From Natronolimnobius sp. AArcel1 (lineage in GTDB: Archaea > Halobacteriota > Halobacteria > Halobacteriales > Natrialbaceae), in assembly GCF_011043775.1 (NCBI RefSeq), contig NZ_JAAKXY010000005.1:62001-126000 (forward strand): a stretch of 64,000 bases of DNA, given 5' to 3'. Below the pieces are notes generated by a model that saw nothing but the letters and a program-made list of their open reading frames with translations, was not told the DNA's origin and did no database searches. The stretch's first letter is position 1; the number at the start of each line of letters is the position of its first letter. The position numbers and the translations under genes were made by a program. Shown in pieces: positions 1-64,000 of this stretch.

Positions 1-350
1 TATTTCAAACCGTTGTCGACGGCAGGCACGCACGGATTTCGGCCGTCCTTGGTGGGGAGAATACCGTCAATGGGTGTGTCGACGTCCTCTCGGACCTCTA
101 TGGTGAAGGTGCGGTGAAAACGCTCTGGACCACCGATGAAGCCACTATGTCACGAACCGAGCCGGTCGCCAATCTTACCGACCGACAGCGACAGGTACTC
201 GAACTCGCCGTTGAGGCAGGCTACTTCGAGCGACCGCGTCACAACAACACGGGCGAACTCGCTGATGCCCTCGACATTTCGCGGGCGACTTTCACTCAGC
301 ACCTGCGGGCCGCCCAGCGGAAGTTGTTTGGATCGGGAATTCACAGGTGA
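1..350 (+). CDS. HTH_10 (bacterio-opsin activator type) regulator, 3' end only
   Basis: The frame is open from base 3 with no start codon needed, so the gene begins left of the window and only about 116 codons are visible. The end is an HTH_10 domain (Bat/Boa family of haloarchaea): LTDRQRQVLELAV followed by the recognition-helix segment DISRATFTQHLRAAQRK. Such proteins bind DNA and activate genes in response to N-terminal PAS/GAF sensing. The last residues (FGSGIHR) differ from the Leu-rich tail usual in the family, and an insertion-sequence-type hairpin lies 22 bases past the stop, so the 3' end may have been rewritten by an insertion. Family call is firm; target genes unknown. Confidence 0.8.
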   Translation, partial: FQTVVDGRHARISAVLGGENTVNGCVDVLSDLYGEGAVKTLWTTDEATMSRTEPVANLTDRQRQVLELAVEAGYFERPRHNNTGELADALDISRATFTQHLRAAQRKLFGSGIHR

Positions 351-371
351 CTGGCTTCGAACTGTCAGTAA

Positions 372-391
372 CCCACGACTGAAGTCGTGGG
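372..391. repeat. Perfect 9-bp inverted repeat, right-end-like remnant of an IS200/IS605 (TnpB) element
   Basis: CCCACGACT-GA-AGTCGTGGG forms a perfect 9-bp stem with a 2-base loop. Read on the minus strand it is preceded by GGAGGAAG, the arrangement found at right ends of haloarchaeal tnpB-only (IS1341-type) elements and matching four other sites in this window. No tnpB is adjacent. Inferred remnant. Confidence 0.5.
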
Positions 392-494
392 CTTCCTCCT
401 TGCATTTCTGTGAGTCGATTTCCTGGCAGGTCTTTCTTGACGTAGTAGTCTGCGGCGCTGTCACAAGTAGGGTTAGAAATTATACTTCTGTGAA

Positions 495-1040
495 TTGACG
501 GAAAGACAGTTATCTGCCCAGTCACGGAGCGTTAGACGGAACCGGCCACTAGAACCGTCTCAGGCAGAGACGCTCGCAGCGTACGATGGAATGCGTGGTA
601 GTGTAGAACTCACCCGTGGAGTGTTGCTTGCCGCTGGATTGATGTATGTCACTGACCCGGATGAAGTGCCCGCTACGGAGGTGATAGAGATAATTGATCA
701 GCTTTGAGAACTTGACGGAGCACTCGTCAAACAATCTGACGAAATTGAGCAAATATTCGCAGAAGTAGACGTTTCGGCTTCTCTGGTCGTCTCGCTGTCT
801 ACGGACGATGGTCCCAAGTTGGTGGCCATACGGCGAACGATCTCTGATATTACCCACGAGCTTGAAACAAAGCGGATAGATGGACAGCGATACGAGTTCG
901 AAGTTTTCGTAGAATCCCCGGAGAGCGCCTGCAGACGAGGGGAAGACCTCCAACCAATTTTACAGGAAGGTGTTGTTCTCTCGGAGAACGAGGCACTGTG
1001 GGAAGTGAAGTACGATCTGTTCGGAGGTGGTGACGAATGA
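495..1040 (+). pseudogene. MNT-nucleotidyltransferase-like antitoxin remnant, interrupted by TGA
   Basis: Two open segments in the same frame (495-704 and 708-1040) are separated only by TGA at 705-707. The second segment (ISDITHELETKRIDGQRY, FEVFVESPESACRRG) looks like the C-terminal half of the small minimal nucleotidyltransferases that pair with HEPN toxins. The catalytic GS-x(n)-DxD motif of the N-terminal half is not visible in either segment, so the protein would be inactive or is misassigned. The first segment (YDGMRGSVELTRGVLLAAGL) is not recognised. It overlaps the downstream HEPN-like ORF by 4 bases (ATGA), the usual coupling of such pairs. Function is inferred from context and weak similarity. 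Confidence 0.4.
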
Positions 1041-1291
1041 CGTCGAAAAAGTTTGAGTCGGCGCTCGGTGATGCGGAAGATGCGTTCCAGAGAAAACCCA
1101 CAAATCCTGAGGTCGGACTCGAGCACGTTTCCGACTCAACTGTCCTCCAGTTACGGAAGGCCTGTCACCTTCTCGATGCTGTAGGTTTCCTGCTCAATCG
1201 TAATGGGCACTTCACAGTCATTATCGAGGCGTGTTTCGTCTCTATCGAGCGCTCGATCCACTTCTACGTTGAAGAGAAGGGATATGATTGA
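1037..1291 (+). CDS. Truncated HEPN-like protein
   Basis: The ATG overlaps the stop of the upstream nucleotidyltransferase-like frame. The 84-residue product is helical, with VLQLRKACHLLDAVGFL and FVSIERSIHFYVEEKG, which resembles the N-terminal two thirds of haloarchaeal HEPN proteins of MNT-HEPN toxin pairs. Family members are usually 130 residues or more and carry a later R-x(4-6)-H RNase motif, which is missing here because the frame stops at GYD. It may be a dead toxin remnant. An alternative is a short unrelated helical protein. The family call rests on the pattern and on its coupled neighbour only. Confidence 0.4.
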   Translation: MTSKKFESALGDAEDAFQRKPTNPEVGLEHVSDSTVLQLRKACHLLDAVGFLLNRNGHFTVIIEACFVSIERSIHFYVEEKGYD

Positions 1292-1371
1292 AGTCGAAGA
1301 GGCAGCACCACTGAGTCGGTCCTGATGATCTACAGACTAGTATCAAACGCCGCTGAGACCAAATTGTGGAC

Positions 1372-2985
1372 TTACAACAACTGTTCTAGGATTTTTCGCT
1401 GTCCAGCCCGGAGATGTTGGGTGAACGTGGCTCGAGCAATACCAAGATGATCCGAGAGCTCTGTTGCACTCGAGCCACGTGGAATCTCGAAGTACTCATC
1501 GTAGAACGCGTGCCGAAGGACCTCCTGCTGGCGGTCGGTAAGTGGTTCGAGAATCTCAGTGGTCGACCCAAAGGACTGGGCCTCTGATTCGGTCCCAAAC
1601 CAGACAATTGAGGCAGTTACGTTGTCGTAGGTTTCCTCGAGAGAGTCGACAATGCTCGCGACAGAACTCGGCTCTGGAACGCTTCCAGAAAGGATGGTTT
1701 GCTCAGCAGAAACACTGGTACTGCGATACCTCACACCAGCTTCAGTGAGCGACGTTTCGGGTGTGGGTGGTGATGCAAGTAGATCACAACGGATCGTGTC
1801 TGACTCACGTGTCCACTCGAGAAGCTCGAGTCCTTCGCAGCTGTCTACAGCAGACTCGAGTTCGCCGGGGCGAACCCCCTTGACACGAGCCAGGTATAAC
1901 GTCTGGCCATCGGTGCGCTCCAGGACCGATAACACAGCAATGTCGGTAGAAACTGCCACAGCGCGAGCTAACTGGACGAGAAGAATCTCTTCATCGGTAA
2001 TCGTGACGTCAATTGAGACTGGGCGAGAAGTGAGAAGCGACTGTTTCCACTCATTTCGTTGCCGGGCGTATCCGATCAATTCTGCAAACTCCTGGAGGAG
2101 GGTTCGTTCCTGACTGGTGATCTTCGGTTCAGACGTGTAGACCCCAAGCACACCGAATTGAACGCCATCGTAAGAGATGGGAACGCCGACAGCACTGTTG
2201 AATCCATGCTTCAGAGCAATCTGTTGGTAGTCGCTGGTGGTCTCTGTCGCGTTCGAGACGACGAATGATCTGGCAACCAACTCGCCCGACTTGATTGCAG
2301 CAATTGCTGGATCCTGATCCTGCGAATCGGGACCGTTTCCCGCAATGACGCTCGTGAGGTATTCATCACACCCAACAGCTGCCTGTGGAACCACGGGACC
2401 AGACGCCGTCGCCGTGCCGATCCACGCCCCAGCATACTCGTGCTCTTCGGTTAATAACCGACAGAACTGCTCGAGAACCTCGGACGCGTTTGCCGTTGCA
2501 GTGAGCACCTCCACTGCAGCCGCTTTTCCGCTCCGTTCACGCCGGAGTTGTCGGTTGGCTCGATACGAACTGATAATTGTCCGGAGACGATTGGCCAGCA
2601 CCATGGCCTGGTCGTCGTCGTGGTCTTTGGGGAGGTAATCGGAGACCCCCCTTCTGATGGCTTCACTGGCAATGACCTCATCGCCCCGGCCCGTGATGAG
2701 CAAGAACGGCAGATCTGAATCGACCCGGCGAACGTCCTCGAGGAGGCTGAGTCCGGTATCATCACCGAGCTGGTAATCACACAGGACACACTCCGGCGTA
2801 CGGTTCTCGAAACGGCGCTTTCCTTCGGTGTAGCTATTGGCGACCGTAATGTCGAACGCGGGTTCGGTAGTTTCGAGAAGTCGGGCCGTGACGCGAGCCC
2901 ACTGTTCGTCATCGTCAACCAGCAAGATGTCTACAGGCTGTTCGAGGGCTTTTGTGGGTTCGCGCGCGGTGTTATCTCCGCTCAT
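1372..2985 (-). CDS. Response regulator with REC, GAF and HTH_10 domains
   Basis: A 537-residue regulator. Residues about 17-135 are a receiver domain: acidic pocket LLVDDDEQ, phospho-acceptor Asp near residue 70 in VLCDYQ, and the Thr/Lys switch positions in LLITGRG and DYLPKD. A GAF-type sensor follows at about 150-300 (HGFNSAVGVPI). A Bat-type linker leads to the C-terminal HTH_10 (LTDRQQEVLRHAF, GIARATFTQHLRAGQRK). A TTG start 39 bases upstream is possible, but ATG at 2985 directly precedes a typical N-terminus. Phosphorylation by a histidine kinase, plausibly the same-strand kinase just upstream at 3215-5458, would control DNA binding. About 230 bases separate the two, so co-transcription is possible but not shown. 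Confidence 0.85.
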   Translation of the reverse strand: MSGDNTAREPTKALEQPVDILLVDDDEQWARVTARLLETTEPAFDITVANSYTEGKRRFENRTPECVLCDYQLGDDTGLSLLEDVRRVDSDLPFLLITGRGDEVIASEAIRRGVSDYLPKDHDDDQAMVLANRLRTIISSYRANRQLRRERSGKAAAVEVLTATANASEVLEQFCRLLTEEHEYAGAWIGTATASGPVVPQAAVGCDEYLTSVIAGNGPDSQDQDPAIAAIKSGELVARSFVVSNATETTSDYQQIALKHGFNSAVGVPISYDGVQFGVLGVYTSEPKITSQERTLLQEFAELIGYARQRNEWKQSLLTSRPVSIDVTITDEEILLVQLARAVAVSTDIAVLSVLERTDGQTLYLARVKGVRPGELESAVDSCEGLELLEWTRESDTIRCDLLASPPTPETSLTEAGVRYRSTSVSAEQTILSGSVPEPSSVASIVDSLEETYDNVTASIVWFGTESEAQSFGSTTEILEPLTDRQQEVLRHAFYDEYFEIPRGSSATELSDHLGIARATFTQHLRAGQRKILEQLL

Positions 2986-3214
2986 CGGGCAGGACACCGC
3001 TAGAAGCGATTTCGACCGTCGCAATGGGACGGTGGGTGGTCAAGAGTGTGCGTTCGTCTGAATCCCGATCAATGAGTGTCACGGTTACACCTGTCCTCTC
3101 ATTTCCTGACGTATGTCGAACTTGGCTAAATGATGGTCGTTTATGTTTGAAAGAATTAGACCGTGAACGTACATACCACTCGCGACGATTGTCGAACATA
3201 TATAACCCGCACCA

Positions 3215-5458
3215 TCATGTGTCGGTATAGGCCGTGCTGATCTCGAATCGAGCGCCTCCGGTTTCACTGTCAGTCGCCGAAATTCTCCATCCGTGGGCTT
3301 CGACGATCGTTCGAACGATCGCCAGGCCGAATCCCGACCCATCGCCCGTCCCCATCCCGTAATCGAAGATCTCGTCGAGCGCGGTGGTACCGATTCCGGG
3401 GCCGTCGTCGGCGACGAAGAATCCATGGGGAGTAGAGCCAACACGAACGGTCGTCGCAGCCGAACTGTACTCCCCGGCGAGGTCGTTGCCGCTCGGTGTC
3501 GACGATAGTCCACCGTCGCTTTCGTCTCCACCAACGCCGCTTCCCTGGACCTCAGCTACGGCTTCGACGCCGTGACCGACGACGTTCTGAAACAGGTTCT
3601 CGAACACCTGCTGGAGTCGACTTGGATCGGCTTCGACGGCACACGTACTCTCGACGACGAGTTCGAGTGAGTGCGTGTCGACGACGTCCCAGGCTGCGTC
3701 GGCGACGGCCGCAAGCTCACACTCGCTCGTGTGTTCGACGTTCGTACTCTCGCGGGCAAATCGGGGCAGGTACTCGGTGAACTCCCGCAGTCGGTGATGG
3801 ATCTGTTCCAGATCGTCGATCGTCTGTAGCACGTCCGGCTCGGCGTCGTCCAGTTCCATGCTCAACAGCGTCGTCGTCTTTTCGGCAGTCGACAGTGGCG
3901 TCTGGAGGTCGTGGGAGATGATGCCTGCTAAACGCTCGAGGGTTCGGTTGTGCGCCTCGAGTCGCCGTTCGTACGTTTTCGATTCCGTCACGTCGATGCT
4001 CGCGAGCAACACTCGAGAGTAGTCCTCAGCCGTGGTCTGGAGGACGGTGAGTTCGAACAGTTCGTGGCGAATCTCACCGTCCAGGGTTCGATACGTCGTC
4101 TCGTCCCGGAGTCTGCAGGCTCCATCCAGCAACTGCTGGACGAGCTGGCGGTTCGTCTCGAGTGACTCGGCCGTCTGGAGATCGGGGAGTTGCTCGACAA
4201 GGTCTTTTTTCGAGGACGCACCGTAGGCGTCGAGGGCGTTCTGGTTGACCTCGAGGACGTCGACGAGTTCCAACACCCGTTCGTATTCCTCCGGATGGTC
4301 CTCGAGATACGTGGTGAGGTCCGTCGTCTCTGCTGCGATCGATTCCGCCCGATTCATCGCCGCCGAGAGGTCGAGCTCCCAGAGAACGATCGGACTACTC
4401 TCGAAGAGCGACCGATACCGTTCGCGACTCGCTTGCAGCGCGTTCTCGCGGGTGACCCGTGCTGTAATCTCGCGGAGGACTATCTGGTGGGCCTCGAGTG
4501 TCCCATCCGGTGCGTACACTGGCGAACTCGTCACGTCGAAGTGTCGCTCGCCGTCGCTCTCGGTGTCGAAGGCGACGGTGTCGACGGCAGTCAGCCGTGT
4601 TGCCTGCCGAGGAGCGTGGTGAAAAAACTCAGCGATCGGCATCCGTTCCCAGTCCGGCCCAACGGCTGCCAGCTGACGGGCAGCGGGGTTGCTGTCGATC
4701 ACCGTTCCCCGTGGATCGATCGTGACGAAGGGGTCGGTCATTCGCTCGACGGCGCGGTACCGGGCGGCAGGGATCACGTTCAGAAAGCTGGCGTAGAACA
4801 GCACCCAGATCAGCGCGAACGCCTGTGCGAGCCCACCGATCGGTGCCAGATTGAGCGTCGTCAGATCGAGATCCGAGAGCAGGTACAAAAACGAGGGTGG
4901 AAAGGCAGTGGCGAACAGTGCAACGCTCTGGAGACGGCGTCGGCCACTCGAGCGAACGGCTTCCCGGAGTGCCAGCATCAGCGCGATGAGTATCAAACTG
5001 TAGCCGATCGTTGCGTGTCCCCAGATCAGTATCCGGGCCGCTTCGTGCGGTCCCGTCATCGCGGCGGGATTCAGCGTCTCGTAGGGGTCCCACGCGAGGT
5101 GGTGAACCGAGTTGCTCCAGAGGGCGAGCTGAACCGTCACCGGATACATTGCGGCAACGAGGAGCGTTTTGCGCGTGGTTTTCAACACGTTCGCGTAGTC
5201 TGCAACCACGAGCGCGTATCCCACGATCGAGAGCTTCGCCCCGAGGAGCGCCAGATTCGCCGCGTAGGTCCACTGCTGTGGCGTCGTGACGCTCTCGGTC
5301 AGCCCGAGTCCGACGGTGTAGGCGATGCCACCGACGATCACGATCAGGAGCCCGGGTGCACTCGAGTGGTGTCGATTGCGATAGACCGGAACGAGCAAGA
5401 TGGCCAACAGGACGACGACGAGGCCACCGACGAGCAGGTAGAGTTCTTGAATCGACAT
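3215..5458 (-). CDS. Membrane PAS sensor histidine kinase with 7TM N-terminus
   Basis: A 747-residue kinase. Residues about 5-225 give seven hydrophobic segments of the HisKA_7TM type (LYLLVGGLVVVLLAILLVPV first). Two PAS regions follow (about 233-340 and 343-480). HisKA carries the phospho-acceptor His near residue 516 in IISHDLQTPLS. HATPase_c has an N-box (FENLFQNVVGHG), G1 (DDGPGI near 687) and G2 (GFGLAIVR near 712). It is membrane-bound, probably sensing a membrane or redox cue, and phosphorylates a response regulator; the REC-GAF-HTH_10 protein downstream on the same strand is the obvious candidate partner. The ATG at 5458 starts just before the first membrane segment. The signal is unknown. 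Confidence 0.88.
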   Translation of the reverse strand: MSIQELYLLVGGLVVVLLAILLVPVYRNRHHSSAPGLLIVIVGGIAYTVGLGLTESVTTPQQWTYAANLALLGAKLSIVGYALVVADYANVLKTTRKTLLVAAMYPVTVQLALWSNSVHHLAWDPYETLNPAAMTGPHEAARILIWGHATIGYSLILIALMLALREAVRSSGRRRLQSVALFATAFPPSFLYLLSDLDLTTLNLAPIGGLAQAFALIWVLFYASFLNVIPAARYRAVERMTDPFVTIDPRGTVIDSNPAARQLAAVGPDWERMPIAEFFHHAPRQATRLTAVDTVAFDTESDGERHFDVTSSPVYAPDGTLEAHQIVLREITARVTRENALQASRERYRSLFESSPIVLWELDLSAAMNRAESIAAETTDLTTYLEDHPEEYERVLELVDVLEVNQNALDAYGASSKKDLVEQLPDLQTAESLETNRQLVQQLLDGACRLRDETTYRTLDGEIRHELFELTVLQTTAEDYSRVLLASIDVTESKTYERRLEAHNRTLERLAGIISHDLQTPLSTAEKTTTLLSMELDDAEPDVLQTIDDLEQIHHRLREFTEYLPRFARESTNVEHTSECELAAVADAAWDVVDTHSLELVVESTCAVEADPSRLQQVFENLFQNVVGHGVEAVAEVQGSGVGGDESDGGLSSTPSGNDLAGEYSSAATTVRVGSTPHGFFVADDGPGIGTTALDEIFDYGMGTGDGSGFGLAIVRTIVEAHGWRISATDSETGGARFEISTAYTDT

Positions 5459-5780
5459 CCGGTCTGACGTGTCCCTGAGTTTATCCGTCTCGTATTTGAG
5501 TGTTGTCGTGCCCCAGACCGGCCGCTCGCCTGCTCACCCACGCGTACTCGTCGCCGTGGCGTACTGGTCGCTCGCGGCGCTCTCTAGCATATGATGGTAT
5601 CGAAGTTATAGCGATCAAGATAGTACGGACGGACTAGATGACGCGTACAGGCTTCGAGTCACGCTGTGCTCTGGAACGGCTGCAGTGGGGGACGTGGCTC
5701 GCTCGAGCGGCGGATGCATGTTGGCAGTCCGTCTGTGGTGAGATGGAACGGGCGAACTCGTCGAGAGAGGGACGAACCGG
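5459..5780. other. Intergenic region between divergent kinase and surface-protein genes
   Basis: No convincing gene was found in these 322 bases. An AT-rich patch near 5590-5625 (GTTATAGCG) could hold a promoter for the surface protein, but the start codon is about 175 bases further on, so a long leader or another promoter would be needed. Confidence 0.4.
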
Positions 5781-8700
5781 GTGGTCAGCGTGAGGCGTAT
5801 GGTCGGTCTCGTGGTGGTTCTCCTCGCGGCTCTGGCGCTTGGGATGGCCGGGACGGCAGCGGCCGATCCGACCGCTCCCGACTGTGAGGACGTCGAGTAC
5901 GAGGAGAACGGCGACTGGTACGAGGTCGAGAACCTGAGCCAGTTACAGTGTATCGACGAGCACGGACTCGAGAAGGACTACGTGCTCGTCGACGACATCG
6001 AGGCGAACGAAACCGAAGAGTGGAACGACGACGATGGCTTCGAGCCGATTGGAGACGGTGACAGCAGCTGGGACGTAGAAGGCGACGCATTCAACGGCAC
6101 GTTCGATGGTAACGACCGGACGATTGCCAATCTGACCATCAACCGCAGTGGAGATGACTTCGTGGGGCTGTTCGAAGTCATCGGTTCCGAAGGAACGGTT
6201 TCGGACCTCACACTCGAGTCTGCAACAGTTGAGGGAAACATCAATGTAGGCACTCTCAGTGGAGAGAATTATGGAACGGTTTCGAACCTGACACTCGAGT
6301 CTGCGACGGTTAGGGGGAACGATGATCGTATAGAGACAGGGACCCATGGTGTTGGTGGCCTCATCGGTGAGAATGAAGGAAAGATTTCGAACGTCTTCAT
6401 GAGCGTCGACGTAACGGCTTCAGGGGATACCGGTGGCGTTGTCGGATCGAATTTCGGGGGAACCATTACTGGGACAACCGTCGAGGGAACAGTCTTTTCT
6501 GAGCAGGATGCGCCCTTTTCTCGTGTTGGCGGGATCGTTGGCTATCACCAACCTAGCTCCAGTATCGATTCGAGTTCGTTTACGAACGGAACGGTTGATG
6601 GGGACGACGAGAAAATCGGCGGCATCGCTGGCGAAGCCGATGGTAGTCCGATCACGAACTCGAGTGCGAACGGAACGATTGGAAACGAGGATGCAGATTC
6701 GGTCGGCGGGCTCGTCGGATTCGCAGGGAATGCCGACCTCTCCGATTCGTACGCCACGGCGACCGTTCGCGGGAACGACTCGGTTGGTGGTGTCATCGGT
6801 GACGCTACGGGTAGTGCCCTCGAGCGAACGTACGCAGTCGGGGAAGTCGATGGGGACGGAGACGCTGTTGGCGGCCTCGTCGGGGATGGGTTATCGCATT
6901 TTGATATCGAGGACTCCTACTGGGACACCGAAACGACAGGGGTGAGTAAATCCTTCGACAGCGACGAGGAAGAACCTATCACCGACGACGAGTACGGACT
7001 GACCACCGACGAGATGACCGGCGCGAACGCCCCGCAGAACATGGACGGCTTCGGATTCCCGGACGGCGACGATCGCTGGCACGCCGTCGAAGACGACTAT
7101 CCCGTCCTCTCGTACGAGGACACCGACCCCGTCTACGGTGTGGAGATCACCGGCACGAACTCTGCCATCGAGGAGGGTGAGATACTCGAGGTTGACGCCA
7201 CCGTCATCAACTGGGGCCCAGACGGCGGCGCACAATCCATCGAACTGCGGGACTTCGACGGCGACGAGGTGGACACCGAGGAGGTGACCCTCGATAGCGG
7301 CGAGGACATCGAGCTGACACTCGAGTGGGAGACCGAAGAGGACGAGGGTGATCTCGACGATGTGACGGTTGCAAGTGAGAACCACACGGACACCAAGACA
7401 GTGTCCGTCGGCGCTGGTGAGGTGATCGCACAGTGTCAAAGCATCGATACTGCGGGAGCGTACGAACTGACCGGCGACATCGAAGCGAGCGGGGAGTGCA
7501 TCGAAATCGAGGCCGATGATGTCTCTCTCGACGGCAACGATCACACGATTTCCGGCAGCGGAACGGGCATCGTTGCGAATGACAACTCCACCGTCACCAT
7601 CACCAACGTCACGCTCAGCGGATTGGACGTCGGCATTGAGATGACTGAAATTGAGGACGCGACCGTCACCAACACCACCGTCGAGGAGAGTGAGAGCAGT
7701 GCCATCGCTCTCGGGGGCGTCGAGGATGCTACCGTCAAATACAACACTATTGAGGGGAGCGACGAGTCCGGACTCGTATTCGAGGACGTTCAGGGCACCA
7801 CCATCGCCAACAACACGGTAACGTCGGGTGCCACCAGCGGCATCCATCTCGCTGACGCTACAGACACAGCCGTCGAGAACAACACGCTCAGGGAAAACGA
7901 CGAAAACGGAATGCACGTTGTGAACTCCGAGAAACTCGTCGTCTCGAGGAACGAAGTCGTCGACAACGGGGATGAAGACGAAGATGCAGGTATCTACTTT
8001 TCGGGAACCACAGACAGCCATCTCGAGGCAAACAACCTCACGGCCAACGCCCAAGCCGCACTGTTCCTCGAAGAGTCAAGCGAGGATAATGATATTCTAG
8101 GTAACGTTATTAACGTATCAAGTATCGATGGGAGCGAGCATTGGAGAGGAATTAAAATTGATGAGTCTTCAGGGAACATAATTTCCGATTCGGTGATCAC
8201 GGGTAGTGAGCAAGTTTCTATATCGGAATACGGCGAGGATCTCATCTACGTTGACAGCGCAGAGACAGTCGTCACACATAACGAAATCTACGGGCACGCA
8301 GGCGTTGGCATCGATATTCGTGGTGAGTCGAATACTGTTGACAATAATTTCATCTCTGGTTCCTTTGTTTCCGTGGCTGGTTTGTATGATACCAACGGCC
8401 ACGCAATACGAGTTTCCGGCACTGATGATGACTGGTCGGTGACGAACAATTCACTCACCGGCGCGGAAGTATGGGGAGACAACAGCGCAGGAATCGCCAC
8501 GGTCGGCCAGGAAACCGTCGAAATGCAAAACAACACCGGGACAAAATCTGGCAATGACCTGCAAATTACCCATGTTGAGCAGTCCGTCGAGAACCAACAG
8601 CTCACGACACCGGCAGGCGAAACAACGGTGACGTTCACTGGAGTGGAACTGCTTCTCGATGGGAAGGATGAACCACCGAGCATCGAGAGCCCCGACGATG

Positions 8701-11700
8701 TCGAATCAACTGGCTACTTCTTCAGAGTCTACGAGAGTGGCAGCCAGTTCGGATACATGGATCTCGAGCTCGACTACAACGAAACGCGACTCACAACAGG
8801 AGACACAATCGACCCCGAGACGCTCTCGCTCTGGCGACTCGACAACCAAGAGTGGGAAGAGATTGATGACTCCGGTGTCGACACCGACGAGCAGGTTGTC
8901 ACCGGCAACGTCACCGAGGACAGGAGAATCGGCGTCTTCGGCGAGGAACCAGCCCTCGTCGATCTCGAGGTCGACGACGTAACCATCGAGCAAGGCGAGC
9001 CACTCGAGGTCGACCTCGAGGACGCCGAAGACTCGATCGGGGATCCTTATGACGACGAGAGCGAAGTTGTGTTCGGGGCTGGCGTCTTCGACGAGCCGGT
9101 CACAAAGAACATCACGTTCGAGGATGGGGACGCAAGCGACGTGGAACTCCTCGGTGCAGATGAGACGGCGGACCTCTCCAAAGCGAGCCCGATCGTCGAA
9201 GTCTACACCAAAGACCAGGTCCAGGCAGACACGTTTAACCTCACCGTGGAGGGCGTCCTTGCTGACTTCGATGTCGACGACGACGTAGCAATCGAGCAAG
9301 GAGAACCACTCGAGATTGAGCTCGAGAACGCCGAAGACAAGGCTGGCGACCCATACACTGACACGGTCGGCCTGACGGGTGACGATATCCACGGACAGGA
9401 GCTGTTGGCCGACGGCGTCGAGTTCGAAAACGACGGTTCCGTGAGCGAGATCGAACTCTTCGAGGCAGAGATCACAGAAGAGATTTCTGCGGGAGCGTAC
9501 GATGACGTCACCATCGAAGCCGACGAGACCGACGCAACGACCCAGATCAACGTAACACTCGAGGCTGTGCTCACGGACTTCGCCGTCGAAAACGAGGGAC
9601 TCGAGCAAGGTGACTCACTCACCATGACGGCTTCTGACGCGGTCGACCTGGCCGGAGATGAGTTCCACGGTGAAAAGCCGATCAGCGTCTCGACCGGCGA
9701 CCTCGAAGGTGTCGAGACAGATATGGAGAAGTCCGTTGACTTCGCGGGCACTGACGACGTAGAATTCGAACTCCTCGAGGCAGACGAGACGGCTACTCTT
9801 GCCGCACAGGAGACGAGCATCGACCTCGAGTGGGCTGAGGACACCGACGTGGAAGCGACGTCAGAAGTGACCATCACGGCGGTGCTGGACAAATTCACCG
9901 TCGAACCAACGAACGAGGGTATTGAGCAGGGTGATGACTTGACAATCGACGTCACCGACGCCGAAGACATCGCTGGAGACACGTTCACTGGCACCATCGA
10001 CTTGATGGTCGACGATATCGATGAGGAAGACCCCACCACGACGGACGTCGAAATCAGTGAGGGGGTGGCAACCAGTGTCGAACTGTTCGACGGCGAAACA
10101 CCAACCCTCACCGCAGGATCGTACGACGACCTCGCGGTGACGTCCCAAGAAGTAGGCGACGAGTTCGACGTGACCGTCGATCCCGTTCTCACAACGCTCG
10201 TAGTCGAGAACGCGACGATCACTCGAGGTGAGCCATTGGACATCACGATCACGGAGGCATTCGACCTGGCTGGCGACCCGTTCGAGGAAGAGCGCGAGGC
10301 CACCATCAAGATGGACGACATCGGGGGCATCGACAACGAGACCACGTCGGTCGTATTCGACGGCGATGACACCGTCGACCTCACCGGAGTACTCGACGGT
10401 GAGACCACACTCGATATCGATGCCGACACGTACACGCTTGAGGTGACTGCCGAATCAGCTGAGGAGGAGTTCGAGCTAAACGTGGAAGACCTCTTTGCCG
10501 ACGGTGACGGGAGCGCGGACGACCCTTACCTCATCGAAGACTGGGAGCACCTCGACAACACTCGATTCGTACTGGACGCGAACGTCACCCTGGCGAACAC
10601 TCTCGATGCCGACACGCCCGGTTACAGCGAGGTTGCCAGTGAAAGCGCCAACGACGGTGACGGGTTCGAGCCGATTGGAGAGAACCTTGACGCCTTCGAA
10701 GGATCGTTCGACGGGGACGGATCGACGATTTCGGATCTGTACATCGATCGTACTGATGAGTCAGACCTCGTGGGTCTCTTCGGCCAGACGGGCGGGGCGG
10801 CCACTATCGAAGACGTCCACCTCGAGAATGCGACTGTTCGAGGCACATCGAACGTTGGCGGGCTCGTCGGCTCTGCAGACGGCACGGTCGCGAACGTCAG
10901 CGCGACGGTCGATGCCGAAGGAGACCCGGGCAGTGAACCTGGAGGTCCGTTCGAAATCGGCGGTCTCCTCGGGACCAATAGTGGCCAGGTCGACAACGCC
11001 ACGGTTGAGGGCTCGGTCACTGTCGAAGACGGAAGCGAGGTCGGCGGCCTCGTCGGATACAGTGCGGAATCTGGCGGCGGAATTGGCGACATCACAGATT
11101 CCCACGCGTCCGTCACCGTCGACGCCGAGGACAGCACGAACGTCGGTGGCCTGCTCGGAAACGCTGGTCCGGGTGGCACAGTGAGTGTCTCGTCTGCGAC
11201 AGGCACCGTCGAGGGCGAAGAGAACGTTGGCGGGCTCGTCGGCGTGGCCCAAAGCGACATCGACAGTTCGTTCGCCAACGGGACAGTTAGCGGGACCAAG
11301 AGCGTCGGCGGACTCGTTGGATCGAACAATAACGGTATCGTACAAGAGACGACTGCAAACAGCCCCGTCACTGGTGATGAGAACGTGGGCGGGCTCATCG
11401 GAGAGAACGCTGGCGACGTCTCGCAGTCGTATGCCACCGGCGGAATCGACGAAACGGGGGGCAGCATCGGTGGGCTGGTTGGATACGATGAGGGCGACGT
11501 CTCTGACTCCTACTGGGACGTCGACGCGACTACCCAGTTTGCTTCCGCAGGCTCAGATGCCGACGAGTACGGCCTGCGGACGGCCGAAATGACTGACCTG
11601 AATGCGACCGACACGATGGACAGCCTCGCCTTCCACGATAGTGAGGGGACCTGGTACGCTACCGACGACTACCCCGCCCTCGAGTGGCAAGAAACGGATC

Positions 11701-13355
11701 CCTTCTTTGAGGTAAACATCACTGAGACGAGCACACCAGCCGAAGAGGGAGACTCACTCAAGGTGACGGCCAATGTTACTAACTGGGCTGACAATGGTGA
11801 CCAGCGCCTCACCCTCACGAGTGACGCGACATCGATCAATCTCGACGAGGATGACATTGACCTTGTCAGTGGTGAGCGTGCCGGCCCAGTTTCACTCACC
11901 TGGGACACTGAAACCGGTGACGCTGGAGATCACACCATCACCGTCTCGAGTGAGAACCATAGTGAGACCGAATCGGTGACTATCGAAACCGCGCCATCAC
12001 CCTCACCATCGCCACCTGCCCCTGATCCTGCCGATATTTCGGTGACTGAGGCGACTCTCGAGAACACGACTGCCCTCGTGAACGGCCCAGTTCCGGTGAA
12101 CACTACCCTCGAAAACAACGGAGACGAAGATGGCGAGCATACGGTCGTCTTCTACGCTGATGGCGATGCGTTCGCGAACGAAACCACAACGGTCGAAGGT
12201 GGCTCGAGTACGACAGTCACGGCGAACGAAAGTGTCGAGGAAGTTGGCACGTACACCATCACCGCCGATGACGTCGAGGCAGGAAACGTAACCGTTGATC
12301 GCCCCGCCTCGTTCGATCTCGAGGCAGTTTCGTTCTCCGAAGACGAAGTCAAACCCAGTGCGGCCGTGACACTTACAGCTGCAATTAATAACTCGGGGAC
12401 GTTATCAGCTGACCGAAACGTCACCGTTGCCTATCTCGAAGACGGCAAAACAAACGAGACGGGTGAGGACTTAGACAACGAATCGCTCACACTTGAGGGT
12501 GGTGAAAACGAGACCCTCGAATTCGGTTTCAAGTCACCCACGACAGAGGGGAACGCGAGCTATCGCGTCAAGACGGGTAATGACGAGGCGATGGCAAATC
12601 TCTCGGTCATCGAAGACGAACAATCCAAGTTCACGATCATCTACGCGGACGCAGACTACGGGATTCTCGAACCCGGCGAAGAAGAACGAGTGATCGTCAC
12701 CGTCGCCAACCAAGGCGACGAAGCAGGCGACGCAAACGTCGCACTTGATCTCGAGGGTGAAGAACAGTCAGAAACCCTCGAGTTGGACCCCGGAAGGGCC
12801 GACGATGCCGAGTTCTCGCTGAGTGCTCCCAACGAAGCGGGTGAGTACGAGTATACCATCACCGTCGGTGAGGAAGAAACAACCGAGACGATGATCGTCG
12901 AAGCACTAGAACCATCCGAGCCCGACTGGCGCGTGAGTGCCATCTATTCCGAGCCGACTACGGCTGTACCCGGGGAGGATGTGGACATCTGGGTCACAAT
13001 CGAAAACGAGGGGGACGAAGATGAGACCGTCGAGGTCGAGTTCTATTTCGACGAGGAGACGTCGGAGATACAAACCTTCGATATCGAGGCCGGGGATGGC
13101 GAGCTCGTCGAAACTACTCTTTCGGCCCCAGAAGAGGAAGGTATGTACGACTTTGGGGTCGTAATCGCGGAAGGAGAGAGCTTTGTAGACGAAGTGGAGG
13201 GGACAAAATCTGTCTCCGAAGACGCTGGCTACGACGATGACGCTGACGACGGATCGGATGGTGAATACGACGATGGACAACCGGGCTTTGGAATCGTCGT
13301 GACCCTCGTGTCGATAGCCCTCTTGATATTTACAATCAGATATCGGCGACGGTGA
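5781..13355 (+). CDS. Giant secreted surface protein: GLUG arrays, NosD-like beta-helix, novel repeats, CARDB, PGF-CTERM
   Basis: A 2,524-residue cell-surface protein. A Sec-type signal peptide (VGLVVVLLAALALGMAGTAAA) opens it; GTG 5781 is annotated, but ATG 5799 fits equally well. Order: GLUG repeats (about 105-375; units like GVGGLIGENEGKISN), CARDB-like Ig fold (452-547), right-handed beta-helix of NosD type (550-890), five tandem repeats of 101-105 residues (1059-1570), second GLUG array (1572-1913), a CARDB-like domain, a Ser-Pro linker (SPSPSPPAPDP), four more CARDB-like domains, an Asp/Gly-rich spacer, then PGFG plus a hydrophobic helix and RYRRR. The tail fits PGF-CTERM, which archaeosortase A replaces with a lipid anchor. 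It is very acidic with many N-glycosylation sequons. Role in adhesion or shape is inferred; partner unknown. Confidence 0.85.
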   Translation: MVSVRRMVGLVVVLLAALALGMAGTAAADPTAPDCEDVEYEENGDWYEVENLSQLQCIDEHGLEKDYVLVDDIEANETEEWNDDDGFEPIGDGDSSWDVEGDAFNGTFDGNDRTIANLTINRSGDDFVGLFEVIGSEGTVSDLTLESATVEGNINVGTLSGENYGTVSNLTLESATVRGNDDRIETGTHGVGGLIGENEGKISNVFMSVDVTASGDTGGVVGSNFGGTITGTTVEGTVFSEQDAPFSRVGGIVGYHQPSSSIDSSSFTNGTVDGDDEKIGGIAGEADGSPITNSSANGTIGNEDADSVGGLVGFAGNADLSDSYATATVRGNDSVGGVIGDATGSALERTYAVGEVDGDGDAVGGLVGDGLSHFDIEDSYWDTETTGVSKSFDSDEEEPITDDEYGLTTDEMTGANAPQNMDGFGFPDGDDRWHAVEDDYPVLSYEDTDPVYGVEITGTNSAIEEGEILEVDATVINWGPDGGAQSIELRDFDGDEVDTEEVTLDSGEDIELTLEWETEEDEGDLDDVTVASENHTDTKTVSVGAGEVIAQCQSIDTAGAYELTGDIEASGECIEIEADDVSLDGNDHTISGSGTGIVANDNSTVTITNVTLSGLDVGIEMTEIEDATVTNTTVEESESSAIALGGVEDATVKYNTIEGSDESGLVFEDVQGTTIANNTVTSGATSGIHLADATDTAVENNTLRENDENGMHVVNSEKLVVSRNEVVDNGDEDEDAGIYFSGTTDSHLEANNLTANAQAALFLEESSEDNDILGNVINVSSIDGSEHWRGIKIDESSGNIISDSVITGSEQVSISEYGEDLIYVDSAETVVTHNEIYGHAGVGIDIRGESNTVDNNFISGSFVSVAGLYDTNGHAIRVSGTDDDWSVTNNSLTGAEVWGDNSAGIATVGQETVEMQNNTGTKSGNDLQITHVEQSVENQQLTTPAGETTVTFTGVELLLDGKDEPPSIESPDDVESTGYFFRVYESGSQFGYMDLELDYNETRLTTGDTIDPETLSLWRLDNQEWEEIDDSGVDTDEQVVTGNVTEDRRIGVFGEEPALVDLEVDDVTIEQGEPLEVDLEDAEDSIGDPYDDESEVVFGAGVFDEPVTKNITFEDGDASDVELLGADETADLSKASPIVEVYTKDQVQADTFNLTVEGVLADFDVDDDVAIEQGEPLEIELENAEDKAGDPYTDTVGLTGDDIHGQELLADGVEFENDGSVSEIELFEAEITEEISAGAYDDVTIEADETDATTQINVTLEAVLTDFAVENEGLEQGDSLTMTASDAVDLAGDEFHGEKPISVSTGDLEGVETDMEKSVDFAGTDDVEFELLEADETATLAAQETSIDLEWAEDTDVEATSEVTITAVLDKFTVEPTNEGIEQGDDLTIDVTDAEDIAGDTFTGTIDLMVDDIDEEDPTTTDVEISEGVATSVELFDGETPTLTAGSYDDLAVTSQEVGDEFDVTVDPVLTTLVVENATITRGEPLDITITEAFDLAGDPFEEEREATIKMDDIGGIDNETTSVVFDGDDTVDLTGVLDGETTLDIDADTYTLEVTAESAEEEFELNVEDLFADGDGSADDPYLIEDWEHLDNTRFVLDANVTLANTLDADTPGYSEVASESANDGDGFEPIGENLDAFEGSFDGDGSTISDLYIDRTDESDLVGLFGQTGGAATIEDVHLENATVRGTSNVGGLVGSADGTVANVSATVDAEGDPGSEPGGPFEIGGLLGTNSGQVDNATVEGSVTVEDGSEVGGLVGYSAESGGGIGDITDSHASVTVDAEDSTNVGGLLGNAGPGGTVSVSSATGTVEGEENVGGLVGVAQSDIDSSFANGTVSGTKSVGGLVGSNNNGIVQETTANSPVTGDENVGGLIGENAGDVSQSYATGGIDETGGSIGGLVGYDEGDVSDSYWDVDATTQFASAGSDADEYGLRTAEMTDLNATDTMDSLAFHDSEGTWYATDDYPALEWQETDPFFEVNITETSTPAEEGDSLKVTANVTNWADNGDQRLTLTSDATSINLDEDDIDLVSGERAGPVSLTWDTETGDAGDHTITVSSENHSETESVTIETAPSPSPSPPAPDPADISVTEATLENTTALVNGPVPVNTTLENNGDEDGEHTVVFYADGDAFANETTTVEGGSSTTVTANESVEEVGTYTITADDVEAGNVTVDRPASFDLEAVSFSEDEVKPSAAVTLTAAINNSGTLSADRNVTVAYLEDGKTNETGEDLDNESLTLEGGENETLEFGFKSPTTEGNASYRVKTGNDEAMANLSVIEDEQSKFTIIYADADYGILEPGEEERVIVTVANQGDEAGDANVALDLEGEEQSETLELDPGRADDAEFSLSAPNEAGEYEYTITVGEEETTETMIVEALEPSEPDWRVSAIYSEPTTAVPGEDVDIWVTIENEGDEDETVEVEFYFDEETSEIQTFDIEAGDGELVETTLSAPEEEGMYDFGVVIAEGESFVDEVEGTKSVSEDAGYDDDADDGSDGEYDDGQPGFGIVVTLVSIALLIFTIRYRRR
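8955..10487 (+). repeat. Five tandem ~103-residue protein repeats inside the surface protein
   Basis: Units start at about 8955, 9258, 9570, 9885 and 10188 (spacings 303, 312, 315 and 303 bases). Each has a beta-strand start, an IEQG(E/D)xL motif (ITRGEP in the last), an A-x-D-x-x-GD(P/x)(Y/F) motif and a later ELF/LLxAD(E/x)T strand. Divergence between copies argues for old duplications kept by selection. The repeat was not recognised as a named family. Confidence 0.7.
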
Positions 13356-13434
13356 CTGCGTACCAGAACCACTTACAGCACTGACTATTCGCATATTCTA
13401 TACAATAAGAACCACGGATCAACGGCCGTGTTGA

Positions 13435-13950
13435 GCCGGTCGTTCGCTCGAGATAGGTTTTCACCCCCGAGAGGGCGACGGGGCAACCAAATCACTGCTT
13501 CGTCGGAATGGACGATCACTCGAGAGCATCGCAGCAGCAAGCGTCTATGCGGTCTGTCGGTGCAACGGACTCGGACGAAGCCTCGAGGAGATCAGTCATG
13601 TAGCGGTGTGTTCACAATCGCATCTCGAGTGTGCGTATGCAGCGATGAACACCGAATTGGAACTGCCCACTGTCGTTCCACAGCCCCAGAGCGTTCTTCC
13701 ACGACTCGCAAGCGAGCTAGGAGCACCAAATGACGTTCAACATCGAGCACTCGAGTTGGCGGCACTTGGAACGGAGGCCCGAATCACGACTGGTCGTCAC
13801 CCACACGGATTCGCTTCGGCCTGTCTGTACAGAGCGGGACAAGAACGTGGCTGGCTGGTCACACAACAGGAACTCGCCGCGGTCTCGAACACGTCTCCGA
13901 AAACGATCCGAGCGCACAGAGATGCGCTTCTCGAAATTCTCGAGAGATAG
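13435..13950 (+). pseudogene. Headless transcription factor B (TFB) fragment
   Basis: The frame opens after a TGA at 13432 and runs to 13950. It reads as the cyclin-fold core of a TFB: SLESIAAASVYAVCRCNG then LEEISHVA, an LPRLASELG segment, a second repeat with ASACLYRAG, and the C-terminal helix-turn-helix QELAAVSNTSPKTIRAHRD. The N-terminal zinc ribbon and B-finger are absent, and there is no ATG/GTG/TTG before the conserved region; the first possible start is GTG 13606 or ATG 13645. Without the ribbon it could not recruit RNA polymerase as a normal TFB. It is most likely a degraded expanded-family TFB; alternatively a short form from 13606 is a TFB decoy. Confidence 0.65.
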
Positions 13951-14021
13951 AAAGCGGTGTGATGACGGTTGAGTTCGGCTCAGATCTACTGCTCGAGAGT
14001 CGGTGTCTGCAAGTCGCGTTT

Positions 14022-14124
14022 GTCGAGGGAACCTCGACAGGCTGTCAGACTACGTCTGACAACGTCGTTGGAGCAGGAAGCCCCTGCCTCAAGGAACCAG
14101 CTTTTGCTGGTGAGTAGGCAGGGG
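14022..14124 (+). repeat. Three-hairpin cluster resembling the right end / omega-RNA scaffold of a TnpB element
   Basis: Three perfect inverted repeats follow one another: GTCGAGG-N3-CCTCGAC (14022-14038), GTCAGAC-N3-GTCTGAC (14044-14060), and a nested structure with outer stem CCCCTGCCT/AGGCAGGGG (14081-14124) and inner stem CCAGC-TTTT-GCTGG (14097-14110), followed by TAGTTCAC. The last structure has the layout I know from right ends of haloarchaeal IS1341-type elements, where the DNA also encodes the TnpB guide-RNA scaffold. No tnpB is adjacent, so this is an orphan end or a small non-autonomous element. Expression as RNA is inferred only. Confidence 0.55.
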
Positions 14125-14150
14125 TAGTTCACTGGGGCAGTCAGCGTGAC

Positions 14151-15200
14151 TCACGTGGCGTCCGTCTTCCCGTTATCGTCGTTGAGCCACTGCAACACTG
14201 GGAAGCGATCGGGATCAGCTTGGGTGACCCACGTTTCCTCAAAATCTAGCGCGTTCATGTTCTCCGCAGCCCTCTCACCTTGCATCTCGTCGGTTGACAG
14301 CCCAACCACATTTCGGTCGCCCTCGCCGTCTCCGACTCCCTCCGTCTGACCCGTCGCCTCGGTGTCCCAGTAGCCCGAAGATACCACAGCGTCTTGCTCC
14401 CCGGCGAATCCGCCACTAGTATCGTCGCCAATCACATCGACGGCAGCCCACGATCTCACCACCTCGCCTCCGGCGTTCGCTCCAACAAAACCGCCGACCT
14501 GGTCTTCACCAGTCACGTCACCACCAGCACACGATTCCAACACCTCACCGGTGTTCCGCCCGACGAAACCGCCGACCGAGGTCTCACCAGTGATATCGGC
14601 CGCACACGTAAACGACTCCAACACTTCTCCGTCTCTGTTCTCCCCAACTAGGCCGCCAACAGTACGCTCGCCCGTGATGTTGGCTTCACACACAGATGAC
14701 TCCAACACTTCTCCCTCCTCGTTCCTCCCGGCGAGGCCGCCGACATTACGCTGGCCCGTAATATCGGCGTTAGTGACTGTGATATTCTTGATTGTCCCCA
14801 TATTCCAACTGAAGAGCCCCATCCCTACATGCGATGTCCACCGGCGGTCAATCTTTAGGTCAGCAATTTCGTGGCCGTTTCCGTCAAACGTGCGGTTAAA
14901 TGCCGACGTAGCATTGCCGGACGGCCGGTTCCCGATCGAGAGCCAGCCCCCATCAGAATTGCCGACGTGTTCGTCGTAGCCCGCGGTTGCTTCATCAAGG
15001 TTGGTGATCAGAACGTATTCATCGATGTCAGGGTCCTCGTCGCGGACGGCATTGAGGTCGTGCCAGTCTTCAATTTCCTCGACACCATCATCAGAACCCA
15101 AACACCCCGTGACTGCGACTGTACTCACAGCACTGGCAACAAGGAATGCTCGACGATCCAGACCGTGTCGACCGTGTTCCGGGGAGGATCTATCGTTCAC
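14151..15200 (-). CDS. GLUG-repeat Tat lipoprotein
   Basis: The start is GTG at 15200, not an upstream in-frame codon: a TATA box (TTATACC on the minus strand, about 15221-15229) lies ~25 bases before it, and translation then begins VNDRSSPEHG close to the Tat motif DRRAFLVASA and lipobox VTGC. The mature part has a GLUG array of four or five units (RNVGGLAGRNEEGEVLES, RTVGGLVGENRDGEVLES and so on) and ends with a YWDTEATG...LSTDEM segment, also found after both GLUG arrays of the giant surface protein 1 kb away. It is probably membrane-anchored outside the cell. The two proteins look like paralogues and may act at the surface together, which is inference. The gene lies downstream of padR on the same strand. 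Confidence 0.8.
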   Translation of the reverse strand: MNDRSSPEHGRHGLDRRAFLVASAVSTVAVTGCLGSDDGVEEIEDWHDLNAVRDEDPDIDEYVLITNLDEATAGYDEHVGNSDGGWLSIGNRPSGNATSAFNRTFDGNGHEIADLKIDRRWTSHVGMGLFSWNMGTIKNITVTNADITGQRNVGGLAGRNEEGEVLESSVCEANITGERTVGGLVGENRDGEVLESFTCAADITGETSVGGFVGRNTGEVLESCAGGDVTGEDQVGGFVGANAGGEVVRSWAAVDVIGDDTSGGFAGEQDAVVSSGYWDTEATGQTEGVGDGEGDRNVVGLSTDEMQGERAAENMNALDFEETWVTQADPDRFPVLQWLNDDNGKTDAT

Positions 15201-15273
15201 ACTATTATTTTTAACACACTTGGTATAAGAAAGACGAGCTATATCTTCTGGGAGAGTGAATCCGAAAAGCGCG

Positions 15274-15564
15274 TTATTCGCTCTCGAGGAGTTCGTCGAC
15301 GTATTGATCTTCCCACTCACGGCGGGCTTCGATCTCACGTTGACCACGTTTAGTTAGTGTGTAGAAGTTCGTTCGACGGTCTTCCTGGCCTTTCTCGACG
15401 AGGCCTTTGTCAACGATTGTATCGAGGTTCGGGTACAACCGACCGTGGTGAATCTCCTTTTCATAGTAGTCCTCGAGTTCGTCTTTGATTGCGAGCCCGT
15501 GTGGTTCATCCTGACCGGCAACAGTGTACAAGAGGTCGCGCTGGAAGCCTGTGAGATCGTACAT
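15274..15564 (-). CDS. PadR-family transcriptional regulator
   Basis: A 96-residue winged-helix protein: LTGFQRDLLYTVAG, PHGLAIKDELEDYYEKEI, GRLYPNLDTIVDKGLVEK, RTNFYTLTKRGQREI and a C-terminal dimer helix. This is the compact PadR form common in haloarchaea. It lies on the same strand just upstream of the GLUG lipoprotein, 73 bases from that start, with the lipoprotein having its own TATA box in the gap. It could control that gene or itself; the ligand is unknown. Confidence 0.88.
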   Translation of the reverse strand: MYDLTGFQRDLLYTVAGQDEPHGLAIKDELEDYYEKEIHHGRLYPNLDTIVDKGLVEKGQEDRRTNFYTLTKRGQREIEARREWEDQYVDELLESE

Positions 15565-15661
15565 ACTGAGACTTTATCTATCGAAGACTAAGTAATTGGT
15601 GAAAAATGATACTGACCAGTAGTTAGGCTTTAGACTCTTTGATTAAGATAGTGTCTGGAAC

Positions 15662-15955
15662 TCAGATCTCGTCTTCACCAACGGTCGTGATGCGCAGTTT
15701 CTCGTTCACTTCGTAGAGGTAACCACGCTCAATCAGCCGTGTCACTGCGTACTCAGCATCTCCCTGCTCGAGGTCGATCTCGTTGGTGGTTCGTAACAGC
15801 GAAATAGTATCGTCGCGCTCGAGTCCTGGGACCTGGCTATTCTTGTCATCATGTCCCTGCTGAGCAATCGCGTCGGTGAGGACATCATATACCCCCATAA
15901 CCCACTTTGAAAGTGGTGGACGAGGATCGGTAGCCAAGGACATCTGTCTGGACAC
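15662..15955 (-). CDS. Small winged-helix-like haloarchaeal protein
   Basis: A 97-residue protein (or 93 from the Met at 15943). After a short N-terminus it has a helical pattern SKWVMGVYDVLTDAIAQQ, then TISLLRTTNEIDLEQGD and AEYAVTRLIERGYLYEV with a terminal beta strand (KLRITTVGEDEI). The helix-helix-wing layout suggests a winged-helix DNA-binding or protein-binding fold of a type often seen in haloarchaea as hypothetical proteins. No named family was recognised. It is transcribed in the same direction as padR, about 100 bases upstream of it. Confidence 0.6.
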   Translation of the reverse strand: MSRQMSLATDPRPPLSKWVMGVYDVLTDAIAQQGHDDKNSQVPGLERDDTISLLRTTNEIDLEQGDAEYAVTRLIERGYLYEVNEKLRITTVGEDEI

Positions 15956-16222
15956 CTAGTACTAGCCGATTCGGTGTACTCCTGCTTAATTCTACTCCCC
16001 AAATTCAGCACTCATGGCAGGCCGAAAGTCGCCTATGGCCTCGAGACGGGACACATAGAGTCAAAACCCATCACACACACACCCATTTCCAATTGATCAA
16101 CAAGAAATGAGAGCGCCAGACAACGATCTAGTCTATAATAGTAGAATCGTATTTTCTGACTCAGAATGTGGTAGCGATGTTATTGATGTTGTGACGAGAG
16201 CATATTGAATAACGATCCGAGA

Positions 16223-16324
16223 ATGAAAGAAGCTACTGCCGAAGAAGTCAGAGACGCAATCCTGGCCCTCGAGGATGACGAGGACGCCGAAGACACTGAC
16301 GAAATCATCATTGCTGACGAGTGA
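16223..16324 (+). CDS. Possible 33-residue acidic peptide
   Basis: ATG-initiated ORF of 34 codons: a short amphipathic helix (KEATAEEVRDAILALED) followed by an acidic tail and IIIADE. Composition is typical of haloarchaeal coding sequence, but no homologue is recognised. It could also be a leftover of a larger gene. Confidence 0.3.
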   Translation: MKEATAEEVRDAILALEDDEDAEDTDEIIIADE

Positions 16325-16370
16325 CCGGAGGTGAGGTCAAGGGTCCAGTTCGACCGTCCCGTCTCTGTAG

Positions 16371-16386
16371 TGTCCCCAAGGGGACA
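16371..16386. repeat. Inverted repeat TGTCCCC-AA-GGGGACA
   Basis: A perfect 7-bp stem with a 2-base loop, about 50 bases before the start of the broken winged-helix ORF at 16439. It could be an operator or a stem-loop terminator; nothing decides between them. Confidence 0.4.
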
Positions 16387-16438
16387 AAGCCGAAAAATAC
16401 ATTGCCACGCCGCTGGCAGGGGTGAAGATATCTTCCTC

Positions 16439-16600
16439 ATGGCGCAAGGAACGACAAGGGATCAGATCTGAAGCATCGCTCTCAATCGGGCAATACGGAA
16501 AGAGGGAGCCGTGTACCCTGCCGATGTAGCCGAAAAGGTGGATGTGTCAGAGCGAACGGCTCGAGACTGTCTTAAGTCGATTGCTGGAACCACGAGATGA
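16439..16600 (+). pseudogene. Short winged-helix regulator, interrupted by TGA
   Basis: Starting at ATG 16439 the frame reads MAQGTTRDQI, hits TGA at 16469, then continues SIALNRAIRKEGAVYPADV and AEKVDVSERTARDCLKSIA to TGA at 16598. The second part is a clear helix-turn-helix of the kind found at the start of haloarchaeal winged-helix regulators (YPADVAEKVDVSERTARDCL). The stop and the very short length suggest a decayed gene. It overlaps the tail of the minus-strand RecA-like ORF, whose tail there is probably not real protein. Confidence 0.5.
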
Positions 16601-17043
16601 GAGGGAGTATGGAAGGATGATCCGTCACGATTTGAGTTCCGCCGACGTGATGAACAGGACTCGGTTGTTGACTGTTGAATTGACTGATTCACCGCCTTTA
16701 GGAGATCACAGACCACCCCGTAGTGTTGGTAGGTAGTGAAACCTCGAGCGACAGTAATTCGGTCGAGTAACCGCTGGCTGGGTGCAATCCGAGCAAGTGC
16801 AGTTGTTGTAGCGTGGCCATTTCCATCAACCCAAAAGGCAGGCCCATTGTAGAGGAGGAGATGATCGAGGACAAGCGACTGTAAGACCGGAACCCCTCGG
16901 TCGCCGTCGACGTCCAGGAGCGTCATGCCACCCTCGAGAGAGGGCAGTAGGAGATCATCAGTCGCCGGGTCCGCTCGCTTGACGAGGTCGCGATTGTGAT
17001 CGGCACCTCGAGTCTGTCGATCGGTCACAAACTGGTTCGACAT
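16462..17043 (-). pseudogene. Truncated haloarchaeal P-loop/RecA-like hypothetical protein
   Basis: The first ~120 residues (SLEGGMTLLDVDGDRGVPVL, LVLDHLLLYNGPAFWVDGNG, LARIAPSQRLLDRITVARGF, TTYQHYGVVCDLLKAVNQSI) resemble a haloarchaeal hypothetical family with RecA-like strands, in which the next segment is normally a conserved ATPase-like core. Here the frame leaves the conserved pattern after NQSIQQSTTE and runs on as Arg/Ser-rich sequence antisense to the broken winged-helix ORF. The gene therefore looks 3'-truncated. Start at MSNQF (17043); MSRND at 17064 is also possible. Function of the family is unknown to me. Confidence 0.45.
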
Positions 17044-17338
17044 CGACGTGTCGTTTCTAGACATACTCGACTAGACATCCACTCTTCCAATAAGCCGAAG
17101 CGTGTGGCTTCCATGTTTCAAGGAATGCTGATAAAGCGATATTTCGACGCTCTATGCCTGTGTTCCGTATTTTGACCGTCGTTTCCGAGATGGTTTCCTG
17201 ATTTGGACCGTTCTCGATCTTAACCAACAACTGGCGATAACATACAGCGTTGTGGGTTAACTCTCACAGTTCCAGGATGGCAGCTATCTTCGATATAGCA
17301 CATCGAAACAGATTCTACAGGCTGTCCGATCCGAGCAA

Positions 17339-18706
17339 TCAGCTTCCTCGCTCCTCACGGTCGGTGATGACTTCGTTCGTAACCCGGTCGCCTGAACTGA
17401 TCGCTCCTTCCATGAAACCCCGCCACTCGAGTGCGGTCTCTGAACCAGCCCAGTGTACGCGACCGACCGGTTCACGGAGCACGTCGCCGCAGGTTGTAAG
17501 CGTCCCCGGTGTCATCGCTGCATTATAGCCGCCTGTCGACCACTGTGTCTTTGACCAAACCTCGTCGGTGTACGTCACTGGTTCGTTCGCTCGAGGCCCG
17601 AAGTAGCGACTGAAGTCCTCGAGTACCCGTTCACGGCGCTCGGCCGTGGGTCTATCGCCCCACTCGAGGGCGTTGGCTCCGGCGATGAACCCGACGAGGA
17701 GACCCCGATCCGTCTTGGAATGGGTCCCGTCTGCAATCTCCGTCACTACACCGTCGGCTGAAAGCACCGATCCCGAGTAGCCATCATCGCGCCAGAATGG
17801 CTCCTCGTACGCAGCAAAACATTTGATAATTGAGCCCATTGGCATTCGCTGGATCAGCCCTTGCCGACGGGCGGGGAGCGGTGGTTCGTGGTCAATGCGT
17901 CCGATCAGCGGCGGCGGAATAGCGATGATCGCATCCGAGACGGCATACCTCCCGTCGTCAGAACTAATCGTTACATCACCACCTCGTCGATCAATCCGGC
18001 GGACTGGTTCGGACAGTCGAATCGCCTCGACGAGGTCATCAGCCAGTCCTCGGGCGAGCTGCTGGGTGCTTCCAACGAGGCGGTACTCTTCGGCGGCACT
18101 GACAGAATCGGCGTTCATTCCGAATCCGCCGGCTGCGTCGACGGTGTCGAGGAGGTACAACAGTGAGATCTGGCTCGGTTCAACGGTGTACTCGGCCCGA
18201 ACGAACGCGTCGAACGCCTCCCGTGCGGCCTCGGTCTCCATTGTCTCTCGTTTCCACGATTCGAGGGTCGTTGCGTCCCACTTGTCGGAATCGGGTCCCT
18301 GGTGAGGGACGTCCCGTCGGAGTGTCTCAATCTGCTCGAGCGCTTCTCGCAGTTCCGCGGCTGATTCTGGTGGCAGCGCCTGGAACCGATTCTCGTGATC
18401 GAACAACTCCCCGATAGCACCGATTCTATCGGTACCTGAATCGTACTGCTCGCACAACTCGAGATTGAACTCTTCGACCAGCCCGAGAACACGTTCGTGC
18501 TCGGCGCCGATCCACTCTGCGCCACGGTCGATTTCGTCGCCGGTCGACAGTGAGCCCGCAGCTGTTCGGCCACCGACACGCTCTCTTGCCTCGAGGACGA
18601 CCACCTCGAGTCCCATGTCGGTCAATTCTCTCGCCGCTGTCAGCCCAGCAAGCCCCGCACCGACGATGCCGACATCATAGTGTTTGGTTGCTCGAGAAGC
18701 AGTCAT
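17339..18706 (-). CDS. Flavin-containing amine oxidase
   Basis: A 455-residue protein (start ATG 18706, chosen because the FAD-binding strand begins 10 residues later; an upstream in-frame ATG would add 46 poorly conserved residues). It has the dinucleotide motif VGIVGAGLAGLTAARELT, the family GG motif EARERVGGRTAAGS, a DRGAEWIGAEHERVL substrate-side segment and the C-terminal FAD motif HWAGSETALEWRGFMEGAI. This fits the monoamine oxidase/polyamine oxidase family: FAD-dependent oxidation of amines to imine plus hydrogen peroxide. No neighbour points to the substrate. Cytoplasmic, no signal peptide. Confidence 0.85.
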   Translation of the reverse strand: MTASRATKHYDVGIVGAGLAGLTAARELTDMGLEVVVLEARERVGGRTAAGSLSTGDEIDRGAEWIGAEHERVLGLVEEFNLELCEQYDSGTDRIGAIGELFDHENRFQALPPESAAELREALEQIETLRRDVPHQGPDSDKWDATTLESWKRETMETEAAREAFDAFVRAEYTVEPSQISLLYLLDTVDAAGGFGMNADSVSAAEEYRLVGSTQQLARGLADDLVEAIRLSEPVRRIDRRGGDVTISSDDGRYAVSDAIIAIPPPLIGRIDHEPPLPARRQGLIQRMPMGSIIKCFAAYEEPFWRDDGYSGSVLSADGVVTEIADGTHSKTDRGLLVGFIAGANALEWGDRPTAERRERVLEDFSRYFGPRANEPVTYTDEVWSKTQWSTGGYNAAMTPGTLTTCGDVLREPVGRVHWAGSETALEWRGFMEGAISSGDRVTNEVITDREERGS

Positions 18707-18854
18707 ATGCGGCTCGTGTATCCGTCCGAAAATAGCGTTTAGGGTTGCAATTTCTGGACTTGGTCGACTCGAGGCAGTGAATGAAACATTCGTTGACTGG
18801 ACGGCAACCTCCAACAGTGGAGGGCTTATCCGGACGGGGTACATCTAGGGTGTA

Positions 18855-21213
18855 ATGAGTTCGACACCGCTGACGGACACTCTCCGAAATACACTCGCAA
18901 TCTTCGAGGAAGGCGGGGCGCCTCGGACGACGACCGAGGTCGCCGAACAGTTCGACCTTGGTCGGCGGAGCGCCTACGAGCGACTGGAGCGCCTCGTCAA
19001 CCACGATCAACTCGAAACCAAGAAAGTCGGTGGAAACGGGCGCGTCTGGTGGCGGCCAGTTGCGGACGAAAGAGCGACTACACGAGGTGCGCAAGATAGC
19101 GACCTCGGTGAGGTCTTCGATCGAATCTCGGACAGTTTCTACGCCCTTGACGATGAACTCCGCTTTCGCTATCTGAACGACACCGCAGCAGAGCTTTTTG
19201 GACTGGATGAGGATGCAATTGGTTCGGACATTCACACCGTGAATCTCACGGAGACGTTCGAGAACGCGCTGTACGAAGCTCTCGAAACGAAAGAGCCCGT
19301 AACCTTCGAAGACTACTATCCGCCGTGGGACGAGTGGTTCCACAATGCCATCTATCCCTCAAAATCAGGCCTGTCGGTATTCTCCCGCGACATCACCGAC
19401 CGGAAGCAACGCGAACGGGAACTGGCCCGCTACGAAACGATCGTCGAAACGAGTCCGATCGGTATCACGATCGTCGGCAACGATGGCGAGATGCAGTTCG
19501 CCAACGACCGTGCTGAGGAAATATACGGTCGGAGCAAAGCCCAGATCGACTCCCTCAGCTTCGACGATTCCGACTGGAGGGAAGTCGACGCTGACGGCGA
19601 CCCGCTCTCGCGCGACGAGAAGCCCTTCCCGCGGATCATGAAGTCCGAAGAACCGCTGTTCGACCAGGTCCATGGCGTATCAAGACCGGGAGGGGAGCGC
19701 GTCTGGATCTCTATCAATGGGGCACCGGTCTACGACGATTGCGGAGAGATCGAGAGCGTCGTGTTCAGTACCGAAGACATCACTGACCAACGGGAACAAC
19801 AACGCGCGCTCGAGGAGAGCGAACGTCGCTACCGGACGCTCGCCGAAAACTTCCCGAACGGGGTCGTCACCCAGTTCGACGAGGAGCTTCGGTACACGCT
19901 TGCCGAGGGGCAGGCATTCGACTACCTCCCACATTCGCCCGACAACGTCGAAGGTCTGGGCCGACGACGTGGCCGAAACGATTGAACCCCTGTATCAGGC
20001 CGCACTCGAAGGCGAAAAGCAGTCCGTAGAGGGCGAGTCCGAGGAGCGCGACTGGATTCTCCATGTCGTCCCCCTCGAAGATCAGGATGGTCAGATCCAC
20101 GGAGGAATGACGATAGCACTCGACATCACCGAACGCAAAGAACACGAACGTGCGCTCGAGGCGTCCGAACGGCGTTATCGGACGCTCGCCGAAAACTTCC
20201 CGAACGGTGCAGTCGGCCTGTTCGACGATGACCTGCGGTACACGGCCGTCGGCGGAGAGTTGCTGGACGTGGTCAGTGTCTCTCCGGAGGATCATATTGG
20301 AAACAGCGTCTACGACATCTACCCGGACGATCTCGTCGAGGAGAACGAACCGTACTTCGAGGCCGCGCTGGAGGGCGAGGCGAACTCGTTCGAGGTCGAG
20401 TATCTCGATCGAAACCTGTTCGTCTACACCTTGCCCGTCAGAAACGCTGACGACGAGGTCTACGCGGGGATGATCGTCGTGCAAGACGTCACCGAACGAC
20501 GGGAGTACCAGCGCAAACTCGAGGAATCGAACGAACGCCTCGAACAGTTCGCCTACGCCGCCTCCCACGACCTGCAAGAGCCGCTGCGGATGGTGACGAG
20601 TTACCTCCAATTGATCGAGAATCGGTATGGGGATGCACTCGACGAAGACGGTGAAGAGTTCCTCGAGTTCGTCGTTGACGGCGCCGAGCGGATGCGCGAG
20701 ATGATCGACGGACTGCTCGAATACTCCCGAGTCGAGACGCACGGCGATCCGTTCGAACCGGTCGATCTCAATGATGTCCTTGATGACCTTCATCAAGATC
20801 TGCGGCTGCAAATCGAGGAGAGTAACGCCGATATCACAACTGACGATCTCCCGCGTGTCGATGGCGACGACAGCCAGTTGCGCCAAGTCTTCCAAAACCT
20901 GCTGAGTAATGCGATCGAGTACAGCGGGGACGACCCGCCGCAGGTCGATATTTCTGCCAGGCGTGATGACGACCAATGGATCATTTCAGTACAGGACAAC
21001 GGTATCGGGATTGATCCAGATAAACAGGAGAGAATCTTCGAGGTGTTCCAGCGACTGCATACACACGAAGAACACTCGGGGTCGGGTATCGGCCTCGCAC
21101 TCTGCCAGCGAATCGTCGAACGTCACGGCGGTGAGATCTGGCTCGAGTCAGGGCCAGACGAGGGCTCCACGTTCTCGTTTACGCTTCCTGTCGCAGGCGG
21201 GAACAAGACGTGA
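18855..21213 (+). pseudogene. Multi-PAS sensor histidine kinase split by a frameshift
   Basis: Frame 18855-19985 encodes an N-terminal winged helix (TTEVAEQFDLGRRSAYERLE) and PAS domains; another frame takes over near 19945-19960 (VWADDVAETIEPLYQAALEG) and carries on through two more PAS segments, HisKA (AYAASHDLQEPLRMVTSYLQ) and HATPase_c (FQNLLSNAIEYSGD; DNGIGI; GSGIGLALCQ) to 21213. The last common element is a PAS start (YRTLAENFPNG) in both halves, so one gene with an indel explains the two frames. The intact protein would be a soluble, HTH-fused sensor kinase of about 785 residues, a design common in haloarchaea. It is either a recent pseudogene or an assembly error. Confidence 0.8.
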
Positions 21214-21437
21214 CTTTTCTGTACGGAGCGATCACCACTTTCGCAAATCAAGCCAACTCTCGTGCAACATTCGCGCCCTGTACTCAGCAGAGACTGAACG
21301 TTCTACTCAGATTCTGTCAGAAACCGCGTGCTGAATCCAGAGGATGAGTCCAGCACTACCGTCAGTAGGATGCGAAAGATGAGCGAGGATCGAGCCACGC
21401 CGATTCAGATGCCAGAACATCGATGTCGGCGCTCGCG

Positions 21438-22568
21438 TCACTCGAGCGGCTCGGCTTCGGGGAACTGATAGCTCCCGTCGAGAATCTCCTCGCGGGGCCC
21501 ATAGAGCCGGACCAGGTAAAACCAGTCCTCTGGGGTGTAGAGGTAGTTCGGTTGATCGGGGTCACCGCCGAAGTGGATCGTGATACTGCCGTCGTCGTCC
21601 GGCTCTGCAGTCACGTTGTTGAACGAGTACGCGTCGTACTCGTTTTCCTCGAGAAACCCCTCGCTGTTGTAGACGGTGACCGACCAGAATCCGTCGACGG
21701 GGACGTCGTCGACGGTGAATGTGTATGGCGTGTCACCGTCGTTCTGGTCGGGGACCGCTGGCATATAGATCGTGTCTGGCTCCGGAACGCCGCTCGGTGT
21801 CACACTGGCGAGCAAGTACTTCACGGGGTCGACCTCGTCGGCGTCGCCAATCGCGTCGCTGAAGTCCTCCATCGTTTTCATGACGGTAACGAGCGCGCCG
21901 AAGAGTTCGTCATGTTCCTGGCGATCCCAGTTGGGGACTTCGAACGTGCCGGCCGAGTCCTGGCTCACTGAGAGTTCGTCCTGTAATCCATGGACGGTCT
22001 CTACGTCGTCCGGATCGGTCGGGTCGACGAACGTGCGGATCATGACCCACGTGTACCGCGTCCCGATCTCGTCCTGAGTCAACGTGTACTCGCCGGGATC
22101 GTGGTGCGTCTCTTTCACATACGCGTCCTCGTCGAGGACGACCATCGACTGATGGCGGTCACCGACGTCCGGTTTGGTAATGGTGACCGGCTCGGTCAGG
22201 TCGAAGACTCCACTCGAATAGAACGTGTCACGGTTGGGTAAGGCCAAGAACCGCACGTCAGGGTCAACTACCGTTCGGAAATGATGAAGCTCGCCGAACC
22301 CGCCCTGTTCGACAAGGTTCTCCATTATTAGATGTATCTCTGACCGTGGAAAGTTCTCCCACGTCACTGGGACTGTCTCGTCAGCTGCTGACGTCTCGTT
22401 TTCAGCCCCCTGACTGTTCTCCTCCGAGGGATTTTGGCTGGCAGTGACACTGCTACCACCCAGCGCGAGCAGTCCGGCGAGACCTGCCCCGCGAAGCGCG
22501 GTTCGGCGCGTTGCCCGCAACAATTCGGCGTTCGATTCTGGCGTCGTATGGTGTGTTTCGTTGCTCAT
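21438..22568 (-). CDS. Secreted DUF1254/DUF1214 protein
   Basis: A 376-residue protein with a Tat signal (RATRRTALRGAGLAGLLALGG). Residues about 95-170 match the DUF1254 pattern (VVDPDVRFLALPNRDTFYSS, GVFDLTEPVTIT), and about 280-375 match DUF1214 (YTFTVDDVPVDGFWSVTVYN, LYTPEDWFYLVRLYGP, ILDGSYQFPEAEPLE). The family is widespread and structurally known but without an agreed function. The region is exported folded, as usual for halophiles. Its last ~150 bases have a diverged second copy at 24,696-24,846. No operon partner is evident; the gene converges on the histidine kinase. Confidence 0.82.
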   Translation of the reverse strand: MSNETHHTTPESNAELLRATRRTALRGAGLAGLLALGGSSVTASQNPSEENSQGAENETSAADETVPVTWENFPRSEIHLIMENLVEQGGFGELHHFRTVVDPDVRFLALPNRDTFYSSGVFDLTEPVTITKPDVGDRHQSMVVLDEDAYVKETHHDPGEYTLTQDEIGTRYTWVMIRTFVDPTDPDDVETVHGLQDELSVSQDSAGTFEVPNWDRQEHDELFGALVTVMKTMEDFSDAIGDADEVDPVKYLLASVTPSGVPEPDTIYMPAVPDQNDGDTPYTFTVDDVPVDGFWSVTVYNSEGFLEENEYDAYSFNNVTAEPDDDGSITIHFGGDPDQPNYLYTPEDWFYLVRLYGPREEILDGSYQFPEAEPLE

Positions 22569-22769
22569 GGCTCATGCCGCTCCGAGTGGCCCACCGCAGC
22601 GGTTGGAACCGACTCACACGTTCGCACTCCTCCATTCCATATAATACAGTAGCGAGACTCGAGAAGAGTTTCATGACATGATCACAGTGTTATAAGACGA
22701 GAGTGGATCGCCGTTCCCGGCTCACGTTCACCGTTGAAAACGCAGTCTCTTCTGGATGGCCAGTGACGC

Positions 22770-23017
22770 TCAGATCGGCGTGTGCACGGACCACTTCGGG
22801 CCCGCCGACGTGGTGAATAGGGTCACCAGCCGGCTGTCCTCGGGTCCATAGCTTAGATCCGAGACGTAGACTTCGAGGACATCGGTGATCCCCTTGGGGC
22901 CAACGTCGATCAGAACGAGGCCACGTTCCGTCTCGACGGGTGTGGCGTGCTTGGCAGCTCGAGGTCGCCGTACTCGACGGTGGACGCCAGGGCGTGAACG
23001 TATCCTGATTCTCCCAT
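22770..23017 (-). pseudogene. Metallo-beta-lactamase-fold protein remnant
   Basis: On the minus strand ATG 23017 starts MGESGYVHALASTVEYGDLE; a frame change near 22,960 then gives AAKHATPVETERGLVLIDVG, PKGITDVLEVYVSDLSYG and PEDSRLVTL, the first strands of an MBL-fold hydrolase. The metal-binding HxHxDH motif that should follow is gone (the frame runs FTTSAGPKWSV to a stop). Fragment of about one third of a normal gene. Confidence 0.5.
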
Positions 23018-23130
23018 ATCGGGAGATTCGATCAGCGGCCCAACGCGTTCGATATCGAGGCTCAGAACTGTCTCGGCCAGCGCCTGCAAGTGGTTGCACT
23101 ATTACCGATATCGCCGTTGGTGACAATTGC

Positions 23131-23994
23131 ATGACTGAATCTCCCCTGAGTCGACGACGAATTATTCAGATCGGCGGCGGCCTCGTGGTGGTCAGTGGCG
23201 TCGGAGGTACTACGGCCGCCTCGAGTGACCACGAACCAACCGACCAGCCAACCGATACCGGCTTCCGGACGCGAAGTGCACACCTCTCACCCGATGCACC
23301 TACCATCGACATCTACGTCGACGGAGAGCGGGTTCGCGAGGACATCTCGTACGGAACGGTCACCGACTACCGCGACCTCGAACCCGGTACGTACTCGGTC
23401 CAGGTCGTGCCCACCGGTGAAGACCCGTCCGAAGCAGTGCTCGAAGAGACCGACGAGATCGACGACGCGGATTCCACTCTCGCGGTAGTCGGTGAAGTGG
23501 CCGCCGAAAACCAGCCCCTCGAGGCACTGTTTCTCGACGATGATAACAGCCCGGTCGATCCGGGTACCGCTCGCGTTCGCGTCCTTCACGCTTCACCCGA
23601 CGCGCCTGCGGTGGACGTGGTTGCCGGTGAAAACGGGGACACGCTGTTCGAGAACGTCGCGTTCGGCGAGTCCGGCTACGTCGAAGTCCCCGAAGGAGAG
23701 TATCCGCTCGCCATCTATCCGGCAGGCGACCGAGAGACCAGCGTCTTCGAAGTCGACGTGTCCCTCGCCGGTGGAACCGTCTACTCCGCGTTCGCGATTG
23801 GCTACCTCGAGCCGGAGGAAGCACCCGCCGATGAGCCGTTCGAGATCCTTCTCACGGAGGATTCCCTCCCGGACGACGAGAACGTTGAGTCGGACGAAGC
23901 GAAGCTCAACGAAGACGAGCCGGAGAAAGAGCCTGAAGAGGAACTGAAAGAAGACGAACCAGAGAAAGACGAGACAGAGAAGAAGGCTACGTGA
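23131..23994 (+). CDS. Secreted DUF4397 protein
   Basis: A 287-residue protein. Start ATG 23131 puts the twin-Arg motif (LSRRRIIQIGGGLVVVSG) at residue 6. The mature part contains two related DUF4397 beta-domains, recognisable by RSAHLSPDAPTIDIYVDG and RVLHASPDAPAVDVVAGE, each followed by a YGxV...LEPGTYSV-type strand. The C-terminal ~50 residues are a Glu/Lys-rich charged tail (repeats of KEDEPEKDE type) with no membrane segment. It is exported by Tat and probably sits at the cell surface. DUF4397 proteins are common in haloarchaea and of unknown function. Confidence 0.85.
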   Translation: MTESPLSRRRIIQIGGGLVVVSGVGGTTAASSDHEPTDQPTDTGFRTRSAHLSPDAPTIDIYVDGERVREDISYGTVTDYRDLEPGTYSVQVVPTGEDPSEAVLEETDEIDDADSTLAVVGEVAAENQPLEALFLDDDNSPVDPGTARVRVLHASPDAPAVDVVAGENGDTLFENVAFGESGYVEVPEGEYPLAIYPAGDRETSVFEVDVSLAGGTVYSAFAIGYLEPEEAPADEPFEILLTEDSLPDDENVESDEAKLNEDEPEKEPEEELKEDEPEKDETEKKAT

Positions 23995-24189
23995 TGCTGC
24001 CGCCTGCCCGCCGTGGAACATTCTTGCTGCTATGGGGGAGTGAACGTTTTCACGCAGGTACAGACGAACGGTTGAGCAAGTGATGCGGATAACCGCTGTT
24101 ATTCGTGACCGTTCACGAAATACTACAAATCATTCTCGAGCCGGTAGTTCCAACCTCCTTTTTCAGGAAATAGGACGTACAATAGTGAA

Positions 24190-24729
24190 ATGAGACAATC
24201 ATTGAACCCGCTTCGATCGGTGCTACACGTGATACGGTACGTCTCCAATGGACGACTCCGGATGCCGAACGACCGAGTCGGTGACGTTGTAAGGACTGCT
24301 GACGGCCAGTCGTTTACCATCTACCGCGAAACAACCGTCGAACGACCAGCCGACGAATCGTCAGTATCGGAAGCCGTCCTCGCGTTCCAGTTTCAACTCC
24401 GGTTCATGCCGGCTCCGAGTGTTCCCTATGCAACGCGAGTGTTCGAACCGCTCTCTTTCCTCACGACGCCCTTCTTCGCCGGGTTACCCGGATTTCGGAC
24501 GAAGCTGTGGCTATTCGACCACGATACTGGCGACTACCTCGGGATCTATCAGTGGGAGACGTTGAACGATGCGAGACGCTACGCCCAAGCACTTCAGAAA
24601 CTTATGGCCGTGCTTTCGTCGCCGAATTCGCTCTCGTACGAAATCGCTGAAGAGATGTCGCTCGACGAGTACCTCGCTACTCGTTCTCCGAACCCGCGTC
24701 ACTCGAGTGGTTCGGCCTCGGGAAACTGA
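24190..24729 (+). CDS. YdhR-like / dimeric alpha-beta-barrel hypothetical protein
   Basis: A 179-residue protein. The middle (FLTTPFFAGLPGFRTKLWLF, GDYLGIYQWETLNDARRYAQ) matches the pattern of actinobacterial and haloarchaeal YdhR-like putative monooxygenases, in which a GFxxKxW strand precedes a Y.G.Y.W segment. The last ten residues (HSSGSASGN) are encoded by DNA that belongs to the antisense remnant of a DUF1214 gene, so the original C-terminus may have been lost and replaced. Function is uncertain. Confidence 0.5.
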   Translation: MRQSLNPLRSVLHVIRYVSNGRLRMPNDRVGDVVRTADGQSFTIYRETTVERPADESSVSEAVLAFQFQLRFMPAPSVPYATRVFEPLSFLTTPFFAGLPGFRTKLWLFDHDTGDYLGIYQWETLNDARRYAQALQKLMAVLSSPNSLSYEIAEEMSLDEYLATRSPNPRHSSGSASGN

Positions 24730-24846
24730 TAGCTCCCGTCGAGAATTTCCTCGCGCGATTGCTAGAGCCGGATGATATAGAGCCACTCCTCCGGGTGTAG
24801 AGGATGTTCGGGTTGTCGGGATTCCCGCCGAGATAGATCGTGAAAG
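24696..24846 (-). pseudogene. Second, decayed copy of the DUF1214 gene 3' end
   Basis: About 145 bases align with 21434-21588, the end of the DUF1254/DUF1214 gene, in the same (minus) orientation: shared blocks include ACTGATAGCTCCCGTCGAGA and GGGTGTAGAGG, with scattered substitutions and small indels. Only the last ~45 codons remain and the frame is not maintained. It marks the end of a lost tandem or dispersed paralogue. Confidence 0.75.
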
Positions 24847-25047
24847 AAGCTTCTGACGGCCGCGGGACGCCGGTCCACCTCGACGCAGATTCCTATCGCT
24901 TGTGTCGTGTTTCATCTGGCGAGGTACTCGCTATCACGTTCCGCAATACTGATCTCGTACCAACGACCGACGAACAATAATCAAGAAATTCTGTCACCGA
25001 TGGTCTCAAGAGGGTATCTACACAGTGTTTTGAAAGGAACGATAGTA

Positions 25048-25452
25048 ATGCAGATTCCCGACACCCTACGATGTCTATTCAGTGCTAGCGTGACAGAACA
25101 ACGCGATTCGTACGTTATTGAAATTCCTAAGTCTGAGATTACAACCGGAAATATTCAAGAGGACGGAGTATATCGCGTTGGACTGTTTGAAACGGAAACC
25201 ACTCCTGACGAGGACAGTACACAGAGACCAGAGGAAGACACTCTAGAGCCACCTGTTTCGGAAGGCGAAACTCGAACTGTAGACATTGAAGGTCTCGGAG
25301 AGCAAGGTGATGGCGTTGCTCGTGTCGAGCGAGGCTATGTGATCATTGTCCCCGATACGGAGAAGGGAGAACGAGTGACCATCGAACTCACGGATGTCAC
25401 AGAAACAGTTGCCTTCGCCGAGGTTATCGAACGCGAGGACTATTATCTGTGA
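25048..25452 (+). CDS. TRAM-domain protein
   Basis: A 134-residue protein from ATG 25048 (MQIPDTLRCLFSASV). The N-terminal half is a small beta domain, then an acidic linker, then a C-terminal TRAM domain (about 75-132): RTVDIEGLGEQGDGVARVER, GYVIIVPDTEKGERVTIEL and AFAEVIEREDYYL. TRAM is a predicted RNA-binding OB-like fold; stand-alone TRAM proteins are abundant in haloarchaea and are proposed RNA chaperones. The gene converges with tfb, the stops being about 20 bases apart. Confidence 0.88.
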   Translation: MQIPDTLRCLFSASVTEQRDSYVIEIPKSEITTGNIQEDGVYRVGLFETETTPDEDSTQRPEEDTLEPPVSEGETRTVDIEGLGEQGDGVARVERGYVIIVPDTEKGERVTIELTDVTETVAFAEVIEREDYYL

Positions 25453-25473
25453 ACTGATTCTCACTCAGCAGCG

Positions 25474-26439
25474 TTAGCTGTGAATTCCCATTGCAGCGAT
25501 TTGCTCTTGATAGCGATTTCGGATCGTGACCTCAGTTACTTGCGCAACATCCGCGACTTCACGCTGGGTCTTTTTGCTGTTGCAAAGGAGCGAAGCGGCA
25601 TAGATGGCCGCTGCGGCATATCCAGTCGGTGATTTGCCTGACAGTAACCCTTTCTCGGCTGTCGTATCGATGATTTCGTTGGCTTTCGCTTGGACCTCTT
25701 CGGGAAGTTCGAGTTCAGAACAGAATCGAGGGACGTATTTCTTCGGATCGACAGGCTCCATCTCGAGGCTTAGTTCCTGTGAGATGTACCGATATGTGCG
25801 GCCAATCTCCATCCGGTCTACTCGTGAGACAGCCGCAATTTCGTCCAGGGATCGTGGGATCCCTTCCATCCGACAGGCAGCGTATAACGTACTGGTAGCC
25901 ACACCTTCGATTGAGCGGCCTCGGATGAGGTCCTCATCGAGTGCACGTCGATAGAGGACGCTTGCAACCTCTCGGACAGAGCGGGGCACACCTAGGGCAG
26001 AAGCCATTCGATCTGTCTCAGAGAGCGCAAACTGGAGGTTTCGTTCGCCGGCATCCTTTGTTCGGATCCGCTCTTGCCATTTCCGCAGTCGATTCATTTG
26101 CGTGCGCTTTTCCGAGGAAAGTGATCGACCGTAGGCGTCCTGGTCTTTCCAGTCGATTGTCGTCGTCAGCCCCTTATCGTGCATTGTCTGGGTCGTCGGC
26201 GCACCAACACGTGATTTGCTGTCACGCTCGGCTGCGTTGAACGCTCGCCATTCTGGCCCTCGGTCAATCGCCTCCTCTTCCAAAATCAGACCACAGTCCT
26301 CACAGCTAATTTCGCTTTCATCCGAACTTCTGGTGAGCGTCGTTGAATCACATTCAGGACAGGATCGAACGCCTTCCTGTCCAGTGGTTTCATCCTCAGT
26401 TTCGTCCTCACGCTCTTTCTGGCGGGTCAGGCGTTCCAT
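25474..26439 (-). CDS. tfb: Transcription initiation factor IIB (TFB)
   Basis: A complete 321-residue TFB. Residues about 24-60 form the zinc ribbon ([23 protein letters not shown]); a B-finger/linker follows ([20 protein letters not shown]). Two cyclin repeats are present ([40 protein letters not shown] and [14 protein letters not shown]), closing with the HTH that reads the BRE ([20 protein letters not shown]). It bridges TBP at the promoter and RNA polymerase. Haloarchaea carry several TFBs with different regulons; which one this is cannot be told here. On the minus strand an AT-rich element at about 26,460-26,470 is a likely TATA box. Confidence 0.95.
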
Positions 26440-26630
26440 TACCCGGAATAAATCGTTCTATACGGTTAAACACTGGGTGCCGTATGAGACGAGAACATGC
26501 AAACGCCCGGCAGCGAAACAGCCGTGAGCGGCCCGGAACGTGAAGAAGGTAGTGGGTGATCGGTGTATGTTCCCACAATTGTTGAGGTGCGAGTTGGATG
26601 AACGTTGACAGTGAAACCGTTCCCCATTAA

Positions 26631-26945
26631 TCAATCTGTCAATATCCAGAAGCAGTCACGTCGTCGTCCCCGACCAAGGTCCTGTATGACTCGATCGATC
26701 GCAGCTCCCTCGACGGAGTCCAGCGAAATGTCGACCGAGAGGGGGTCGTACACAGCAGCGGCGTCGTAAAGTATAATCGTTCGATAACCCTCACATCGAT
26801 ATCCCCCGTCTAACTCTGTAAGCGCCACAAGTGCGATGACGTAGGGGCGGTGAGAACCATCATCAAACGAGACAAACAAGTCATACCAATCTCTCTTCCA
26901 GCTTCTGCTGGATATTCGTTGGCTGACTTTGATTCTATACCACAC
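26631..26945 (-). CDS. Hypothetical 104-residue protein
   Basis: Composition is protein-like (WYDLFVSFDDGSHRPYVIAL, VALTELDGGYRCEGYRTIIL, VSIDISLDSVEGAAIDRVI) with alternating strands and a helix, and a start just before a basic N-terminus (MWYRIKVSQRISS). It is less acidic than its neighbours, with several Arg clusters, which is unusual for a halophile and hints at a nucleic-acid-binding or transferred origin. No family recognised. A standalone gene with AT-rich DNA on its upstream side. Confidence 0.4.
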   Translation of the reverse strand: MWYRIKVSQRISSRSWKRDWYDLFVSFDDGSHRPYVIALVALTELDGGYRCEGYRTIILYDAAAVYDPLSVDISLDSVEGAAIDRVIQDLGRGRRRDCFWILTD

Positions 26946-27312
26946 ATATCTGATGTTTTCTAATATATCTATGATAGCCGACCATATATGAGAACCTACT
27001 AAAGCGACTCAGCAGTGTCGAGTCGCTTGACCAAACTATAGATTGTCTGTAGCTAAACGTCGTCCCACTTGGCTAGCTCAGTCTCGTGAGATTATCTTTG
27101 GACATGTTTTCTAAGAGCCGTTAAATCAGCTCGTTCACCCATATTTTCGGGTCTCTTGTACTTCCTCGGTCGAAATTTCGTCGAAATGATCCACCGTATC
27201 CACGACCACTCGATGGGTGAAACGTGCTAACGGTTACTGTAGTATCTCTCGCCGGATGATTTCTTCAAATAGTTATTTCTATATAACTGTAATTATCATA
27301 ATTATCGATTGC
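26946..27312. other. AT-rich intergenic region with a 9-bp inverted repeat
   Basis: No gene is supported here. AAGCGACTC-N9-GAGTCGCTT at 27,002-27,028 is a perfect 9-bp stem. The region is far more AT-rich than its surroundings and marks the boundary between the decayed left part and the catabolic island. Confidence 0.5.
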
Positions 27313-30300
27313 TCAATGAGCTATCGAATTTGGGTTTTCGATTGCAATAGCCAGCAACTCAATAGGGGTCGGTGGCTCGTCCCGATCAAGCGGACTGCCA
27401 ACGAGCGCACTCTCCGCAGGAACCGGATTGAGCGCTCTCTCACCCAGTTGGGTTCGACACGATGCCCCAGGTGCAGTAACGACCGACGCGTCACTATCTG
27501 CAATCTGCTCGAGCAGAAGGTCGGCGATTGACTGACTCATCGAGTAGTGTTCGGCCTCGTAGCCGAACGTCCCAGCCATGCCACAACAGGTCGAATCGAG
27601 CGGGTCGACGGCGTAGCCAGCCCGTCGTAACACGCCGACGGCGTGATGATCCTTCGCGTGAGCCTTCTGATGGCAGTGGCCGTGGTAGGCCAGCGACTCG
27701 CTGGGGGCGTTCCAGTCGATGTTCTCGTCAAGACGGAACGTATCGAGATACTCACAGACGCCGTAGCTGTTCTTTGCAACCGTCTCGACGCGGTCGCCCG
27801 ACAGCAAATCCAACGCGTCGGACTGGAACATGACCGCATCTGATGGCTCAGCGAGGACAACGTCCCACCCGTCGTGGACTCGAGGAGCGAGTTCTGCGAC
27901 GTTTGTTTGCATCGTCTCGCGAGCCTTGTCGATGAACCCCTTCGAGAGCGCTGGTCGACCGCTGTCGGTTCGCTCCATGACGTCGACATGAACACCGGCA
28001 GCCTCGAGCACCCTGATCGTCGCTTTCCCGACGTCTGGGTGGCTGTAGTTCGTGTGCGTGTCAACGACGAAGACGGCGTTCCGGTCGGCCACGGATTCGG
28101 GGACGCGTGACCCACCGCGGGCGTCGAACCAGTGCTGGACAGTCTCCCGGTGAAACGTTGGAAGCGAACGCTCTCGGGCGATACCGACGGTCTTCTCGGC
28201 GATGGTTCGCGACCCCGGGAGCGACGTGACAACGTTCGAGACGGGGGCGAGTGTACTGGCGATTCCCGCGAGCGTGTCGAAGTTCGCAAAAAGTCGATCA
28301 CGGAGACTCGAGCCGTGTTCCTGATGGCGGGAGTGCATGACCTCGGTCTTGAGCTTGGCAAGGTCGACCTCACTCGGACAGTCGTGTTTGCAGCCCTTGC
28401 AGCCGATACAGAGGTCGAGCACCTCTTCGGCAAATTCGTCGTCGGTGGGATCGTCGGGCAAGTCACCGCTCATGGCCTGGCGGAGCATGTTGGCTCGGCC
28501 GCGGGTGCTGGTAAGCTCCTCGTCAGCAGCTCTGTAGGTCGGACACATGACACCGCCGGTCGTCTCCTGAGAGCCCCGACAGCTACCACAGCCGTGACAG
28601 AGTTCGACCATGCCCTGCATCCCGTTTTCGTTGGACCAATTCAGTGATGGGTCAACGGATGGGTCATAGCTGTACTCCTCATCGTATCGCAGGTTCGCCG
28701 TCATATTGTGGTTGCCACAGACGTTGCCCGGATTGAGCAGCCAGTCAGGGTCGAACGCTGACTTCAGACTCCGGAACGTCTCCCAGAGATCATCGCCGTA
28801 GAGTTTCCGGTTCCACTGTGTTCGAGCGCGACCGTCGCCGTGTTCGCCGGAGACGCTGCCGCCGAAAGAGACGACCATATCGGTCACCTCGTCAGCGATA
28901 GCGACCATGTCCTCGCGGTCGGCGTCGGCTTTCGTATTCACGAGTGGCCGCACGTGAAGCACACCGGGTCCGGCATGCGCGTAGAACGCCGCGTCGACGT
29001 CGCGGTCCCGGTCGGCCAACAGCGACTGGAACCGCTCGACGAACTCCGGAAGGTGTTCAGGCGGGACCGCACAGTCCTCGATAAAGCTGATATGTTTCTC
29101 GTCGCTCGTCCGTGAGAGCAAGATCGGCAGCCCGGCCTTGCGCAACGTCCAGAACTGCTCCCGGTCGGGTTCGTCGTGTGCCTCGAGGCCGGCAACGGCG
29201 TACTGATCATCGGCCGTTGGGCGGTCGTCTGGAGGCATCACCCCGGAAGCGAGGTCAGGGTCAGGAACCCGATCCATGAGGAGTCCGGCCGTCTGCTCAC
29301 GTCCGTGATCGTCATCCGTGGCGTAGAACTCGACCAGCAACGCTGCAGAGACTCCGTCGGGAACCAGTGCTGCAACATCCTCGAATCCAGCTGTGTTCCG
29401 TGCCAGCCCCAGGAGGACGTCATCGATCAGCTCGACCGCTGCGGGCTCGTGTTCGAGGACGTGCTGGACGTCGGTAACGGCCTCGAGGACGCTCTCGTAG
29501 AATAGCAGCGACACTGCCTTCGTCTCGGGAACTGGCTCGAGGGAAATTTCGGCTTCGGTGATAATGGCGAGGGTGCCCTCGCTGCCAGCCAGCAAACGGG
29601 CAAGATTGACGACACCCCGTTCGGCTTCCTCGACAAGCACGTCGAGGTTGTACCCCGAAACGTTGCGCTTCAGATCAGGGAACCGTTCGCGGACCTCGTC
29701 GGCGTCCTCGTCGATAATCCGGACGACCTCGGCGAAGACGCACTCGAGGATGGTGCCCTCGGGATCTGCACGAGTTCGGAGTTCCTCGAGGTCGATTTCG
29801 CCGAGTGTCGCGACGGTGCCGTCGGCCAGAACGACCTCGCACTCCTCGACGTAAGCGTCGGTCTTGCCATAGACGAGTGAATGGGCACCCGTCGAGTTGT
29901 TTCCGATGGCACCACCGATGACGCTTCGGTTGCCCGCGGCCGGGTCGGGTGCGAACTTCAGTTCGTGGGGTGAGAGCGTGTCGTTGAGTTCGTCGAGGAT
30001 AACGCCTGGCTGGACCCGCGCCCGTTGTTCGTCCGGTTCGACAGAGACGATGTCATCCATATATCTGGTGAAATCGAGGACAACCGCCTCGTTGACTGCC
30101 TGTCCCGCAAGGCTGGTGCCGCCACCGCGAGGCAGCACTGGAATCTCGCGGTCTGCACAGTACTCGACGACGGCAGCGACGTCTTCAGTCGACGTCGGGA
30201 AGACGACACCGATGGGCGTCATCCCGTACGCGCTCGCGTCGGTCGCGTACAATTGGCGGGTATAGCTGTCGAAACGGACGTCGCCCGCGATCAGGTCCTC

Positions 30301-30417
30301 GAGATCGGCAACCAGTCCGGGTTGGGCAACCTCGCCCGAAGCGTAGTCGTAGTTCGCTCGAGTGTCGGCGTCGGGGCTCGAGTCTCCTCGGTTGAACGAA
30401 TTCGAATTCGCCGTCAT
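27313..30417 (-). CDS. GlcD/GlcF-type FAD and Fe-S oxidoreductase (D-lactate/2-hydroxyacid dehydrogenase family)
   Basis: A 1,034-residue fusion. The N-terminal PCMH-type FAD domain (about 45-260) has LPRGGGTSLAGQAVNEAVVL and the covalent-type region GNRSVIGGAIGNNSTGAHS; the FAD-oxidase C domain follows, with FGGSVSGEHGDGRARTQW. A ferredoxin part holds two cysteine clusters (CHGCGSC near residue 607, CIGCKGCKHDC near 671), and a CCG-type GlcF region follows (HGHCHQKAH; STCCGMAGTFG near 943). It oxidises a 2-hydroxyacid such as D-lactate or glycolate and passes electrons to the respiratory chain. Start ATG 30417 is preferred over an upstream codon that adds 16 residues. The substrate is not fixed; its place at the edge of the aromatic island may be incidental. 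Confidence 0.85.
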   Translation of the reverse strand: MTANSNSFNRGDSSPDADTRANYDYASGEVAQPGLVADLEDLIAGDVRFDSYTRQLYATDASAYGMTPIGVVFPTSTEDVAAVVEYCADREIPVLPRGGGTSLAGQAVNEAVVLDFTRYMDDIVSVEPDEQRARVQPGVILDELNDTLSPHELKFAPDPAAGNRSVIGGAIGNNSTGAHSLVYGKTDAYVEECEVVLADGTVATLGEIDLEELRTRADPEGTILECVFAEVVRIIDEDADEVRERFPDLKRNVSGYNLDVLVEEAERGVVNLARLLAGSEGTLAIITEAEISLEPVPETKAVSLLFYESVLEAVTDVQHVLEHEPAAVELIDDVLLGLARNTAGFEDVAALVPDGVSAALLVEFYATDDDHGREQTAGLLMDRVPDPDLASGVMPPDDRPTADDQYAVAGLEAHDEPDREQFWTLRKAGLPILLSRTSDEKHISFIEDCAVPPEHLPEFVERFQSLLADRDRDVDAAFYAHAGPGVLHVRPLVNTKADADREDMVAIADEVTDMVVSFGGSVSGEHGDGRARTQWNRKLYGDDLWETFRSLKSAFDPDWLLNPGNVCGNHNMTANLRYDEEYSYDPSVDPSLNWSNENGMQGMVELCHGCGSCRGSQETTGGVMCPTYRAADEELTSTRGRANMLRQAMSGDLPDDPTDDEFAEEVLDLCIGCKGCKHDCPSEVDLAKLKTEVMHSRHQEHGSSLRDRLFANFDTLAGIASTLAPVSNVVTSLPGSRTIAEKTVGIARERSLPTFHRETVQHWFDARGGSRVPESVADRNAVFVVDTHTNYSHPDVGKATIRVLEAAGVHVDVMERTDSGRPALSKGFIDKARETMQTNVAELAPRVHDGWDVVLAEPSDAVMFQSDALDLLSGDRVETVAKNSYGVCEYLDTFRLDENIDWNAPSESLAYHGHCHQKAHAKDHHAVGVLRRAGYAVDPLDSTCCGMAGTFGYEAEHYSMSQSIADLLLEQIADSDASVVTAPGASCRTQLGERALNPVPAESALVGSPLDRDEPPTPIELLAIAIENPNSIAH

Positions 30418-30694
30418 ATCGCCCTCGCTCCAACTGGGAGCCCGTGTTCGATTCGTGTTCGACACCGCACGAGGTCAGAATTAACTCGCACAAGCACCGC
30501 TGCTGGCGTGGTCCGCATTCGCATGGGTACTCTATCTCTCCGGACAATCGAGTTAGTGGTTTCGGTCCCCCTACTCATTCGTTGAACCCAAACCATGGTA
30601 GTGTCCTATGAGACACCACTGCTGGTGGAGAACATAAGTTCAGGTACGTGTTCGGGGGTAGCCTTATTTCAGTTCGGCGGAGATGATCCTCCAT

Positions 30695-31096
30695 ATGAGT
30701 TACACGCGAACGTGGACAGTTCGGTTCTCGGATACAGACCCGTTCAGCATCGCCCACTACCCCCGGATGATAGACGCAATTCACGAGACCTCCGATATGT
30801 TCATGGAGGAGATCGGCTGGTCGTTCTGGGAGATGACCGAACAACACGAAATCGGGCTCCCGCTCGTCTCGATGGACTTCGATTTCAAACAGCAAGTGAG
30901 CGGTGGAGATCAAGTTCAGATCGAACTGACGACCGATGTCGGCACCTCGAGCGTTCAGTTCGTCTATACTGGGACCCACGATGGGGCCGTCGTGTTTACC
31001 GGCACGGAGCACCGGGTCTGCGTTCCAGTCGGCGGCGATCAGAGTGTCCCAGTTCCGGACGAGTTACGCGCTGCGCTGAAATCGACCTCGGAATAA
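30695..31096 (+). CDS. Hotdog-fold acyl-CoA thioesterase (4-hydroxybenzoyl-CoA thioesterase family)
   Basis: A 133-residue single hotdog domain: TWTVRFSDTDPFSIAHYPRM carries the catalytic Asp of the 4HBT family (RFSDTDPFxxAHY), followed by the long helix IDAIHETSDMFMEEIG and strands PLVSMDFDFKQQVSGGDQVQ. It hydrolyses an aryl- or acyl-CoA to the free acid. ATG 30695 lies about 28 bases after a TATA-like CTTATTT (30,663), which fits a leaderless mRNA; ATG 30683 is also in frame. In this island, with a CoA ligase, a flavin hydroxylase and gentisate dioxygenase, the likely substrate is an aromatic CoA ester such as gentisyl-CoA. That is inference. Confidence 0.8.
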   Translation: MSYTRTWTVRFSDTDPFSIAHYPRMIDAIHETSDMFMEEIGWSFWEMTEQHEIGLPLVSMDFDFKQQVSGGDQVQIELTTDVGTSSVQFVYTGTHDGAVVFTGTEHRVCVPVGGDQSVPVPDELRAALKSTSE

Positions 31097-31175
31097 GACC
31101 CGTTCTCCCGCCGTCTCAGCCCTTCTAATTGTCTTTGCAACCGCTCCTGGCTCGTTCTGACTCGTGAGGGAAGAG

Positions 31176-31237
31176 ACCTGTCCAAAGAACTGAGACAGGT
31201 ACTGTGTTCGCCAATAGAGAACACATTGTGAGACAAT
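31176..31237. promoter_or_regulatory. Three consecutive inverted repeats between thioesterase and IclR genes
   Basis: ACCTGTC-N11-GACAGGT (31,176-31,200), TGTGTTC-N9-GAACACA (31,203-31,225) and ATTGT-GAG-ACAAT (31,225-31,237) are all perfect. They lie 80 bases after the thioesterase stop and 226 bases before the IclR start. They could be terminator stems or binding sites for the IclR protein. The rest of this 366-base gap shows no gene; a TATA-like TTATGTAA at about 31,433 serves the IclR gene. Confidence 0.45.
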
Positions 31238-31462
31238 AACAAGGATAGTCGGCGTCATTTTACTAAAGTACTTGTGTAAACAATTTAGAGCCAGGATTTC
31301 CGCTCATCAGCCGAATACCAGCACCTCAGCTTCGTATAGCGAAGTTTTCTGATAGGGAATCCAGTCCGTTTCATAATAGCGAACGCCTCTCTGTCCATCC
31401 CCCATATCATATCAGTGTTTTTTCGAAAGTGATTATGTAATCGGAGATAAACCACATTTATC

Positions 31463-32230
31463 ATGAAGGAGCGCGCGGACGATGGACGGGCCATCAAATC
31501 GAACGAAACGCTGTTCGCTATCGTCGAAACACTCACAGAAACCGGCGGTGCGGGCGTCACCGAACTCGCAGACCGACTCGACCTCGCCAAGAGCACAGTC
31601 CACAAGCATCTGGTCAGCCTCGAGCGACGACGCTACGTCGTCAACGACGGGCACCAGTACCGACTCGGCTTGCAATTTTTCAACACGGGCGTCTCCGTTC
31701 GCAACCAGTACGATGTCTACCACGCGGCAAAAGACCGTATCGAACGCCTGGCAGCCGAGACGAACGAGGCCGTCTGGCTGATCGTCCACGAAAACGGCCG
31801 CGGAATCTTCCTCTATGGCGTCTCGCGCAATGACTCGTTCTCGTTCGATTCGACTATCGGAACATGGGTTCCGCTACACGCCAACTCGGCTGGAAAAGCT
31901 ATCCTGGCCCACCTTCCCGAACAGGAAGTCGTCGAGATCATCGAGCACCACGGCCTGCCATCCCAAACCGAGAATACGATCACCGACGAAGAGACCCTGT
32001 TAGACGAACTCGAGGCCACTCGAGAGCGAGGCTACGCGATGAACTTCCAGGAGGACATGCGTGGCCTCCACGCGATTGCGACGCCCGTAATCGAGGATGG
32101 ACGACCGATTGCGGCCGTCACGATTGCTGGGGCGGCCAACCGACTCACTGAGGAGCGAATCGACGCAGAACTCTGTGAGCCACTGTTCGAAGCAGTCGAC
32201 GACATCGAACTACGACTCGTCTACGGCTGA
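31463..32230 (+). CDS. IclR-family transcriptional regulator
   Basis: A 255-residue regulator. The N-terminal winged helix (about 10-65) reads AIVETLTETGGAGVTELADR, LDLAKSTVHKHLVSLERRRY; the C-terminal ligand-binding domain has the IclR signature HANSAGKAILAHLPEQEV and FQEDMRGLHAIATPVIED. A TATA-like box at about 31,433-31,440 sits ~26 bases before the ATG, so the mRNA is probably leaderless. IclR proteins often control aromatic catabolism and bind pathway intermediates; the gene lies between the thioesterase and the acyl-CoA synthetase pair, both on the same strand, and is a likely local regulator. Ligand and sign of control are unknown. Confidence 0.9.
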   Translation: MKERADDGRAIKSNETLFAIVETLTETGGAGVTELADRLDLAKSTVHKHLVSLERRRYVVNDGHQYRLGLQFFNTGVSVRNQYDVYHAAKDRIERLAAETNEAVWLIVHENGRGIFLYGVSRNDSFSFDSTIGTWVPLHANSAGKAILAHLPEQEVVEIIEHHGLPSQTENTITDEETLLDELEATRERGYAMNFQEDMRGLHAIATPVIEDGRPIAAVTIAGAANRLTEERIDAELCEPLFEAVDDIELRLVYG

Positions 32231-32325
32231 TCCGACTCGAGAAGGGAACCAGACGACCACGGGACAGAATGAGACGACACGTTTACGGGGAAAACGCTTT
32301 CACCCAGTTACGACAACACACGGGT

Positions 32326-33714
32326 ATGACCGCGACAAGTCTGTTCGACCCCAGCGGTATCGCCGTCGTCGGGGCGTCGAAGACAGAAGGGAAGATCGGC
32401 TACGAGGCAATGCAAAATATGGCTGCGTTCGACGGCCCAGTGTATCCAGTCAACCCGTCGGCATCGGGGACCGTCTGTGGCCGGCAGTTCGTCTCATCAG
32501 TGACCGAAATCGACGGCGACTGTGACCTGGCGCTGCTCTGTGTCCCGGCCCCGGTCGTTCCCGACGTGATCGAAGAATGTGGCGACGCCGGGATCGGCGC
32601 GGCCGTCGTCTTCGCCGGCGGCTTCGCGGAGGCCGGACCCGATGGGGAACAGTTACAGGAACGACTCGAGGCGGCCGCAGCCGAGGGTGACGTGTCGGTG
32701 CTCGGACCGAACACGAGCGGCTTTCTCGTTCCCTCGGCGGAGCTGTACGCGACCTTCGCGACCGATGTCGAGTACGTCCCACCAGGGAACGTCGCAATCG
32801 TCGCCCAGAGCGGTGGACTCGCCTACTCGCTGGCGTTTCACGCGGAAAACGAGGGCCGAGGTGTCTCCGCGATGGTTGGTCTCGGCAACCGCGCGACAGT
32901 TGGCTTCGAGGAGGCACTCGAGTACTTCGATTCCGACCCACAAACCAATGCCATCATGCTACACGTCGAGGGGACCGACGACGCCCGCGGGCTGCTCGAG
33001 ACCTGCCGATCCGTCGAGACACCAGTCGTTGCCTACAACGTCGGCGAGCAGGACGTCGGCGACTTCGCCGAATCACACACGGGTGCGCTGACCGGTTCGT
33101 ATGAGCTGTACGAGGCCGGCTTCGCCCAGTACGGCGTCCCAACAGTTCGGTCCGTGTCCGAGCTGCTCGACGCTGGAACGGCGCTTGCCACCTGTCCGGA
33201 ACCCGACGGCCCGAACGTTGGCGTCGTTACCGCCCAGGCCGGCCCGGGGATTGCCATCGCTGATCGTCTGAAGCGAGCCGGAGCCACGCTTCCCTTGCTC
33301 TCTGGAGAGACTCAAGACGTCGTCGAGGAAATCCTCCCGGGGATCACCTTCTCCGCAAACCCAGTCGACACCGGCCGGCCGATGCCCGCGTTCGGCGACG
33401 TCGTCGCGGCCGTCGCACGCGACGACAACATCGACATCATCCTCGTCTACGAACTGTACGAAGCCGCGCTGGGCTACCCCACCGACGCGCTCGAGGAACT
33501 CGTTACGACGGTCGACAAACCCATCGTCTTCGGGACGGCCGGACCCGAATCGGTGATCGACGACGAGGTTGCCGAACTCGAGGCCTGTGGGGTGCCGACG
33601 TATCGAACACCCGAGCGAGCTGCCGACGCCGTTGGGGCGCTCGTTCAGTACGCAAAGCGAAACCGCCAGCCAGACGCGATGGCCGCAGATGGGGAGGTGA
33701 CCGCCGATGACTGA
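32326..33714 (+). CDS. ADP-forming acyl-CoA synthetase, alpha subunit
   Basis: A 462-residue protein from ATG 32326 (MTATSLFDPSGIAVVGAS). Residues about 8-130 are the CoA-binding Rossmann domain (IAVVGASKTEGKIG); then two succinyl-CoA-synthetase-like domains follow, with the phospho-histidine site FAESHTGALTGS and a LGPNTSGFLVPSA ligase motif. The enzyme family (acetate-CoA ligase, ADP-forming) converts acyl-CoA, ADP and phosphate to acid, CoA and ATP in archaea. The stop overlaps the ATG of the ATP-grasp beta subunit by 8 bases. It may recover ATP from acetyl-CoA or an aryl-CoA made by this island; the natural acyl group is unknown. Confidence 0.85.
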   Translation: MTATSLFDPSGIAVVGASKTEGKIGYEAMQNMAAFDGPVYPVNPSASGTVCGRQFVSSVTEIDGDCDLALLCVPAPVVPDVIEECGDAGIGAAVVFAGGFAEAGPDGEQLQERLEAAAAEGDVSVLGPNTSGFLVPSAELYATFATDVEYVPPGNVAIVAQSGGLAYSLAFHAENEGRGVSAMVGLGNRATVGFEEALEYFDSDPQTNAIMLHVEGTDDARGLLETCRSVETPVVAYNVGEQDVGDFAESHTGALTGSYELYEAGFAQYGVPTVRSVSELLDAGTALATCPEPDGPNVGVVTAQAGPGIAIADRLKRAGATLPLLSGETQDVVEEILPGITFSANPVDTGRPMPAFGDVVAAVARDDNIDIILVYELYEAALGYPTDALEELVTTVDKPIVFGTAGPESVIDDEVAELEACGVPTYRTPERAADAVGALVQYAKRNRQPDAMAADGEVTADD

Positions 33715-34408
33715 CGCTGACCCAATCGAAGCGGCGCTCGCGGACGGGCACGCGACGCTGACAGAGGGCGACGCCAAACGGCTGCTCGCAGATTGGGGAC
33801 TCTCCTCGCCCGATGGCGAACTCGTCCATTCGGCAGCCGCTGCCGTCGACGCAGCTGATCGGTTGGGGTATCCCGTCGTCGTAAAGGTCGCCGCGCCGAC
33901 AGTCCAGCACAAAAGCGAGTGGGCCGATGGGGCCGGCGTCGCCGCCGGACTCGAGGACGCCGAGGCGGTCCGTGAGGCCGCCACCCGCATCCTCGAGGCC
34001 GCTGAGGAACACGACGTTGCGGCCGGCGTCTACGTCGAAGCAGGTGTTGACCTTTCGGGAGGCCTCGAGGTGATCGTCGGCGGGACCCGCGATCCGTCGT
34101 TCGGCCCCACCGTCCTCGTCGGGCTGGGTGGCGTCGCTGTCGAAGTGTTACAGGACACGAGCCACCGAATCGCCCCGATCTCGACCGCCGAGGCGCTCGA
34201 AATGACGCACGACCTCGAGGCCTCACCACTGTTCGACGGCTACCGCGGGTCGCCGGCAGTTGACCGGGAGGCAGTCGCCGAGGCTATCGTCACGGTTGGC
34301 GACCTGCTCGTCGAACAGGAGTCGATCACCGAGGTGGAGGTTAATCCGCTACTCGTGCGTGCTGAGGACGCGGTTGCGCTCGACGCGCTCGTGACACTCG
34401 AGGACTGA
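33707..34408 (+). CDS. ADP-forming acyl-CoA synthetase, beta (ATP-grasp) subunit
   Basis: A 233-residue ATP-grasp protein: GDAKRLLADWGLSSPDGELV, the nucleotide-binding strand YPVVVKVAAPTVQHKSEW, GGLEVIVGGTRDPSFGPTVL and the metal-site region ITEVEVNPLLVRAEDAVALD. The length equals that of separate beta subunits of archaeal acetyl-CoA synthetase (ADP). It overlaps the alpha gene by 8 bases, so the two are translationally coupled and form one complex. It converges on the fumarylacetoacetate-hydrolase-family gene with a 14-base gap. Confidence 0.87.
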   Translation: MTDADPIEAALADGHATLTEGDAKRLLADWGLSSPDGELVHSAAAAVDAADRLGYPVVVKVAAPTVQHKSEWADGAGVAAGLEDAEAVREAATRILEAAEEHDVAAGVYVEAGVDLSGGLEVIVGGTRDPSFGPTVLVGLGGVAVEVLQDTSHRIAPISTAEALEMTHDLEASPLFDGYRGSPAVDREAVAEAIVTVGDLLVEQESITEVEVNPLLVRAEDAVALDALVTLED

Positions 34409-34422
34409 CTGTCGGTCGTTGC

Positions 34423-35298
34423 TCACTCGTCCTGCTGACTCTTCTGGACGTTGACGTCCTCGAAGGCAACATTGCGTTCGGAGACATCGACAGTCATCGC
34501 GCCGACGTTCTCGATTTCGGCGTCGATGGTGTCACCGCCGGAGAGTGCGCTGACGCCTTCCGGCGTTCCGGTCGTGATGACATCGCCGGCTTCGATAGTC
34601 GCACCGATTGAGGCGTACTCGACGACATCGGCACAGCTGTAGATCATTCCGCCTGTGTTTTGCTGCTGTTTGGTCTCGCCGTTGAGCTGGAGCTCCATCT
34701 CGAGGTCGTGCGGGTCACCAACCTCGTCAGGCGTGGCGACGCAGGGGCCGATGATCGTGAACGTATCGTAGGATTTGCGGTTCGAACGGTCCTGATCGCC
34801 ACGAACGGAGACATCGAGCAAGATTGTGTAACCAAGGACGGCGTCCCAGACGTCCTCCGCATCGATGTCTTTGACATCCTCGCCCATCACGAACGCGAGT
34901 TCGATCTCGTGGTCGACCCGCCGATCTGTGAACGGGAGTTCAATGCCGTCTTCGGGGCCGGCGACGCTCGAGGGTGCTTTGAGGAAGTAGCCTTTGTCCT
35001 CGATGGTAAACCACTCGTCGGTGACGATGTCTTTGTCTGCGAGAGCCTCTTCGACGTGGTTCTCGTAGTTCAACGGTGCGGCGATCACCTTTCCAGGTCG
35101 GCGAACGGGTGACTCGATACGAACCTCGTCGCGGTCGTAGTCGGGGTCTGCGTCCGCGTACTCGCTCGCATCCAGGTTGTTCCGGGCGTACTCCTTCAGC
35201 GGATCGGCTGTCTCGAGCCCGAGTCGATCAGTGACGTCTACGATACCATCGTCGGTCAGCAAGCCTAGTCGGTCGTCGTCGAATCTGACGAATCGCAT
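34423..35298 (-). CDS. Fumarylacetoacetate hydrolase family protein (fumarylpyruvate/maleylpyruvate hydrolase candidate)
   Basis: A 291-residue enzyme. An N-terminal beta cap (about 1-65) precedes the FAH fold: VIAAPLNYENHVEE, the metal ligands in RVDHEIELAFVMGEDV, the phosphate/Lys segment NRKSYDTFTIIGPCV and GDVITTGTPEGVSALSGGD. It is divergent from the gentisate dioxygenase gene with a shared 171-base promoter region, so it most likely hydrolyses the ring-fission product maleylpyruvate, or fumarylpyruvate if isomerised, to pyruvate and maleate/fumarate. No maleylpyruvate isomerase gene is in the window. A minus-strand TATA (TTTATGTAG) at about 35,322-35,330 lies ~25 bases before the ATG. 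Confidence 0.85.
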   Translation of the reverse strand: MRFVRFDDDRLGLLTDDGIVDVTDRLGLETADPLKEYARNNLDASEYADADPDYDRDEVRIESPVRRPGKVIAAPLNYENHVEEALADKDIVTDEWFTIEDKGYFLKAPSSVAGPEDGIELPFTDRRVDHEIELAFVMGEDVKDIDAEDVWDAVLGYTILLDVSVRGDQDRSNRKSYDTFTIIGPCVATPDEVGDPHDLEMELQLNGETKQQQNTGGMIYSCADVVEYASIGATIEAGDVITTGTPEGVSALSGGDTIDAEIENVGAMTVDVSERNVAFEDVNVQKSQQDE

Positions 35299-35469
35299 AC
35301 TACATGCACTGCGAGCCGGCTACATAAATCATCCTTTCTCGGCGATGATCGTGCCGACTGATGAGTGCGGTCTCACTGCATCAGCCACCGGCTGCGGACT
35401 GAGAGCGCCCGTTCCTGGGGTGTGGGCCCCTCCAACACACTTATAGCATCGTTTGCCGAACACCAATGC
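35299..35469. promoter_or_regulatory. Divergent promoter region for FAH-family and gentisate dioxygenase genes
   Basis: Contains two TATA-like boxes: TTTATGTAG on the minus strand (35,322-35,330) and TTATAGC on the plus strand (35,441-35,447), each about 25 bases from its start codon, implying leaderless transcripts. The 110 bases between could hold a shared operator; none is obvious by eye. Confidence 0.6.
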
Positions 35470-36549
35470 ATGGTACAGGAAGAGCCAGCGGACCTGCTAG
35501 AGCTAAGCGACGACACCCAATCCCTGCTCGAGCAGAACGACCTCCGTCCGCTCTGGGAAGTCGAAAACGACATGGGAACACTCATCGACGATCTCGAGCC
35601 GCGTATCTGGAAGTGGGAGGACATCCAGGCTGCTATCGACGGCATCGAAGAGGACGTTCCAATCGCCGACCTGCCACCGGGATTCCAGCGACGTGTCGCG
35701 GTTCCGATCAACGCGAAACACGCAATCTCGAATACGATCTACATCGGCGTGCAGACGGTCTCACCCGGCGAGACAGCGCCCTCCCACCGGCACGCGGCCA
35801 GCGCCCTTCGCTTTACTATCGATGGCCACGAGGACATGAAAACGGTCGTCGCCGGCGAGGAGTTCCCGATGAAAGACAACGACCTCGTGACGACGCCACA
35901 GTGGGAATGGCACGACCATATCAACGACGGCGACGAGACCGCAGCGTGGCTTGATGTCCTCGACCTGCCGCTGTTTCTCGACACGCTGAACAACTCCCAC
36001 GTCTTCGAGAACCACGAACTCGAGCGCCAGCCGGTCACGAAGACCCAGGGCTACTGGGACTCCCAGTACGGGCGTGGTCGTCCTGCCGGCGAGAAGTCGG
36101 ATGGCTCGATTCCGGGTCCGTTCGAGGGCAACAGGGAGCCGACGCCGCCGTATCGCTTCGGCTGGGACGAAATGGAAGAGACGCTGCGCCAGCGCGCCGA
36201 CAACGACGAGCCGGACCCCCACGACGGCTACAGCCTCGCGTACGTCAATCCCGCTACCGGGGAGGCACCGCTGTTCCCGACGATGTCGTTTCGCGCTCAG
36301 CTGCTGAACGAGGGCCCAACTGATCCGCACTTCCACAACGCCACCGAGGTCTACTTCGTCATCGAAGGTGAGGGCGTAACCCACGTCGACGGCGAGGCCC
36401 TCGAGTGGGACCAGTGGGACATCTTCGTCGTGCCGCCGGACGCACCACACCACCACGAACCGGACGACGAGGCGATCTTGCTTGGCATGACCGACGAGCC
36501 GATCCTCCGGTCGATGAACTTCTACGCTGAGGCAGCCATCGATACGTAG
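35470..36549 (+). CDS. gdoA: Gentisate 1,2-dioxygenase
   Basis: A 359-residue bicupin. The N-terminal cupin carries the iron-binding His set (TAPSHRHAASALRFTIDGH, then TTPQWEWHDHINDG); the C-terminal cupin has DPHFHNATEVYFVIEGEG and PPDAPHHHEPDD. Length and both cupins fit gentisate 1,2-dioxygenases, which use Fe(II) and oxygen to cleave gentisate between C1 and C2 to maleylpyruvate. The ATG at 35470 is 23 bases after TTATAGC, consistent with a leaderless mRNA. It is divergent from the FAH-family hydrolase that would take the product. Haloarchaeal gentisate dioxygenases are known from aromatic-degrading strains. Cytoplasmic. Confidence 0.93.
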   Translation: MVQEEPADLLELSDDTQSLLEQNDLRPLWEVENDMGTLIDDLEPRIWKWEDIQAAIDGIEEDVPIADLPPGFQRRVAVPINAKHAISNTIYIGVQTVSPGETAPSHRHAASALRFTIDGHEDMKTVVAGEEFPMKDNDLVTTPQWEWHDHINDGDETAAWLDVLDLPLFLDTLNNSHVFENHELERQPVTKTQGYWDSQYGRGRPAGEKSDGSIPGPFEGNREPTPPYRFGWDEMEETLRQRADNDEPDPHDGYSLAYVNPATGEAPLFPTMSFRAQLLNEGPTDPHFHNATEVYFVIEGEGVTHVDGEALEWDQWDIFVVPPDAPHHHEPDDEAILLGMTDEPILRSMNFYAEAAIDT

Positions 36550-36656
36550 ACTGAGTTTCGCTCGCAGAGCCGCTGCAGTGTCGAATTGCTTCGAATCAAC
36601 GGCGTCGGCGTGTCTCGTGGGTAATACTCTTATACACTGTTCCCAAACGTGTACGT

Positions 36657-36842
36657 ATGGCTGAGTTCGACAATCCGTACGTCGACGAGGACCCGTTCGT
36701 CAGAGCCCACTTCGACTGTCTGGACTGCGGTGGCAAGCTCTGGGAGTACGCAATTCAGGGCCAGATGGTCTGTGAAGACTGTCGAAGCGTCTTCCCGTCG
36801 GAGCACGTGTTTGATGCCCAGATCAGCCACCCTGCAGACTGA
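36657..36842 (+). CDS. Small zinc-ribbon protein
   Basis: A 61-residue protein with two CxxC knuckles, FDCLDCGGKLWEYA and MVCEDCRSVFPSE, spaced 20 residues apart, the classic haloarchaeal micro-zinc-ribbon. A clear TATA (TTATACAC, 36,629-36,636) lies ~22 bases before the ATG, so it is probably leaderless. Such micro-proteins act in protein or nucleic acid binding; a specific role is unknown. Confidence 0.8.
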   Translation: MAEFDNPYVDEDPFVRAHFDCLDCGGKLWEYAIQGQMVCEDCRSVFPSEHVFDAQISHPAD

Positions 36843-36990
36843 TACGGATTGCTGTACCGATGTCTTGTCGATCGCTGACCCCGGTGCTGGCAATCGGCGG
36901 TACGTGACTACAGCAGTCCATATGATGGGGCGCGGGAATCGGTTTGCGAAATGGCATGGATTTACGTACTCGCCCCTCACAACAGAGTGT

Positions 36991-37314
36991 ATGGTACTCG
37001 AAACGGATCTCGAGGAGACAGCAGCGAAGCAAACCGACCTTCCAACCGCCGAAGACGTGTATGACCACGACGAAGAGATTCCCCTCGCAGCGGTCTTCGA
37101 CGACGACTTCGTCGCTACACGGACCGAGTTCAATAGCTTCGACGAACTGGTCGCGGCTAGTCCTGGCGATGCTGGTTCAGCGGCCGAACTCGAGACAGTT
37201 ACCGACGGCGAGTGGGATGAGTTCGTCGCCGAGCGAACCGAGTTCGCAGACGAAGAGGAACTGGTGATGGCCGCTCGCGACCACTGGGTGGCAAAGAAAC
37301 TGGAACTCGTCTGA
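36991..37314 (+). CDS. Hypothetical acidic protein with repeated motif
   Basis: A 107-residue acidic protein from ATG 36991 (a longer start at ATG 36922 is possible). Two related segments occur, VATRTEFNSFDELVAASPGD and VAERTEFADEEELVMAARDH, each with a Phe-Xaa-acidic motif and a following helix, which suggests an internal duplication of a ~45-residue unit. No family recognised. It follows the zinc-ribbon gene on the same strand with a 148-base gap. Confidence 0.6.
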   Translation: MVLETDLEETAAKQTDLPTAEDVYDHDEEIPLAAVFDDDFVATRTEFNSFDELVAASPGDAGSAAELETVTDGEWDEFVAERTEFADEEELVMAARDHWVAKKLELV

Positions 37315-37482
37315 TGTGGTCAGTCACACGCGGTCGTACTGGAACGTGCTAACCGGCACCACTGACCTGACAGAAATTTCCGTCGACTCGTGGCGGTGTG
37401 AAGAGCGTACACGCAGCGATTCCAGCCGTTCTCGGGAGCGCTGCCGTTAGATACTTAGTACCCGTCTGGAAACAGGGTGTAC

Positions 37483-38808
37483 ATGGCTACCACGACCCTC
37501 ATTGATACTGAGGAGCTCGTCGATGACACCGATCTCAACGAGGTCGAACGCCTCGAGTACGAACGGGATCTCTGGCGCGGACTCTTCGACCAACTGGTTG
37601 ATGAGTTCCCGGAACCGGCGTTCGTCGTCGATGACGGCGGCAGCATCACACACTGGAACGACAAGCACGAACCGTTGACCGGCATCACAGCGGATGAGAC
37701 GCTCGGAGAGAACGCGATTGACGTCCTCGGGACCGAAGGCGTTGAGGAAACCCTCGCAGAGAAAATCGTCCGGACGGAGACGGAGATTCGTGAGGACCAC
37801 ATCCGCTCGGGCGGTCCTGACAATGATCGATGGCACCTCCGTGCCGCCGGGTCGCCGCTGCGAGCGCCCGACGGCGAGGTCGTTGGTGCGTTCGAGTACG
37901 TCAGCGTCGTCACGGAACTTGTCGAGCAGCGCAAGGAAGTCAAGCGTGTTCAGGAAGGCATTAGTGAGACGATCAACGAGGCCGTCAAGGACCTCCTCGT
38001 GGCGACCGAAACGAACGCCGAGACGAACGACGAACTCGAGGGGCTTGTCGATCACCAGGTCGAGAGCCTCGAGTCGGTTCAGATGCAGATGGAGTCACTC
38101 TCGGCGACTGTCGAGGAGGTCGCCGCCAGTGCCGAGGAAGTTAGCGGCCAAAGCGCCACGGCCGCAGAATTGGCGGACGAATCGAAGCAAGCGACCGACG
38201 AGATCGTCACCTCGGTTGCTGACGTTCGGGACGCAGCGGATACGCTCGCACAGACCAGTCGCACACTCGAGGAGCGAATCGAGGAGATCGACACCATCGT
38301 CGACGTGATCGACGGGATCGCCGACGAGACAAATCTGTTGGCGCTCAACGCCAACATTCAGGCCGCACAGGTCGGCAGTGGGGCTGAAGGGTTTAGCGTC
38401 GTTGCGAACGAGGTAAAGCAACTCGCCGACCAGTCGAAGGAGGAAGTCGAGACCATCGAACGGATCGTCGACGAAGTGCGTTCACACACAACGGAGACAA
38501 TCGAGAGCGTCGAGACGACACTCGAGCACGTCGACGAGGCGATTGAGCACGCCGAAACCGTCGATACCAAACAATCCGAGATCAAGACCGCCATCGACGA
38601 GGCTACGACAGGAAGCGAGGAGATTGCCGACGCAACGGATGAACAGGCTGCGACGGCCGAAGAGGTCGCGACCATGCTTAGCAACAGCGTCGACGGGAGC
38701 CAGACCATCGCAAGCGAGATCCAGACGCTCGCCGAAACCAACAACGAACAGGCTGAGAAGGTACGACACGTTCGGCGCGAAGTCAGTGAACTCGAGTCGG
38801 AGCTATAA
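37483..38808 (+). CDS. Soluble PAS-containing methyl-accepting transducer (Htr type)
   Basis: A 441-residue protein without membrane segments. Residues about 30-145 are a PAS domain (LVDEFPEPAFVVDDGGSITH, WNDKHEPLTGITADETLG); the rest is a long coiled coil with the signalling hairpin IDGIADETNLLALNANIQAA and GFSVVANEVKQLADQ, which binds CheA/CheW. It is a cytoplasmic chemotaxis receptor sensing an internal cue, perhaps redox state or a metabolite. Its position inside the aromatic island suggests taxis toward substrate via metabolic sensing, which is inference. Start at the second Met (MATTTL) fits the family; Met at 37477 is two residues earlier. Confidence 0.88.
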   Translation: MATTTLIDTEELVDDTDLNEVERLEYERDLWRGLFDQLVDEFPEPAFVVDDGGSITHWNDKHEPLTGITADETLGENAIDVLGTEGVEETLAEKIVRTETEIREDHIRSGGPDNDRWHLRAAGSPLRAPDGEVVGAFEYVSVVTELVEQRKEVKRVQEGISETINEAVKDLLVATETNAETNDELEGLVDHQVESLESVQMQMESLSATVEEVAASAEEVSGQSATAAELADESKQATDEIVTSVADVRDAADTLAQTSRTLEERIEEIDTIVDVIDGIADETNLLALNANIQAAQVGSGAEGFSVVANEVKQLADQSKEEVETIERIVDEVRSHTTETIESVETTLEHVDEAIEHAETVDTKQSEIKTAIDEATTGSEEIADATDEQAATAEEVATMLSNSVDGSQTIASEIQTLAETNNEQAEKVRHVRREVSELESEL

Positions 38809-38997
38809 TCTCTCAGAGTATGCAGTGTGGCCTCGCTCTCGTTGTGTGATTTTCCCTGTTCCGGGTTCGGTACGCCCCTCGTGACGACACGTTCTGGAAT
38901 CTGAGTCCCAGTGACCGAATGAGTCGGTGTCCGCCAAGCGGATTCCTGTCAAACTGCTTGCTACTTGTTTCAGGCCGGAGACAGATCAAAACCCGCC

Positions 38998-39027
38998 CAC
39001 ACGTGTGCGTTCTTCCAAAGATATATG
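38998..39027 (+). promoter_or_regulatory. Promoter with palindrome in front of the beta-oxidation operon
   Basis: CACACGTGTG (38,998-39,007) is a perfect 10-base palindrome placed just before a TATA box (AAAGATATAT, about 39,017-39,026). The ATG at 39,053 is ~26 bases after the box, so the mRNA is probably leaderless. A palindrome directly upstream of BRE/TATA is a plausible activator or repressor site. The rest of the 244-base gap from 38,809 shows no gene. Confidence 0.55.
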
Positions 39028-39052
39028 TGACACAATAACGGATAATTTCGTG

Positions 39053-41002
39053 ATGAAGGTTGACACAGTGCAACGAGTAGCAGTACTTGGGGCCGGTAGT
39101 ATGGGCCATGGTATCGCGGAGGTTGCCGCGATCGGTGGCTACGATGTGACGATGCGTGACATCGAAGAAGAATTCGTCCAAGACGGCTACGACGACATCG
39201 AATGGAGCCTCGAGAAACTCGAATCGAAAGGCCGGATTGACGAGTCCGCTGAGGCTGTCCTCGAGCGGGTCGATACGACGACAGACCTCGCTGATGCCGT
39301 CGCAAACGCTGACCTCGTGATCGAAGCCGTTCCCGAACAACTCGAGATCAAAGAAGACACGTTCTCGACGGTCGACGAGCACGCGCCCGATCACGCAATC
39401 TTGGCGTCGAACACCTCGAGTCTCTCAATTTCGGACATCGCAGCGGTGACCGACCGTCCGGAACAGGTCGTCGGCATGCACTTCTTCAATCCGCCCGTGA
39501 AGATGGATCTCGTCGAAGTGACCTACGGCGAGGCGACGACGGACGAGACGGCTGAACTCGCCTACGAGTGGGCCGAGTCGGTCGACAAGCGCCCGATCTA
39601 CGTCCGCAAGGACGTCCACGGCTTCGTCGTCAACACCGTCCTCGTCCCATTCATGGAGGAGGCAGCCTGGATGCTCTCGAACGACGAGACGACGGTCCAG
39701 GAGACCGATGCCGCAATGGTCTACGAACGAGGCTACCCGATGGGGCCATTCGAACTCAATGACTTCGGTGGGATCGATATCGCCTACCACTTCCGCGATG
39801 AGTCCGGCCAGCCCGTTCCCCCGGCTATCGAGGAAAAAGTCGAGAACGACAACCTCGGCCGAAAGAGCGGCAAGGGATTCTACGACTATGCGGACGACGG
39901 CGACGGCGTCGACTATCAGCCCGAGGACGCGGGCAACTACGATACCCTTCGCACGGAAGCGGTGATGATCAACAAGGCCGCCTGGCTCATCGGCAACGAC
40001 GTCGCCACACCCGAGGAGATCGATATCGGACTCCGACTTGGCGGCAGTTTCCCCGAAGGGATGTGCCGACGCGGCGACCGCCTCGGCCTCGACATCGTCC
40101 TCGAGAAACTCGAGTCACTGTACGACGAGTACGGTGCTGAGCGCTATGAACCAGCCGACTATCTCGTTGAACTTGTCGAGGAGGGCTGGACCGGCGAGGA
40201 CGCCGGGAAGGGCTTCTTCGACTATCGGGTCGATCCGCCCACCCACTACATTAACTGGGAAATCGACGACGACGGCGTCCTCACGATTGAACTTGACCGC
40301 CAAGAGCGGATGAACTCAATGTCTGACGACATGTTCATGGAAGTCGACCGACTCCTGAAGAACGTTGACGACGAGGAAGTCTCCTGTATCGTCTTCGAAG
40401 GAGCTGGCCGAGCGTTTAGCTCCGGGGCAGACATCACCGGCTTCACTGCTGACGACCCAGCCGAGATCATGGACGTCGACGAGATGTTCCAGACCGTCTA
40501 CGAGTTCGACCGGCCGACGGTCGCGAAGATTCACGGCTTTTGTCTCGGTGCAGGGATCGAACTCGCACTCGCCTGTGATATCCGCGTCGCGACAGAAGAT
40601 GCAACGATTGGAACGCCCGAGACGAATCTCGGTGTGATCCCCGGCGGTGGCGCGACCCAGCGACTCGTCCGCCTCATCGGCGAAGCCCGGACGAAAGAGA
40701 TGGTCTATCGCGCCCTGCAGTTCGACGGCGAGCAGGCCGAAGAGTGGGGCATCGTCAACCACGCCGTTCCGGCCGACGACCTCGAGGACACCGTCGACGA
40801 CATCGTCGACGATTTGGTCTCGGGGCCACCAGTCGCGCTCAAAGCCGCCAAGCAGGTTATCCAGAACGGCCCGGAAGCCAGCCTCGAGACGGCACTGGAG
40901 ATGGAGAAACAGGCATTTGCCGTGCTCGCGACGACCGACGACATGCTCGAGGGCGTAACGGCGTTCCGAGAGGATCGCGAACCGAACTTCACAGGTGAGT
41001 GA
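39053..41002 (+). CDS. 3-hydroxyacyl-CoA dehydrogenase / enoyl-CoA hydratase fusion
   Basis: A 649-residue fusion. The N-terminal part (about 1-385) is 3-hydroxyacyl-CoA dehydrogenase: NAD motif VAVLGAGSMGHGIAEVAA, HFFNPPVKMDLVEV with its catalytic His, and two C-terminal helical domains. The C-terminal part (about 400-649) is an enoyl-CoA hydratase: oxyanion-hole segments GRAFSSGADITGF and GFCLGAGIELALACD, and ETNLGVIPGGGATQRLVRL with the catalytic Glu. It performs hydration and NAD-dependent oxidation in beta-oxidation. It starts a run of four tightly packed genes (to the CoA ligase). The expected acyl-CoA dehydrogenase is not in the window. Side-chain removal from aryl-propanoids is a plausible role. 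Confidence 0.9.
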   Translation: MKVDTVQRVAVLGAGSMGHGIAEVAAIGGYDVTMRDIEEEFVQDGYDDIEWSLEKLESKGRIDESAEAVLERVDTTTDLADAVANADLVIEAVPEQLEIKEDTFSTVDEHAPDHAILASNTSSLSISDIAAVTDRPEQVVGMHFFNPPVKMDLVEVTYGEATTDETAELAYEWAESVDKRPIYVRKDVHGFVVNTVLVPFMEEAAWMLSNDETTVQETDAAMVYERGYPMGPFELNDFGGIDIAYHFRDESGQPVPPAIEEKVENDNLGRKSGKGFYDYADDGDGVDYQPEDAGNYDTLRTEAVMINKAAWLIGNDVATPEEIDIGLRLGGSFPEGMCRRGDRLGLDIVLEKLESLYDEYGAERYEPADYLVELVEEGWTGEDAGKGFFDYRVDPPTHYINWEIDDDGVLTIELDRQERMNSMSDDMFMEVDRLLKNVDDEEVSCIVFEGAGRAFSSGADITGFTADDPAEIMDVDEMFQTVYEFDRPTVAKIHGFCLGAGIELALACDIRVATEDATIGTPETNLGVIPGGGATQRLVRLIGEARTKEMVYRALQFDGEQAEEWGIVNHAVPADDLEDTVDDIVDDLVSGPPVALKAAKQVIQNGPEASLETALEMEKQAFAVLATTDDMLEGVTAFREDREPNFTGE

Positions 41003-41003
41003 G

Positions 41004-42200
41004 ATGGCGACAAGCAGAAATGTTGCGATAGTCGGCGGCGGTCACGCGAACTGGGGTGAACGGGACGCCACTTGGAAGGACCTCGCTCAGGAGGGCGGGA
41101 AGGCGACGTTTGACGCCGTCCCGGACGTTGGCCCTGAGGACATCGAGGGACTGTTCGTCGGCGCAGTACAGCCCGAGCGGTTTGCCTACCAGTCCCACGT
41201 CGCGCCGATGGTGGCCGAACTGCTCGGCATCGAGGTCACCGAGATGATCGCCCGGACCGAACTGGCGTGTGCGAGCGGGCAGGCCGCGTTGCGGTACGCC
41301 TGGCTGGCCATCGCCGCCGGGCAACTGGATGTTGCGCTCGTCCTCGGCGTCGAGAAGATGAACCTCGGCCGTGACTACATGCCGGAGATGCAGGGATCGA
41401 TGGCGAACGTGCTGGACCGCGAGTTCGATGGCGTCAACGGCCTGTCTGCGCCGCCGTTTTTCGCCTGGTACGCCCAGCGACACATGCACGAGCACGGGAC
41501 CACCCGGGAGCAGCTGTCCCAGGTCGCAGCGAAGAACAAGAGCAACGCCGCCAAGACCGACTTCGCGCACTTCCAGACAGAGATCGAGCCTGAGGACGTC
41601 ACGGAGTCGCCCGAAATCGCACCGCCGTTGCACCTCTATGACTGCAGCGGTATTACAGACGGCGCCGCAGGCGTGATCCTGATGAGCGAGGAGAAAGCCC
41701 GCGAGGTCACCGACACCCCAGCCTGGATCACAGGCAGCGGGCAGTCGTCGATGGCAGGCAACTCGATCAACAACCTTCCGTCCTTTTCGGGCTGGCCACA
41801 GGCTCGCAAGGCTTCCCAGAACGCCTACGACCAGGCCGGTATCGAAGACCCACTCGAGGAGATCGATATCGCCGAAATTCACGATTGCTTCTCGATCAGC
41901 GAGATCATCGAGTACGAGGAGTTGGGCTTCGCCGAGCGCGGCGAGGGCGGACAGTTCATCGAGGACGGCCGCAGCCACCTCGACGGCGACGTCGCTGTCA
42001 ACCCGCGCGGTGGGCTGCTTGGCTGTGGGCATCCACTTGGCGCGACGGGCATCTCGCAGGCCCTCGAGGTCACCCAGCAGTTCCAAGGGGAAGTATCGGA
42101 GGACAGACACGTCGCAGATGCATCGACCGGCCTCATCCACAACTTAAGCGGGAGTGGCTCGGTCCACAGCGTCATGGTCTTAGACCGTGATCCACAATGA
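41004..42200 (+). CDS. Thiolase (SCP2/acetyl-CoA acetyltransferase type)
   Basis: A 398-residue thiolase. The nucleophile is in ELACASGQAALRYAWLAIAA; the downstream motifs are EIHDCFSISEIIEYEELGF and GGLLGCGHPLGATGISQALE with the general base Cys/His. The dipeptide context (HDCFS) is of the SCP2-type thiolases that work with a DUF35 partner, and that gene follows with a 4-base overlap. It cleaves a 3-ketoacyl-CoA to acetyl-CoA and a shortened acyl-CoA. It starts 1 base after the dehydrogenase/hydratase gene stop, so an operon is certain in layout. Confidence 0.9.
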   Translation: MATSRNVAIVGGGHANWGERDATWKDLAQEGGKATFDAVPDVGPEDIEGLFVGAVQPERFAYQSHVAPMVAELLGIEVTEMIARTELACASGQAALRYAWLAIAAGQLDVALVLGVEKMNLGRDYMPEMQGSMANVLDREFDGVNGLSAPPFFAWYAQRHMHEHGTTREQLSQVAAKNKSNAAKTDFAHFQTEIEPEDVTESPEIAPPLHLYDCSGITDGAAGVILMSEEKAREVTDTPAWITGSGQSSMAGNSINNLPSFSGWPQARKASQNAYDQAGIEDPLEEIDIAEIHDCFSISEIIEYEELGFAERGEGGQFIEDGRSHLDGDVAVNPRGGLLGCGHPLGATGISQALEVTQQFQGEVSEDRHVADASTGLIHNLSGSGSVHSVMVLDRDPQ

Positions 42201-42718
42201 CAAACATGACCGACTCAGACGACGGGGGAGCGCGTGATCGGGTCTCGATTCCCGAGGAGATCGAACTCCCGCGACTGCTCGATTTCTACGAGTTACAGAC
42301 CGCAGACCAGACGAAGATCCACGAGTTCTACGACAACCTCCGTGATGGACAGTTGACGACGACGCAGTGTCGCGACTGCGAGGCGATTCACTACCCGCCA
42401 CGGATCGTCTGTCCGGAGTGTACGGGAGACGACCTCGAGTACGTCGACCTTCCCCACGAGGGAGAGTTGTTTGCCTTCTCGGAGGTCCGGGGCGGCCTCC
42501 CGCTGGGACTGAGCGAACACGACGTCCCGTTCGTCGTCGGCGTCGTCGACCTCGGCCCGGTGAAGCTGTCGGCTCGGATCGACGACGCCTCGTACGCCGA
42601 CCTCGAGATCGGCGACGCGGTCGAACTGAAGATCGTCGAAATCGACGGCCCGACTGATCAAGAACGGGTATTCTACCGATTCAAACCCAAACACGCGACC
42701 AACGGTGAACACGAATGA
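42197..42718 (+). CDS. DUF35 zinc-ribbon OB-fold protein, thiolase partner
   Basis: A 173-residue protein. Residues about 40-75 hold a rubredoxin-like zinc ribbon (TQCRDCEAIHYPPRIVCPEC), and the C-terminal half is an OB fold (HEGELFAFSEVRGGLPLGLS, PVKLSARIDDASYADLEIGD). In archaea these proteins form complexes with thiolases and channel acyl-CoA. It overlaps the thiolase gene by 4 bases (ATGA) and the ligase gene likewise, so the trio is translationally coupled. Confidence 0.9.
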   Translation: MTNMTDSDDGGARDRVSIPEEIELPRLLDFYELQTADQTKIHEFYDNLRDGQLTTTQCRDCEAIHYPPRIVCPECTGDDLEYVDLPHEGELFAFSEVRGGLPLGLSEHDVPFVVGVVDLGPVKLSARIDDASYADLEIGDAVELKIVEIDGPTDQERVFYRFKPKHATNGEHE

Positions 42719-44337
42719 AAGAGTACGAACTCACGCTGCAAGTCATGCTCGAGCGGGCTACAAGCCTGTTCGGCCACAAGGAAATCGTCTCGGAAGAACC
42801 CGACGGATCGACCTACCGATATACGTACGACGACGCGTACGACCGGATCAGCCAGCTCGCAAACGCGCTGGACGACCTCGGCGTCGATCCGAATGCGCGT
42901 CTGTCGGTGATGGCGATCAACCACCACCGCCACTACGAGCTGTACTTCGGGCTTGCCTGTAGCGGGCGGAGCATCCACATGACCAACCACATGCTCCCCG
43001 ACGAACACCTCGTCGAGATCGTCAACGAAGCCGAGGACGAAATCGTCTTCGTCGACCCCGCGTTCATCGACACCGTCGAAAACGTTGCCGACCAGTTCGA
43101 AACCGTCGAGCAGTACGTGATCCTCGACGACGATGTCCCAGAGACCGGTCTCGAGCCGGTCATCGCCTATGAGGACTTGCTCGAGGGTCAGGACACCGAG
43201 TACGACTGGCCAACGCTCGACGAGGACCGTGAAGCCGGGATCTGCTATACGTCCGGCACGACCGGGCTTCCGAAGGGGGCGTCGTACTCTCACCGAGATC
43301 TCTATCTCCACACCGTCACCCACAGCCACGTCGATGTCTTCGGGATCAGCGAGAACGATACCGTGATGCCCGTCGTCCCGATGTACCACGTCAACGCCTG
43401 GGGGTTGCCCTACACCGCGACGATGTGCGGTTCGAAACTCGTCTTGCCGGGGCCAAAGACCGGTGCCGAGGAAATCGCCGAACTCATCGACCGGGAGAAC
43501 GTGACCGTTACGGCCGCGGTGACGACAGTCTGGCTCGAGATGGCCGAGTTCTACGACGAGCGCGACGATGTCGAACTCGAGAGCCTCGAACGGGTCCTCA
43601 TCGGTGGTACGTCGCCGCCGGAGTGGCTCATGGAGAAATTTGACAAGGAAATCGGCGCGCCGATCCAGCAGGGATACGGAATGACCGAGGCCGCGCCCCA
43701 CCTCGTCAACACAATGACTACCTCCGAGGTGCAGGAACTCTCTGAGAGCGAGCGCTACCAGCAGCAAATGAAACCGGGCCTCCCCGCGCCCGGCGTCCAG
43801 ATCCGGCTGCGGGACCCAGATGGTGAGCCCGTTCCCCACGACGGGGAGTCCACCGGCGAGATACAGGCGCGCTCGCCGTGGCTCATCGACGAGTACTACG
43901 ACCGGCCCGACGAGACTCGGCAGGTGTTCACCGATGATGGCTGGTTCAAGACCGGCGATGTCGGCGTGATCGACGAATATGGCTACCTCGAGGTCGTCGA
44001 CCGACTCGACGACGTCATCAAGAGCGGCGGGGAATGGATCTCCTCGCTGGAACTCGAGAACGAGCTAATGGCCCACGACGCCGTCGAAGAGGCGACGGTG
44101 ATCAACATCGAACACGAAAAATGGGATGAGCGGCCGGTCGCTTACGTTGTCCAGCGTGCGAACGTCACCGAGGACGGACTGAAAGAACACCTCCTCGAGC
44201 GGTTCCCGAAGTGGTGGCTGCCGGACCAGATCGTCTTCATCGAGTCGATTCCGAAGACGACGACCGGAAAGTTCGACAAGAAGGTGCTGCGCGACGAGTT
44301 CGAGTCGGCGCACGGAACGCTGCCAGTCGACGAGTAG
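42715..44337 (+). CDS. AMP-forming acyl/aryl-CoA ligase
   Basis: A 540-residue ANL-superfamily enzyme. It has the P-loop YTSGTTGLPKGASYSHRD, the adenine motif GYGMTEAAPHLVN, GWFKTGDVGVIDEYGYLEVV with the hinge VDRLDDVIKSGGEWIS, and the catalytic Lys in KTTTGKFDKKVLRDEF. It activates a carboxylic acid to its CoA thioester with ATP. Its long-chain/medium-chain-type sequence does not fix the substrate; the operon (dehydrogenase/hydratase, thiolase, DUF35) and the gentisate genes suggest an aromatic or phenylpropanoid acid. Translation is coupled to the DUF35 gene by an ATGA overlap. The gene ends the operon and faces livH. Confidence 0.9.
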   Translation: MKEYELTLQVMLERATSLFGHKEIVSEEPDGSTYRYTYDDAYDRISQLANALDDLGVDPNARLSVMAINHHRHYELYFGLACSGRSIHMTNHMLPDEHLVEIVNEAEDEIVFVDPAFIDTVENVADQFETVEQYVILDDDVPETGLEPVIAYEDLLEGQDTEYDWPTLDEDREAGICYTSGTTGLPKGASYSHRDLYLHTVTHSHVDVFGISENDTVMPVVPMYHVNAWGLPYTATMCGSKLVLPGPKTGAEEIAELIDRENVTVTAAVTTVWLEMAEFYDERDDVELESLERVLIGGTSPPEWLMEKFDKEIGAPIQQGYGMTEAAPHLVNTMTTSEVQELSESERYQQQMKPGLPAPGVQIRLRDPDGEPVPHDGESTGEIQARSPWLIDEYYDRPDETRQVFTDDGWFKTGDVGVIDEYGYLEVVDRLDDVIKSGGEWISSLELENELMAHDAVEEATVINIEHEKWDERPVAYVVQRANVTEDGLKEHLLERFPKWWLPDQIVFIESIPKTTTGKFDKKVLRDEFESAHGTLPVDE

Positions 44338-44658
44338 TGCAGATAGTGGGCTGAACGCTCTTTTACTCACTCTCTCAATTCGGTGCCGGTTCCTCGTGCA
44401 CCCAGCGGAATCGACGTCTTCCCCGCCGTTGACTCGAGGTACACGTCCTCGGTTCTATCGAAGAGTTCGTCGAAAGAACCGCTCCATATCGGAGAGAGAC
44501 GCGAGTGGCCCTGTCTTCGTTCGATCCGTGAGCAGTATCGGAATCAATGATCGACTCTCAGACGGAGCGTTCGATGAAAAGGACGACATCCGTGTACCAA
44601 CGTCAACAAGCGACGCGCTCCTCAGTCTCCAGCTCAAAGTGAAAAATACCGACCGTAC
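44338..44658. other. Intergenic space between convergent CoA-ligase and livH genes
   Basis: About 320 bases at a convergent junction. ORFs of 60-90 residues on both strands were seen, but their composition (Ser/Arg-rich, no acidic bias) does not look like haloarchaeal protein. No recognisable feature beyond a T-rich run (CTCTTTTACTC, 44,358) that may terminate the operon. Confidence 0.45.
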
Positions 44659-45516
44659 TTAGCCGGGAAGCTCTCGACCGTAGAGTCCCGTTGGTTTGAC
44701 CAGCAACACGATGATGATCACCAGTAGCGCCGTCATCCCACTGAGTCGCGGCGAGACGGCAGAGATGGTAAACACCTCGAGGAAGCCAATGATGTACGCG
44801 GCAATGACGCTTCCGCGGATCGATCCAATACCACCGAGGATGACGATCGCGAACGCCAGAACGAGCGGCGTCATCCCCATATCCCACGATGCGGCCCGGA
44901 ACGATCCGTAGAGCACACCGGCAGAGCCCGCGAGGAAGCCGGCTAACGCCCACGTCAAGAGGGTGATGTCGTCGGTCTTGATTCCAACGAGTGCGGCACC
45001 TCTCTCGTTCATGCTGGTTGCGATAATCGCCTGGCCGGTTTTCGTGTAGTTGACGAAGCCAAAGAGGGCGCCGATGAACACCCACGAGAGGCCGAATATC
45101 AGCAGGTTATTGTACAGGAACGAGACACCAGCGATCGATGTCGTGCCGCCCAGTAGCGATGGGACGGATCTCGGTTCGGATCCGATGGCTGCCAGGAAGC
45201 CATATTCGATGACGAACCAGGCCAACAACGTGAGTATCAACACGTTCACTGGGTTCTCGATGTGGCGGACGAACACACGGTACAACACGATGTGAAAGAG
45301 TGCTCCCGTGATGGTCGCAGCCGCCAGTCCGAGCCAGACGCCGCCACCAAGGCCGGCAACGTACCAGGCGGTAAACGCCCCGATGGTGATCGTCCCACCA
45401 TGTGCGAGGTTCGCCTGACCGGCGACGCCAAAGATGAGAGTGAACCCCATTGCAATAAGGGCGTACAGTGACCCGAGGACGAGCGTATTTGCCCCAATGC
45501 TAACGATGTCGACCAT
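44659..45516 (-). CDS. livH: Branched-chain-type ABC transporter permease (LivH)
   Basis: A 285-residue inner-membrane permease with about eight hydrophobic segments and the family EAA-like cytoplasmic loop region (GKAIIATSMNERGAALVGIK; GQANLAHGGTITIGAFTAW). It pairs with LivM to form the pore of an ABC importer of the HAAT family, which in soil bacteria also takes up benzoates and phenylpropenoids. It starts 3 bases after the stop of the upstream livK gene on the same strand, so the two are co-transcribed. Confidence 0.9.
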   Translation of the reverse strand: MVDIVSIGANTLVLGSLYALIAMGFTLIFGVAGQANLAHGGTITIGAFTAWYVAGLGGGVWLGLAAATITGALFHIVLYRVFVRHIENPVNVLILTLLAWFVIEYGFLAAIGSEPRSVPSLLGGTTSIAGVSFLYNNLLIFGLSWVFIGALFGFVNYTKTGQAIIATSMNERGAALVGIKTDDITLLTWALAGFLAGSAGVLYGSFRAASWDMGMTPLVLAFAIVILGGIGSIRGSVIAAYIIGFLEVFTISAVSPRLSGMTALLVIIIVLLVKPTGLYGRELPG

Positions 45517-45519
45517 AGG

Positions 45520-46809
45520 TTAGAACCACGACGGCTCTTGGTAGTCGGACGTGGCCAACTCATCAGGATGGATGACCTGTTGGATCCCCTCTCCATCCTC
45601 CTCTTGCCACTGGAAGTTGATTCGCTGGAGGTAGCCCTCGCCGAACCTCGCATCGTGGGGATACTCGTGATCTTGGTCATTGAATTCGATCACGCCGCGC
45701 GTCCCCTCATAGGACGCCTCGGCCAGCGCCGGGACGATTTCCTCCGCATCCGTCGTCCCCTCCTGTTCGACGACTTCTGCCCACATCATGAGACCATCGT
45801 ATGTCGCGTACGAGAACGCATCGTTCGGATAGACATCGAACTCGTCGTTGTAGCGTTCTGCGAAGTCGGCCGTCTGATCGGTGAGGTCTGCAGTATGGAC
45901 CGCAGGCGCGTTACTGATTGCGAACTCGTTGTCTCCGTCGAACGATTCGTAGGAACCCGGATCGATGATCTGTGAAATTTGCCCGCACATCGAGAAGTCT
46001 CGCTCTTCTTCTCGCCACTGGATCATCGCCGGCCCAGCAGTGTGGGCCTGTGCCATGACGACCGCGTCTGCGCCTTCGCCCTCGACATCATCGAACAGCG
46101 GCGTGAAGTTCTCTGTATCAGACGGATACCGTTGGTTGTATACGGCTTCCAGACCGGCGTCCTCGAGCATGTCCGGAAGGTCCTCACTAAACACCTGCGT
46201 CCACTCGTACTCCTCAGCGAGGATGGCGATTCGTTCCCAGTCCTCTTCGTCTTGCATGTTCTCAGCGAGATCCGTAATCGATTCGACCCAGTGAGTGGCG
46301 TTCCCGTACGGGCGGAACTGGTATCTGTACTGCTCGTAATCATCCGCGAGCATTTCGGCGATTGCTGGTGAGGTGTGGCCACCGCTCATATGGATCGTCT
46401 GATGGTCGGCGATATCGGACATGAGTCCAGTCATCGCCTCCGTCTGGAACACGCCAGTCGTGACGTCGACGTTATCTTCGGTGACAAACTCCAGGTAGCG
46501 ATCACTGGTAGTTGAGGCCGACCCCTGTGTATTCGCCTCGAGCAACTCGACGTCCTCACCGAGGACGCCGCCGTCGTCGTTGAGGTCCGAAACAGCCAGT
46601 TCGGCAGCCTGCCGCTGGGCGGTCCCCTGTGGTGCGCTGCCCGGCTCGAACGCCAGCAGGCCGATTGTGATGCCGTCACTGGCTCCGTTATCTGATCCCC
46701 CAATACACCCCGCGAGCGAGACGGTCGCACCGGCCCCGGCGAGTCCGACAAACTGCCGTCTGCTCATTCGTCTTACACTATCAGTGCTGTGCACGCGATT
46801 ACCACGCAT
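45520..46809 (-). CDS. livK: Branched-chain-type ABC transporter substrate-binding lipoprotein (LivK)
   Basis: A 429-residue periplasmic-type binding protein anchored outside the membrane: Tat motif MSRRQFVGLAGAGATVSLAG and lipobox LAGC near residue 35. The mature protein has the two-lobed fold of family-1 binding proteins of HAAT transporters (TIGLLAFEPGSAPQG, YQFRPYGNATHWVESITDLA, DPGSYESFDGDNEFAIS). The annotated ATG at 46809 gives 14 extra residues; MSRRQ at 46767 is the better Tat start and may be the real one. It delivers ligand to LivHM. Ligand is unknown; an aromatic acid is suggested by location. Confidence 0.9.
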   Translation of the reverse strand: MRGNRVHSTDSVRRMSRRQFVGLAGAGATVSLAGCIGGSDNGASDGITIGLLAFEPGSAPQGTAQRQAAELAVSDLNDDGGVLGEDVELLEANTQGSASTTSDRYLEFVTEDNVDVTTGVFQTEAMTGLMSDIADHQTIHMSGGHTSPAIAEMLADDYEQYRYQFRPYGNATHWVESITDLAENMQDEEDWERIAILAEEYEWTQVFSEDLPDMLEDAGLEAVYNQRYPSDTENFTPLFDDVEGEGADAVVMAQAHTAGPAMIQWREEERDFSMCGQISQIIDPGSYESFDGDNEFAISNAPAVHTADLTDQTADFAERYNDEFDVYPNDAFSYATYDGLMMWAEVVEQEGTTDAEEIVPALAEASYEGTRGVIEFNDQDHEYPHDARFGEGYLQRINFQWQEEDGEGIQQVIHPDELATSDYQEPSWF

Positions 46810-47054
46810 ATGAAGTGAGTATTTCTAATAGCAGATAAAATTATTGATGATCAATTGCCAGTAATCCGCTGGCAGTGATCGGAACATCTCAGTTCGAATG
46901 TGACTTAAATGGTATCTCACAGTAAGTTTTTGGAGAAACTGGTGTAAAACCCTCCGCTTCGGCTGGTGCTAGTATAGATGTACCGTGTGCGCAGTTCGGG
47001 AGTAAAATATATACAGGTGGGTTCGGACGTATACGGTAGAAGGCAAGTGATTAC
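46810..47054. promoter_or_regulatory. Divergent livK/livM promoter region with an inverted repeat
   Basis: TGCCAG-N7-CTGGCA (46,856-46,874) is a perfect 6-bp inverted repeat about 50 bases before livK. A TATA box for livM (TAAAATATATAC, about 47,003-47,014) lies ~41 bases before its ATG; a TTTTATC element on the minus strand near 46,836 serves livK. One operator here could control both halves of the transporter. Confidence 0.55.
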
Positions 47055-48110
47055 ATGACACGGGTAGATCTCGAACCACGGTATATCGTCGGCATCGTAT
47101 GCGTAGTCGGGTTGCTTTCAGCACCCTTGCTCATGCCGATACTCACACTCAGACAGCTCACCGCAGCACTGTTTCTTGGCATGTTCGCGATGAGCTGGGA
47201 CTACGTCTCCGGCTACACGGGACAGCTGAGTTTCGGTCACAGTATGTTCTTCGGTATCGGCGGCTACACGGCAGCCGTCCTCAACCTCGAACTCGGCGTC
47301 AGTCCGCTGGTGGGGATTCTGATTGGAACGATATTCGCCGGAATTGCGGGACTCATTGTCGGATACCCGGCACTGCGTCTCGAGGGCCCGTACCTAGGAC
47401 TTATTACGCTCATCGCGCCGATTGTGCTCGTTCAAATCGTTAATATCTTTCCGAACACCCTCGGTGGTGATGCGGGGCTTCCAAGTCCAGCAGGATTGAT
47501 TCCGATTGAGGATACCATTGGTGTGCTTTCAACAATCGGGTTCGAGTCACCGTTCGAGCAACAGACAATCATCTACTACTACGTCGCACTCTTGCTGTTT
47601 CTGGCAATCTACGCACTCTTTTATGTGTTCACACGATCGTACATTGGCTCTATCTTCACGGCGATACACGAAGATGAGGACGCAGTCCGGTCCGCCGGCA
47701 TCAGCGTTGCGAAGTTCAAGGTGTTCGCGTTCACAATGAGTGGCACTGTCGGCGGACTGGCCGGGGCAGCGTTCGTCCACACTCCTGTAGGAGAACCAAG
47801 CGTCGGGGAACTGCTCTACATCGTCGTCAGTATTGAGGTGGTTATCGTCAGCATTCTCGGCGGAATGGGGACGATCACCGGTCCCGCAGTGGCGGGGATT
47901 GCCTACTACTTCGTGCGAGATGCACTCCAGACCAGTGCAGTGACTATTCCACTGCTTGATGTCACCGTTGGTCACATCTCGATGGTCCTGTTTTTCGCAC
48001 TTGCAATGTTGGTCCTCTTTTTCCTGCCGAAAGGGGCACTTCCATGGCTCGAGGACCTGACCCACGAACTGAACCAGCGACGAACAGATCAGTCAGAACC
48101 GACATCCTGA
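47055..48110 (+). CDS. livM: Branched-chain-type ABC transporter permease (LivM)
   Basis: A 351-residue polytopic membrane protein with about nine to ten hydrophobic segments. The family marks are SFGHSMFFGIGGYTAAVLN near the N-terminus and the loop with AIHEDEDAVRSAGISVAKFK that contacts the ATPases. It partners the LivH permease encoded divergently. The ATG follows a TATA box by ~41 bases. It leads the livM-livG-livF operon; spacing to livG is 11 bases. Confidence 0.92.
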   Translation: MTRVDLEPRYIVGIVCVVGLLSAPLLMPILTLRQLTAALFLGMFAMSWDYVSGYTGQLSFGHSMFFGIGGYTAAVLNLELGVSPLVGILIGTIFAGIAGLIVGYPALRLEGPYLGLITLIAPIVLVQIVNIFPNTLGGDAGLPSPAGLIPIEDTIGVLSTIGFESPFEQQTIIYYYVALLLFLAIYALFYVFTRSYIGSIFTAIHEDEDAVRSAGISVAKFKVFAFTMSGTVGGLAGAAFVHTPVGEPSVGELLYIVVSIEVVIVSILGGMGTITGPAVAGIAYYFVRDALQTSAVTIPLLDVTVGHISMVLFFALAMLVLFFLPKGALPWLEDLTHELNQRRTDQSEPTS

Positions 48111-48121
48111 CACACATACTA

Positions 48122-48898
48122 ATGAGTACGCAATCAACGGATTCAACGGATAACGAGGCACAGACGGACGATGTTCTCCGACTGGAGAACGTCACGAAAC
48201 AGTTTGGGAACGTCACCGCCGTGGATGATCTCTCGTTTGCCGTTCGTGAGGGAGAAATTCTCGGATTCATCGGTCCAAACGGCGCTGGCAAATCGACAAC
48301 GTTCGACTGCGTATCGGGGACGATGGCACCGACTGACGGCACAATCTACTATCGCGGCGAAGACGTGACCGGACGGCCACAACACACACTCGTCAAAGCG
48401 GGGATCGCACGGACCTACCAGACGTTCCGGCCACTGAATGATCGGACCGTCCTCGAGAACGTCGCACTCTCACAGGTCCCTAACTCGGTGTTTTCGCTCT
48501 CAGACTTTCGCGCAGATACGGACCAGCGGGCACGAGAAATCTGCGAGCAAGTCGGTCTTGGCGACGTTACGTCCCAGACGCCCGATGAACTCCCCCACGC
48601 GGGACTGCTCCGACTCGAGGTTGGGCGCGCGCTTGGCACCGATCCGGACCTGCTGCTGGTCGACGAACCCTTTGCTGGGCTCACGACAGAAGAGATCGAA
48701 CGCACTGCCGAGCTGTTCACCTCGCTCCGTGCAGAGGGCATGACCCTAGTCGTCATTGATCACAACATGCACGGCCTGCTTGATCTCGTCGACCGCGTTA
48801 TCGTTATTTCGTTCGGTGAGAAGATTGCAGAGGGCACACCGGAGGAGATACAAAACGATCCGATTGTCCAGGAAGCGTACCTTGGAGGTGAAATATAG
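48122..48898 (+). CDS. livG: ABC transporter ATPase (LivG)
   Basis: A 258-residue ATPase from ATG 48122; an in-frame codon 78 bases upstream lies inside livM and is rejected. Walker A is GPNGAGKSTTF, Walker B is LLLVDEPFAG, and the switch His is VVIDHNMHGL. The signature motif is unusual: LPHAGLLRLEVGRAL instead of LSGGQ, a form seen in LivG-type subunits. The C-terminal segment (ISFGEKIAEGTPEEIQNDP) is the LivG extension that contacts the permease. The stop meets the livF start directly. Confidence 0.92.
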   Translation: MSTQSTDSTDNEAQTDDVLRLENVTKQFGNVTAVDDLSFAVREGEILGFIGPNGAGKSTTFDCVSGTMAPTDGTIYYRGEDVTGRPQHTLVKAGIARTYQTFRPLNDRTVLENVALSQVPNSVFSLSDFRADTDQRAREICEQVGLGDVTSQTPDELPHAGLLRLEVGRALGTDPDLLLVDEPFAGLTTEEIERTAELFTSLRAEGMTLVVIDHNMHGLLDLVDRVIVISFGEKIAEGTPEEIQNDPIVQEAYLGGEI

Positions 48899-49612
48899 AT
48901 GGCAGACTCGAGCGATTCAGTGCTTTCGGTGTCGGACCTCACAGTGTCGTACGGCAAGGTGACGGCACTCAGCGGTGTTGATATTGATGTCCAAACAGGC
49001 GAGACAATCGGTGTAATCGGTCCAAACGGCGCCGGCAAGTCGACGCTCGTTGATTCGATAAGCGGCTTCCTTGACTACGAGGGCTCGATCACGTATCGGG
49101 GCCAAGAAGTCTCAGAACTGTCAACGCAGACGCTCGTCGAAGAGGGGCTGTTCTACTGTACCGAGCGCCGGGACCTGTTCGGCCAAATGAGCGTCGAGCA
49201 AAACCTCCGGCTTGGCTCATACCTCAACGATAGTGGAGAGGACGAACGCCTCGCAGAAGTCTTCGATCTCTTTCCTCGCTTGGAAGAGCGCCGGTCACAA
49301 GAAGCCGAAAGCCTGAGCGGTGGTGAACAACAGATGCTCTCGCTCGGGAGAGGGCTGATGAGTGACCCTGATTTCTTGATTCTGGACGAACCGTCGATTG
49401 GACTCGCCCCAGTCGTCCTCGAGGACATCAGCGAAGCGCTCACTGCGATCACTGAACTGGACGTCACAATTTTGCTCTGTGAGCAGAACATTACGTTCGC
49501 GCTCGAACACGCCGACAGACTCTATCTCCTCGAGAATGGCGCGGTCCGTCGCTCGGGAGCGACGGAGTCGTTACAATCCGACGAGTTCGTCGAATCGTAT
49601 ATTGGAGGGTAA
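48899..49612 (+). CDS. livF: ABC transporter ATPase (LivF)
   Basis: A 237-residue ATPase. Walker A is GPNGAGKSTLVDS, the signature LSGGEQQMLSLGRGL is canonical, Walker B is LILDEPSIGLA, and the H-loop position is replaced by CEQNITFAL (LivF-type Gln/Asn). It forms the heterodimeric motor with LivG. It begins immediately after livG and ends the operon. Confidence 0.93.
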   Translation: MADSSDSVLSVSDLTVSYGKVTALSGVDIDVQTGETIGVIGPNGAGKSTLVDSISGFLDYEGSITYRGQEVSELSTQTLVEEGLFYCTERRDLFGQMSVEQNLRLGSYLNDSGEDERLAEVFDLFPRLEERRSQEAESLSGGEQQMLSLGRGLMSDPDFLILDEPSIGLAPVVLEDISEALTAITELDVTILLCEQNITFALEHADRLYLLENGAVRRSGATESLQSDEFVESYIGG

Positions 49613-49807
49613 GCCGGGCGCAATTTTCTGGAGGCGTGTTTCGATCGAGAGAACCGAAGATGTTCGTGGTCGTCCAGTAGTAGTAGACGAAGATAGGTTC
49701 CACTGTTTTGGAGCGCTGTCTAGCAATCGAACAGGTGAGGGCCTGTCCTCGTGTATCGTATGTACTACGTTGAGTATTCGAATCAGTTTGTGACTTGTCT
49801 TGATGGC

Positions 49808-50065
49808 TAGACAGAGTCTACCCGTTCCTGGATCTCGTGCATTCCGTCTACTATTCTTGACCACTGTTTCCCCGTTATTTGGGATCAAACATGTTGAGTT
49901 CACATCGGCAGTCAGCAAAATTACACTGGTACTTTCGTAATTGATGTGGGGGTGAGACACACATTTGACGAGGAACTACCGTCTGACAATCATAGACGGA
50001 GCTGGTATCGGTTCAGTCGGTTCTTCGTAGACGAAACTGCGTCTAACAGTATCGGACGATTTATC
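49808..50065. promoter_or_regulatory. Three AGAC/GTCT palindromes upstream of the second iclR gene
   Basis: TAGAC-AGA-GTCTA (49,808-49,820), CCGTCT-N9-AGACGG (49,979-49,999) and AGACG-N6-CGTCT (50,029-50,044) are perfect inverted repeats built on the same AGAC/GTCT core. A TATA-like TTTATCA (about 50,059) is ~28 bases before the ATG at 50,090. This is a good candidate for an IclR autoregulatory site. The rest of the 477-base gap from 49,613 shows no gene. Confidence 0.5.
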
Positions 50066-50089
50066 ACTGACGAAAATGAGGGTTCAACT

Positions 50090-50848
50090 ATGACCGACGG
50101 CACACCCCCGATGAATTCGGTGCTCCGTGCGTTCGACGTACTGAACGTACTCTGGGAGGTCAACGGGGCAGGTCCCTCAGAAGTTGCGGCACAAATGAAC
50201 GTTCCGAAGAGTACGGCCCACGTCTATTTGCGGACACTGCGAGAGACCGGCTACGTTGTCAACGACGGTGGCGAGTACCGACTCAGTCACCGGTTTCTTA
50301 CCACGGGATCGCGGATCAAACACCGGAACAGCCTCTTTCAGGCCTCAGAAGCGAAGCTTCAGGAACTCGCGACGGAAACAGGCGAACTCGTGACGCTCGT
50401 GATCGAGGAGAACGGCCGCTCAGTGATCCTCGACATCGAGTCAGGGAATCGCTCACTCGAACTTGGAATCTACTCGGGAATGATCACCCCGCTACACTCG
50501 AACGCAACCGGGAAAGCCATCCTCGCACACCTTCCATCTGAGCGGACCGACGAAATCATCGACCAGGGACTCGAGCGACGGACCGAGGAGACAATCACCG
50601 ACGAGGAGACGCTCCGTGCGGAACTGGAAACAATTCGAGAACAAGGGTACGCAGTCGACTGGGACCAGCAGGTCAAAGGAATGGCACTGATCGGCGCGCC
50701 GATCATCATCAACGGCCAGCTCAAGGGCTCGGCCGGTGTAGTCTGTCCAACTGGGCGCATCAAGGACGAGACGTACCAGCACGAACTCCTGCAGAAACTC
50801 GAGGGCATGGTTGATTCAATTACGATAAAGTACCGATACGGAACGTAA
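50090..50848 (+). CDS. IclR-family transcriptional regulator
   Basis: A 252-residue regulator. The N-terminal wHTH reads AFDVLNVLWEVNGAGPSEVA and NVPKSTAHVYLRTLRETGYV; the effector domain has the family segment HSNATGKAILAHLPSERTDE and WDQQVKGMALIGAPIIINGQ. ATG 50090 is preferred over a longer start that adds 48 residues without conservation, because it is ~28 bases past a TATA-like TTTATCA. It is similar in design to the IclR protein at 31,463 and bounds the island on the right. It may control livMGF, the monooxygenase or itself. Confidence 0.9.
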   Translation: MTDGTPPMNSVLRAFDVLNVLWEVNGAGPSEVAAQMNVPKSTAHVYLRTLRETGYVVNDGGEYRLSHRFLTTGSRIKHRNSLFQASEAKLQELATETGELVTLVIEENGRSVILDIESGNRSLELGIYSGMITPLHSNATGKAILAHLPSERTDEIIDQGLERRTEETITDEETLRAELETIREQGYAVDWDQQVKGMALIGAPIIINGQLKGSAGVVCPTGRIKDETYQHELLQKLEGMVDSITIKYRYGT

Positions 50849-50995
50849 CGCAGCCGTCGACACCAATGGGCCGACACACACTATTGCTGTGGGACGATTT
50901 GAACGTCGATGGCCGATGAATTATGGATTAGGGTCGGCGACTCAGAACGTGAAATAGGACCAAGAATGTAAGCTACCCACCCACGGATGCACTCA

Positions 50996-51403
50996 CTACT
51001 TGTCCGGTGCGTCCCGATCTTCGGCGACGAGGACTGGGCGATCTGTATTGAGAATCACATCTTGTGTGACGCTCCCAAACAGCGCCTTTCCAGCAGGAGA
51101 TCGTTTCCGGCCGGCCAAACAAACAAGATCAATATCGTGTTCTACCGCATGGTCACAGATTTCCGTAGCTGGGTCGCCACTTCGTTCCTCGAGTTGGTAG
51201 TCAATCTCCTGGCCGGACAACGCTCGTTTGACGGCTTTTGTTGCTCCCAACGTCTGGATCGTCGCTCCAGCCGGATTATCGGTGAAGACATGTACTACGT
51301 GTATTCGTACTGAATTGGTGTCCATCGGGATATTCACGACAGTGTCAACCTGTGACTGTGCGCGCGATTTGGAGTCGTCTATTGCGAGCAGTATCTCGTA
51401 CAT
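50996..51403 (-). CDS. Universal stress protein (UspA family)
   Basis: A 135-residue UspA protein from MYEILLAIDDS (51,403). It has VRIHVVHVFTDNP and the ATP-binding motif LAGRKRSPAGKALFGSVTQD ending NTDRPVLVAEDRD. It likely binds ATP and takes part in stress adaptation. It sits on the minus strand, converging on the iclR gene and following the monooxygenase gene direction; many haloarchaeal operons carry a UspA next to transporters or catabolic genes. Confidence 0.9.
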   Translation of the reverse strand: MYEILLAIDDSKSRAQSQVDTVVNIPMDTNSVRIHVVHVFTDNPAGATIQTLGATKAVKRALSGQEIDYQLEERSGDPATEICDHAVEHDIDLVCLAGRKRSPAGKALFGSVTQDVILNTDRPVLVAEDRDAPDK

Positions 51404-51684
51404 AGTCCGTGATACGTGAACATCAATCATAAATCCTCAGGGTCTTCCCGATCGTCGATAAGAGAGTGTGGCGTCTCAGATGCCAACGGACCCACCATAT
51501 CATCGAGTCTGGTCTGCATTGTGTTACTTTGAATGGCGTTCAGTGGCCAGTAGAATGCTCATCTCCGTCGTTTTGAACACCATCTCAGATGGAATACTGC
51601 GGAAATTTGCCCGAACTGTACGTCCCTGTCGGGAGAAAAATCGTCGTTTGCCGTCTGTTCGAACCCGAACTCCACTCCGAGTAG

Positions 51685-52920
51685 CTAGTAGTTTCCAGTC
51701 GAGACGATTGGTGGCGACCCGTGGGGCCCGTACGGAGCGTCGTCAAGCCATTCGCCTGCAGTCTCGAACTGATCAGCCAATGAGGCGGCGACTTCCTTTC
51801 GGAGGACAGTCACCGGATCCTCACCCTGAAGGTATTCGAGGGCCTGTCCAGCGGCGTTGAGATTATACTCGGCAGCCGTCTCGCGTCGAGCAGCGTACAG
51901 TTCGATCTCGTCACGAGCAACGGCGTCCCGTCGAGCATCGAGCGCCACCGAAATCGCCGACGCAGCCTCGTCGGCGTCTGCGACACCGGAGTTCATCCCA
52001 CGAGCGCCAAATGGTGCCAGCAAGTGTGCCGCTTCGCCAGCCAGCAGCACACGTCGGTGGTCGTCGATGAACGAATCCGCCATCACCTGTAAGAAGTAGT
52101 ACGAGGAAACCCACTTCAACTGCTCTTCGTACTCCTCGCCCATGATATCCCGGACAAACTCACGCATCCGCTCATCGCTGCTGAGTTCTTCAGGATCGTC
52201 GTCTTCGAGACACTGAATGTCTAATCGCCAGCCGCCAGTGAAGGGAACAAGCAACACGTTGCGGCCGTCGGCCGCAGGCGCGTCGTAGTGGAACACTCGC
52301 TCGAGGTCGGGGGAATCATCATCAATTTCTTCGTCCGCAACATCGGCGATGAGGAACGCGTTCTCGGACTGATCGCCCTCGAAGTTTGCGCCGATTTCTT
52401 TGCGAACTGTCGAGCCACCGCCGTCGGCACCGACGACGTATTCGGTTTCCCACTCTCGTCCGTCGGCAGTTTCGACGCGGACACCGTCGGACGAGGAGTC
52501 AACGGTGACGACCTCGGACTCCCAATGGATATCAATTCCAACGTCCTCGAGCGCGTCGAGCATGTACTGCTCGGTGATAACCTGTGGGACGCTGGTAAAG
52601 TGGGGAATGTCGCCTGAGCCACCCGGCGAGTCATACGTTCGGTTGAACACCTCCTCGCCCTTGTAGAGCGTTCGTCGGGTTGGCCAGACGAGCCCTTCGT
52701 CGACGAGGTCGGTCCCAAGCCCTGGGTGGATCCGCTCGAGCGTCCGAAGCGTCGTTCCGTGGACGTAAATCGCGCGGCTTCCAGAGCGGTCACGGTCTTC
52801 CGGCTCTGCCTCGAGAATCGTCGTTTCGACCCCGCGTGCGTGCAATGCAAGTGCCGTGGTCATTCCGACAGGTCCAGCACCCGCTACAAGTACCGGCACA
52901 TCGGCTGTATCACTGCCCAT
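51685..52920 (-). CDS. FAD-dependent aromatic monooxygenase
   Basis: A 411-residue group A flavin hydroxylase. It has the FAD strand VLVAGAGPVGMTTALALHAR, the DG motif YVVGADGGGSTVRKEIG (about residue 165) and the second FAD motif VLLAGEAAHLLAPFGARGMN (GE where most have GD), followed by GVADADEAASAISVAL. It is MhpA/hydroxybenzoate-hydroxylase-like and would hydroxylate an aromatic acid or its CoA ester with NAD(P)H and oxygen. In this island the likely product is gentisate or gentisyl-CoA, feeding gentisate dioxygenase; the exact substrate is not shown. It is transcribed alone on the minus strand. Confidence 0.85.
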   Translation of the reverse strand: MGSDTADVPVLVAGAGPVGMTTALALHARGVETTILEAEPEDRDRSGSRAIYVHGTTLRTLERIHPGLGTDLVDEGLVWPTRRTLYKGEEVFNRTYDSPGGSGDIPHFTSVPQVITEQYMLDALEDVGIDIHWESEVVTVDSSSDGVRVETADGREWETEYVVGADGGGSTVRKEIGANFEGDQSENAFLIADVADEEIDDDSPDLERVFHYDAPAADGRNVLLVPFTGGWRLDIQCLEDDDPEELSSDERMREFVRDIMGEEYEEQLKWVSSYYFLQVMADSFIDDHRRVLLAGEAAHLLAPFGARGMNSGVADADEAASAISVALDARRDAVARDEIELYAARRETAAEYNLNAAGQALEYLQGEDPVTVLRKEVAASLADQFETAGEWLDDAPYGPHGSPPIVSTGNY

Positions 52921-52949
52921 GAGACGAGGTAACAGGGCACTGCGCTATA

Positions 52950-53094
52950 ATATTTGTGGTTGTGAGATCGTGTTTCCTTGGAGTCCATGCAGGAACGCAG
53001 CTACCGGATCAATGCCGTGGCCGCCGAATAACTGGGCATCGAGAATCAACCTTGTCTCGAGGTCTATTGCAGCGTACAACAAGACCATTCGCCG
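52950..53094 (-). pseudogene. IS6/IS240-type transposase fragment
   Basis: On the minus strand a short open segment reads LLYAAIDLETRLILDAQLFG and GHGIDPVAAFLHGLQGN. This matches the central DDE-strand of haloarchaeal IS240-like transposases (VYAAIDLDTK..., with a DPAAAFL helix). Only this piece remains; the rest is lost or out of frame in flanking DNA. Confidence 0.5.
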
Positions 53095-53337
53095 TTACTC
53101 TTGACAGCGGTCTCGTGGTCGTGTGTAGTTAAGGCAGAAGGATGAGGCGAGATGATTTTCAGCAGGTCTATGGCAAACATCGCTCGCGTCAGGGGTCGTA
53201 GCGACTGGATCGAATGAGACTTCGTGGAGCGAGAACAGACACCGCGCTAGCTGATGGCGCTCGAGATTCGGCTTCACCTTGCGTTCTTATCGCTTTCGGA
53301 TACTAATCAGAATGTATAGACACATAGTATCGAACGG

Positions 53338-53685
53338 ACGCTGGAAGCTGTACACGACTGGGTACAGAAAGCAAAGCTACAGCCGGCCAGCAACGCGAAT
53401 CCGGATCACGTTGCGCTCGACGACACGGTGGTCCGAATCAACGGCCAACAGTTCTAGCTGTATACTGCGGTCGATCCCGACGCACCCAATTTCCTGCACA
53501 GACGGCTGTTTGTGACGACTACGACGGCATTGACACAGCAGTTCCTGTGAGAACGTCGTGAGAAACACGACGTCGATGACGCCCATCATCTAGCGACAGC
53601 ACTCCAGCGAATCGGGCTCCGATTTCGACCCGAACGACACGGAAATCGGAACGCTACCGAACATGTCTTTCGAAAGGTAAAATAG
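53338..53685 (+). pseudogene. Decayed IS6-family transposase
   Basis: One reading frame with two in-frame stops gives LEAVHDWVQKAKLQPASNAN, PDHVALDDTVVRINGQQF, then (after TAG) LYTAVDPDAPNFLHRRLFVT, (after TGA) ERREKHDVDD and LATALQRIGLRFRPERHGN ending NATEHVFRKVK. This is the catalytic core of haloarchaeal IS6 transposases (DDE with the RHGNRN segment). The stops, a small deletion before the last Asp region and a missing C-terminus mean it is inactive. Terminal repeats were not identified. Confidence 0.75.
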
Positions 53686-53851
53686 CATATCCCTCGTTGT
53701 ATAATGAGTTTATCCACACCTACCTATCAACCATTTGTACTGGGTGCGAGTGTCACGCACTACCCCGTATCAAAGATCACACCAGAAACTACTGATCGAG
53801 CCCTGATTTCGACGGCCAGACCACAGGTGCTATTTTCCTCACGGTCGAAGT

Positions 53852-55798
53852 GTGGCTGTGTCCGTATCGATCCGGAAGGTCGCAATGGTCGTCATCCTCC
53901 TTGCTGTCGTGGGTGGAACCGCTAGCCTGTTCGTTGGCGATGTCGACCCCGCGACCCCAGAGGTGGCTTCGTTTGACGATACCGTCACCGTGGGACTCAC
54001 ACTCGAGTCCGAACGGAGCCTCGAGGACGATGTGGCCCTCCCACAAGCCCAGGTGTTTTACTCCCAGTATGAGTACGTTGTGGGGTACTACGGTATCGAA
54101 ACGTTCGTCGAGGACCGCCGCCAGGAGGGTCACGAACAGCGATTCGGGTATCCACTCACGGTGTACGTGACTGATTACGGTGACAGCACGCTCGAGTTGG
54201 ACGATGACGGCTATCCTGTGGTCGATGAGTCTCCGCCATGGATCGATGCAGAAGACGCCTGGTTCGTTGTTGGCAGCGATGCACAGACGCCATCGGGTGA
54301 TACCGTGCTCTCGTTTGCCGACCACGAGGATGCAACGGCGTTTGCAGACAGCAACGGGGGCGAGGTCTACACCTGGGAAGAAACGCTCGAGCAGTCGTTC
54401 GAGACCGACGATGCAGCTGCCGTTCGCGACCAGATCGACGAACAGCACCGCGAAGGCGACTCGATCCGCGAGACGACGACTTCGGCAGTTGACCGACCAG
54501 TGTCACTCACCGTTGGCGACGATGTCGACACTATTCAGGAAGGAATTGACGAAGCACCCGAGAATACCACCGTGGTCGTTCCTCCGGGAACGTACGAGGA
54601 AACGATCGAAATCAATCGGTCGATCACACTCGAGGGAGATGGCTCAGCGACCATCAGTGGCGACGGGAACGGCTCGGTCGTGACGGTGACAGAATCAGCG
54701 GTCGGAATCCGAAACCTCGAGATCACTGGTGTCGGGACGACAACCTCTGGGACGGAAGACGTTCCCGGTGACCCGGTCGATGAAGACGACTGGGATGATC
54801 AGTTCCAGGTCCACTACACTGGCGCTGATGCCGGTATCTCAGCACACGTCGCACCTGGCCTTGCAGTCGAGGATGTCACGATAGAGACGCCAGCAAACGG
54901 AGTCATCACCCGCGAGAGTCCAGAGATGGTCGTCCGCAACACGACTATCGAGGGCAACGAAGAGTGGGAAGATGGCTTTGCTGGCGTCATGGCGTTTGGC
55001 TCGCCCGGCGTGATCGAGGACTCGACGTTCGTCAATGGGAGAGATGCAATCTACGCCTACCGATCCGAAGGAACCGTTATTCGAGAGAATACCTTCGATG
55101 AGAGCCTGTTGGGAGTGCATCTGATGCACACGGATGGCGCGTTACTCGCCGACAATCGCATGACGAACGTAATCGACACGGGAGTCTACATCATGACTGG
55201 CCCCGAGCAGAACGCAATCGTCGGAAATGAGATTAGAGGATCCGAGACCGGGGCCTATATTGGTGGCACAGATTCGTACGTCGCTGAAAACATCTTCGAG
55301 GGCAACGATGTCGGGCTGGAACTTGCCGCATCCAGCTCGCTCTATGAGCAAAACGTCTTCGCAGGGAACCAACTGGGAGTCAACGAGCGGGAACTGCTCC
55401 CAACGAACCGCGTCCTCGGCAACGACTTCCTCGAAAACGACGCACACGCCGATGCTGGCTCCGGACCGCTTCGGATCTGGTCACACGACGACGAGGGCAA
55501 CTATTGGCAGGGCGGAACCAGCATTGCAGATGGCGACCCACCCTCGAGATCGTACTCACCGACTGACACAGTCGATGGGCAAATGCACCGAACTGATGGC
55601 GCAATAACGCTCGGCCGGGGACCAGCACTCGATGCTCTCTCTGGACTCGAGGAATCCGTCTCCGGAATGCAAACAGGAAGTATTACCGACATGAACCCAA
55701 CCTGTGAACCGAACAACCCGGAACTGATCGAACAAACCGCGCAAGCAGACCGCGCCTGGACCTGTACAGGTACGCTCGCGACCGACGTTGAACCATAA
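53852..55798 (+). CDS. nosD: NosD-type copper-site maturation protein with NosL-like N-terminal region
   Basis: A 648-residue exported protein: N-terminal hydrophobic segment (VAMVVILLAVVGGTASLFVG), then a region at about 100-180 (YPLTVYVTDYGDSTLELDDD, AEDAWFVVGSDAQTPSGDTV, HEDATAFADSNGGEVYTWEE) resembling the C-terminal half of NosL, then a right-handed beta-helix (about 215-560; GVYIMTGPEQNAIVGNEIRG) typical of NosD/CASH repeats, and a NosD tail with GNYWQGGTSIADGDPPSRSY. NosD works with NosF and NosY to build the copper-sulfide centre of nitrous oxide reductase. It starts an operon with nosF (2-base gap). The start is GTG or an internal Met; family call firm. Confidence 0.88.
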   Translation: MAVSVSIRKVAMVVILLAVVGGTASLFVGDVDPATPEVASFDDTVTVGLTLESERSLEDDVALPQAQVFYSQYEYVVGYYGIETFVEDRRQEGHEQRFGYPLTVYVTDYGDSTLELDDDGYPVVDESPPWIDAEDAWFVVGSDAQTPSGDTVLSFADHEDATAFADSNGGEVYTWEETLEQSFETDDAAAVRDQIDEQHREGDSIRETTTSAVDRPVSLTVGDDVDTIQEGIDEAPENTTVVVPPGTYEETIEINRSITLEGDGSATISGDGNGSVVTVTESAVGIRNLEITGVGTTTSGTEDVPGDPVDEDDWDDQFQVHYTGADAGISAHVAPGLAVEDVTIETPANGVITRESPEMVVRNTTIEGNEEWEDGFAGVMAFGSPGVIEDSTFVNGRDAIYAYRSEGTVIRENTFDESLLGVHLMHTDGALLADNRMTNVIDTGVYIMTGPEQNAIVGNEIRGSETGAYIGGTDSYVAENIFEGNDVGLELAASSSLYEQNVFAGNQLGVNERELLPTNRVLGNDFLENDAHADAGSGPLRIWSHDDEGNYWQGGTSIADGDPPSRSYSPTDTVDGQMHRTDGAITLGRGPALDALSGLEESVSGMQTGSITDMNPTCEPNNPELIEQTAQADRAWTCTGTLATDVEP

Positions 55799-55800
55799 CC

Positions 55801-56538
55801 ATGACAACAGAGACACCCCTACTCGAGGCATCGGACATCGACTTCGCGTACGGAGACGTCACGATTCTTGAAGACGTCTCAGTCGCGGCCCACTCCGCAG
55901 CCGTGACAGCACTGGTCGGACCAAACGGAACCGGGAAAACGACACTCCTGCGGACGCTTGCCGGCCTCCAGGAACCCACAGATGGGACCGTGACGTATCA
56001 CGGCCCTTCGAGCGAGCGAACAGTTGGGTATCTGCCACAGCACCCACAGTTTCGGCCAGGGTTCACCGTCAGTGAAACACTCGAGTTCTATGCCTCACTC
56101 GTCGGCGGAGACCAAGAAGCCGCCTTGCACCAACTCGAGCGTGTTGGGCTTGCAGACGCCGCTGAGCGGCCAGTCGAGGCACTCTCTGGCGGGATGACGC
56201 GACTTGTCGGCATTGCACAGGCAACGATCGGTGATCCGCCACTCATTGTCCTCGACGAACCGGCTTCCGGACTTGATCCAGGGATGAGCAAACACGTCTT
56301 CGATGTTGCCAACGAACTCGCCGAAGCAGGTACCGGGGTGTTGCTCAGCTCACACGATCTCGAGCTCGTCGATCGAACAGCCGACCAAGTGTTTGTCCTT
56401 GATGAGGGCTCCGTTGTCACGCGTGGACACCCGAATACATTGTGTAACCAACTCGGTGTTGACTCCCTTCAAAACGTCTACGAAGAGTTGATCGCAGGCG
56501 ACCTTCGGAGCGTTCGTGTCCAAGGTGAGACTGCATGA
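55801..56538 (+). CDS. nosF: NosF-type ABC ATPase
   Basis: A 245-residue ATPase: Walker A GPNGTGKTTLL, signature LSGGMTRLVGIAQATIGDP, Walker B LIVLDEPASGLDPG and H-loop LSSHDLELVDRTAD. Length and lack of a membrane domain fit NosF, which energises the NosDFY complex. The start follows nosD by 2 bases, and the end overlaps nosY by 4 bases (ATGA). Confidence 0.92.
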   Translation: MTTETPLLEASDIDFAYGDVTILEDVSVAAHSAAVTALVGPNGTGKTTLLRTLAGLQEPTDGTVTYHGPSSERTVGYLPQHPQFRPGFTVSETLEFYASLVGGDQEAALHQLERVGLADAAERPVEALSGGMTRLVGIAQATIGDPPLIVLDEPASGLDPGMSKHVFDVANELAEAGTGVLLSSHDLELVDRTADQVFVLDEGSVVTRGHPNTLCNQLGVDSLQNVYEELIAGDLRSVRVQGETA

Positions 56539-57455
56539 CTGATACGTCCTCGGGAACCAACCAACCATCACCGTCGGATACCGGAGCTAACAGTGTCGAA
56601 TCGGACGACTCCACAACGCACGCAGCATCGGCGTTCGGGCCGACGACGTCGACCGAGCGGATCAAACGGGTTTTCATCCGCGAACTCAGAACCGTTGCCC
56701 GAACCAGAACCTATCTCATCCTTGGCCTGGCACTCACCGCCGTCCTGGTCGGAATCGCATGGATCGGCGGCGGCATCGAAGCCGGCTACGTCCCGACCGT
56801 TGTCGACCTGTTAACCCCACTCGAGTTGCTCGTCCCGATTGTCGCTATCGCGTTCGGCTACCGAGCAATCCTCGGTGATCGGCGTCGTGGCGAACTTGAC
56901 GTACTCGAGACGTATCCGCTGACGCCTCGAGAACTCGTTGTTGGCGTCTATACTGGCCGGGCTGTTGGCCTACTGGGTACGGTGGTACTTGCGCTTGGAC
57001 TCGTCGGCGGAGCAGTCGTCGTTGGTCGTGCAGAGCCACTTGGACGCTACGCCTCACACGCCGGTGCTGACTCCCCGCTGCTGTACGCCCGATTTGTCGT
57101 CCTCACCGCGCTGTTTGCACTGTCGATGCTTGCGGTTGCGCTCGCTATTTCGGCGCTCGTAAGCGGGACGCGAAGCGCACTCGCACTGGCTGTCGTCGCG
57201 CTCGTCGTCCTCCTTGTTGGACTCGATCTTGCACTTGTGTATGGGCTCGCAAGTGGCTATATCGGCGACTCCTCGCTTATTCACGCACTCGCAGTGAGTC
57301 CACTCAGTGCATATCGGGGACTCGTCTTCGAGACGACGGTACTCACAGCAACAGGAACTGGGCCACGGGCTGCTTCACCCGCAGCGAGTCTGCTCGGTCT
57401 CACCGTCTGGACCGTTGGCTCACTGGCGATCACGATGTGGGCAGTCAAACGCTAA
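56535..57455 (+). CDS. nosY: NosY-type ABC permease
   Basis: A 306-residue membrane protein with a charged, Ser-rich N-terminus (about 45 residues) and six hydrophobic segments (YLILGLALTAVLVGIAWIGG first; VWTVGSLAITMWAVKR last). The loop RRGELDVLETYPLTPRELVV is the ABC-2/NosY coupling region. It makes the membrane part of NosDFY, supplying a sulfur species for the copper-sulfur centre. It is coupled to nosF by an overlap; nosL follows in the opposite direction with a 35-base gap. Confidence 0.9.
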   Translation: MTDTSSGTNQPSPSDTGANSVESDDSTTHAASAFGPTTSTERIKRVFIRELRTVARTRTYLILGLALTAVLVGIAWIGGGIEAGYVPTVVDLLTPLELLVPIVAIAFGYRAILGDRRRGELDVLETYPLTPRELVVGVYTGRAVGLLGTVVLALGLVGGAVVVGRAEPLGRYASHAGADSPLLYARFVVLTALFALSMLAVALAISALVSGTRSALALAVVALVVLLVGLDLALVYGLASGYIGDSSLIHALAVSPLSAYRGLVFETTVLTATGTGPRAASPAASLLGLTVWTVGSLAITMWAVKR

Positions 57456-57490
57456 GTGTCGGTTTGGCTACGCTGTGAACCCTATTCGCG

Positions 57491-58081
57491 CTACATTAAC
57501 GACATGACGAGGTCGTGGTCAACATCGTCGTGGTCGTAGTGGTCCCCGCCGTACTCCTCCTGGAAGGCGTCTGCATCATCGCTCTCCGAGAAACCGATCA
57601 TCGAGGCCCCCATTGCGCCTTCGACCTCACTGCCGACGACTAGCGTCAGTTCGTTTACTGACGCAAAATCGTCTGCGTCGACGTGGCTCGAAATAGTCGG
57701 CGTCTCGCTATCGGAGTCAACCTCATACTCGACGGTCGAATAGTCCGTGATGTACGTTGCGAGTGGCTCGTACTCGTCTTCGTGGTCGAACGTGTGCGTG
57801 TACGTACACAGCGAACTACAGAACTGTGCTGGGCGATCCTCGCCAAATAGTTCCTCGGCATCGTCGTAAAACGCCTGACCGACTGGTCCGGGGTGATCAA
57901 CGATCGGCATCGTACAGTTATCGCAGTTCGGTCCATCCTCGATTGCCATCGGGTCTGGGGCCTCCCCGTCGCCGTCACCAAGACACCCAGCAACTGCCGT
58001 CAAACTCACAGCTGCCGATCCGAGAAGAACTGTCCGACGCGAGACGTGCCGATCAGTGGGGCTGCTGCCAGAGCCATTCAT
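57491..58081 (-). CDS. nosL: NosL copper lipoprotein
   Basis: A 196-residue protein. Start at MNGSGSSPTDRHVSRRTVLL gives a Tat motif (SRRTVLLGSAAV) and lipobox VAGC. The NosL features are the copper-binding DNCTMPIVDHPGPVGQAFYD, CSSLCTYTHTF and the C-terminal LTLVVGSEVEGAMGASMIGF pattern. NosL delivers Cu(I) to apo nitrous oxide reductase. It converges on nosY. The last residues are His/Asp-rich (GGDHYDHDDVDHD), perhaps an extra metal-binding tail, which is inference. Confidence 0.92.
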   Translation of the reverse strand: MNGSGSSPTDRHVSRRTVLLGSAAVSLTAVAGCLGDGDGEAPDPMAIEDGPNCDNCTMPIVDHPGPVGQAFYDDAEELFGEDRPAQFCSSLCTYTHTFDHEDEYEPLATYITDYSTVEYEVDSDSETPTISSHVDADDFASVNELTLVVGSEVEGAMGASMIGFSESDDADAFQEEYGGDHYDHDDVDHDLVMSLM

Positions 58082-58159
58082 AGGAGGTATTGCTCGCCGA
58101 GAGCCTAAGGAATTGGCGAAACCTACAAATTGATGCAAAAAAGGTGAGACGATCACCAC

Positions 58160-58411
58160 TCAGGGTTTGTCGTCGGGGGTATCCCACTCGAGAAGCGGTG
58201 ACTCCGAATTCCCACATTCGGGACTGCCACAAACACCGGCATCGGCACCGGCCTGTTCGACACCCGGTGCAAGTCCGTTGATCTCCCAGTCGGCGGTATG
58301 ACCTGTTGTACTCTCGTGCTCCGCAAGTGCAACGCGTGCATCTCTAAGCGTCGAGAACGACTCACGAAATCCACAGTCAGTACAAGTGACGACGATATTT
58401 TCCGTTCCCAT
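58160..58411 (-). CDS. Small two-knuckle zinc-finger protein
   Basis: An 83-residue protein from MGTENIVVTCTDCGFRES. Two cysteine pairs, CTDCG and CGSPECG, flank a helix (STLRDARVALAEHESTTGHT), matching a common haloarchaeal small zinc-finger type (HVO-like). It would bind zinc and probably nucleic acid or protein. It is next to a TnpB-element right-end-like hairpin upstream of its start but does not belong to the element. Confidence 0.75.
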   Translation of the reverse strand: MGTENIVVTCTDCGFRESFSTLRDARVALAEHESTTGHTADWEINGLAPGVEQAGADAGVCGSPECGNSESPLLEWDTPDDKP

Positions 58412-58480
58412 ACAAGATGTGTATCGGAGTCCGACGAAAGAGTATGGTTGCACTCGTCGGCGACGGTTACAGAGATACCA

Positions 58481-58516
58481 GGAGAAAGCCCACGGCTTTA
58501 GCCGTGTGGATGGGTC
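58481..58516 (+). repeat. Right-end-like hairpin (AAAGCCCACGGCT/AGCCGTG) of a TnpB element
   Basis: GGAGAAAGCC precedes CACGGCT-TT-AGCCGTG (stem 58,491-58,506), then TGGATGGGTCTGTCAC. The layout matches haloarchaeal IS1341-type right ends. It lies about 80 bases before a tnpB remnant, in the wrong place to be that gene's own right end, so it may belong to an earlier element. Confidence 0.5.
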
Positions 58517-58597
58517 TGTCACTGCTGAATTAAATCATAATACCGTAGCACACTTGCAATTCCAACGTTTACAATCCATTCTGCCAACATATATCAT

Positions 58598-59546
58598 GTG
58601 AGCGACCGGCCACAACGGACGAACGAATACATTGCCGAAGCCACCACCGAGCGGTATCGGCAGTGCGTGTTCGAATGGTTGGCCGCCCACGCCCACTTGT
58701 GGAACCAGATCACCTACCGACGCCGACAAGCATACTTCGCCGAAGACGGTGACGTCTGGAACGCCGAATACACGGACCTCTACGATCAATACGCACCGAT
58801 ACTTGGCAAAGCCACGTGCCAGCAAGTCACCCGCAAGAACAGCGAGGCGTGGCGGAGCCACTTTCGCCTTCTCGAGAGATACCACGACGACTCAGACCCA
58901 ACGGTCACAGAGAAACCCAACCCACCAGGATACTGGGGCAATCGCAACGACGGCTACGAGCTACACGGCCTCGTCCGGAACGACCTCTATGACCTTGATT
59001 GGGGCGAAGACCGGAGTGCGCTTGAGTTCGGCGTCGGTGAAACACGCCGCAGACTGGTTGTTGGAACAGAACGTCGACACGGTGTACGTTGGCGATCTAA
59101 CCAATGTGTTAGACACCCATTGGTCGGCAGAAGTGAACGAGAAGACACACGCGTTCTGGTCACACAGACAGTTGATTGATCGGATCGAACTCACGATGGG
59201 AGACGTCGGAATCAGCGTCACCCAAATAAGCGAACGCGATTCGAGTAGCGAGTGTCCCGAGTGCGGAAGTGACGATGTCGTTCGGGATGGCGACGAGTTT
59301 CGGTGTCATGACTGCAAGTTGGACGCGCATAGCGATATTGCAGGGGCGTGGAACCTGCTGCAAACTGAGGTTGGGCCGATGGCGCGGCCCGCCGCCCTAT
59401 CTGCTGAACGCGACAGGGACGCACCCACCGATGGGACGTACTGGGAGTGGAATGGACACGATTGGACACCCACCCGTTTTGGGAACCAATCGTGTCCGCT
59501 TGACCAAACTAGCGTCGGCGAGCCCGCAAGTTCACAGCTGGGGTAA
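58598..59546 (+). pseudogene. tnpB (IS1341/IS605 family) with internal deletion
   Basis: The N-terminal frame (GTG 58598) reads through YRQCVFEWLAAHAHLWNQIT, YRRRQAYFAEDGDVWNAEY, GYELHGLVRNDLYDLDWGED; near 59,030 another frame takes over with SVKHAADWLLEQNVDTVYVG, LDTHWSAEVNEKTHAFWSHR and the zinc-finger ISERDSSSECPECGSDD, DEFRCHDCKLDAHSDIAGAW. The middle, including the first RuvC Asp segment, is deleted with a frame change. Intact haloarchaeal TnpB has over 400 residues; this one keeps about 315 codons. It is a dead RNA-guided nuclease; the last 45 residues after GAWNLLQTEVG are normal for the family. Confidence 0.85.
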
Positions 59547-59569
59547 TCTACTGGCCGGATTGCCCACGG

Positions 59570-59600
59570 AGGAATCCCACGAATTCAGTCGTGTGGAGGA
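59570..59600 (+). repeat. Right-end hairpin of the tnpB remnant
   Basis: GGAATCCCACGAATTCAGTCGTGTGGAG holds the stem CACGA-N6-TCGTG, in the position expected for the right end and guide-RNA scaffold, 25-50 bases past the tnpB stop. The stem is weaker than in the other copies. The following GGACGTCAAG marks the likely element edge. Confidence 0.55.
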
Positions 59601-59815
59601 CGTCAAGTTGTCAGGTACACATCTGGGAGAAACGTTATTTCACCGAGAGGTTGCAAGTTTTAGTAGTTGTGCTGAATACAGAGCGCACATTTTGTATAGT
59701 AAGCGTGTATCACGTGAGTCGCGATTTCATTTCGGCGTCTTCAATGAGGGAGGGTATGTTTCGCGAATCACTCATGCCGAGCAAGTTATGAATCGGTAGA
59801 TGGTTATTAGCAAAT

Positions 59816-60547
59816 GTGAATATAGGAGAAGCTATAACTGCCGTAGCAATCCTGTGGGCCGGAATCATACTGATAGCGTATTCTATCAAACTATTTCGAA
59901 GAATAAGAGTGATTAAAAATTCAGACGAAGTGTCCATATCCGAATCTATCCATCGAAATGATATCGTACAGATCGGTGGGAAAGTGCACGATTATGAGGA
60001 GTTGTTGAAATCACCAGTAGAGAATCAAGTATGTGTTGCATATGACTATACTATTTCAAAAAGTACGCGGGACCACGCAGATCCAGAAAACGACATATAT
60101 TGGAAGGATTTAGAGGAAGAAAAAGAAATCGTCGATTTTATCCTTGAAGATCATACCGGAACAGCTCATATACAGACGGATGGTTCCGAGGTTTCACTCA
60201 CACATGACTCGAGACACACAACTTCTGATTCATCCTCAGCCACGACTACTGTCACAGGGGACCCGATTCCGTTTGATCTGATGAAATTCGATTTTGATGA
60301 TAGGCTACGATTTAAAGAGGGTACAATAAAGCCAGGTGACTGGATATTTGTCATCGGAAAATTCGGTGATGGGGAAATGAAAAATGGCCCAGTGATTGAT
60401 TCGAATTCCAAGGAGATAGTGTACATTTGTGATAAAGATGCAAAAAATGAGATTGGCAATTTACGAACACCGGCAGTTACGGGGTTCATATTTGGCTCAG
60501 TTTTCATACTCTTCTTAGCCACATATATTATTTTGGAAGTATTATAG
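59816..60547 (+). CDS. GIDE-like double-membrane-segment protein, AT-rich
   Basis: A 243-residue membrane protein: one membrane segment at each end (AITAVAILWAGIILIAYSIK and GFIFGSVFILFLATYIILEV), with a soluble beta-rich domain in between. The part QIGGKVHDYEELLKSPVENQ and CVAYDYTISKSTRD fits the GIDE/MULAN-like domain of prokaryotic E3-ligase-like proteins (no RING here). Codon use is AT-rich, with many AAA/ATA/TTA codons unlike its neighbours, so it was probably acquired by transfer. The start is GTG 59816. Function unknown. Confidence 0.65.
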   Translation: MNIGEAITAVAILWAGIILIAYSIKLFRRIRVIKNSDEVSISESIHRNDIVQIGGKVHDYEELLKSPVENQVCVAYDYTISKSTRDHADPENDIYWKDLEEEKEIVDFILEDHTGTAHIQTDGSEVSLTHDSRHTTSDSSSATTTVTGDPIPFDLMKFDFDDRLRFKEGTIKPGDWIFVIGKFGDGEMKNGPVIDSNSKEIVYICDKDAKNEIGNLRTPAVTGFIFGSVFILFLATYIILEVL

Positions 60548-60636
60548 TGATGTTCAGCATCATGGAGAGCTATATTATTTGAGTTTAAAAGTTAGTATTG
60601 TCTACAAACCCGAGTTCCTCATCCGTTTCAGAAAGC

Positions 60637-60690
60637 GACTTGACATCCTCCCCTCCCTGAGGAGCGGGGCTTTCTCCTTGGTTCACCGTA
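60637..60690 (-). repeat. Right-end-like hairpin (minus strand) of a TnpB element
   Basis: On the minus strand GGAGAAAGCCCCGCTCC-TCAG-GGAGGGG is followed by AGGATGTCAAG, the classic haloarchaeal IS1341-type right end. No tnpB is next to it in that orientation. Orphan remnant. Confidence 0.55.
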
Positions 60691-60760
60691 AACGAGCTGT
60701 TGCGATCACGCGGTTTCTCTCGACCGAAACGTACAGACCCGTGGTCGCTGTTTCCACCGT

Positions 60761-61039
60761 ATGGCAGAAACTGTTGCTGATCTCCGAAACGAAATCCGCC
60801 AAGCCGTGGGACGGTACGAACGAATCGAATCAACCGCGTTCACCAAAGAAGCACTCGCCGCAATCTGTGAGGCGTTTGGAGCCGAAATTACGGACTCGAG
60901 ATTACCACCAAAATCGGAGATGCGATCCACTATCCTGAGTGAAATAGACTCCGCAAACACGGCCAGTCCGGACACCCTCGAGCGATCCTTCCGGAAAGCA
61001 GAACTCGAGGCTATCAGAGACGCACTGCAAGACGAGTGA
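60761..61039 (+). CDS. Small conserved haloarchaeal protein
   Basis: A 92-residue helical protein: ETVADLRNEIRQAVGRYERI, TAFTKEALAAICEAFGAEIT, DSRLPPKSEMRSTILSEID and DTLERSFRKAELEAIRDALQ. The pattern of an N-terminal helix, KEALAAICEA and a C-terminal FRKxELEAI helix is recurrent in many haloarchaea as small hypothetical proteins, often as several paralogues; role unknown. It begins 70 bases after the IS-type hairpin on the other strand. Confidence 0.65.
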   Translation: MAETVADLRNEIRQAVGRYERIESTAFTKEALAAICEAFGAEITDSRLPPKSEMRSTILSEIDSANTASPDTLERSFRKAELEAIRDALQDE

Positions 61040-61238
61040 CTGGACGATATTAGATTCCGTTCTGTTAGTGAGCGTTCCGCCTCGAGAATCGGTTTAACGA
61101 CTGTATAGGTAACCATTGGGAGCCGAAACCGTGCTCATAATGCAACCATCGACACACCGAGACGACCGACTGGAGACTGCCCTCGAGCCACCAGCACAGA
61201 CGACCACCGGATAACAGGGTGACCGTTTCAAACGCATT

Positions 61239-62249
61239 ATGAGCCGACATAGCCGCGGACAGAACGCAAAGACGCGATCGATCCAGAACAGCGTACAGGC
61301 CCTGCTGGTGCTCGCCGGTATTGGACTGCTTGTCGCCGGACTGGCACTCGCTGCAAGCGGTGCCTCGATCAACGGTGCAATGAGTACCGTTAGCGAGGAG
61401 TGGGGCGACTCTGAGAGTACACCAACGGAGTCACCGGCGGACGACGACGAAGATGCTGACGCCGACGAGGATACCAGCGAAGACGACAGCGGCGACAGTG
61501 ACGATGGAGCGGATGACAACCAGGAAGACGACACCGACAGTGGCGACGACGAACAGGAACAAAGTGACCCCGATGAAGACGAGGAGGATGCAGTTGACGA
61601 CGGAGATGAAGACGGGGACGAAAGTGATGCAGACGATAATGAATCCACAACCGATACCCAGACAGTAACGACGGTCATCGAAGACGACTCCGGTGACCCG
61701 CTCGAGAACGCCACCGTGGCGGTCACTGGAACAGACAATGTCAGCAACGAAAGCGACGTCAACGACGATGGTGAAGCCGTCTTCGAACTCCCTGATGGCG
61801 AGTACGAACTCACGGCGATGGCTGACGGCTACGAAGACGCCGATGACGATGTCGAAATTGATGGCGAGGATGAGGTCGTCGTGTTGACGCTCGAGGCCGA
61901 AGACGCAGATGAAGACGACAGCGATGACGACGAACAGGAAACCGATGATGATGACGGTGAGAGTGACGACGATGCGGATGAAGACGACTCGAGTATGCTC
62001 ACAGCGCTCGTCGTCGACGATGATGGAGACGCAATCGATAACGCGACCGTAGACGTCGACGAGGGCGGACTGTTCGGTGAGAGCGAACGTGAAGACGTAA
62101 ACGATGATGGCGAAGCCGTCTTCGAACTCGAGGATGGGACGTACGAACTCACAGCAACTGCAGGTGACTACGAGGACGCCACAGACGAAGTCGAAATCGA
62201 CGGCGATGACGAGGTTGTTGTGCTGACGCTCGAGGGCACAGAGGAATAA
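61239..62249 (+). CDS. Membrane-anchored acidic protein with two carboxypeptidase-regulatory-like domains
   Basis: A 336-residue protein: a basic N-terminus, one membrane segment (ALLVLAGIGLLVAGLALAAS, about 22-44), a long Asp/Glu/Ser-rich spacer (about 60-140), a first carboxypeptidase-D regulatory-like domain (about 145-225; VIEDDSGDPLENATVAVTG, FELPDGEYELTAMADGYED), another acidic spacer and a second copy (about 255-333; VVDDDGDAIDNATVDVDEGG, FELEDGTYELTATAGDYED). The repeats are beta-sandwiches often seen on cell surfaces; the spacer holds them away from the membrane. It is extracellular by topology. Partner unknown. Confidence 0.78.
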   Translation: MSRHSRGQNAKTRSIQNSVQALLVLAGIGLLVAGLALAASGASINGAMSTVSEEWGDSESTPTESPADDDEDADADEDTSEDDSGDSDDGADDNQEDDTDSGDDEQEQSDPDEDEEDAVDDGDEDGDESDADDNESTTDTQTVTTVIEDDSGDPLENATVAVTGTDNVSNESDVNDDGEAVFELPDGEYELTAMADGYEDADDDVEIDGEDEVVVLTLEAEDADEDDSDDDEQETDDDDGESDDDADEDDSSMLTALVVDDDGDAIDNATVDVDEGGLFGESEREDVNDDGEAVFELEDGTYELTATAGDYEDATDEVEIDGDDEVVVLTLEGTEE

Positions 62250-62437
62250 CAGTTGCCGATTTCGGTGAGCTGAGCCATCAGCGAGTGATTCCAGCCCCTG
62301 TGTTGGATGCAGGGCGCGAATTGGGTAGCGCTACGCAGCGACTCTACGCTTTTTCCTCTTTCAACTGGAACTGGATACCACAGTGAGCGGGTCTGAAAAA
62401 TCCTCGAGGTTTGTGAGTGAGTCGGCTGAGCGGGCGT

Positions 62438-63999
62438 TCAGAGGTCGCTAAACGCCTCTTGCAAGATGTAGTAAGACTGTTTCCGGCGCTCGTGGTATGG
62501 CGGCTCTTCCCATGTCTCCCAACTGAACTCGACTGCGGAATCGAACGTGAGTGTTCCGTCTTCAATTGCCGAGAGCGAATCCGTGATATTGAGGTTGGAT
62601 TCGAGGTCGGTTGCGTCGCCGTCATCATCGGGATTGAACGTCACCGCAGTGAGAGAGATGTGGTCGATGGATCCACCGATGAACTCGCCCATCTCGAGGT
62701 CTTCTTCCCAGAAGTCAGCGATGACCTCCCGCTGGCTTGGGTCCCCGAAATTGAGGAGAAGCCACGGGAGTCGGATCTCGATCATGTTTTCTTCGGGGGT
62801 GACACAGACGTCCGTCAGTGAATCGAAGTCGTCGCTTGCTGGGTCGCCATTTCCAAAGTGTAGGGCACCAGTATCATAGCTCTCGAAGTCAATCGTTTCG
62901 CCCGTGCTCGGGATCGTGAGTTCCTTGTTCAGCGCGAGTTGTATATCATGGAACTCACCGGTGTCTTTCTCGCCAGCGTACTCCTCCTGAGGGAGCATCT
63001 CGAGTTGGTCTGCGTAAAAGTAGTAGAAAATGTCGTAGTAGGCGTCAACAACCACTCGAGAGTCGTCTGGACCGGAGAGGTGAACGAGAAAGTCTACTCC
63101 GTTGTTCGTCTCGAGATCCGTGTTGTATGGGATTGTCGTGTTTCCCTGGTTGGGGATTGTGTCAAGGAGAACAAGCGTGTTCATCGCGTCCCAGTCGACC
63201 TCGGACCCGAGGTCCTCGTAGTCAAGTCGGAGGGACAGATACCGACAGTCCGCAGCCGCGGTAAGCCGAGTCAGTGTTCGACCCGCGTCGTACCCATCGT
63301 CGAGTGAAACAGGGCTGAACGCGTCGCTGGCCGTGTCGAGGGGAGTTGCACTCTCCCACTCTTCAGGGTCTCCGGAGAGCGTGATCATGGAATCTTGATC
63401 CTCACCAGGATCGAACGTCAGGACGCCAAACATCTGCTCGTTGGTTTGTACGTCAGACCAGAATGGACGACGATACGGGTCCATGTAGTCCATTGTGTTC
63501 CAAGTGCGCTTGAACCACTCATCCTGCCACGTGAAGACGAGGCCGCCAAGCGTCTCTGCGTCGACGATCTGTTCGTAGAGTTCGACAACCATCTCACCCT
63601 GCGTGCGTTCGTTGTGCCCCCCTTGGTGAAACCCGTGGACGTGTGTGTGTGCGTTCTCCCTCGCGAAGAGGGAATACCGAACTCACCGATGAGAACAGGA
63701 TAGTCGTTTGCCCCAACGAGGTCCTCGAGGTAGCCCCGATAACTACTTTCCTCGCCGGCGTCCGTGACGTAATTGACGTACTCCGGTTCGTGATTCAAAA
63801 AATCCGGGTAGTAGGGGTAGACATGGTATGTTGCGAAAAGACCACGATCGAACTCGTCAGTCGGATAGATATGATTAAGCGTGATGCTCGAGAGATCTTC
63901 CGTCTCAGAGGGTTCAGCAGGCTGGTCTAAGTGGTCCGTTGTCGGCCAGTTTGTGAAACTCAGGGGGCGTAGATCGCCGTATTCCTCATATTCGTATGT
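62438..63999 (-). pseudogene. Glycoside-hydrolase-like protein, frameshifted and cut by the window edge
   Basis: The minus-strand frame is open from the right edge and reads [58 protein letters not shown]; near 63,665 a one-base shift moves the coding to another frame ([60 protein letters not shown]), which runs to 62,438 with a beta-rich C-terminal region. IGEFGI and the FTWQDEW motif suggest a TIM-barrel glycoside hydrolase of the clan-A type with a catalytic Glu. The true start is outside the window. It is a pseudogene or carries an assembly error. Substrate unknown. Confidence 0.65.
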
Positions 64000-64000
64000 C

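Follow-up and report, generated by a model that had tools for sequence, protein, structure and literature searches.

The gene at positions 5781-13355 on the plus strand of the 64,000-nucleotide stretch of Natronolimnobius sp. AArcel1 DNA that we analyzed (the window) encodes a large modular haloarchaeal protein that is probably anchored at the cell surface, an assignment that is well supported. On balance, our preferred reading is that the protein is acidic and adhesin-like, is probably anchored by an archaeosortase and has local control elements dedicated to it. Starting at a GTG codon, the gene reads through 2524 codons with no internal stop in one open frame, and its product has 2524 residues. 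A chance open reading frame was ruled out because the frame is full length and the same domain order recurs in orthologues at about 70-75% identity.

Pfam searches with the giant protein identified GLUG (PF07581; 1.4e-28, 97.7 bits against a cut-off of 20.5, in 12 stretches), CARDB (PF07705; 3.8e-22, 78.8 bits against a cut-off of 22.7, in 6 stretches), Beta_helix (6.9e-31) and NosD (5.8e-23), with all Pfam matches above the curated cut-offs. The N-terminal half comprises a signal (residues 1-28), a GLUG array (29-448), an Ig-like module (449-545) and a beta-helix (546-930), while the C-terminal half has five repeats (1055-1572), a second GLUG array (1573-1972), another Ig-like module (1973-2070), CARDB modules (2071-2475) and a tail of QPGFG, transmembrane segment and RRR (Table 1). 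Together, the frame at its predicted position and these matches bore out the original prediction of a giant protein ordered as GLUG, beta-helix, repeats, GLUG, CARDB and tail. Its composition (24% Asp plus Glu, pI 4.05, 48 N-X-S/T sites) is as expected for a secreted haloarchaeal protein.

Table 1. Features of the giant gene and its neighbors in the window.
Feature	Position	Strand	Basis
RR2 response regulator: receiver, GAF, BAT, HTH_10	1372..3024	-	Pfam
HK2 histidine kinase: 7TM sensor, PAS domains, HATPase	3215..5458	-	HisKA_7TM 2.4e-20, HATPase_c 8.1e-14
Intergenic region of 322 bp between the divergent genes; presumed shared promoter	5459..5780	.	Gene coordinates; promoter function inferred
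Predicted Sec-type signal peptide (MVSVRRMVGLVVVLLAALALGMAGTAAA)	5781..5864	+	Read off translation; hydrophobic leader also in orthologues
GLUG array 1, predicted beta-solenoid	5865..7124	+	Pfam GLUG; AF2 model
Ig/CARDB-like module after GLUG array 1	7125..7415	+	Iterated repeat profile, residues 456-543, i-E 7e-22
NosD-type right-handed parallel beta-helix	7416..8570	+	Pfam Beta_helix and NosD; Foldseek
Post-helix linker domain, no family match	8571..8942	+	73-78% identical in orthologues; low model confidence
Five 101-106-aa repeats, Ig-like beta-sandwich	8943..10496	+	Repeat alignment; AF2; Foldseek
GLUG array 2	10497..11696	+	Pfam GLUG and genome search
Ig/CARDB-like module after GLUG array 2	11697..11990	+	Iterated repeat profile, residues 1980-2069, i-E 4.5e-19
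CARDB stalk, about four modules	11991..13205	+	Pfam CARDB, best at residues 2381-2471
Acidic linker, QPGFG, transmembrane segment and RYRRR end: PGF-CTERM-like tail	13206..13355	+	
398-aa GLUG protein, Tat/lipobox-like leader	14151..15347	-	Pfam GLUG 2.2e-9; in duplicated 2.9-kb block

An AF2 model of residues 27-1054, built with six sequences, had a mean pLDDT of 67.6. Most of GLUG array 1 (model residues ~10-360) was at 80-95 and most of the NosD-type helix at 70-90; confidence was low in the Ig/CARDB-like module between them (about 50-68) and in the last 130 residues. In this model GLUG array 1 reads as a beta-solenoid. Foldseek searches with the N-terminal model returned right-handed beta-helices of glycan lyases and hydrolases, of NosD and of the adhesin PfbA, the best matches being polysaccharide lyases and glycan hydrolases; whole-query TM-scores were low because the query consists of several domains whose relative position is uncertain. 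The helix is NosD-like only, as the giant scored 64.9 bits with the NCBIfam NosD model TIGR04247 against a cut-off of 300, by which we rejected its being a NosD copper maturation protein. A sequence search of the PDB with the giant identified no relatives.

The five repeats had been proposed as novel, which held for their sequence but not for their fold. The AF2 model of one repeat unit, made with 22 such units taken from the window and from related loci, had a mean pLDDT of 93.3 and is an all-beta domain plus one short helix. Foldseek matched it to Ig-like domains, including that of complement C3, with weak E-values of 0.003 and above; the Ig-like fold class is thus fairly clear in the model, but relatedness is not. 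Iteration of the repeat profile on related loci recruited the module behind each GLUG array and also gave weak matches to CARDB modules. Since ordinary CARDB modules were also recruited, the result points to kinship of the Ig type rather than to a separate family, and the repeats are best regarded as a diverged lineage of Ig-like spacer. The predicted fold and the profile link to CARDB-like modules led us to reject a categorically new domain.

The claim of a PGF-CTERM tail was upheld in part. The extreme C-terminus (QPGFGIVVTLVSIALLIFTIRYRRR) has the PGF motif, hydrophobic segment and basic end, and the PGFG motif, transmembrane segment and basic end are conserved in orthologues. In addition, the AArcel1 genome encodes ArtA (TIGR04125, 324.9 bits against a cut-off of 75). 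The PGF-CTERM model TIGR04126, however, scored only 15.2 bits on the tail, below its curated cut-off of 24.5. These findings are suggestive of a PGF-CTERM-type substrate of archaeosortase A.

To place the giant among its relatives we searched 81 genomes in the family Natrialbaceae, eight of which, AArcel1 included, matched the repeat block at E <= 1e-5. The original prediction would have been refuted by the absence of any orthologue with this order of domains, but two were found: a 2533-residue protein of Natronosalvus amylolyticus (G033), 75% identical over its full length, and a 3121-residue protein in genome G008. The former is WP_254810907.1, annotated as "NosD domain-containing protein" and located on plasmid unnamed4 (417,097 bases). 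The orthologue in Natronobiforma cellulositropha (G016) has 2793 residues and just two repeats, and a Halovenus metagenome-assembled genome, from another haloarchaeal family, has a partial relative (68%). A contig scan with the single giant protein as query found no relatives, and a scan with the orthologue alignment found matches in Natronobiforma cellulositropha and a Halovenus MAG only.

The gene is patchy, as it is absent from the nearest relative genome, that of the congener G001, in which ArtA is 92% identical. The giant is 74-75% identical in G033 and G016, though ArtA in these genomes is 68% and 60% identical, respectively. This patchiness suggests that the gene has probably undergone lateral transfer. 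The G008 protein is about 75% identical to the giant over its N-terminal two thirds, with several CARDB modules down to 38%; as read from this alignment, modules of the C-terminal stalk are exchanged between orthologues.

The original prediction was silent on what we consider the strongest functional clue, namely the divergent 7TM kinase, the BAT response regulator and a second module in mirror image. The genes of HK2 and RR2 are directly divergent from the giant, and the two proteins have the domain content of a two-component system (HisKA_7TM, PAS and HATPase_c in the kinase; Response_reg, GAF, BAT and HTH_10 in the regulator). A second GLUG giant of 1385 residues lies just to the left, 9 kb from the first (G000:C5:54476-58633, minus strand; L009 2477-6634), and is likewise encoded divergently to a 7TM kinase and regulator (RR1) of its own on the plus strand, so that the two modules are in mirror image. 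Its C-terminal PGF motif is of the variant form SGF; the G001 orthologue has TPGF. Over the parts that align, identity between the two kinases and between the two regulators is 37-43% (37% for RR1 and RR2), so the modules do not represent a recent duplication. Only four HisKA_7TM genes are present in the AArcel1 genome, two of which adjoin the two giants; BAT domains are common in it, with 32 matches.

Several other observations were made in and around this region. In the gap between RR1 and RR2, a 485-bp piece (window 804-1288) is 94.8% identical to G001:C6:1907-2391, which is away from the orthologous module in that genome. This match suggests that the DNA was rearranged where the two modules meet; the piece is single-copy in the AArcel1 genome, by which we rejected its being a multi-copy mobile element. 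Downstream of the first giant, a block of ~2.9 kb (window 13508-16401) has a TFB remnant, a GLUG Tat-lipoprotein-like gene, a PadR-type gene and a wHTH-like gene. A copy that is 89-93% identical is on contig C14 of the AArcel1 genome (L027) and another is in G001:C5 (L032), and the block is probably a duplicated or mobile regulatory/surface cassette. The transcription factor B remnant (Pfam TFIIB; window 13435-13950, plus strand) lacks about 0.5 kb relative to the C14 copy, which has a 330-residue ORF. Farther along, window 22885-23994 (plus strand) encodes a 369-residue protein with two DUF4397 stretches.

Based on its architecture, we propose that the strongly acidic giant would be secreted and then held at the wall or membrane by its archaeosortase-type tail. 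The two GLUG beta-solenoids and the NosD-type beta-helix would form elongated binding surfaces, which the Ig-like and CARDB spacers would carry. Its likely job would be adhesion by contact, with polysaccharide or other cells as the most probable partners, and the divergent 7TM histidine kinase and BAT-type response regulator probably control its production. A point against this view is that adhesion is a default reading for such architectures. A beta-helix with GLUG solenoids on anchored Ig-like spacers makes adhesion to glycan or cells the most likely use. The frame, the domain order, the orthologues, the ArtA gene and the gene arrangement were observed directly, the folds are predictions, and we infer secretion, anchoring, adhesion and regulation by the neighboring pair.

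A glycan ligand is favored by the genes close to the neighboring GLUG giant, which include a GH81, a GH3 enzyme, an ABC importer and a TrmB-type sugar regulator, and by a GH10 that adjoins its G001 orthologue; the orthologues of the window giant itself have other neighbors. The same genes would fit a role in polymer use, in which the giant is a polysaccharide accessory: it would keep the cell attached to an insoluble glycan, or its beta-helix would act on that glycan. That the top Foldseek matches are polysaccharide-active enzymes, and that one orthologue belongs to Natronobiforma cellulositropha, are consistent with this role, which overlaps with adhesion. However, Pfam identified no glycan-degrading family or known carbohydrate-binding module in the giant, and around its true orthologues in G033 and G008 most neighboring genes are of other kinds, a glycosyltransferase in G008 being the exception. 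We regard a polysaccharide accessory as rather unlikely.

The linkage of giants to regulators extends beyond the window. We sampled the GLUG loci of the family, with 20 arbitrary 20-kb stretches of the same genomes (342 genes) as controls, and asked whether either of the first two ORFs on the 5' side encodes a kinase, a BAT-type regulator or a FilR1-type regulator. ORFs came from mechanical gene calling, and the profiles for kinases and regulators derived from five loci of this type; P0001 and L056 were counted by hand as these loci end near or inside the gene. GLUG proteins of at least 1000 residues had a 5'-side HK/RR, 7TM-BAT or FilR1 regulator in 13 of 22 cases, mostly divergent, although these cases are not independent since some of the loci are orthologous. 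The same linkage was found for 5 of 342 control genes and for none of 7 shorter GLUG proteins. The kinase pair is not obligatory, as 9 of the 22 giants had none of these regulators and the orthologues of the window giant in G033 and G008 have a divergent FilR1-type regulator, not HK/RR.

Public annotation independently supports the linkage. The GLUG giant of Natronorubrum bangense has a divergent 7TM kinase, which mechanical gene calling had missed, and a helix-turn-helix regulator; that of Haloarcula pelagica has a divergent FilR1 regulator, and that of Halorientalis litorea a bacterio-opsin-activator-type regulator just upstream. The arrangement was not found in the public annotation of Natrialba magadii. 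In the open-access literature on archaeal GLUG proteins and two-component systems, we did not find the pairing described.

Further regulators were seen beside the giants. Natronobiforma has a complete TFB flanked by two GLUG giants. In G008, a 7TM sensor fused to GAF-BAT-HTH_10, without kinase or receiver, adjoins a 2729-residue GLUG giant (L061 12150-14396) and is apparently a one-protein membrane regulator. In N. amylolyticus, a protein of 1146 residues with a FilR1-type regulator, a STAND NTPase and TPR repeats is encoded directly downstream of the giant orthologue (L050 3815-7255).

The tight linkage of 7TM kinases to GLUG giants could also mean that the giant provides the kinase with its extracellular input, binding a ligand or surface and signaling through it, so that the two would form a sensor complex. 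We consider this distinctly improbable, because kinase-less regulators (FilR1, BAT without receiver, TFB) occupy the same position elsewhere, which expression control fits better. The type of regulator varies and its 5' position is constant, suggesting that the common theme is control of the expression of a costly surface protein, whose production would then be limited to particular conditions.

The size, acidity and repeats of the giant would suit a protective or shielding coat without specific binding, like halomucin of Haloquadratum walsbyi, which has been compared with GLUG-domain proteins (PMC3119063). Halomucin is also a giant secreted repeat protein, a likeness by description, but it is several times larger (7837-9159 residues) and is described as a secreted cloud around cells. 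That distinct modules keep their order at 70-75% identity suggests a function beyond bulk shielding, and we think such a coat very unlikely. Least probable of all, with hardly any weight in our view, is the stalk of a contact-dependent toxin or self/non-self recognition system, which the swapped C-terminal stalk modules and the hypervariable Ig-protein module described in Thermococcales (PMC8416519) might recall: the giant has no toxin domain, by which toxin delivery was rejected, its C-terminus is a conserved anchor, and no immunity-like gene was seen downstream.

Adhesion, the reading we prefer, has been proposed for the GLUG-motif surface proteins of Methanimicrococcus blatticola (PMC9723798). 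The AArcel1 giant is likewise a predicted surface protein with GLUG motifs, but in it two GLUG arrays occur together with a NosD-type helix, five Ig-like repeats and a CARDB stalk, and its gene has divergent regulators. It resembles the large, secreted CARDB proteins noted in Halobacteria in size, predicted secretion and the presence of several CARDB domains; PMC8416519 treats those by arCOG content, with GLUG/helix order and 7TM-kinase linkage not described in the passages concerned. The pneumococcal surface adhesin PfbA has a right-handed beta-helix and is among the Foldseek matches of the model, a likeness at the level of fold only, at about 10-12% identity. The full-length orthologue WP_254810907.1 has the same domain order, but a FilR1-type helix-turn-helix regulator as divergent neighbor where AArcel1 has HK/RR.

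We know of few archaeal adhesins besides pili, and to our knowledge the triggers of their production are mostly unknown. The recurrent pairing of these giants with dedicated divergent regulators yields concrete candidates for surface contact under signal control in haloarchaea, and a search next to 7TM kinases and FilR1 regulators offers a way to more of them. More tentatively, and with less confidence than in the adhesin-like role, the GLUG giants may constitute a regulated contact system, in which each has its own exchangeable switch (7TM kinase plus BAT regulator, 7TM-BAT fusion, FilR1 or TFB) and the cassettes spread between species. If this speculation is correct, a cell would have a set of individually inducible surface filaments.
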